Of a stretch of DNA of 28,016 nt, positions 1 to 28,016 are shown piece by piece. The stretch lies in contig CAIJMQ010000025.1 of assembly GCA_903821905.1 (NCBI GenBank), forward strand, positions 1-28,016, written 5' to 3'. The position numbers and the translations under genes are program-made. Position 1 is the first letter of the stretch. Each line of letters starts with the position of its first letter. The notes below the pieces were generated by a model. It saw only the letters and a program-made list of their open reading frames with translations, searched no databases and had not been told where the DNA came from. The stretch comes from an uncultured bacterium. Lineage in GTDB: Bacteria > CAIJMQ01.

Positions 1-215
1 CCTTCTTTTTCATAATAAATATTCTGTGCTCCGAGTTTAATGGAACTGTCCTTTAGTATTTCATAAACACTTGGAAGTGAAGTAAATGGAGGACATAATA
101 CTACTTGCACTCCTTTGATACCTTTAAGATTTTCTTTTAAATTTTTTACCAATTGCACAGCTTCGTGAGCTGTTTTGTACATCTTCCAGTTGCCTACAAT
201 AATGTTTTTTCTCAT
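1..215 (-). CDS. tpiA: Triosephosphate isomerase, N-terminal part (cut by window edge)
   Basis: Only the first 71 codons lie in the window; the rest runs off the left edge. The protein begins MRKNIIVGNWKMYKTAHEA, which carries the family-defining GNWKMYK segment with the substrate-binding Asn and catalytic Lys. A later CPPFTSL segment and a GAQNIYYEKEG stretch also match the family. TpiA interconverts dihydroxyacetone phosphate and glyceraldehyde 3-phosphate in cytoplasmic glycolysis. The ATG overlaps the stop of the upstream EIIA gene (ATGA) and an AAAGGA ribosome site lies inside that gene, so the two are probably translationally coupled. Identification is firm; only the C-terminal part, including the catalytic Glu, is unseen. 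Confidence 0.95.
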   Translation of the reverse strand, partial: MRKNIIVGNWKMYKTAHEAVQLVKNLKENLKGIKGVQVVLCPPFTSLPSVYEILKDSSIKLGAQNIYYEKE

Positions 216-688
216 CGTATTCTGTCCTTTTTCTCTTTATCTTCAATAATTCCATACATCTCGTCAGCATTTTTAGCCTTAACCAAACTTTCCCTGAAAA
301 GTTTATCTTTCAGAAAACGAGATAACCGTGCCAAAACTTTAAGATGCAATTGACCATGCTCTGGAGAGGTTAAGAGTAAAAAAAACAAATGAACAGGTTT
401 ACCGTCAATCGAATTGAAATTAACTCCTTTTTTAGAATAACCGATTGCCAAAACCACGCTTTCTACTACTTGACACTTACCATGCGGAATAGCTACCCCA
501 TAACCTATGCCTGTGGAACCAATCTCTTCTCTTGCTAAGAGAACCTCCATGATTTCACTCTTGTCTTTTTCTTTTATTGCACCGGAAACAATCAAAAGCT
601 CTGTTAATTCTTCTAATACTTTTTCCTTCGTTTCCTTTTTTAAATCTGCAGATATAGCCTTCCGATTAAGATGCTCTATTATTATCAT
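212..688 (-). CDS. PTS EIIA-type (fructose/nitrogen-regulatory) domain protein
   Basis: A single-domain PTS_EIIA_2 protein of 158 residues. The phosphorylatable histidine is His69 in the conserved GVAIPHGK segment, preceded by EEIGSTGIGYG, and the later LFFLLLTSPEHG segment is typical of the fold. It could be PtsN/EIIA-Ntr (regulation of potassium transport and metabolism) or a fructose-type EIIA; sequence alone does not decide. No HPr, EI or permease gene is nearby, which favours a regulatory role. An AAAGGCGGAG ribosome site precedes the ATG. It lies between hpf and tpiA. A ptsN gene close to hpf is also known in proteobacteria, which supports the EIIA-Ntr reading. Confidence 0.88.
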   Translation of the reverse strand: MIIIEHLNRKAISADLKKETKEKVLEELTELLIVSGAIKEKDKSEIMEVLLAREEIGSTGIGYGVAIPHGKCQVVESVVLAIGYSKKGVNFNSIDGKPVHLFFLLLTSPEHGQLHLKVLARLSRFLKDKLFRESLVKAKNADEMYGIIEDKEKKDRIR

Positions 689-705
689 AACTCCGCCTTT
701 AGCTT

Positions 706-996
706 TTATGTTCTAAACAGCTTGTCTCTATGTTTTTTAACCTGTTTCTCCACCTTGCTCAATGCTTCCTCAAAGGAAGAGAGTAAGTCTCCATGCTGAG
801 CTTCTCCGTGGATAACAGTTCCTTTTATTGGAAAATTTATTTCGGCAAAATACACATAATCTTTCTCCATCTTCAATACTATATCAACCTCACCAACTGT
901 TTTCACAAATCTTTCTAATTTACTACATTTTTCTTCTATAAAATTACGAATTTCGTCTGATAATTCCGTATTTTTGTGAGTTATTCTGATCTCCAT
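706..996 (-). CDS. hpf: Ribosome hibernation promoting factor, short form
   Basis: Encodes a 96-residue HPF/RaiA/YfiA-type protein that begins MEIRITHKNTELSDEIRNFI and has the usual basic C-terminal helix. The family binds the 30S decoding region and silences ribosomes in stationary phase. At 96 residues it is the short form, without the C-terminal dimerisation domain of long HPF. The open frame continues upstream, but that extension is a read-through of the tRNA-Ala gene, so the ATG at 996 is the credible start. No strong Shine-Dalgarno is visible (GGGGAT only). The start is 32 bases past the tRNA 3' end, so the message is probably co-transcribed with the tRNA. Confidence 0.93.
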   Translation of the reverse strand: MEIRITHKNTELSDEIRNFIEEKCSKLERFVKTVGEVDIVLKMEKDYVYFAEINFPIKGTVIHGEAQHGDLLSSFEEALSKVEKQVKKHRDKLFRT

Positions 997-1028
997 TTGT
1001 AATATCCCCACTCTATAAATTATTACAG

Positions 1029-1101
1029 TGGAGCTGAGGGGATTCGAACCCCCGACCTTCTCCACGCCAAGGAGACGCGCTCCCAATTGCGCCACAGCCC
1101 C
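1029..1101 (-). tRNA. tRNA-Ala (anticodon GGC)
   Basis: A 73-nt cloverleaf folds by hand. The acceptor is GGGGCTG/CAGCTCC, including the G3:U70 pair that is the identity mark of alanine tRNAs. The anticodon stem is TCTCC/GGAGA with loop TTGGCGT (anticodon GGC, reading GCC). The T arm is GGGGG-TTCGAAT-CCCCT and the discriminator is A. CCA is not encoded (the next bases are CTG). It lies between nadD and hpf in the same orientation. Confidence 0.97.
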
Positions 1102-1140
1102 AAATTAGAAACAATATTTTATTAAATCTCAGATTAAAAA

Positions 1141-1722
1141 TCAAATATAAAGATGATTATTTTTTATATATCTTTCTACGTCTCCAGGGACAAGTTTTTT
1201 TATAGTTAGCCCTTCTTTGACGCGTCGCCTGATATCCGAAGAAGAAACATTAATAGATATCCCTTCTACAGTAGTTATTTTACCTGCATATTTTTCTTCA
1301 AGTTTCCTTAAAGAAAAACCAGGCCTTGTCACAGCCAAAAAATGTGCGCTTGCAAGAATTTCTGATGGTTTTTTCCAATTAGGTAAATCTAATGCAGAAT
1401 CAGCTCCAGCAATAAAGTAAATATCCGTAATATTTTTATAAGACTTTTTCATCTGTTTAATAGTATCCAATGTATAAGATTTACCTTTTCTTTTTATCTC
1501 TATATCGGAAATTTCAAATCTTTTATAATTTTTTACTGCAAGCTGTATCATTTTTAGTCGATGAGAAGCGTCTATAATATCTACTTTCCTTTTATGGGGA
1601 GGATTACCAGAAGGGACAAAAATCACTTTCCCCAGGTCAAAGATTTCCAACACTTTAGACGCTATTACCAAATGACCAATATGTATTGGGTTAAAAGTTC
1701 CCCCGAATAAGCCTATTTTCAA
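1141..1722 (-). CDS. nadD: Nicotinate-nucleotide adenylyltransferase
   Basis: A 193-residue NadD that makes deamido-NAD from nicotinate mononucleotide and ATP. The N-terminal nucleotidyl-transferase signature GGTFNPIHIGHL (residues 7-18) holds the HxGH catalytic motif. FVPSGNPPHK and the C-terminal SSSDIRRRV (the ISSTxIR-type motif) complete the family pattern, and length is normal. The start is a TTG at 1722: the sequence begins KIGLFGGTF immediately after it, as in other NadD proteins. It lies 2 nt past the stop of the glycosidase gene with no Shine-Dalgarno, so translation probably depends on coupling to the upstream gene. Confidence 0.95.
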   Translation of the reverse strand: MKIGLFGGTFNPIHIGHLVIASKVLEIFDLGKVIFVPSGNPPHKRKVDIIDASHRLKMIQLAVKNYKRFEISDIEIKRKGKSYTLDTIKQMKKSYKNITDIYFIAGADSALDLPNWKKPSEILASAHFLAVTRPGFSLRKLEEKYAGKITTVEGISINVSSSDIRRRVKEGLTIKKLVPGDVERYIKNNHLYI

Positions 1723-1724
1723 AT

Positions 1725-2804
1725 TTATTTTTTGTTATTTTGCGGGACAATAAGAGCTTCAAGAAGTGGGTAACGCCAATCATTTACTGAGTCGTCGTAA
1801 ATACCGAAACTCGAACAGAACTCCCAATAACCCCAACTGAAACCTTTTTTCTCGGCCTGTCTTGCAACAAAATCCGTCCACAAAACACGTGAATCCATAT
1901 CAGCCTTCTCATAAGTCCCAAACTCGCCCATACTTATAGGCCTACGATTTTTCATTGCCCAAGCCAAGACGTTATTAAAATCCCTTATTACAGCCTGCTT
2001 TTCATTTATTTTTCCTGTCCACTTTATCCCAACCCACCCCTTGGCTTTTTCTCCTGACCACGGAGTACCTTGGTGAGTAAATCTATAAGGGTTATAGTAG
2101 TGATATGCAACTATTATATTACGGTCATTATCAGGAAGTTTCAGTGTATGTAGATATTCTATATTATAGAAATGGTATGGACCTACCACAATGGTTCTTG
2201 TAGGATTTGATTGACGCACGATACTCAAAGTATCTATTATAAACTGGTTCCACAACTCACTGGTAAAATTTCCAGCTGGTTCATTTAGAAATTCAAACAA
2301 GAGACCATCTGGATAACCTTTGTAATGTTCACTAATCTGTTTCCAAAAAGAAAGATAGCGCTGTTTGTGTTCTATGGGAGTTTTGTTGAGCTCCTCATAG
2401 TTTTGAATATTGATTATTACACAAAGTCCTCTTGAGAGGGCATTATTTACAGCCCAGTCTACTCTATCAAAAAAAATTGGGTCAATGGTGTAGGGGTCCT
2501 CTGCCAACGCATGAGCAGACCATCGCACAGGTATTCGAACAGAATCAAACCCGGCATCTTTTATTAGTTGGAAATATTGTTCCCTAAGTACTACGCCCCA
2601 CGCACCTTCCATTGGAGCCTCAAGAGCATTACCTAAATTTACCCCTTTGCCAAGAAGTTTATTTCTTTCAAATGCTACAATAGATTCTTGATATTTAGGA
2701 GACTTGTTGAATTTTGATACACAACCACTAGAACATAACACGGTTAGCATTAATAATAAACATATTGCCCAGTACCTACCTTTATTTTGGGAAATAGTTT
2801 TCAT
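1725..2804 (-). CDS. Exported glycoside hydrolase family 5 (cellulase-like)
   Basis: A 359-residue GH5 (β/α)8-barrel enzyme. Features in order are a hydrophobic export signal (residues about 11-28, ending CSSGC), the GKGVNLGNALEAP opening typical of family 5, SVRIPVRWS, the acid/base Glu175 in FLNEP, His235-Tyr in VAYHYYNP, the nucleophile Glu294 in SMGEFGTY, and the aromatic WGYWEF near the end. Both catalytic glutamates are present, so the enzyme should be active, perhaps on cellulose, mannan or a related β-glycan; the substrate is not readable. The signal ends in Cys28 but the lipobox is poor (SSGC), so membrane anchoring is uncertain. No clear Shine-Dalgarno is seen. It sits between the PLD nuclease and nadD, an unusual place for a glycosidase. 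Confidence 0.9.
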   Translation of the reverse strand: MKTISQNKGRYWAICLLLMLTVLCSSGCVSKFNKSPKYQESIVAFERNKLLGKGVNLGNALEAPMEGAWGVVLREQYFQLIKDAGFDSVRIPVRWSAHALAEDPYTIDPIFFDRVDWAVNNALSRGLCVIINIQNYEELNKTPIEHKQRYLSFWKQISEHYKGYPDGLLFEFLNEPAGNFTSELWNQFIIDTLSIVRQSNPTRTIVVGPYHFYNIEYLHTLKLPDNDRNIIVAYHYYNPYRFTHQGTPWSGEKAKGWVGIKWTGKINEKQAVIRDFNNVLAWAMKNRRPISMGEFGTYEKADMDSRVLWTDFVARQAEKKGFSWGYWEFCSSFGIYDDSVNDWRYPLLEALIVPQNNKK

Positions 2805-2817
2805 TTGGAGGCTGCTA

Positions 2818-3810
2818 TTATAACATACTCTTAAAATATTCTAAATATTCTTTGGCTACCTCGGGGGAATATATTATAAGAACATTTTCTCTGTTTTTAT
2901 TTAGACCAGCTAGAGTTGGATTTAGTGAACCAGTAATGACTATATTCTCATCAATAATGAAGAATTTGTGGTGAAAAGCAAAAGTATAATTTTTATCTTT
3001 TTTCACATCCATCTTCATAAGTTCAAACCATAGGTATTTACTATATGGTCCTATCTGCTCATATTCCATAACACCTTTTACGTCTATTCCCTCTTTCGTC
3101 TTTTTTATCAAAGTCTTTGCAATTTCTGGATGAGTTATGGTGAATTGCGCAAAATAAATACTAGACTTTGCATCTTTAAGTAATTTGAGCATTTTATCCA
3201 ATATAATAGCTCCATCTTTGGGCGAGAAATAAACTTCTATTATTAGATTATTAATTTTTATTTGATGATTTAAATTTTCCTTTGAATTGTCAATCTTATC
3301 TCCCCATAATTTTTCAAATTCTTGGGTATAGATACCAGCCAATTCCTCTGATTCAATTGCTATAGCATCGTTATTTTCATAGACAGCGTAAGGATTGGGA
3401 TTATAAGAACCTGTCCATACTATTTTGTCGTCTATAACACAGAATTTATTATGCATAAGCCCTTTCGTGATTGTATCTTCCCTTGCCAGGCCAAAGTTTT
3501 TAAGCTTTGGATAGAATGAATCCTCTTCAAATAATCTCCCCCTATCCATGACAATTTGCACTTTTACTCCCTTAAGATGAGCTTTTATCAAAGCATATGC
3601 CACTTCTTCGCTATTTACAGCATAAAAACATGCCTTTATATCCTCTTTAGCATCACCAATATATTCAGCAAGTTTATGGTTTAAGTCGGCGGGGGGAGAA
3701 AAAAATGTTTTTATATGAGAAGGATGATCGGTATCCTGCCATGCCGAAGAAATAAAACAGGAAATTAACGCTATTACTAAGATTAGCAGAAGTTTCCTAT
3801 GAATTATCAT
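2818..3810 (-). CDS. Exported phospholipase D-family (Nuc-like) protein with two HKD motifs
   Basis: A 330-residue bilobed PLD-superfamily protein. The N-terminus is a signal or lipoprotein leader (residues about 5-22, LISC could be a lipobox at Cys18). HKD motif 1 is His120-x-Lys122-x4-Asp127 followed by TGSYNPNP; motif 2 is His280-x-Lys282-x4-Asp287 followed by TGSLNPT. The FFSPPAD and YFSPKDG openings of each half are like those of Nuc-type endonucleases rather than cardiolipin synthases, and the multi-TM N-terminus of Cls is missing. The ATG overlaps the comEC stop by 14 nt, with GAGGGC in the comEC tail as ribosome site. It is probably a periplasmic or membrane-attached nuclease, but a phospholipase cannot be excluded from sequence. 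Confidence 0.88.
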   Translation of the reverse strand: MIIHRKLLLILVIALISCFISSAWQDTDHPSHIKTFFSPPADLNHKLAEYIGDAKEDIKACFYAVNSEEVAYALIKAHLKGVKVQIVMDRGRLFEEDSFYPKLKNFGLAREDTITKGLMHNKFCVIDDKIVWTGSYNPNPYAVYENNDAIAIESEELAGIYTQEFEKLWGDKIDNSKENLNHQIKINNLIIEVYFSPKDGAIILDKMLKLLKDAKSSIYFAQFTITHPEIAKTLIKKTKEGIDVKGVMEYEQIGPYSKYLWFELMKMDVKKDKNYTFAFHHKFFIIDENIVITGSLNPTLAGLNKNRENVLIIYSPEVAKEYLEYFKSML

Positions 3811-5293
3811 GTTTAAGCCCTCGTATTAATTCTTTGAATTCAGGATAAAATAAAAACAGAATAACTGCAAAATAGTAGATTAAGATAATACTCAAATCAA
3901 ATATCGGAAGTTTACTATAAGCAAAAGGCCAAGATGACATTATTTCGGATATTTTTAGTAATAAGAAAACTGTAAAATTTAACAGTGCTTCTATAAAGTA
4001 AGATAAAAACGGTGTCACCAATATGGATATTAAAAGGATAAATCCGCAAGCTAGTATTAGGTTCGACAGTGGCACAATAATTAAATTACTAAAAGGTCCT
4101 ACCCAAGATATATATCCAAAATAATAAGCCACTAAAGGTAAACTACTTAACCAAGCGGCAATTGAAATAAGAAATATCCTCACTGGCAAAATGGGTTTTA
4201 GTTTTAAAGCCTTCTCAAGTTTGGGAGTAATAATTGCCATCCCCAATACAGTTATAAAAGATAACTGGAACCCTATATCAAAGAGACAATATGGATTCCA
4301 CAAAAGTATCAAAAGAGAAGCTACTGATAGGGTTATGAGGATATTTGTCTTACGTCTAATTATGTATCCTAGAAAGAAAACGTTTATCATTATGGCAGAC
4401 CTAACAATAGGAGCTCCTAACCCAGTAATAAGAGCATAAAAAATAACAAGTATAAAAACGATGCTATATGATATCCTTTTGGGAACATTGAACAACTTTA
4501 AAATAATTAAGAAAATTCCGCTCATCATCACAACATGAAGCCCGGATATTGAAAGAATATGCACCACACCAATTTGAGTGAACATCTCTCTAATCTGGTT
4601 CGGTATAATCCCCGTCTTAAGCATCATCCCTCCCAATACAGGAAAATAGACAGGAGATATATAACTTGAGAAAGCATTTATCAACGCCCTCTTTATTTTC
4701 AAGGCACCCTTGACGAGTGGATTAACTTTCCCTTCCCCAACATACTGAATCTTCCCACGTTCTTTTATATTAATAGTAGCTGATATGTTTTCTCTCTGAA
4801 GATATCTTTTAAATTCTCCTTCCTCTGGAATACGCAAAACCCCTGAAAATTTGTACTTTTCACCATAGAGAATATCTCTCTTTTGAAATCTTACTTTTAC
4901 GAGGACTTTACATTTTGAGGGTAGAATTTCTTTGCCATCCGATAATTCAAGTTTCTCTACTTTAACTACCAGATTAGTCTGCCAATTCCGAATGTCGGGT
5001 TCAGAAATGATTACTCCCGTCAATTTAACTGGCCTATCTTTAAGTTTTTCTATATTAGAAGAGGTTATAAAAAAGTATTTGTTCGTATAAACAATAAATA
5101 ATAATAGTAAAAATATATACAAAAGAGTGTGGAGAATTTTGGTATATTTTTTAAAGAAAGAAATACACAAAAAGAAAAACAATATTAATGAATAACAGAT
5201 TATGAAAAGTAAAGAAATCGATATGTGTGTCCCTATGATAATTCCCAATATGTAAACTATTGCAATAAGGACTAAAGTCGGGATTTGAATCAA
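3797..5293 (-). CDS. comEC: ComEC/Rec2-family DNA uptake channel without metallo-β-lactamase domain
   Basis: A 498-residue polytopic membrane protein. It has two or three N-terminal membrane segments (to about residue 75), a soluble β-rich domain (about 80-200, DUF4131/OB-like), then the Competence domain with the hallmark HILSISGLHVVMMSG and ITGLGAPIVRSAIM segments and further helices to the end. Full ComEC proteins are usually 650-800 residues because of a C-terminal metallo-β-lactamase-like domain. Here the frame stops cleanly after a short basic tail, so that domain is absent. The start is TTG, with AAAGGA 4 nt upstream. The family transports single-stranded DNA into the cytoplasm. The next gene overlaps and encodes a PLD-type nuclease. 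Confidence 0.92.
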   Translation of the reverse strand: MIQIPTLVLIAIVYILGIIIGTHISISLLFIICYSLILFFFLCISFFKKYTKILHTLLYIFLLLLFIVYTNKYFFITSSNIEKLKDRPVKLTGVIISEPDIRNWQTNLVVKVEKLELSDGKEILPSKCKVLVKVRFQKRDILYGEKYKFSGVLRIPEEGEFKRYLQRENISATINIKERGKIQYVGEGKVNPLVKGALKIKRALINAFSSYISPVYFPVLGGMMLKTGIIPNQIREMFTQIGVVHILSISGLHVVMMSGIFLIILKLFNVPKRISYSIVFILVIFYALITGLGAPIVRSAIMINVFFLGYIIRRKTNILITLSVASLLILLWNPYCLFDIGFQLSFITVLGMAIITPKLEKALKLKPILPVRIFLISIAAWLSSLPLVAYYFGYISWVGPFSNLIIVPLSNLILACGFILLISILVTPFLSYFIEALLNFTVFLLLKISEIMSSWPFAYSKLPIFDLSIILIYYFAVILFLFYPEFKELIRGLKHDNS

Positions 5294-5386
5294 AATTTCC
5301 TTTAGATTAAGTTAATATTTCTCATAACTATTGAGGTATATTTTAACAAAACTAATAGTACTAGAAAAATTTAATCATATAGAATC

Positions 5387-5415
5387 TTGAGAGTACAATA
5401 AAACTATGATATATT
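5387..5415 (+). promoter_or_regulatory. Candidate promoter of the radical-SAM operon
   Basis: TTGAGA at 5387-5392 and TATATT at 5410-5415 are separated by 17 bases, a good sigma-70-type arrangement. The pair lies about 35 bases before the Cys-rich gene in the gap divergent from comEC. The surrounding DNA is very AT-rich, so chance matches are possible. Confidence 0.45.
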
Positions 5416-5449
5416 CCAACCTCACAATTAAACGGAGAGTCTTACAGAA

Positions 5450-5680
5450 ATGTTTGTAGAACCAAAGAAAAGAGAAAATTGCTGTCCTTATGCCAGATTT
5501 TATACTTACAGAACAATCGGCGTACAGAAACTGGAAAGAGAAGCAGTAAAATGTCTGCTAAAAGGAACTGTTCATGACCTTAATTACATAAAAAATTACT
5601 GTTCAGGTAAGTTTAAAAATTGCGAGTTTTTCAAGAGAGAATGTAAAATAGAAGAGTGGAGGTCAGGTAAAAAACCATAG
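5450..5680 (+). CDS. Small cysteine-rich protein of unknown function
   Basis: A 76-residue basic soluble protein. It has a Cys-Cys-Pro-Tyr near the N-terminus (Cys11, Cys12) and further cysteines in VKCLLKG, NYCSGK, KNCEFF and RECKIEE, seven in total. The spacing suggests a metal or Fe-S site, but I do not recognise a named family. A GGAGAG element lies 12 bases before the ATG. The radical-SAM gene starts 12 bases after its stop, so the pair is almost certainly co-transcribed and the small protein may act with that enzyme. That functional link is inference from position only. Confidence 0.72.
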   Translation: MFVEPKKRENCCPYARFYTYRTIGVQKLEREAVKCLLKGTVHDLNYIKNYCSGKFKNCEFFKRECKIEEWRSGKKP

Positions 5681-5692
5681 CTGTTAAAAGCA

Positions 5693-6829
5693 ATGGACAT
5701 TCAGAAGATAAAAACTCTCGGTGAAGCAGCCCAATATGACATCTGTTCCGCATGCACAAAAGAAGGGCGAGTACAATCTCCTCTTGGTAAATGGATATAC
5801 CCATCACCCCTACCTGACGGTAGAACCGTCTATCTATTAAAAGTTCTCCTACAAAACGCCTGTTCCAATAATTGTTTTTACTGTGCCAACAGAAAAGATA
5901 GAAGTTTCAAGAAAACTCAATTCACCCCTGAAGAATTGGCAAGATTATTCATCGAACTATATTCACAACGTAAAGTTAACGGCCTTTTTCTTTCTTCCGC
6001 TTTAGGCGATGATGCAATAAAAACACAATCCCAAATGAATAAAGCCGCTGAAATTTTAAGGCAGAGATATAAATTCAACGGTTATATACATCTTAAAATT
6101 TTACCATCTTCAACTTTTTCTCAAGTTGCTGAAGCAGTGAAATTAGCAACACGGGTTTCTATCAATCTTGAATCTCCGACAGAAAATAACCTAAAGAAAA
6201 TAGCCCCAGAAAAAAGTTTTGCAGGCAACATGAAACGCATCGAATGGATAAATCTTCTTGCCAAAAAGGAAACTAAATTAGTCCCAGCGGGTTCAACCAC
6301 ACAGTTTATAGTTGGAAGTTCGGGCGAAACAGATAAAGAGCTTATTAATTTTTCGTTCAAACTCTATAAAGTTTACAGAATAAGAAGAGCCTATTTTTCA
6401 GCATTCCAGCCGGTTGATAAAACACCCCTTGAAAAACTGCCTCCAACTCCTTTAATGAGAGAACACCGTTTGTATCAGGCCGATTTTTTAATAAGAAGAT
6501 ACGGTTTTTCTTCTGAAGATATAATGTTTGACGAAAAAAATAATCTCTCGTTAAATCTTGACCCAAAACTCACATGGGCACTTGCACATCCTGAAAAATT
6601 CCCGGTCGAGATAAACAAAGCAAGTCTTTCAACATTAATCAGTATCCCAGGTATAGGACCCACATCTGCAAGAAAAATAATCAAGATGAGAATTAAAAAA
6701 AGCATTAATACTATAGAAGAAATTAAAAGTATCGGTGCTTGGGCAAAAAGAGCAGAAAACTTTATTTTAATTAATGGTAAAAAATCTGTTCACTCAAAAC
6801 CTCGTCAGCTTGAATTAATAAGTTGTTAG
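5693..6829 (+). CDS. Radical SAM protein, putative DNA modification/repair family (TIGR03916-like) with C-terminal HhH
   Basis: A 378-residue radical-SAM enzyme. The [4Fe-4S] ligands are Cys57, Cys61 and Cys64 in ACSNNCFYCANR, and an extra Cys18-x2-Cys21 pair lies at the N-terminus. TEFTPEELA-type, LFLSSALG and STTQFIVGSSGETD segments match the family annotated as putative DNA modification/repair radical SAM protein. From about residue 305 a helix-hairpin-helix (SIPGIGPTSARKIIKMR) predicts DNA contact. The tail KPRQLELISC resembles a sliding-clamp binding peptide. In other genomes this family often neighbours a uracil-DNA-glycosylase-like gene (TIGR03915); none is adjacent here. The reaction is unknown. 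No good Shine-Dalgarno is seen, so coupling to the small upstream gene is likely. Confidence 0.88.
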   Translation: MDIQKIKTLGEAAQYDICSACTKEGRVQSPLGKWIYPSPLPDGRTVYLLKVLLQNACSNNCFYCANRKDRSFKKTQFTPEELARLFIELYSQRKVNGLFLSSALGDDAIKTQSQMNKAAEILRQRYKFNGYIHLKILPSSTFSQVAEAVKLATRVSINLESPTENNLKKIAPEKSFAGNMKRIEWINLLAKKETKLVPAGSTTQFIVGSSGETDKELINFSFKLYKVYRIRRAYFSAFQPVDKTPLEKLPPTPLMREHRLYQADFLIRRYGFSSEDIMFDEKNNLSLNLDPKLTWALAHPEKFPVEINKASLSTLISIPGIGPTSARKIIKMRIKKSINTIEEIKSIGAWAKRAENFILINGKKSVHSKPRQLELISC

Positions 6830-6838
6830 GAGAAATAA

Positions 6839-7234
6839 ATGATTGAAACAATAAACATCAGCACATCATACGCAGAAGAATTTAGAGATATTACATCATT
6901 AGTTGAAGAGAAGGTGAAAATTTCTGGTATTAAAGAAGGAATGGTAACAGTTTTTGTTCAACATACAACCGCAGCGGTTACAATAAATGAAAATGCTGAC
7001 TCTTCAGTTGTTGAAGATATCCTGTCCACATTGGACAAAATAATTCCGCCAAGAGGCAATTATTCGCATGCGGAAGGCAATTCCCATGCACATATAAAAT
7101 CGAGCTTAATAGGTTCGTCAAGACAGATAATAATCCAGAACGGAAAACTTAAACTTGGCACCTGGCAGGGAATTTACTTTTGTGAATTTGACGGTCCACG
7201 AAGAAGGGAAATTTGGTTAAAGATTAATTCTTAG
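6839..7234 (+). CDS. yjbQ: YjbQ family (UPF0047) protein
   Basis: A 131-residue single-domain protein of the YjbQ/UPF0047 family. Visible signatures are VQHTTAAVTINENAD (conserved His and Glu), the HAEGNSHAHIKSSLIG segment with clustered histidines, and the closing LGTWQGIYFCEFDGPR. Length is normal. Family members are annotated as secondary thiamine-phosphate synthase because the E. coli protein has weak activity of that kind; the true cellular role is unsettled. The ribosome site AGGAG sits 6 bases before the ATG and the gene starts 9 bases past the radical-SAM stop, closing this three-gene operon. Confidence 0.94.
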   Translation: MIETINISTSYAEEFRDITSLVEEKVKISGIKEGMVTVFVQHTTAAVTINENADSSVVEDILSTLDKIIPPRGNYSHAEGNSHAHIKSSLIGSSRQIIIQNGKLKLGTWQGIYFCEFDGPRRREIWLKINS

Positions 7235-7268
7235 CAGATTATTAAGTTTAGGCATTTTACATTAAAAC

Positions 7269-7715
7269 TTATTCAATAACAGTAACATCTTTTACAAGAT
7301 AAGTAGTTTTTGACCTCCAAGGGACACTGCCCGCCTTCTGTTCATATATAATGTTTACAGTTTTACCATTAGCATAAGCACTGTTTATCTTTTGCAATAA
7401 TTCTTCCCTATTGGGAGCCATATTATCTATTGAAAAATTCCAAACATAAGTAGTAGCAATGCCATGCCCCGGGGCCATAATACCCTGCACCTCCCATGTT
7501 TTCCAAATAAGCCCCCTCGAGGCAATTTTGACAATCTGGACTTTTCTTTCTCCTTCGCTGTATTGAATATTTACTCCTATTGGTCCCCACAATGCTCTCC
7601 CAAAAAATATCAAGAAAAAGAACGTTCCCAATACCAGCCATGCAATTTTATTCTGTTTTTTCATTCTATTATGATAAACTTCTCTCTTTTTTGTTTTCTC
7701 TTCTTCTGTAAGCAT
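7269..7715 (-). CDS. Conserved hypothetical protein with one transmembrane helix
   Basis: A 148-residue protein. A charged N-terminal stretch (1-22) is followed by one membrane helix (about 24-42) and a predicted β-rich soluble domain. The YSEGERKVQIVKIASRG and IWKTWEVQG segments, with a later SVPWRSKTTYLV, fit a small family of one-TM proteins that I recall mostly under an erroneous 6-phosphogluconate dehydrogenase label; there is no dehydrogenase motif here. A TTAGGA ribosome site precedes the ATG. It follows the CDF transporter on the same strand and converges on yjbQ. Function unknown. Confidence 0.75.
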   Translation of the reverse strand: MLTEEEKTKKREVYHNRMKKQNKIAWLVLGTFFFLIFFGRALWGPIGVNIQYSEGERKVQIVKIASRGLIWKTWEVQGIMAPGHGIATTYVWNFSIDNMAPNREELLQKINSAYANGKTVNIIYEQKAGSVPWRSKTTYLVKDVTVIE

Positions 7716-7747
7716 TTTTTCCTAATCAACCTCTGAAAACTCTTTCG

Positions 7748-8641
7748 TTATGTTTTTTCTTCCTCTTTAATAGAGGCTGGTTCCATATGCACAATAATAT
7801 CAACAATCTCCGGGAACTTTTTTATAATTTCTTTTTGAATCGTATGGCTTAGGTGATGAGAATCACTCATTGTTATATTTCCATCGACCTCTACATGAAG
7901 GTCAAGATGAATATCATCAAGCCGACCGCGGGTGCGGATTCTATGACAATTCCTAACCCCTTTTATCCCAAGCACAAGATTCTTTATTTTATCTGTATCG
8001 GCTATTGCAACAGCATCGCACAATATACCCGACTCCTGTTTTATGATTTCAAATGCGGAATAGGCGATAAAACCGGAAATAACAAAAGTAACTATTGGAT
8101 CAACAATAGGAAACCCTAATTTAACGCCAACTAAAGCCACAATGACTGAAATTGATGTAAAAATATCCGCTCGAGTGTGCATTGAATCAATAACCAATAT
8201 ATCACTCTGTAGTTTCTTTCCCCGCCGGTATTCATAAATCATGACTACAATATTGACTATAGTAGTAATGAACATAATTGCGAAGCTAATTATATTCACT
8301 TGTGGAACTACGGGTTTAAAAATACGACCAATACCTTTTTCAATGAGATTAATTGCTACCATAATAAGCATTGCTGCAATACCCAAAGCAAAAAGCGTCT
8401 CATATTTCCTGTGCCCATAAGGATGGTCAGCATCCTTAGGCTGTGAAGAAAAATGAATCCCCACAAGTCCAATAATATTTGATGTCCCATCGGATAAAGA
8501 ATGGAAACCATCGGCAGTCATACTTGCTGAACGACTTATGAAGCCGTAAATAATTTTAGCTGCCGCAACTGCCCAATTCAAAAACAGTACAATCCACAGT
8601 ACTTTTTGAACTTCTTGATAGTGTTTTTTTATATTACCCAT
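7748..8641 (-). CDS. Cation diffusion facilitator (Zn2+-type) efflux transporter
   Basis: A 297-residue CDF transporter with about six membrane helices (residues 12-200) and a cytoplasmic ferredoxin-like C-terminal domain. The membrane metal site is His47-x3-Asp51 in TM2 (DGFHSLSD) and His155-x3-Asp159 in TM5 (HTRAD); two HxxxD pairs are the pattern expected for zinc (possibly Co/Cd) rather than manganese, which uses DxxxD. The C-terminal HLDLHVEVDG and HHLSHTIQ segments supply the usual metal-binding histidines. Exports divalent cations in exchange for protons. Length is standard. No Shine-Dalgarno is evident. It lies downstream of tRNA-Gln in the same orientation. Confidence 0.93.
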   Translation of the reverse strand: MGNIKKHYQEVQKVLWIVLFLNWAVAAAKIIYGFISRSASMTADGFHSLSDGTSNIIGLVGIHFSSQPKDADHPYGHRKYETLFALGIAAMLIMVAINLIEKGIGRIFKPVVPQVNIISFAIMFITTIVNIVVMIYEYRRGKKLQSDILVIDSMHTRADIFTSISVIVALVGVKLGFPIVDPIVTFVISGFIAYSAFEIIKQESGILCDAVAIADTDKIKNLVLGIKGVRNCHRIRTRGRLDDIHLDLHVEVDGNITMSDSHHLSHTIQKEIIKKFPEIVDIIVHMEPASIKEEEKT

Positions 8642-8683
8642 AATGAAAATCAGGAATATCGCTTATTATATTAATTAAGAAAG

Positions 8684-8755
8684 CTGCCCAGCCTGGACTC
8701 GAACCAGGAAACCCAGCTCCAAAGGCTGGTGTGTTACCGATTACACCACCGGGCA
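8684..8755 (-). tRNA. tRNA-Gln (anticodon TTG)
   Basis: A 72-nt cloverleaf. The acceptor TGCCCGG/CTGGGCA has the U1:A72 pair typical of glutamine tRNAs. The anticodon stem is CCAGC/GCTGG with loop CTTTGGA (TTG, reading CAA). The T arm is CCTGG-TTCGAGT-CCAGG, the discriminator is G, and CCA is not encoded. It lies between spoVG and the CDF gene on the same strand; gltX is three genes upstream. Confidence 0.97.
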
Positions 8756-8767
8756 AAATTTCAGGGA

Positions 8768-9286
8768 TTATTCGACTGGCTCTTCTTCTTTTGGTTCTGA
8801 TACCGCTTCTGGTTTACTCCTTCTTCCGAATCTACCTCTTGCAGGTTTAGGTGCTTTTTCTCCTTCGGTGGTGGAAGCGGGTTTTGCTTTCTCTGGAGCA
8901 GAAGCTGGCTCTGAAGGACCCTTCTCAAGTTCTAATTTGTAAGCTTCGATTATTTTATTATGTATATAATCTCGCATCTCTTGTGTTATTGGATGAGCTA
9001 CATCCCTGTGGAGATTTTTATCATCCATCTCAACATTGTCAGCATGAACTGGAAGTTCACTGCCACAACCAGCACAGTATTTACCCCTGACAGGGTTACG
9101 ATAGCCGCATTTCGCACAAGGTTCTTTTAAAGGACGAGATGGCATAGCTACAAACATTCCGTTACGCCCCTCTATTATTCTCATATCCCGCACAACAAAC
9201 GCATTGTCAAATGTTATTGTTGCAAACGCCTTTACCCTGTTGCCCTTTTTTGTAGACAGCTTTATTCTTACATCTGTGATTTCCAT
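8768..9286 (-). CDS. spoVG: SpoVG family protein with internal zinc ribbon and long charged tail
   Basis: The SpoVG core is plain: [10 protein letters not shown] opening, [30 protein letters not shown] and, later, RDVAHPIT with a closing helix. In ordinary SpoVG (about 85-100 residues) the two halves are joined by a few residues. Here about 40 extra residues intervene and hold Cys57-x2-Cys60-x10-Cys71-x2-Cys74, a textbook zinc ribbon. After the core (about residue 120) comes a 50-residue Pro/Glu/Lys tail with a basic GRFGRRSK patch. Total length is 172. SpoVG proteins bind DNA or RNA and regulate in several phyla. The start at 9286 is set by a perfect AGGAGGT; an upstream in-frame ATG is rejected. 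ispE lies upstream, as in Bacillus where spoVG and ispE are close. Confidence 0.92.
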
Positions 9287-9290
9287 TTTA

Positions 9291-9297
9291 ACCTCCT
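9291..9297 (-). promoter_or_regulatory. Ribosome binding site that fixes the spoVG start
   Basis: AGGAGGT on the minus strand, four bases before the ATG at 9286. It excludes the longer in-frame start at 9346. Confidence 0.85.
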
Positions 9298-9364
9298 GTT
9301 GTTCTATAACTACGACACCTTTTTCAATTGGGTAAATACCCGGCAACTAACAACATTGTCAGCC

Positions 9365-10234
9365 CTAATAGGCAGGCAATGTTTTTCCTATATAGTAACC
9401 TCCTTTGAGTTTTAGGATTTCCTTTTTTATATGTTCTTCCTTTTTCCAATCGTTCGGTAAAACAACAAAAAAAGCAGAACCTGAACCACTCATAATAATA
9501 TTACCTGTTTCAAAAGAACCAATTTGTTTTTTGAACTGATAAAGAAGAGGATGAATTTCACATGCCACGTCTTCCAAGCGGTTGAAAAAATGTTTCTTTG
9601 CTCCTTCAAAGTCGTTTATCTTCAAAGCCTCTGTCAATAATTTAGCACTTCTCTTTTTCTTAGTCAAGCTGGACGATATGCTTTTATATACTAAAGCGGT
9701 GGAAACAGGGAAATCCGGCCAGAGAACCAGAACATTAACACCTGAGAACCTGGGCAATGGTGTAATAACTTCGCCTCTTTCGCTTCCAAGGCAAGTGCCA
9801 CCATAAATAAAAAAAGGGACATCCATCCCGACTTCTTTCCCTAATATCGCCAAATCCTTTAAAGAAAATCCCAGATGCCACAACTCATTTAACCCTTTCA
9901 ATACCGAAGCTGCATTGCTGCTTCCTCCACCAAGACCTCTTCCTATAGGAATCCTTTTTTCTATGAATATATCAGCGCCTTTATTAAACTGTCTTGCTTT
10001 ATTTTGGATTAATTTTGCGGCTTTATAAGCAATATTATTTTCTTTGGCTATATTTAGAGCAGGAGAAACTTCTACATTAATATCCCCGCCCTCCCTGTCT
10101 TTTATTGAAATGTTGTCATGCAGGTCTATTTCCTGAAATACAGTTTCTATTTGATGGTAGCCGTCTTTTCTTTTGCCTAATACTTCGAGAAAAAGGTTGA
10201 TTTTTGCAGAGGAGCTAATTTTTATTTCAGTCAT
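9365..10234 (-). CDS. ispE: 4-diphosphocytidyl-2-C-methyl-D-erythritol kinase
   Basis: A 289-residue GHMP kinase of the non-mevalonate isoprenoid pathway that phosphorylates CDP-methylerythritol at the 2-hydroxyl. The opening SSAKINLFLEVLGKRKDGYH carries the conserved Lys11 and Asn13. The ATP loop is PIGRGLGGGSSNAA (residues 96-109), the catalytic Asp is Asp138 in GMDVPFF, and the third GHMP motif is MSGSGSAFF. Length is normal. GGCGG precedes the ATG, and gltX ends 25 bases upstream, so gltX-ispE-spoVG are probably one transcript. It implies that this organism uses the MEP pathway. Confidence 0.96.
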   Translation of the reverse strand: MTEIKISSSAKINLFLEVLGKRKDGYHQIETVFQEIDLHDNISIKDREGGDINVEVSPALNIAKENNIAYKAAKLIQNKARQFNKGADIFIEKRIPIGRGLGGGSSNAASVLKGLNELWHLGFSLKDLAILGKEVGMDVPFFIYGGTCLGSERGEVITPLPRFSGVNVLVLWPDFPVSTALVYKSISSSLTKKKRSAKLLTEALKINDFEGAKKHFFNRLEDVACEIHPLLYQFKKQIGSFETGNIIMSGSGSAFFVVLPNDWKKEEHIKKEILKLKGGYYIGKTLPAY

Positions 10235-10259
10235 AAACCGCCATGATGATAAGATGCTT

Positions 10260-11705
10260 TTATTTTGAAATAATCTTTTTGCTATCTTTAATTCTTTCTA
10301 AGGTTTTTTCTTTTCCTAACAGTTCCATTACTTCAAAAAGCGGCGGAGATACGGACTTGCCCGTTACTGCCACTCTTAAAGGATGGATAAAATCAGCACC
10401 CTTCATTTTAAGTTCTTCGGCAAGTTCCCTTAAGGTTTTTTCAATGTCCTGGAAAAGGAAAGATTGAAGTTGTTCTAATCTCTCTTCGACTTTATCCAAA
10501 AGCGACGGCACATAATCTCTTTTTAGAAATTTATTAACCGCTTCCTCGTTGTAAGAAAGTTTATCTTGAAAGAAAAAATCCGCATTATCAATTATTTGGC
10601 AAAGTGTTCTTGTGCGCGGTTTGTATAGTTCCATCATTTTTATCAATTTTTCTTTATCTGTCTTCTCATTAATAAACCCTGCTTCTTTGAAGTACGGTAG
10701 AACATGTTCAAGCAACTTTTCCGCAGGTAAGTCTTTTATGTAAGAACCGTTCATCCAATCAAGCTTTTCTTTATTGAACACAGCGTTTCTGCTAATTATC
10801 CTCTCTAAGGAAAAAGAGTTTATCAATTCCTCTTCGGACATAATCTCTTTATTGTTTCCAGGCGACCAGCCCAAAAGCGAGATAAAGTTCATTAAAGCTT
10901 CGGGCAAATATCCTTCTTTCTTGTATTCCATTAAACCCACCGCACCGTGCCTTTTGGAAAGACGTGCTTTGTCTGGGCCGAGTATCAATGGTATATGCGC
11001 AAATGTCGGGGGGCTAAATCCCAGCGCTTCATAAAGAGCTATCTGCCGCGGAGTATTAGTTATATGGTCGTCCCCTCTTATGACGTGTGTTATCTCCATA
11101 GAGTGGTCATCAACGACACACGAAAAATTATACGTGGGATTACCGTCCGTCTTAAGAATTACAAAGTCGTCATACTGGTGCTCTCCAAAATTTATATCTC
11201 CGTGGATTGCATCTTTAAAAGGAAGAACTGGCTTTGTCCATTTAAATCTTATTACTTCGCTTCTACCTTCTTTTTTTAGCTTATTCCTCTCATCGTCGGT
11301 TAGATCCCTACACCTACCGTCATACCTTGGGACTTCGCCTTTTTTCTTCATATCTTCCCGTCGCACGTCAAGTTCTTCGCTAGTGCAATAGCAGGAATAT
11401 GCTTTGCCTTCATTTAATAACTGAGCTATAAACTTTTTATAGATTGATAATCTCTGGCTTTGATAATACGGTTCGTGTGGTCCGCCGACTAAGGGCCCTT
11501 CATCCCAATCAAGCCCCAGCCACTTAAGCGCATCCAGAATCTGCTCTTCGGCTTCTTTGGTAGAACGCGCAGCATCGGTATCTTCAATTCTCAATATGAA
11601 TTTACCTTTATTGTGTTTTGCAAACAACCAGTTAAAAAGCGCCGTTCTTGCCCCGCCGATATGCAGAAATCCCGTCGGCGATGGTGCAAATCTTACTCTT
11701 ACCAT
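10260..11705 (-). CDS. gltX: Glutamyl-tRNA synthetase
   Basis: A 481-residue class I aminoacyl-tRNA synthetase. The HIGH motif is HIGG at residues 15-18 in APSPTGFLHIGGARTA, and the KMSKS equivalent is Leu249-Ser-Lys-Arg252 in RLSKRHG. A CYC (Cys105, Cys107) with Cys132 forms the zinc-like site of bacterial GluRS. Length is typical. Whether it is discriminating, or also charges tRNA-Gln for the transamidation route, cannot be read here, though a tRNA-Gln gene lies in the same operon. A GTGAGGAT ribosome site precedes the ATG. It follows the acyl-CoA ligase by 38 bases. Confidence 0.97.
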   Translation of the reverse strand: MVRVRFAPSPTGFLHIGGARTALFNWLFAKHNKGKFILRIEDTDAARSTKEAEEQILDALKWLGLDWDEGPLVGGPHEPYYQSQRLSIYKKFIAQLLNEGKAYSCYCTSEELDVRREDMKKKGEVPRYDGRCRDLTDDERNKLKKEGRSEVIRFKWTKPVLPFKDAIHGDINFGEHQYDDFVILKTDGNPTYNFSCVVDDHSMEITHVIRGDDHITNTPRQIALYEALGFSPPTFAHIPLILGPDKARLSKRHGAVGLMEYKKEGYLPEALMNFISLLGWSPGNNKEIMSEEELINSFSLERIISRNAVFNKEKLDWMNGSYIKDLPAEKLLEHVLPYFKEAGFINEKTDKEKLIKMMELYKPRTRTLCQIIDNADFFFQDKLSYNEEAVNKFLKRDYVPSLLDKVEERLEQLQSFLFQDIEKTLRELAEELKMKGADFIHPLRVAVTGKSVSPPLFEVMELLGKEKTLERIKDSKKIISK

Positions 11706-11743
11706 TTTTATATCCTCACTTCGTTAACCTAAAACCAAATACA

Positions 11744-13258
11744 TTATACCAACAATCTCTTAAGAATTTTTCCTGTCGGTGATTTGGGTAGTTCCTTCCT
11801 GAATTCTATGCTTCTTGGTATTTTATAAGAAGCAAGTAAGTGTTTGAGGTGTTTTCGTATCTCCTCTTCCGTCGTATTCTCCCCATCCTGAAGCACAACA
11901 TAAGCTATAGGGACCTCGCTTCCTCCTTCAAGACGTTTCCCGACTACAGCAGCTTCTTTTATTTTGGGATGAGAATACATCGCATCTTCCACTTCCTTAG
12001 GATAAACATTCAATCCTTTCATAACAATCAAATCCTTTTTCCTGTCCGCAATGTAGAGAAAACCTTCTTTATCTAATTTCCCTAAATCTCCCGTATACAA
12101 CCAACCGTGTTTAATAGCGGCTTTGGTCTCCTCCGGTCTATCGTAATATCCCTTCATAACCGAAGGACCTTTCACAAGAATTTCGCCTATCTCTCCCACG
12201 GGGAGTTCCTTACTATTGTCATCAACTATCCTGATTTCTATCCCTTCAAGAGGTTGCCCAACAGAACAGGATTTCTTACCTTTAAGAGGAGATAAAGTCA
12301 CAACAGGTGACGCTTCCGAAAGACCGTAACCTTCGAGTAGAGGTATGCCGAATTTCTTTTCAAATTTATGCATAACTACAGGGGAAAGCGCATCTCCACC
12401 GGAAACACACAACTTAATGGGATTTAAAAATTTGAAGGGAAAAACTGTAAGAAAAAATGGTGTCTTTGCATCAGCTAAAATCCTATAAATTGGCGGGACT
12501 GCTATCAAGACTGAAACTTTACATATTAATAACTGTTTCAAAACGTGCTTAAAATTCTTTAAAGATTTTATAATTACCGAGGAAGCTCCCAAATAAAAAG
12601 GTGTCAATATGCAGGTTGTTATGGTAAACGAATGGTAAAGGAGTAAAAGACACGAAAAATTGTCTTTGGGAGTAACTTTTATTCTTTTAAGACAAGCTTG
12701 AGCATTGGATATAAGATTTTTATGCGTTAACATAACGCCTTTTGGAGAACCTGTTGTCCCGGAAGTATAAATTAATGTAGCCACATCATCGTCTTCACAA
12801 TGACAAAGGGGTTCACAAGTATCGCACTGCGAGAAACAGTCCTTTTCAAAGTTTTCTATCTGAAGTAGAAAACGGAGCGAATCTACTCTTGCCACCAACT
12901 CATCAGTCGTTTCTTTAAAAGATTGGGAAGTAATAAGAGCCGATGCTTTTGCATCCTGAAGAATAAAATCAAGTTCTTCAAAGGTGAGCATAGTATTAAG
13001 CGGTATAGCAACAGCGCCGATTTTTACTATAGCGAAATAAGAAATCACAAACTCAATGGAATTCTGGAGTAATATAGCTACTTTGTCGTTTTTCTTAATA
13101 CCTTTTTCCAGGAGGAAATTCGAGAGTTGGTTGACCTCCTCGTTAAAATTTTTATAAGTCAGCGCATTAAAACCTGTGGCTTCGTCATTAGGTTGAATAA
13201 GAGCAATGTTCTTGCCAAATTCTTCTGCCCTTAATTTAATAAGTTCACCAAGAGTCAA
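11744..13258 (-). CDS. Acyl-CoA/acyl-ACP synthetase (AMP-dependent ligase) with a cysteine cluster
   Basis: A 504-residue ANL-superfamily ligase. The P-loop is TLIYTSGTTGSPKGVMLTH (161-179), followed by GYGLSEASPV, WLYTGDLGKLD, IADRKKDLIVMKG and the C-terminal catalytic lysine in SPTGKILKR. The overall pattern is that of medium- or long-chain fatty acyl-CoA ligases. Just before the P-loop lies a segment with Cys141, Cys145, Cys148, Cys152 and Cys154, five cysteines in 14 residues, which is not usual in this family and could bind a metal. The start is TTG, fixed by AGGAGC six bases upstream. It heads the minus-strand operon and is divergent from recO. Confidence 0.92.
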   Translation of the reverse strand: MTLGELIKLRAEEFGKNIALIQPNDEATGFNALTYKNFNEEVNQLSNFLLEKGIKKNDKVAILLQNSIEFVISYFAIVKIGAVAIPLNTMLTFEELDFILQDAKASALITSQSFKETTDELVARVDSLRFLLQIENFEKDCFSQCDTCEPLCHCEDDDVATLIYTSGTTGSPKGVMLTHKNLISNAQACLKRIKVTPKDNFSCLLLLYHSFTITTCILTPFYLGASSVIIKSLKNFKHVLKQLLICKVSVLIAVPPIYRILADAKTPFFLTVFPFKFLNPIKLCVSGGDALSPVVMHKFEKKFGIPLLEGYGLSEASPVVTLSPLKGKKSCSVGQPLEGIEIRIVDDNSKELPVGEIGEILVKGPSVMKGYYDRPEETKAAIKHGWLYTGDLGKLDKEGFLYIADRKKDLIVMKGLNVYPKEVEDAMYSHPKIKEAAVVGKRLEGGSEVPIAYVVLQDGENTTEEEIRKHLKHLLASYKIPRSIEFRKELPKSPTGKILKRLLV

Positions 13259-13264
13259 TTTTTC

Positions 13265-13270
13265 GCTCCT
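13265..13270 (-). promoter_or_regulatory. Ribosome binding site for the TTG start of the acyl-CoA ligase
   Basis: AGGAGC on the minus strand, six bases before the TTG at 13258. It supports the non-ATG start. Confidence 0.7.
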
Positions 13271-13411
13271 AAGTTTTTATATCATAAAATCCGATAGAAA
13301 TAAACCTGCTAAATAAAGTAGCTAGAATCAAATTTGTTGAATATTGGATGGTTAATCAACTTCAAACGGATGTTGTCTCTTGTCTTGAAACAGAGTAGAA
13401 TAATTCGCAAA

Positions 13412-14182
13412 ATGGAACAGACAGAGGGCATAGTTTTAAGAAGTTTTGACTTCCGCGAAACCAGCACACTTGTCATCTTCTACACCCGCGATTTCGGCTC
13501 ACTTAAAGGCCTTGCAAAGGGTGCCAGACAAAAACAGAAACAATTCGGCAGTTCACTGGAACTTTATTCTCACGATTTCATTACATTCTATAAAAGCAGA
13601 ACCAGCGAAATACACCTTGTCGGGAAATGCGAGCAAAAGAATTTTTATGCAGGCATAAGAGAAGACATTCTGAAATCTTCTTTTGCTACATATTGGATGG
13701 AACTCATCCGTGAGTTAATACAGGATAAAGACGAGCCCCTCTTTGAATTCTTGCTGTCGTCCCTTTCATATCTTGAAAAGGAAGCAAACCTCCCATCACT
13801 TATTTTGCCGTTTTTTGAATTAAACCTTTTGAAACTGGCCGGTTACGGACCGGTGCTTGACCATTGCGTAAACTGCAAAAAATCTTCGGAGAATTTCAAG
13901 TTCAGTTCGGAACTGGGCGGCATCATTTGTCCGGATTGTTATAATAAAGACCCCCGCTCAATAGATGTCCTTCCCAACACCATTTCACTTATGAAGGTTT
14001 TAACAAAAACCCAAATGGAAAATCTTCCGCGTATTAGAGTTGAGCCAAAATTACTGGGACAGGTAAAAGGAGTAATACATTATTATCTGTTTCATTCTCT
14101 GGGCAAAAAGCCCAAATCACTTCAGTTTATTGAGCAAATGATGAAATCTCAAGACAAAGTTCAAAGTAGCGTTGGGGTTTGA
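13412..14182 (+). CDS. recO: DNA repair protein RecO
   Basis: A 256-residue RecO, which loads RecA onto SSB-coated DNA with RecR. The N-terminal OB fold starts TEGIVLRSFDFRETSTLVIF and includes KGARQKQKQFGSSLELY. The zinc-finger cysteines are Cys152, Cys155, Cys173 and Cys176 (HCVNC and CPDC), and FFELNLLKLAGYGP is the standard helical signature. Total length matches the family. The open frame extends 26 codons upstream, but those residues are unlike RecO, and EGIVL normally lies within a few residues of the start, so the ATG at 13412 is chosen. No strong Shine-Dalgarno is visible. Confidence 0.93.
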   Translation: MEQTEGIVLRSFDFRETSTLVIFYTRDFGSLKGLAKGARQKQKQFGSSLELYSHDFITFYKSRTSEIHLVGKCEQKNFYAGIREDILKSSFATYWMELIRELIQDKDEPLFEFLLSSLSYLEKEANLPSLILPFFELNLLKLAGYGPVLDHCVNCKKSSENFKFSSELGGIICPDCYNKDPRSIDVLPNTISLMKVLTKTQMENLPRIRVEPKLLGQVKGVIHYYLFHSLGKKPKSLQFIEQMMKSQDKVQSSVGV

Positions 14183-14188
14183 TTTCGT

Positions 14189-14218
14189 TTGAAGTTAATA
14201 CTGCTATTGAATTATAAT
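14189..14218 (+). promoter_or_regulatory. Candidate promoter of the csgG-like gene
   Basis: TTGAAG at 14189-14194 and a consensus TATAAT at 14213-14218 are separated by 18 bases. They lie just past the recO stop and about 40 bases before the csgG-like ATG, which has a perfect AAGGAGGT at 14243-14250. Confidence 0.6.
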
Positions 14219-14258
14219 CCCTAAAGCATCATCTTAAATAAAAAGGAGGTAGTGAATA

Positions 14259-15245
14259 ATGAAAAGAATAACGTATTGGTTAATTGCGGTCCTTTTAATA
14301 TTCGGATTATCTTATGTTCAAAGTATTGCGAAGATGGATAAAACACAGACAGGAACACCAAGCGAAGAAACAAATAAAGAGTATACAAAAGAAGAAGAAG
14401 CACCCGCTCCCGTCCCTTTTACCGGAATAAAGAAAAGAATAGGCGTGTCAGGTTTTGAGAATAAATCCGGTTGGAGAGGAGAAGTAAGTCTCGGCGACGG
14501 AATGGCTGAAATGCTCACTACAGAACTCAAAAAAACAGGCAGATTCATAATTGTGGAAAGACAGGACTTGGAAGATATTATGTCCGAACAGAGATTGCAG
14601 GAAGAAGGAAAAACCACCAAAACTACTGGTGCAAAAAGCGGCAGATTAATCGGTGCTCAAATTTTAATAAGAGGCGCAGTCACCGAATTTGAAGCTTCAA
14701 AATCCGGCGGTGGCGGTGGAATCGCTATAAAAGGTATCGGCATAGGAGTATCCGGAAGCACAGCCCAAGTAGGAATTGATTTGAGAATGTATGACACATC
14801 AACAGGAGAAGTTCTTCAGTCCCACCGCGCAACTGGAGAAGCAAAATCATCCGGGCTAGCAGTTGGCGGCGTCTCAGGCGATGTTGCTTTCGGAGCCGGC
14901 GGATTTTCCAAAACCCCACTGGGAGAAGCTACAAGGCACGCAATTAAAGATGCAGTCAAATTCATCGTAAGCCAAATGGAAAATATTCCTTGGCAGTCAA
15001 GCATCGTAAAAGTGGATAATAATGTTGTTATTATTTCCGGCGGACAAGACGTGAATATGTCTACAGGTGGCACCTATACTGTTTATAGCGCCGGTGAAGA
15101 ATTAATTGACCCATCAACCGGACTCTCTTTAGGCAAAGAGGAATCCAAAATCGGCAGAATAGAAGTAACATCAGTGGAAGATAAATTCTCCAAAGCCAAG
15201 ATCCTGGAAGGGTCGGGTTTTAAGTATGGGGATGTAGTTAAATAA
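14259..15245 (+). CDS. CsgG-family outer-membrane/periplasmic assembly protein with FlgT-like C-terminal domain
   Basis: A 328-residue exported protein. A signal peptide spans residues 1-24, followed by a Lys/Glu/Pro linker (25-56). The CsgG fold (about 57-240) has RIGVSGFENKSGWRGE, LGDGMAEMLTTELKKTGRF, VERQDLEDI and LIGAQILIRGAVTEFE. Two glycine-rich stretches (about 149-170 and 198-217) match the places where CsgG inserts membrane hairpins. The last 80 residues (IISGGQDVNMSTG, VYSAGEELIDPSTG, IGRIEVTSVE, YGDVVK) resemble the FlgT C-terminal domain. E. coli CsgG is a lipoprotein; there is no cysteine in this signal. No curli subunit genes are nearby, so the exported partner is unknown. Ribosome site and candidate promoter are strong. 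Confidence 0.85.
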   Translation: MKRITYWLIAVLLIFGLSYVQSIAKMDKTQTGTPSEETNKEYTKEEEAPAPVPFTGIKKRIGVSGFENKSGWRGEVSLGDGMAEMLTTELKKTGRFIIVERQDLEDIMSEQRLQEEGKTTKTTGAKSGRLIGAQILIRGAVTEFEASKSGGGGGIAIKGIGIGVSGSTAQVGIDLRMYDTSTGEVLQSHRATGEAKSSGLAVGGVSGDVAFGAGGFSKTPLGEATRHAIKDAVKFIVSQMENIPWQSSIVKVDNNVVIISGGQDVNMSTGGTYTVYSAGEELIDPSTGLSLGKEESKIGRIEVTSVEDKFSKAKILEGSGFKYGDVVK

Positions 15246-15321
15246 CCTCGTTAACAACACAAACGGGTATAGGTTGTCGGCTTTTGTGAACACTGATAAC
15301 CAGGAACCGTTTATTAAAAAA

Positions 15322-16656
15322 ATGCCTCTCCCAAAAGTTGCTATTGTCGGTCGTCCAAATGTGGGCAAGTCCACGTTCTTTAACCGCCTCACCCACAGCA
15401 GGGCTTCTATTATTGACCCTAAACCCGGCGTGACAAGAGACCGCCTCTATGGCGAAGTACACTGGGGCAGGACAAACTTTGAATTAATAGACACCGGCGG
15501 TTTAATCCCTGACGACACGGAAAAACTAACCCAAGAAATAAAAAAGCAGGTATCTTTCGGTATCCAAGAAGCAGGCCTCATCCTCTTCCTGGTTGACGGC
15601 AAAGAAGGGCTTCATCGCTGGGATGAGGAAATCTGCGAATTGTTAAGAAAAACTGGCAAACCCGTTATTCTTGTAGTCAACAAAATAGAAGGTACCAACA
15701 GGGAGTTTCATTCCGCTGTTTTTTATAAATTAGGATTCACCGACACAATCGCAATCTCCTCAACTCACGGACTAAACATAAACGAACTTATGGAAAAGAT
15801 TGTAAATAAAATTCCTGCAGGAGAAAAAGAGAGAGCCCCAAAACCTCCAAAGCTAATGATTGTCGGGCATCCCAATGTCGGTAAATCAACAATAATCAAC
15901 AACCTTTTGAACAGCGAAAGAGTAATCGTGCACAATGTCCCCGGAACCACGAGAGACATCGTTGAAATACCGTTTTCTTTCCGCGGAGATAATTTCCTGC
16001 TCCTTGATACAAGCGGTATAAGACGCGAGGGAAGAATAAAAGAGGGATTAGAAAAAGTAGCGGTCAAGAAAACCAAAAGAGCCATAGCAGAAGCGGACTT
16101 GATATTCTTCCTGCTTGATTTGAGCAGTTTAGGCATAATAAGAGAGGACTTATCAATCGCTTCTTTCCTGGAAGAAAACGCAAAAGCAGTAATAATCCTG
16201 TTAAACAAATGCGACCTCATTAAAGAAAAACACCGGGAAGAATATCTGGAATCGGCAAAAAAAGCCCTCAGCTTTCTCGGCTTCGCCCCTTTCATATTCA
16301 CTTCGGGTATAAACGGCGAAAACCTTGACTTCGCCCTTAATCAGGCAAGGCGAATACTCCTCGCCTATAAAACACCTCTTAAACAGGATGAAATAACCAA
16401 GTCATTAAACGAGATAAGAGCAATGCGAGCCCCCAGAAAAGGAACAAAAATCTATTCCTTATCCCCAAGCCCCCTTAACCCATACACCCTCATATTAAAA
16501 ACAAATAACCCGTCGGGGATTGATAAAACCTATTTGAAATTCATCACAAATTTCCTGCACGAAAAATTCGGATTGGAAGGAATACCGCTTAGAATCAAAA
16601 TCAAAAACACCCGCCAAAAACACGGCGGTCCAGGAAAAATTAGAAGGGGAAAATAA
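15322..16656 (+). CDS. der: GTPase Der (EngA), ribosome assembly
   Basis: A double GTPase needed for 50S subunit assembly. The first G domain has GRPNVGKS at residues 10-17, GVTRDR, DTGG and NKIEG; the second has GHPNVGKS at 182-189, GTTRDI, DTSG and NKCD. A C-terminal KH-like domain of about 100 residues ends in the conserved NTRQKHGGPGKIRRGK. The open frame reaches upstream to a TTG at 15274, but Der proteins begin a few residues before VAIVGRPNVG, so the ATG at 15322 is chosen (444 residues, normal length). The ribosome site is weak (AGGAA 13 bases upstream), so a GTG start at 15286 remains possible. Confidence 0.94.
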   Translation: MPLPKVAIVGRPNVGKSTFFNRLTHSRASIIDPKPGVTRDRLYGEVHWGRTNFELIDTGGLIPDDTEKLTQEIKKQVSFGIQEAGLILFLVDGKEGLHRWDEEICELLRKTGKPVILVVNKIEGTNREFHSAVFYKLGFTDTIAISSTHGLNINELMEKIVNKIPAGEKERAPKPPKLMIVGHPNVGKSTIINNLLNSERVIVHNVPGTTRDIVEIPFSFRGDNFLLLDTSGIRREGRIKEGLEKVAVKKTKRAIAEADLIFFLLDLSSLGIIREDLSIASFLEENAKAVIILLNKCDLIKEKHREEYLESAKKALSFLGFAPFIFTSGINGENLDFALNQARRILLAYKTPLKQDEITKSLNEIRAMRAPRKGTKIYSLSPSPLNPYTLILKTNNPSGIDKTYLKFITNFLHEKFGLEGIPLRIKIKNTRQKHGGPGKIRRGK

Positions 16657-16708
16657 TTATATGAAAATGGTAAATTTAAAGGCAATTCTCTAAAATAGGA
16701 GTGATAAT

Positions 16709-16756
16709 ATGAAAAAATGCCCTTATTACGGCAAGGATATTGAAAGGATGAGATAA
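16709..16756 (+). other. Short leader-like ORF, possible remnant of a zinc-ribbon start
   Basis: A 15-codon ORF, MKKCPYYGKDIERMR, with a good AGGAG site seven bases upstream. Its stop TAA overlaps the ATG of the next gene (TAATG). It looks like the standard opening of zinc-ribbon proteins (MKKCPYCGK) in which the second cysteine codon has become tyrosine. It may be a decayed duplicate of the following gene's N-terminus, or a leader peptide that couples translation. Too short to call a gene with confidence. Confidence 0.4.
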
Positions 16757-17181
16757 TGCCGATTGTTGATATGCGATGCCCTCGTTGTGGGAAACAAGCC
16801 ACAGAGTACGAGAAAAACAAGTGGCGATGTTTAATCTGTAACAATAAATTTATATATGAGACCCCTGTTCAACCTAACAGTTGTACTGTAGAACAGCATG
16901 TCAACCAAACCATTTTCGACAAGCAGGCTCAGCCAAAAACAAAGTGGTATTTTAAAACTCCTTGGATAGTTATTGCTTTTCTAAGTGTAGGCCCCCTGGC
17001 TTTGCCGATGGTTTGGTTTAATCCCCGTTTCAGCCAGAAAACAAAGATAATCGTAAGTATCGTAACTATAATAATTGTTATTTTAAGTTATTATTTATTG
17101 GGTTATTTATTTACTAATCTCTGGAAGTGGTTTAATACAGGATACTTAAACCAGACTGATAACCTCTTCCAAGGTTTTTAG
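16756..17181 (+). CDS. Zinc-ribbon membrane protein of unknown function
   Basis: A 141-residue protein. The N-terminal zinc ribbon has Cys8-x2-Cys11 and Cys25-x2-Cys28 (MRCPRCGK and RCLICNN). After a linker come two predicted membrane helices (about residues 70-90 and 95-120, WIVIAFLSVGPLALPMVWF and IIVSIVTIIIVILSYYLLGY). This zinc_ribbon plus two-TM layout is common among small bacterial proteins of unknown role. An AAAGGATG site precedes the ATG. It lies between der and plsY in the same orientation. No function can be assigned. Confidence 0.72.
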   Translation: MPIVDMRCPRCGKQATEYEKNKWRCLICNNKFIYETPVQPNSCTVEQHVNQTIFDKQAQPKTKWYFKTPWIVIAFLSVGPLALPMVWFNPRFSQKTKIIVSIVTIIIVILSYYLLGYLFTNLWKWFNTGYLNQTDNLFQGF

Positions 17182-17205
17182 ATCATATTATCAACAAAAT
17201 AAATT

Positions 17206-17829
17206 ATGAGTTTAATAATAGTCATACTTACCGGATATATTCTCGGTTCTCTGCCTTTTAGTTTCTGGTTGGGTAGATTAAAGGGCGTTGATTTAAGAAA
17301 TATAGGCAGCGGGAATATCGGGGCTACGAATCTTGCAAGGGCTTTGGGAGCAAGATGGGGGCTTCTCGCTTTTCTCCTTGATATGGGGAAAGGTTTTATA
17401 GCTGTATTTTTAGCGGGATATATTTCTACGTTTTTTACGGATAATATTGTATCTGTCACGCTACTTCAAATAATAGGCGGAATAGCGAGTATCATTGGGC
17501 ATAACTGGAGTATTTGGTTAAAGTTTAAGGGTGGCAAAGGCGTTGCCACTTCGGCAGGAGTGTTTTTTGGGCTTGCTCCGATACCGTTACTATTGGCGCT
17601 GGCAATGTGGCTTGTTGTCTTCGCATTGTTCAGGTATGTTTCGCTTGCTTCTATTATCTCGTCAATATCTCTGCCGCTTTATATGTGGTATAAAAAGGTT
17701 GACTCATCGATTATAATATTCGGCTGTATAGTGTGTATACTTATCATTATCAGACATCGCCCGAATATTATAAGATTGATAAAGGGAAAAGAAAATAGGT
17801 TTAGTAATCGACCAAAAACTAAAAGATGA
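17206..17829 (+). CDS. plsY: Glycerol-3-phosphate acyltransferase PlsY
   Basis: A 207-residue polytopic membrane enzyme that acylates glycerol 3-phosphate from acyl-phosphate, the first step of phospholipid synthesis. The motif GSGNIGATNLARALG carries the family-defining Ser/Asn/Ala pattern, and KFKGGKGVATSAGV is the second loop motif. There are about five membrane helices. Length is normal. No Shine-Dalgarno is visible before the ATG. Its stop overlaps the gpsA start (ATGA), coupling it to the enzyme that makes its substrate. Confidence 0.95.
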   Translation: MSLIIVILTGYILGSLPFSFWLGRLKGVDLRNIGSGNIGATNLARALGARWGLLAFLLDMGKGFIAVFLAGYISTFFTDNIVSVTLLQIIGGIASIIGHNWSIWLKFKGGKGVATSAGVFFGLAPIPLLLALAMWLVVFALFRYVSLASIISSISLPLYMWYKKVDSSIIIFGCIVCILIIIRHRPNIIRLIKGKENRFSNRPKTKR

Positions 17830-18818
17830 TAAACATTTCAGTTATAGGTGCGGGTGGTTGGGGAACGGCGCTTGCTGTTCATCTGGCTAAAAAGAAATAC
17901 AACGTTACGCTTTGGGAAAATTTTCCTGATTACTTGAAGGTTCTCCAAGCAAAAAGAGAAAACATTAAGTTTCTGCCCGGGATTAAAATTCCCAAGGAAA
18001 TTGTTCTCACGTCGGATATTAATATTGCAGTAAAAGATAAAGATGTAATCGTGCTGGCTGTCCCGTCGCAACATTTAAGGAAGGTACTTGAGCAAATGAA
18101 GGGGTTTGGCAATAAAACGCTTTTTGTGTCTGTTGTAAAAGGGATTGAGGAGAATACACTCCTTAGAATGTCTGAAGTTGCAAAAGATGTGTTGGGAGAT
18201 ATTAATGTCGGCGTTTTATCCGGCCCTTCTCACGCCATAGAAGTTGCAAAAGATATTCCTACAACAGTGGTGGGTGCCGGAAATGCTGAAATTGCCAAAA
18301 GAATACAAGAAATTTTTATGGGGGGGAATTTAAGGGTTTATAATAATACGGATGTGGTCGGTGTTGAGTTGGGCGGTGCTTTGAAAAATATTATAGCGAT
18401 TGGCTGCGGTATATCTGACGGGCTGGGATATGGAGATAATACTAAAGCTGCTCTTATGACAAGGGGATTGGTTGAGATTTCGCGGCTCGGCATAAAGATG
18501 GGTGCAGACCCTTTAACATTTGCAGGTTTGGCAGGGATGGGAGATATGATTGTCACCTGTACGTCAAAGCATTCCAGAAACAGAAAAGTGGGCGAAGAAA
18601 TAGGCAGCGGAAAAAGTTTAAATGAAGTATTAAAAAATATGGAGATGGTGGCGGAAGGCGTGTGGACTGTAAAATCCGCTTTGAAACTCGAGAGTAAATT
18701 AGGAGTAGAAATGCCCATAAGCCATGCGGTTTATGATGTTTTATGGAAAGGGAAAAATCCTCTGATTGCAGTAGGAGAATTAATGGGTAGAACCCCCAAA
18801 GAAGAATCTCTAACATAA
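17826..18818 (+). CDS. gpsA: NAD(P)H-dependent glycerol-3-phosphate dehydrogenase
   Basis: A 330-residue GpsA that reduces dihydroxyacetone phosphate to sn-glycerol 3-phosphate for lipid synthesis. The Rossmann motif is GAGGWGTALAVHLA near the N-terminus. VPSQHLR, SGPSHAIEVA, GGALKNIIAIGCGI (catalytic Lys) and GLAGMGDMIVTCTS follow, and the length is standard. The start overlaps the plsY stop by four bases, so the plsY-gpsA pair forms a translationally coupled module. Confidence 0.96.
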   Translation: MINISVIGAGGWGTALAVHLAKKKYNVTLWENFPDYLKVLQAKRENIKFLPGIKIPKEIVLTSDINIAVKDKDVIVLAVPSQHLRKVLEQMKGFGNKTLFVSVVKGIEENTLLRMSEVAKDVLGDINVGVLSGPSHAIEVAKDIPTTVVGAGNAEIAKRIQEIFMGGNLRVYNNTDVVGVELGGALKNIIAIGCGISDGLGYGDNTKAALMTRGLVEISRLGIKMGADPLTFAGLAGMGDMIVTCTSKHSRNRKVGEEIGSGKSLNEVLKNMEMVAEGVWTVKSALKLESKLGVEMPISHAVYDVLWKGKNPLIAVGELMGRTPKEESLT

Positions 18819-18827
18819 AGGAATTTT

Positions 18828-19400
18828 ATGACAGATACCAGTGTAAAAGAAAAACAAGCTTTTATAGAAGCACAGTTTAAAAATTTAGGGGTAACGTCTA
18901 CATTTTTATTGCCGATTATTGCCTTCCTTGGTTTCAAGGCTCAGGATATTCTTCCTTTTTTATTCGGGAAAGAATCTCAATTTATGGTTTTGCCATTCCA
19001 GATTATCGTCTGGGCTGTGATTTTTGTTTATTACAGTTATGTACTATTGAGGATAGCATTGTTTCTAAATAAAAAACAGACAATTTTACTTAGTTTGGCA
19101 GTAGAAGCCCTTTCTGCAATGGTATTAAATTTTTCCCTAATACCGGGTTATGGGTTAGTAGGATTAAGCATAGCTTCTGTTGTTACGGGGATACTAATGT
19201 TCTTCTTTATCATCTTTTCTCTTGCAAAGGACGGGATAAGGATACCCCTGTATAAGTCTTATGAGAAACCCGTCATTGCAACTATGGGATTGACTCTCGT
19301 CTTGCATTATGTGGATTCGTGGCCTTTTCCGCTCATTCTTTTCTGTAGTATAGTTGGTTATTGTTTAATCTTGATAATAACTTGTGCTTTGGATAAATAA
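18828..19400 (+). CDS. C-terminal half of a polysaccharide flippase (Wzx/MATE-like), probably truncated
   Basis: A 190-residue membrane protein with about five to six helices. ILPFLFGKESQ, LRIALFLNKKQTILL and MVLNFSLIPGYGLVGLSIASV match the second half of Wzx-type oligosaccharide flippases (polysaccharide biosynthesis C-terminal domain). Full members have about 12-14 helices and 400-500 residues, so the first half is missing. An AAAGGA ribosome site precedes the ATG, and the frame is open throughout, so it may still be expressed. It sits between gpsA and the rpsB promoter with no glycan genes around. Either a 5'-truncated remnant or a stand-alone half; remnant is more likely. Confidence 0.65.
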   Translation: MTDTSVKEKQAFIEAQFKNLGVTSTFLLPIIAFLGFKAQDILPFLFGKESQFMVLPFQIIVWAVIFVYYSYVLLRIALFLNKKQTILLSLAVEALSAMVLNFSLIPGYGLVGLSIASVVTGILMFFFIIFSLAKDGIRIPLYKSYEKPVIATMGLTLVLHYVDSWPFPLILFCSIVGYCLILIITCALDK

Positions 19401-19440
19401 AGCTGCTGACCTAAGGAGATTTTCGCCCTGGTTTGTCCAA

Positions 19441-19470
19441 TTGCAATAAAAATTTAAGCTGTGATATAAT
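19441..19470 (+). promoter_or_regulatory. Promoter of the rpsB-tsf operon
   Basis: TTGCAA (19441-19446), an 18-base spacer, and a consensus TATAAT (19465-19470) with an extended TGN before it. It lies 92 bases before the rpsB TTG and leaves an untranslated leader of about 85 bases, long enough for S2 autoregulation, though I could not identify a defined S2-binding fold. Confidence 0.75.
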
Positions 19471-19547
19471 TCTGAGCTTTAAAACTTTAAGTTATCAACA
19501 CCTGCTCTGATGTTAGGTCGGAGTAAAATTAGTAAATTGACAAGTAC

Positions 19548-19554
19548 AAGGAGG
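19548..19554 (+). promoter_or_regulatory. Ribosome binding site for the TTG start of rpsB
   Basis: AAGGAGG seven bases before the TTG at 19562. It supports the non-ATG start. Confidence 0.8.
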
Positions 19555-19561
19555 ATATATC

Positions 19562-20422
19562 TTGACCAAGGAAGTTATTTCGGTTTCTGAAGCATTGGAA
19601 TTAGCAATACATTTCGGGCATCCCACAAACAGATGGAACCCCAAGATGGCGCAGTATATTTACGGCAAAAAAGAAGGTATACATATTATTGACCTCACCA
19701 AAACAGTTAAAAAATTTCAGGAAGCTTATGATTTTGTTAAACAACTGGCAAAAGAGGGAAAGACCTTTTTGTTTGTAGGCACAAAGAAACAAGCACAGGA
19801 AGTGGTGCTCGCCGAAGCAAAGAGGGGTGAGCTTTTCTATGTCATTGACAGATGGCTTGGCGGGACACTGACAAATTTTGAGACATTGCAAAAATCTATA
19901 GCTCGTCTTAAAGAACTTGAATTAATGGAAGAATCCGGCAAATTAGAGCTGTTAACCAAAAAAGAAGCTTCCAAACTAAAGAAAGAGAAAGACAAACTCG
20001 ATAAAAATTTCTGCGGCATAAAGAATATGAACCGTTTCCCAGACTGTGTGTTTATCGTTGATACTCACAAAGAAAAAATAGCTGTCGCGGAAGCAAGGAA
20101 GCTGAAGATACCAATAGTAGCTCTGGTAGATACGAACTGTAATCCTGAAGAAATTGATTATCCTATCCCTGCCAACGACGATACTATAAGATCTATTAAT
20201 TTAATTACATCCCGATTGGTAGATGGTATTTTAGAAGGGAAGAAAGAATCTATTAAGCCGATAAAGAAAAGCGACAAGAAGGAGACTGATTCAGAAACCA
20301 CCCCCGAAGTTAAGGAAGAAAAAACACCTGCGCATTCTGAACACAGCAAGGTGACAGAGAGAAAAGAAGCAAAGGAACATGCCTCACCAAAGACAGTGAG
20401 TCATGGCGGGGGTGCCCAATGA
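19562..20422 (+). CDS. rpsB: 30S ribosomal protein S2 with charged C-terminal extension
   Basis: A 286-residue S2. The core motifs are [66 protein letters not shown] and the closing [13 protein letters not shown]. Usual S2 is 230-260 residues; here about 55 residues of Lys/Glu/Ser-rich, low-complexity sequence follow the core. The start is TTG, backed by AAGGAGG. Its stop overlaps the tsf ATG (ATGA). It opens the conserved rpsB-tsf-pyrH-frr cluster. Confidence 0.97.
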
Positions 20423-21012
20423 GCGCGAAAATAGATATGTCTCTTATTAAAACATTGAGAGGGCGAACCGATGCACCTATTATGGATTGTAAAACTGCAT
20501 TGGAAGAAACCGGCGGAGATTTGACGAAAGCCGCAGAAGTATTGAGAAGAAAAGGCATTACTAAAGGGCAGGAAAAGAAAGATAGAGTAACTTCGGAAGG
20601 CTTGATTGCTTCATATATACATTTTGGAGGAAAAATCGGTGTCTTGGTAGAAATTAACTGTGAAACGGATTTTGTTGCAAGAACCGAAGAATTTAAAAAC
20701 TTGGTCAAGGACGTTACGATGCATATAGCAGCAAGCAATCCCAAATATCTTTCACAGGAAGACGTTCCATCAGATGTGCTAAAGAAAGAAACTGATCTTT
20801 ATAATTCTCAAGTCAAAGATAAGCCCGCAGCAGTGGTAGAGAAAATAACAAAAGGCAAGCTTAAAAAGTTTTTCTCCGAAGTGTGTCTGTTAAGCCAGCC
20901 GTTTATTAAAGACCCCAATATCACAGTAGGGGAATACATAAGCTCATATATAGGTAAAATCAAAGAGAACATTAGGCTGAAAAGATTCATCCGTTATCAA
21001 CTTGGAGAGTAG
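20419..21012 (+). CDS. tsf: Translation elongation factor Ts, short form
   Basis: A 197-residue EF-Ts, the nucleotide-exchange factor for EF-Tu. The UBA-like N-terminus has [18 protein letters not shown], followed by [15 protein letters not shown], the main contact with EF-Tu. The C-terminal dimerisation region is short, so the protein is near 200 residues rather than about 280 as in E. coli; short forms occur in many phyla. The ATG overlaps the rpsB stop, giving coupled translation. Confidence 0.97.
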
Positions 21013-21024
21013 TACGGTAAAACC

Positions 21025-21047
21025 TAAATCCAAAGGTTTAGGATTTA
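21025..21047 (+). repeat. Inverted repeat between tsf and pyrH
   Basis: TAAATCC (21025-21031) and GGATTTA (21041-21047) are perfect complements around a 9-base loop. A competing CCTAAA/TTTAGG pair overlaps them, so two exclusive hairpins can form just before the pyrH ribosome site. No U-run follows, so it is not a standard terminator. Possible weak attenuator or mRNA-processing site. Confidence 0.35.
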
Positions 21048-21067
21048 TTAAAAGAAAGTGAGGCTTC

Positions 21068-21784
21068 ATGTCAAAACCTTTGTATAGGCGTATATTGGTG
21101 AAGCTCTCCGGGGAATTCTTAGGTAATCTTAAAGATAAAGTTTCCTCAAATAATCCGCTAAACAGTTTTATCTGCCAGGTAAAAGATATAAAAAAAGACA
21201 CTTCGTTAGAAATTGCTATTGTTGGCGGAGCCGGGAATATTATCCGTGGGTTAAGTGCGCAAGAGAATGGAATAGACAGGTACACTTCGGATTATATGGG
21301 TATGATAGGGACATTAATCAATGCTCTTTATTTAAAAGATATGCTATCAAAAAATGGCATGAAGAGTGCCATTATGAGTGCATTAGAAATAAAAAACATC
21401 TGTCCTCTGTTTGCTAAAGATAGGGCTTTAAAACTTTTGGGTAAAGGGGAAATAGTCATTTTGCCAGGGGGGACAGGCAATCCCTACTTCACGACCGATA
21501 CTGCCGCTGCATTAAGAACTATAGAATTAGAAGCCGATATACTATTAAAAGCTACAAAAGTTGATGGAGTTTATAACTGCGACCCCGTGATTAATCCCAA
21601 AGCTAACAAATTTGACCATCTTACTTATCAGCAGGTTATCGAGAAAAATTTGAAGGTTATGGACTTAACTGCAATCTCGTTGTGTAAAGAAAATAATCTG
21701 CCCATTATAGTTTTTGATATCCAGAAACCAAATAGTATTAGCAGGATATTAAAAGGTGAAAAAGTCGGGACAATAATAAAGTAA
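21068..21784 (+). CDS. pyrH: Uridylate kinase (UMP kinase)
   Basis: A 238-residue amino-acid-kinase family enzyme that phosphorylates UMP to UDP. RRILVKLSGEFLG opens the fold. AIVGGAGNIIRG, MGMIGTLINALYLKDML, the GGTGNPYFTTDTAAALR nucleotide/substrate loop and LLKATKVDGVYNCDP follow. Length is standard. A GTGAGG site lies close (4 bases) to the ATG. It stands in its usual place between tsf and frr. Confidence 0.97.
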   Translation: MSKPLYRRILVKLSGEFLGNLKDKVSSNNPLNSFICQVKDIKKDTSLEIAIVGGAGNIIRGLSAQENGIDRYTSDYMGMIGTLINALYLKDMLSKNGMKSAIMSALEIKNICPLFAKDRALKLLGKGEIVILPGGTGNPYFTTDTAAALRTIELEADILLKATKVDGVYNCDPVINPKANKFDHLTYQQVIEKNLKVMDLTAISLCKENNLPIIVFDIQKPNSISRILKGEKVGTIIK

Positions 21785-21804
21785 AATATAAAAGAGGAGG
21801 GACG

Positions 21805-22362
21805 ATGATTAAAGATGTTTTAAAGAAAGCTGAGGAAAGCATGAAACATTGTGTTGATAATCTCGCCCACGAATTTCTTGTTATAAGAACAGGGAAGGCT
21901 ACTCCTTCGCTTCTTGATAATGTAAGGGTTTCCTACTACAACACGCCTACTCCCATCAATCATTTAGCTTCTGTAGCTGCCCAAGACGCCGGATTAATTG
22001 TGGTAAAACCCTGGGACAAGAACATACTGGGTGAAATAAAAAGTGCTATTCTGGAGGCTAACTTGGGTTTAGTGCCGTCCATAGAAGGAGAAATAATTAA
22101 AATACCTATTCCTTCTCTTTCCAACGAAAGAAGGCAGGAGCTTATCAAGTTAGTGCACCGAGTAGCTGAAGAGGCAAGGGTTTCTATTCGCAACAAAAGA
22201 AGAGATGCAAAAGAAGAAATTGAAAAAATAGAAAAAGGGGGGCACATCTCCGAAGATGATTCCAAAAGAGGCATTAAAGACCTCGATAAATTAACCTCAA
22301 ATGCTATAGAAAAAATTGACAAGAATTTAGCTGACAAGGAAAAAGAAATCGGACAAGTTTAA
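21805..22362 (+). CDS. frr: Ribosome recycling factor
   Basis: A 185-residue RRF, which with EF-G splits post-termination ribosomes. ARTGKATPSLLDNV-type N-terminal segment (here IRTGKATPSLLDNVRVSYY), NHLASVAAQDAGLIVVKPWD, and the C-terminal coiled domain with SIRNKRRDAKEEI are present. Length is exact for the family. The ribosome site AGGAGGG is strong. In many genomes uppS follows frr; here dnaB follows after 3 bases. Confidence 0.97.
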   Translation: MIKDVLKKAEESMKHCVDNLAHEFLVIRTGKATPSLLDNVRVSYYNTPTPINHLASVAAQDAGLIVVKPWDKNILGEIKSAILEANLGLVPSIEGEIIKIPIPSLSNERRQELIKLVHRVAEEARVSIRNKRRDAKEEIEKIEKGGHISEDDSKRGIKDLDKLTSNAIEKIDKNLADKEKEIGQV

Positions 22363-22365
22363 TTT

Positions 22366-23718
22366 ATGGCTAACCTAAAAAGTATTCCAGAAAGAATCCC
22401 TCCTCAGAATTTAGAAGCTGAGATTGCCGTTTTGGGTTCTCTGTTGCTTGATAAAAACTTGATAGACATCGCGGGGGAAAAACTAAAACCTGAAAATTTC
22501 TACAGTAAAGAACACCAGTTAATTTTTAAAGCGATCTTGGAGCTATATAGCAATGATAAGCCGGTAGATTTAATATCTCTTACTGACTGGTTGAAAAAGA
22601 AAGGTGAGTTAGAAAAAATAGGGGGGCCCGCGTTTTTGGGCAGTCTTCTGTCTGCTATACCAACTCCTGCGAACATAGAACACTATGCATTGATTGTTAG
22701 AGAAAAATCTATTTTGAGAGAGCTTATAGACATTTCAAACGATATAACAAACAAATGCTATGCCGGCAAAGAAGACGGGGCAAAAATTCTTGATAAAGCA
22801 GAACAAAGTATTTTCAATATAGCCCAACAGAGAATCGTCTCCGGTTTTATACACATAAAAGACCTTATTTCCGATTCTATGGAACTGGCAGAAAAACTTT
22901 CCAAGAAAAAGGGATACATAACGGGGCTACCAACCGGGTTTAAAGATTTGGACGATAGGACATCAGGGCTACATCCTTCAGACCTTATAATAATCGCCGG
23001 AAGACCTTCGATGGGTAAAACGAGCCTCGCAATGAATATTGCAAGAAATGTTGCCGTGGAAGAAAAGAAAGCGGTCGCAATCTTTTCCCTTGAAATGTCA
23101 AAGGAACAGTTAGTCCAGAGATTACTTTGTGTTGAAGCAAGGGTTAATTCTCATGGGTTAAGAACAGGTTTCCTGGCAGAGGAAGATTGGCCCAAATTAG
23201 CAGTAGGCGCAGGGGTTCTATCCGAAGCTCCAATATTTATAGACGACTCATCTACTCTTAACGTCTTGGAACTGCGGGCTAAAGCAAGAAGGTTGAAAGC
23301 AAAACAAGATATTTCTATTATTATTTTGGATTATATACAACTTATGAGCGCAGCAACATCTACGGAAAATCGGCAACAGGAAATAGCTGAAATATCCCGG
23401 GCTTTAAAAGGTTTAGCCAGAGAATTACAAATTCCGATTATTGCCGTATCACAACTTTCCCGCAGAGTGGAGACAAGAGGAGACAGCCATCGCCCGATAC
23501 TTTCGGATTTAAGAGAATCCGGCGCATTGGAACAAGATGCAGACGTGGTGATGCTCTTAGTAAGGGAAGAATATTATAACCCCGAAAATGAAGAGGCAAA
23601 GGGGAAGGCGTTGTTAAACATAGCCAAGCAGAGAAACGGCCCAACCGGCGACATAGAACTCGCTTTCCTCAAAGAGTATACAAGGTTTGAAGATCTCTCT
23701 TCCGCAAGTGAAGAATGA
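22366..23718 (+). CDS. dnaB: Replicative DNA helicase DnaB
   Basis: A 450-residue hexameric helicase. The N-terminal domain begins IPPQNLEAEIAVLGSLLLD. The RecA-like domain has Walker A in AGRPSMGKTSLAMNIA (about 211-226), SLEMSKEQL, Walker B in IIILDYIQLMS, and RPILSDLRESGALEQDADVV near the end. Length is normal and no intein is present. No clear Shine-Dalgarno is seen; translation is probably coupled to frr three bases upstream. dnaB is more commonly near rplI, so its place here is a local rearrangement. Confidence 0.97.
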   Translation: MANLKSIPERIPPQNLEAEIAVLGSLLLDKNLIDIAGEKLKPENFYSKEHQLIFKAILELYSNDKPVDLISLTDWLKKKGELEKIGGPAFLGSLLSAIPTPANIEHYALIVREKSILRELIDISNDITNKCYAGKEDGAKILDKAEQSIFNIAQQRIVSGFIHIKDLISDSMELAEKLSKKKGYITGLPTGFKDLDDRTSGLHPSDLIIIAGRPSMGKTSLAMNIARNVAVEEKKAVAIFSLEMSKEQLVQRLLCVEARVNSHGLRTGFLAEEDWPKLAVGAGVLSEAPIFIDDSSTLNVLELRAKARRLKAKQDISIIILDYIQLMSAATSTENRQQEIAEISRALKGLARELQIPIIAVSQLSRRVETRGDSHRPILSDLRESGALEQDADVVMLLVREEYYNPENEEAKGKALLNIAKQRNGPTGDIELAFLKEYTRFEDLSSASEE

Positions 23719-23724
23719 GTTTTT

Positions 23725-25077
23725 ATGGGAACCTCTAAAGCTATTTATGTTTGCCAAAGCTGCGGTTATACTTCAGTAAAATGGTTAGGTAAATGTCCTT
23801 CCTGTAATAACTGGAACACCCTCATTGAAGAAACCCAGCCAGAATCTCAAGACAGATATGTTTGGGGAAATAAACCCGTTATCCTTTCCGAAATAAAAGA
23901 GGGCGAAGAAAAAAGATTTTCTACGGGGATGCCGGAGTTTGATAGAGTATTGGGAGGTGGCGTAGTAGAGGGCGATGTAATCTTAATAGGGGGTGAACCC
24001 GGGATAGGTAAATCAACGCTTCTATTGCAAGCTGCTGCTTTAGCTTCTCAAAAAGGTAAGAAGGTCTTGTATATATCCGGTGAGGAATCTGTATCACAAA
24101 TTAAACTGCGGGCTGAAAGATTAAAAATATCCTCTTCTTCTTTAAGCGTTCTCTGTGAAGTCAGTCTGGAAAGAATAAAAAAATTTATCGAGGAAATATC
24201 TCCCGACTGGATTATACTGGATTCTATCCAAACAGCATACAAACCGGAGATTAATTCCTCCGCCGGGTCTGTATCTCAAATCCGGGAATGCGCTTCTGAT
24301 TTGATTCAACTTACAAAAAAGGGCTCTAAGGCTCTATTCCTTATAGGCCACGTTACCAAAGAAGGTTTAATTGCAGGTCCAAGAGTATTAGAACATATGG
24401 TAGATGCGGTTCTTTATTTTGAAGGAGAAAAAACAGGACCGTTCCGCATTTTAAAAACTTTTAAAAACAGGTTCGGGTCTACTCAGGAAATCGGAGTATT
24501 TGAAATGACTGAGAAGGGTTTGAAAGAAATCCTAAACCCTTCCGAAATATTCATATCACATAACCCTTCTCCTACCCCGGGCTCAGCAATTGCCCCGTCT
24601 GTCGAGGGAACAAGACCGCTTTTAGTCGAGATTCAAGCTCTTGTAACTAATTCTACAACTATGAATTTTGCCAGGAGAGTAATCACCGGCGTAGACTATA
24701 ATAGAGTCCTTCTTTTGTTGGCTGTCTTGGAGAAAGCAAAGGGAATACCTCTTCATAAATATGATTTGTTTATCAATGTGGTCGGCGGTATTAAAATAGA
24801 AGATACTGGAACCGATTTACCCGTAATCTTTGCTATTGTTTCATCTCTTAAAAACAAACCATTGCCTGCAGGAACATTGTTTGTCGGAGAGGTTGGACTA
24901 TCCGGAGAGGTACGGGGCGTATCTAATATAAAAGTACGGATTAAAGAAGCGGAGAAGCTGGGTTTTAAAAAATGTATATTACCGGAGGTAAACATGTCTT
25001 CTTTATCCTCCTCCAAATTGGAATGTATAGGAGTTAGTGATATTATATCTGCACTCAACAAATTTTTCCCTAATTAA
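23725..25077 (+). CDS. radA: DNA repair protein RadA/Sms
   Basis: A 450-residue RadA, a hexameric motor for branch migration in recombination. The N-terminal zinc finger has Cys10, Cys13, Cys24 and Cys27. Walker A is [10 protein letters not shown] at 89-98, the RadA-specific KNRFG motif is at 247-251, and a Lon-protease-like C-terminal domain follows ([11 protein letters not shown]). All key residues are intact. It starts six bases after dnaB. radA followed by a PIN/TRAM gene recalls Bacillus (radA-disA-yacL) without disA. Confidence 0.97.
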
Positions 25078-25091
25078 AAAGGGGGTGTATT

Positions 25092-26102
25092 ATGTTTGCA
25101 ATTATAATTCGTATTCTTTTTGTACTCTTTTGTATAGTTATAGGCCTATATTTTTCTGCCGGGTTTAGCAGCTTGCTTGCGCCAAATATTTTGGGCGGGT
25201 TTTGGGGGTTAGCCTGGGCAACGGCCATCCTTCTTCTTGAATGGGGTTTAAAGAAAACTCCCCCAAAGGGATTAATAGCCGGTTCGGTTGGGATGTTAAT
25301 AGGTCTTATATTGGCCAATTTAATTACAAGTATGCTTTTAAGCTTTCCTTTCACTCCTTATATATCGCTTATTTTAAAGGTAGGGATTGCTTTGGCTATG
25401 GGGTACCTCGGCATGATGGTTGCGTGGACGAAAAGAGAGGAATTCAGAATTTTCCTGCCACAACTTACCTCCAGTACAGAGAAAAAATGGAAAATATTAG
25501 ACACATCCGTAATAATAGATGGGCGCATTGCTGATATTGCTGAGACAGGATTTCTGGAAGGAGTAATAGTATTACCCAAGTTCATATTAGATGAACTTCA
25601 TAAAATCGCAGATTCTACTATCCCTTTAAGGAGAAGAAGAGGAAGGCGTGGTTTAGATATTCTTAACCGAATGCAAAAGAGCGGTTCTTTGGAGGTAGTA
25701 GTCGAAGAAAAAGATTTCCCCGAAACAAGAGAAGTTGATTCTAAGCTCGTTCAGTTAGCAAAGTCTTTGGATGGGATAATTGTTACCAATGATTATAACT
25801 TAAATAAAATAGCGAAATTACAGGGAGTAGAAGTTTTAAATATAAACGAATTAGCCAACTCCTTAAAACCCGTGATCTTACCTAGCGAGGAACTACAAGT
25901 GAGAGTAGTTAAAGAAGGAAAGGAACCAAACCAGGGCATCGCTTATCTTGATGACGGGACGATGGTTGTTGTAGAAAATGCCAGGGGCTTAATAGGTGAA
26001 GATTTAACTGTGGAAGTGACTTCTATACTGCAAACATCTGCGGGAAGAATGATTTTCGGTCAGCAGAAAGGTGGCAAAACCCGCTCTTCCAAAACATCTT
26101 AA
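25092..26102 (+). CDS. PIN/TRAM domain membrane protein (YacL-like)
   Basis: A 336-residue protein with about four N-terminal membrane helices (1-112), a PIN nuclease domain (133-255) and a C-terminal TRAM domain (about 265-325). PIN acidic residues are Asp137 in [11 protein letters not shown], Glu169 in LDELHKIAD, Asp216 and Asp234 in [11 protein letters not shown] very basic RRRRGRRG follows. The TRAM part is [17 protein letters not shown]. The family (B. subtilis YacL) is thought to be an RNase, but its target is not defined. A GGGGGTG site precedes the ATG. The gene ends inside the terminator hairpin at 26099. Confidence 0.93.
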
Positions 26103-26127
26103 GAATTTTGCATCTGCAAATTCTTAA
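26099..26127. terminator. Stem-loop at convergent gene ends
   Basis: TTAAGAATTT(T)GCA pairs with TGCAAATTCTTAA across a two-base loop, with one bulged T. It overlaps the stop codon of the PIN/TRAM gene and, on the other strand, the stop of the phoU remnant, so it probably served both convergent genes. The stem is AT-rich and lacks a strict U-run, so its efficiency is uncertain. Confidence 0.5.
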
Positions 26128-26260
26128 CTTAATTCTTTGGGATGATGTTTCACCGCTTTCTCTTCAAACATATAAATAATATCTTCTGCAATATTTGTAG
26201 CACACAGATACGTTCAAGATAACGGGCAATGAGAAGTAGCAGCACTACACAGCTGGCAAT
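26124..26260 (-). pseudogene. phoU: 3' remnant of phoU (truncated and frameshifted)
   Basis: Reading the minus strand, 26207-26224 encodes RYLERI, preceded by LLLIA. After a shift of frame, 26124-26201 encodes ATNIAEDIIYMFEEKA and a short tail to a TAA. These are the adjacent blocks of PhoU C-termini (RYLERIxDHATNIAED...). Between the two blocks there are 5 nt where 9 are expected, so a 4-nt loss removes the Asp-His and shifts the frame. Upstream of about 26260 the resemblance stops and the G+C-richer sensor region begins. PhoU normally regulates the phosphate-uptake system; this copy cannot work. I judge it a relic cut by insertion or deletion. Confidence 0.72.
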
Positions 26261-26307
26261 TGAAAGAACGGTCTCATATAAATTCTTTCTGCATCCGATT
26301 TCCCAAC

Positions 26308-27252
26308 TTACAGAGAACGAGGATTGGACGGAGACTCGTAGTTCACGCCCGCAATAGGCTCATCCTGAATGGCTTGCTGTAGGGCAGATAGGATGTCTTG
26401 GCACAGAAACAACATCTTGCGCTTCTGCCCCAGAGACATAGCCAGAGATCGAACGTTCGTGTTCTCGCGAGAGAGAGCAAGGATACGCCCCCTTATCTCG
26501 CTAAACTTGGCATAGTCTGACATCGCTGTTTCAAGGTCGGGATCACCGCGAAGTTTCGGTAGCGAGACCAAGCCATCAAGATCCTTACGAACCTGCTGAT
26601 CCTCATTGGTCATCAGTACCTCCAACTCGTCCATTTTCTTGTCGTTTTCTTCCGCGATATGAGGTGCAAGCAGAGTCTGTATGCGCAACGCTGCGGTCTG
26701 TGCATCAAAAGCAAACAGTGCTATGTTGCTGGCTTCCGAGGAACCGGCGCTTTTCGCTACAAGTCTAGAAAGGGTGGTGTCCATTTCCTTGAGCACGTCA
26801 GCAGCCGGGCCAAAAGCTAAACTGTAAGCTTTAATATTGGTGTTCTTGACTGCCAGACTCAGTAGATCGTTATCGATATGTTGTAGGTCAGCAAAAGCAT
26901 TAGAGAATTTGAAAAGAAGATCTTTTTCGTTCTGGGTTCCGCTAGTTGCTAGGAGTGCCCCTAGCTCCTTGCGTTCCTGTTCCACCTCCGCCGTGATCGC
27001 ACGGGCCTGGTCTGCGAAAGTCTGCGAGTCTTGATCGGTAATTGCCAAGACCGCGCTCTTCTCATCCTCTGAGGCTAAAGTCAGTGTTAAACGCATCCTA
27101 GCTACCAAGTCTACCCGCTTAGCCTTGAAGACAAGTTGCTCGGCAGGGCTCTGCACTGGTCTGAAGTGCAGCACTACTAGTACACCTATAAGAAAAATCA
27201 CCGCGCCGGTGACCATCCACAGGACTTCCTTGACGCCAGGCTTAATTGTCAT
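26308..27252 (-). CDS. Chemoreceptor-like sensor with tandem helical bundles but no output domain
   Basis: A 314-residue protein with one N-terminal membrane helix (about 11-29) and an otherwise all-helical, probably periplasmic domain. Two related units are visible: LSLAVKNTNIKAYSLAFG (131-148) and LALSRENTNVRSLAMSLG (258-275), each ending a roughly 125-residue bundle, as in four-helix-bundle MCP sensor domains. There is no second TM, HAMP, methyl-accepting or kinase domain, so it cannot signal like a chemoreceptor alone. The ribosome site AAGGAG is good. Base composition differs from its neighbours: 34 of 60 bases are G or C in 27001-27060, against 16 of 60 in 25801-25860 of the PIN/TRAM gene. 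This suggests transfer. Confidence 0.7.
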   Translation of the reverse strand: MTIKPGVKEVLWMVTGAVIFLIGVLVVLHFRPVQSPAEQLVFKAKRVDLVARMRLTLTLASEDEKSAVLAITDQDSQTFADQARAITAEVEQERKELGALLATSGTQNEKDLLFKFSNAFADLQHIDNDLLSLAVKNTNIKAYSLAFGPAADVLKEMDTTLSRLVAKSAGSSEASNIALFAFDAQTAALRIQTLLAPHIAEENDKKMDELEVLMTNEDQQVRKDLDGLVSLPKLRGDPDLETAMSDYAKFSEIRGRILALSRENTNVRSLAMSLGQKRKMLFLCQDILSALQQAIQDEPIAGVNYESPSNPRSL

Positions 27253-27305
27253 AACATGATCTCCTTATGTTTAGTGAATATCAGATTTATTAAAGAAGAA
27301 CTAAG

Positions 27306-27394
27306 TGGTGCCGGGAGAGGGAGTTGAACCCACACGGACTTTAAGGTCCACTGGATTTTGAATCCAGCGCGTCTGCCAATTCCGCCATTCCGGC
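27306..27394 (-). tRNA. tRNA-Leu (anticodon CAA), CCA encoded, two stem mismatches
   Basis: A class II tRNA with long variable arm. The anticodon stem is CTGGA/TCCAG with loop TTCAAAA (CAA, reading UUG), and the D arm GCGGAATTGGCAGACGC is typical of leucine. The acceptor GCCGGAA/TCCCGGC has an A6:C67 mismatch, and the T stem GTGGG/CCCTC has a U50:U64 mismatch. Discriminator A is followed by an encoded CCA, unlike the tRNA-Ala and tRNA-Gln in this window. It may be functional, slightly degenerate, or of foreign origin. Confidence 0.93.
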
Positions 27395-27434
27395 AAGTAT
27401 GGTTTTTAAAAAGATATTTTAACAAAAGACTTTC

Positions 27435-27644
27435 TTAGTGTCTAAACAGCCATTTGTCAATAGAATTCTTGGCATCTGCAAGTGCTTCCTCTTTTGTGGA
27501 AAAACCACCATTTCCTCCTCCGAATGCATTGCCAATAACTCGATCCCTCAGCATCTTTGTTGGAGTTGCACTCCAAGACCAATTTTTGTCACTCTGCCTC
27601 AGTAAGATAGACACTCCTTTGTGTTTTTTGTTATATTCTTCCAT
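27435..27644 (-). CDS. Small hypothetical protein
   Basis: A 69-residue soluble protein. A central Gly-rich NAFGGGNGGFSTKEEAL runs into an amphipathic helix (ADAKNSIDKWLF). The feature resembles small proteins with a two-strand plus helix fold, but I do not recognise a named family. A weak AGAAGG site lies 10 bases before the ATG. It is between gyrB and tRNA-Leu on the same strand. No function can be given. Confidence 0.55.
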   Translation of the reverse strand: MEEYNKKHKGVSILLRQSDKNWSWSATPTKMLRDRVIGNAFGGGNGGFSTKEEALADAKNSIDKWLFRH

Positions 27645-27685
27645 TTTTGTTTTGCCTTCTTACTTTAGAGTTTTAACTTTTTCTT

Positions 27686-28016
27686 TTATACATCGAGGTT
27701 TTGTGTTTCTAGGGCGTGTGTTTGTATATATTCTCTGCGCGGCTCAACCTCGTCTCCCATAAGAATACCGAAGATTTCGTCCGCAGCATAAGCATCTTCT
27801 AATCTTATCTGCACAAGGGTTCTTTTCTCGGGATCCATTGTTGTCTCCCACAATTGCTCCGGGTTCATTTCGCCAAGCCCTTTATAACGCTGGATTGCAA
27901 GACCTTTTCTGCCGAGCTCTTTTATCTTCTCAAGTATCTGTGGGCCTGAAAAAAGATTGTATTCTTCGCCTTCGCTCTTAAGTTTATAGATAGGTTTTTC
28001 GCTAATTTTAAGGGTA
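27686..28016 (-). CDS. gyrB: DNA gyrase subunit B, C-terminal part (cut by window edge)
   Basis: The last 110 or so codons of GyrB; the start lies beyond the right edge. The Toprim-to-tail segment [18 protein letters not shown] is diagnostic for GyrB/ParE, followed by [15 protein letters not shown] and the terminal [12 protein letters not shown]. Upstream codons read [16 protein letters not shown] and [10 protein letters not shown]. GyrB with GyrA introduces negative supercoils. ParE has a similar tail, so a topoisomerase IV subunit is a small alternative. The protein ends 9-12 residues past the usual REYI motif, as often seen. Confidence 0.93.

Follow-up and report, generated by a model that had tools for sequence, protein, structure and literature searches.

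Gene content and organization of the locus

The window (the whole 28,016-nucleotide stretch of DNA that was analyzed) corresponds to contig C25 of a draft genome of 1.30 Mb (G000), a MAG that is 84% complete. Its minus strand carries two overlapping genes: comEC (3797..5293), which starts with TTG and encodes a protein of 498 residues, and a gene with an ATG start (2818..3810; 330 residues) whose product is predicted to be an exported two-domain PLD-superfamily nuclease of the NucT/Nuc/Zucchini type, referred to below as PLD. The overlap between the 3' end of comEC and the 5' end of the PLD gene (14 nt; 3797..3810, minus strand) was read directly from the sequence, and a putative Shine-Dalgarno-like GAGGG (3818..3822, minus strand) lies within comEC, 7 nt before the PLD ATG. 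No RNA structure was found at the comEC–PLD junction (z 1.3).

The ComEC protein consists of a DUF4131/OB-fold region (residues 30–179; 4757..5206, minus strand; PF13567, E=7.8e-18) followed by a Competence (channel) domain (residues 230–485; 3839..4606, minus strand; PF03772, E=2e-57, above cut-off). Both are features of ComEC/Rec2 proteins, the DUF4131 region being frequent among them rather than universal. The chain ends 13 residues past the Competence domain and has no Pfam match to Lactamase_B; it lacks the C-terminal MBL domain with metal ligands that characterizes three-domain ComEC proteins, and it scores below the cut-off of the NCBIfam ComEC_Rec2 equivalog. This is the only Competence gene in the G000 genome (n=1).

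The PLD protein contains two PLDc_2 domains (PLDc_2 E=3e-47, Pfam) and two exact copies of the motif HxK(x)4D(x)6GSxN: HNKFCVIDDKIVWTGSYN (residues 120–137, H120..N137; 3400..3453, minus strand) and HHKFFIIDENIVITGSLN (residues 280–297, H280..N297; 2920..2973, minus strand). The motifs are conserved across relatives and, together with the PLD fold, place the protein in the PLD superfamily. Its N-terminal hydrophobic helix (residues 5–25; 3736..3798, minus strand), which may be a signal anchor or a lipoprotein signal, includes the lipobox-like LISC (residues 15–18), and many PLD relatives have lipoprotein-like signals with lipoboxes. Given this helix and the signals in relatives, PLD is likely to be exported and tethered to the membrane. 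Our analysis thus confirmed what the sequence-only reading had described, i.e., a 498-residue ComEC that stops after the Competence domain without an MBL domain, a 14-nt overlap with the next gene, and a protein with two intact HKD motifs encoded there, whose export is a sequence-based prediction.

That reading had also assigned PLD to the Nuc-like type, and sequence comparisons agree: the nearest solved relatives by sequence profile are Zucchini/MitoPLD, Nuc and NucT (E 1e-27 to 1e-15), with phospholipases far behind (E 1e-06 or weaker). NucT models also rank first in NCBIfam, all below cut-off; PLD falls short of the NucT equivalogs (NCBIfam, PRK13912) at 77.9 bits vs 297, 75.6 vs 211, 62.7 vs 225, and 42.4 vs 351. 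Cardiolipin synthase is also matched weakly in NCBIfam (4.3e-08). The AF2 model of PLD (pLDDT 92) has a two-domain PLD fold plus an N-terminal helix, and its C-terminal half fits NucT with an rmsd of 1.4 over 143 residues. In whole-chain fold matches, however, a phospholipase D (7e0m) ties with the PLD3/PLD4 exonucleases, so that the fold alone fails to separate nuclease from lipase. The model shares the two-HKD pseudo-dimer fold of PLD3/PLD4 (Z ~32), although these are lysosomal eukaryotic 5'-3' exonucleases to which the sequence match is weak (E ~1e-06).

Conservation of the comEC–PLD pair

Adjacent or overlapping comEC and PLD genes on the same strand were found in eight genomes from three families: the window's own family, f1 (G000, G001, G002); f2, another family of the window's class (G004, G005); and f77, a family outside the class (L082/G127, L083, G269). 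L082 and G127 are one genome, as judged by contig position and identical PLD, and were counted once. In G001 and G002, an MBL-less ComEC of 523–525 residues, which shares the TTG start, is followed by an overlapping PLD gene whose product is 59–61% identical to that of the window; since the overlaps there are 14 and 20 nt, the arrangement in the window is not a contig artefact. The overlaps measure 47–50 nt in G004 and G005 and 22 nt in L082 and L083, spanning 14–50 nt wherever they were read, and in G269 the PLD gene adjoins comEC by coordinates. Linkage in close relatives, on which the sequence-only reading had let its proposal depend, is kept wherever a relative of the class has comEC or PLD (G001, G002, G004 and G005), and also in the other family, f77. 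Neither comEC nor PLD was found in G003 and G006, both of which are incomplete genomes.

The pair is kept while the flanking genes change between families. In G001 and G002, nadD lies downstream; in the window, a GH5-family cellulase-like lipoprotein gene (1725-2804) stands between the PLD gene and nadD; and in f77 the neighbors are a beta-propeller gene and purB. The GH5 gene has no counterpart at this position in G001 and G002, which suggests an insertion or a loss. Elsewhere in the window, ORFs of 141–190 aa (7269-7715, 16756-17181 and 18828-19400) have no Pfam match.

A survey of 337 genomes found the close PLD clade (>440 bits) in eight, seven of which have it beside comEC; in the eighth, G033, PLD is on a different contig from comEC. 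In the nearest lineages without linkage, the Aerophobetes group and others, PLD is encoded elsewhere in the genome, and no other strong PLD hit lies beside ComEC among the ComEC places listed. Among the papers searched, none ties ComEC to PLD or HKD nucleases; one match, on Chlamydia, concerned a phospholipase D unrelated to ComEC.

Decay of the ComEC MBL domain

In an intact ComEC MBL domain, seven positions hold conserved ligand-type residues, which mostly read HDDHDHH or HHDHDHH. All linked genomes examined have lost either the whole domain or its metal ligands: f1 lacks the domain altogether; in f2 the first ligand block is QNEN, or is missing or unaligned; and in f77 that block is RSDH, with no alignment of the later ligands. 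The C-terminal remnant of f2 is colinear with the MBL domain but matches it weakly (hhalign E 0.0015, probability 17%), and its AF2 model, made from a single sequence, has a pLDDT of 48 and was not used as evidence. Where a C-terminal extension persists in relatives of the same class, its metal ligands are gone. Ratteibacteria have QGNHSAL at the ligand positions. The domain is deleted in the Aerophobetes group (G033, G061, G063), where the sequences of G062 and G066 are fragments.

A separate MBL-domain partner encoded elsewhere in the genome, which the sequence-only reading had considered fatal to its own proposal, was sought with a ComEC-MBL profile: G000–G006 and G033 yielded no stand-alone ComEC-type MBL. 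Nor did the genomes of the lineages above, where the best non-ComEC matches reach ~33 bits vs ~300 for true domains. As to a hidden partner in G000 itself, the three Lactamase_B proteins of that genome were rejected, as only one of them matches the profile, with 22 bits vs ~300.

Phylogeny, selection and distribution

In the ComEC tree, the lineages just described form one 13-row clade (SH-aLRT 96), and the PLD tree contains a matching 16-row clade (99), close to the PLDs of DPANN archaea; both trees come from quick searches and contain some long branches. Complete deletion of the MBL domain occurs in two separate places within the ComEC clade. As the association of comEC with PLD is essentially that of one clade, it cannot serve as a test of repeated co-evolution.

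For three pairs compared by the Nei-Gojobori method, dN/dS is 0.26, 0.11 and 0.14 in PLD, close to the 0.15, 0.11 and 0.11 of the Competence domain. Both genes are under purifying selection, and the low values identify PLD as a maintained gene. The MBL remnants, with 0.27 (f2) and 0.20 (f77), are less constrained than the channel.

In a sample of 54 rows, the MBL domain has been lost in 25 of 34 rows with a two-domain PLD vs 7 of 20 others (Fisher p=0.009; the rows are not independent and the sample is enriched for PLD carriers), and an independent-pairs test of MBL loss against the wider PLD family was not significant. In view of this enrichment and of the independent pairs, we do not claim that MBL loss predicts PLD generally. 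By our reading of the 337-genome survey, other PLD carriers show mixed MBL states. The expectation that an MBL-less ComEC would always be accompanied by PLD failed, many MBL-less ComECs elsewhere being found without such a PLD (e.g., G010, G028, G032).

Outside the linked clade, exported and often lipoprotein-like two-HKD PLDs with 31–43% identity to the window protein are encoded by DPANN archaea (Woesearchaeota and others, L084–L151), and no Competence match was found in the searched DPANN genomes that have them. Hydrogenedentota have PLD relatives in genomes whose ComEC MBL is intact. Three distant relatives were seen on viral contigs.

Concerning other competence genes, DprA was found in the genome search. 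A search with HHH_3 revealed no stand-alone ComEA in G000–G002, G000 being an incomplete MAG (84%), so that natural competence in these organisms is only putative. The HHH_3 matches lie inside large ORFs or in a neighboring radical SAM gene; the open frames of 1314–1484 aa that contain HHH_3 are at G000 C121:58199, G001 C10:10906 and G002 C4:23045.

Discussion

Competent bacteria take up one strand through ComEC and degrade the other, a task that falls to the ComEC MBL domain or, in S. pneumoniae, to EndA (PMC12455585, PMC5031224). H. pylori is described as having a ComEC without an MBL domain and no EndA (PMC5031224); its NucT, a PLD nuclease that is exported, associates with the membrane and has been implicated in transformation, has been proposed to degrade the non-entering strand, and the transformation defect reported for nucT mutants is only mild (PMC5714352). 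By analogy, this combination of an MBL-less ComEC and NucT is a known precedent for our reading of the comEC–PLD pair. NucT is a homodimer of single-HKD chains; the window protein instead joins two HKD domains in a single chain, and its similarity to NucT falls short of the family cut-off. The H. pylori sources cited here describe no comEC–nucT linkage in the passages concerned, whereas the genes overlap in the window. A second parallel is S. pneumoniae, where the ComEC MBL is degenerate and inactive and the second strand is degraded by the separate membrane nuclease EndA (PMC5031224, PMC12455585); EndA, however, is a beta-beta-alpha-metal nuclease reported to have no homology to NucT (PMC5714352). 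Three-domain ComEC proteins (Bacillus subtilis; the ComEC of PMC12455585) likewise have an OB fold followed by a Competence domain, but their chain also contains the MBL nuclease domain that is deleted in the window.

Since ComEC of this small group of uncultured bacteria has lost its degrading domain and its gene overlaps that of an exported PLD, strand cutting has probably passed to a separate PLD partner. We estimate at roughly one in two the probability that the pair constitutes a DNA-uptake unit in which a membrane-anchored, NucT-like putative nuclease supplies the activity lost with the MBL domain. The two genes would form a translationally coupled unit, with ComEC providing an OB-fold DNA-binding module and the membrane channel, and with PLD, once exported, anchored to the external side of the cytoplasmic membrane through its N-terminal helix or a lipid. 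We infer that PLD is a nuclease that interacts with ComEC: its two HKD half-sites would combine into one pseudo-dimeric active site and cut the non-entering strand with the phosphohistidine chemistry of Nuc and NucT, which needs no metal. In this lineage, the MBL domain, which is metal-dependent, would first have lost its metal ligands and then have been deleted. A more tentative proposal, to which we give a little under even odds, is that ComEC has ceded degradation of the non-entering strand to a metal-independent PLD nuclease encoded in its operon, the two proteins making up a dedicated two-component DNA translocator. The split DNA-uptake unit envisaged by the sequence-only reading therefore stands in part: the kept linkage, the failure to find an MBL partner, the nuclease-type sequence of PLD and the ligand loss speak for it, while MBL-less ComECs without PLD, the unlinked PLD of Aerophobetes and the PLDs of archaea without ComEC speak against it.

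PLD might instead be a general exported nuclease that scavenges nucleotides from extracellular DNA or RNA, sharing an operon with comEC since both serve nutritional use of DNA rather than strand degradation at the channel. This would suit the reported implication of H. pylori NucT in purine salvage (PMC5714352) and the finding that the closest outside relatives belong to DPANN archaea without a Competence match and in many cases have lipoprotein-like signals. It leaves unexplained, however, why the MBL ligands have been lost in every ComEC of the clade, and it is weakened by the presence of PurD, a de novo purine gene, in G000–G002, G004, G033, G061, G063, G068 and G069, since no purine auxotrophy is evident in these genomes; we regard it as unlikely.

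Persistence of the pair in three families despite neighbor turnover, the gene overlap, the strong purifying selection on PLD, and the finding that other strong PLD hits are never beside ComEC among the places listed all argue for functional coupling. We therefore think it quite unlikely that the MBL domain was lost by drift, as in many bacteria, and that PLD adjoins comEC through vertical inheritance of an old operon, even though MBL loss is common and scattered (Lactamase_B is present in only 52.3% of Competence-domain proteins; PMC6299819) and the co-occurrence of ComEC and PLD is confined to one clade, in which MBL loss and PLD presence may simply have been inherited together. That PLD is a phospholipase or a phospholipid-synthesis enzyme without a role in DNA uptake is highly improbable, as the tie of 7e0m with PLD3/PLD4 and the weak cardiolipin synthase match are opposed by sequence profiles that favor Zucchini, Nuc and NucT and by best NCBIfam matches to NucT models, albeit below cut-off.

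If the pair is such a dedicated translocator, it would add a third way of degrading the strand to those of the ComEC MBL domain and EndA, and present-day lineages would still show its stages (ligand loss, truncation, deletion). The question of which nuclease acts on the second strand where ComEC has no working MBL has been put explicitly for H. pylori (PMC5031224, PMC12455585), and the conserved comEC–PLD operon with its decaying MBL domain offers a concrete, testable candidate. Nuclease genes that overlap comEC could serve as a simple criterion for spotting other MBL replacements.

Further ComEC variants were noted during this work. In G258 (C39:15719-17360), a Competence-only ComEC ORF adjoins an ORF with an intact ComEC-type MBL (294 aa), and at L180 (G083, Muiribacteriota) such an ORF adjoins a separate intact ComEC-type MBL ORF of 371 aa; these are apparently natural ComEC splits, or frameshifts. 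In the Anaerolineae L157, L159, L166 and L171 (G095, G091, G105 and G085), ComECs of normal length have lost most or all of the MBL metal ligands (e.g., SRENNNH and SQEDSDH), and an unlinked two-domain PLD is present in the same genomes.
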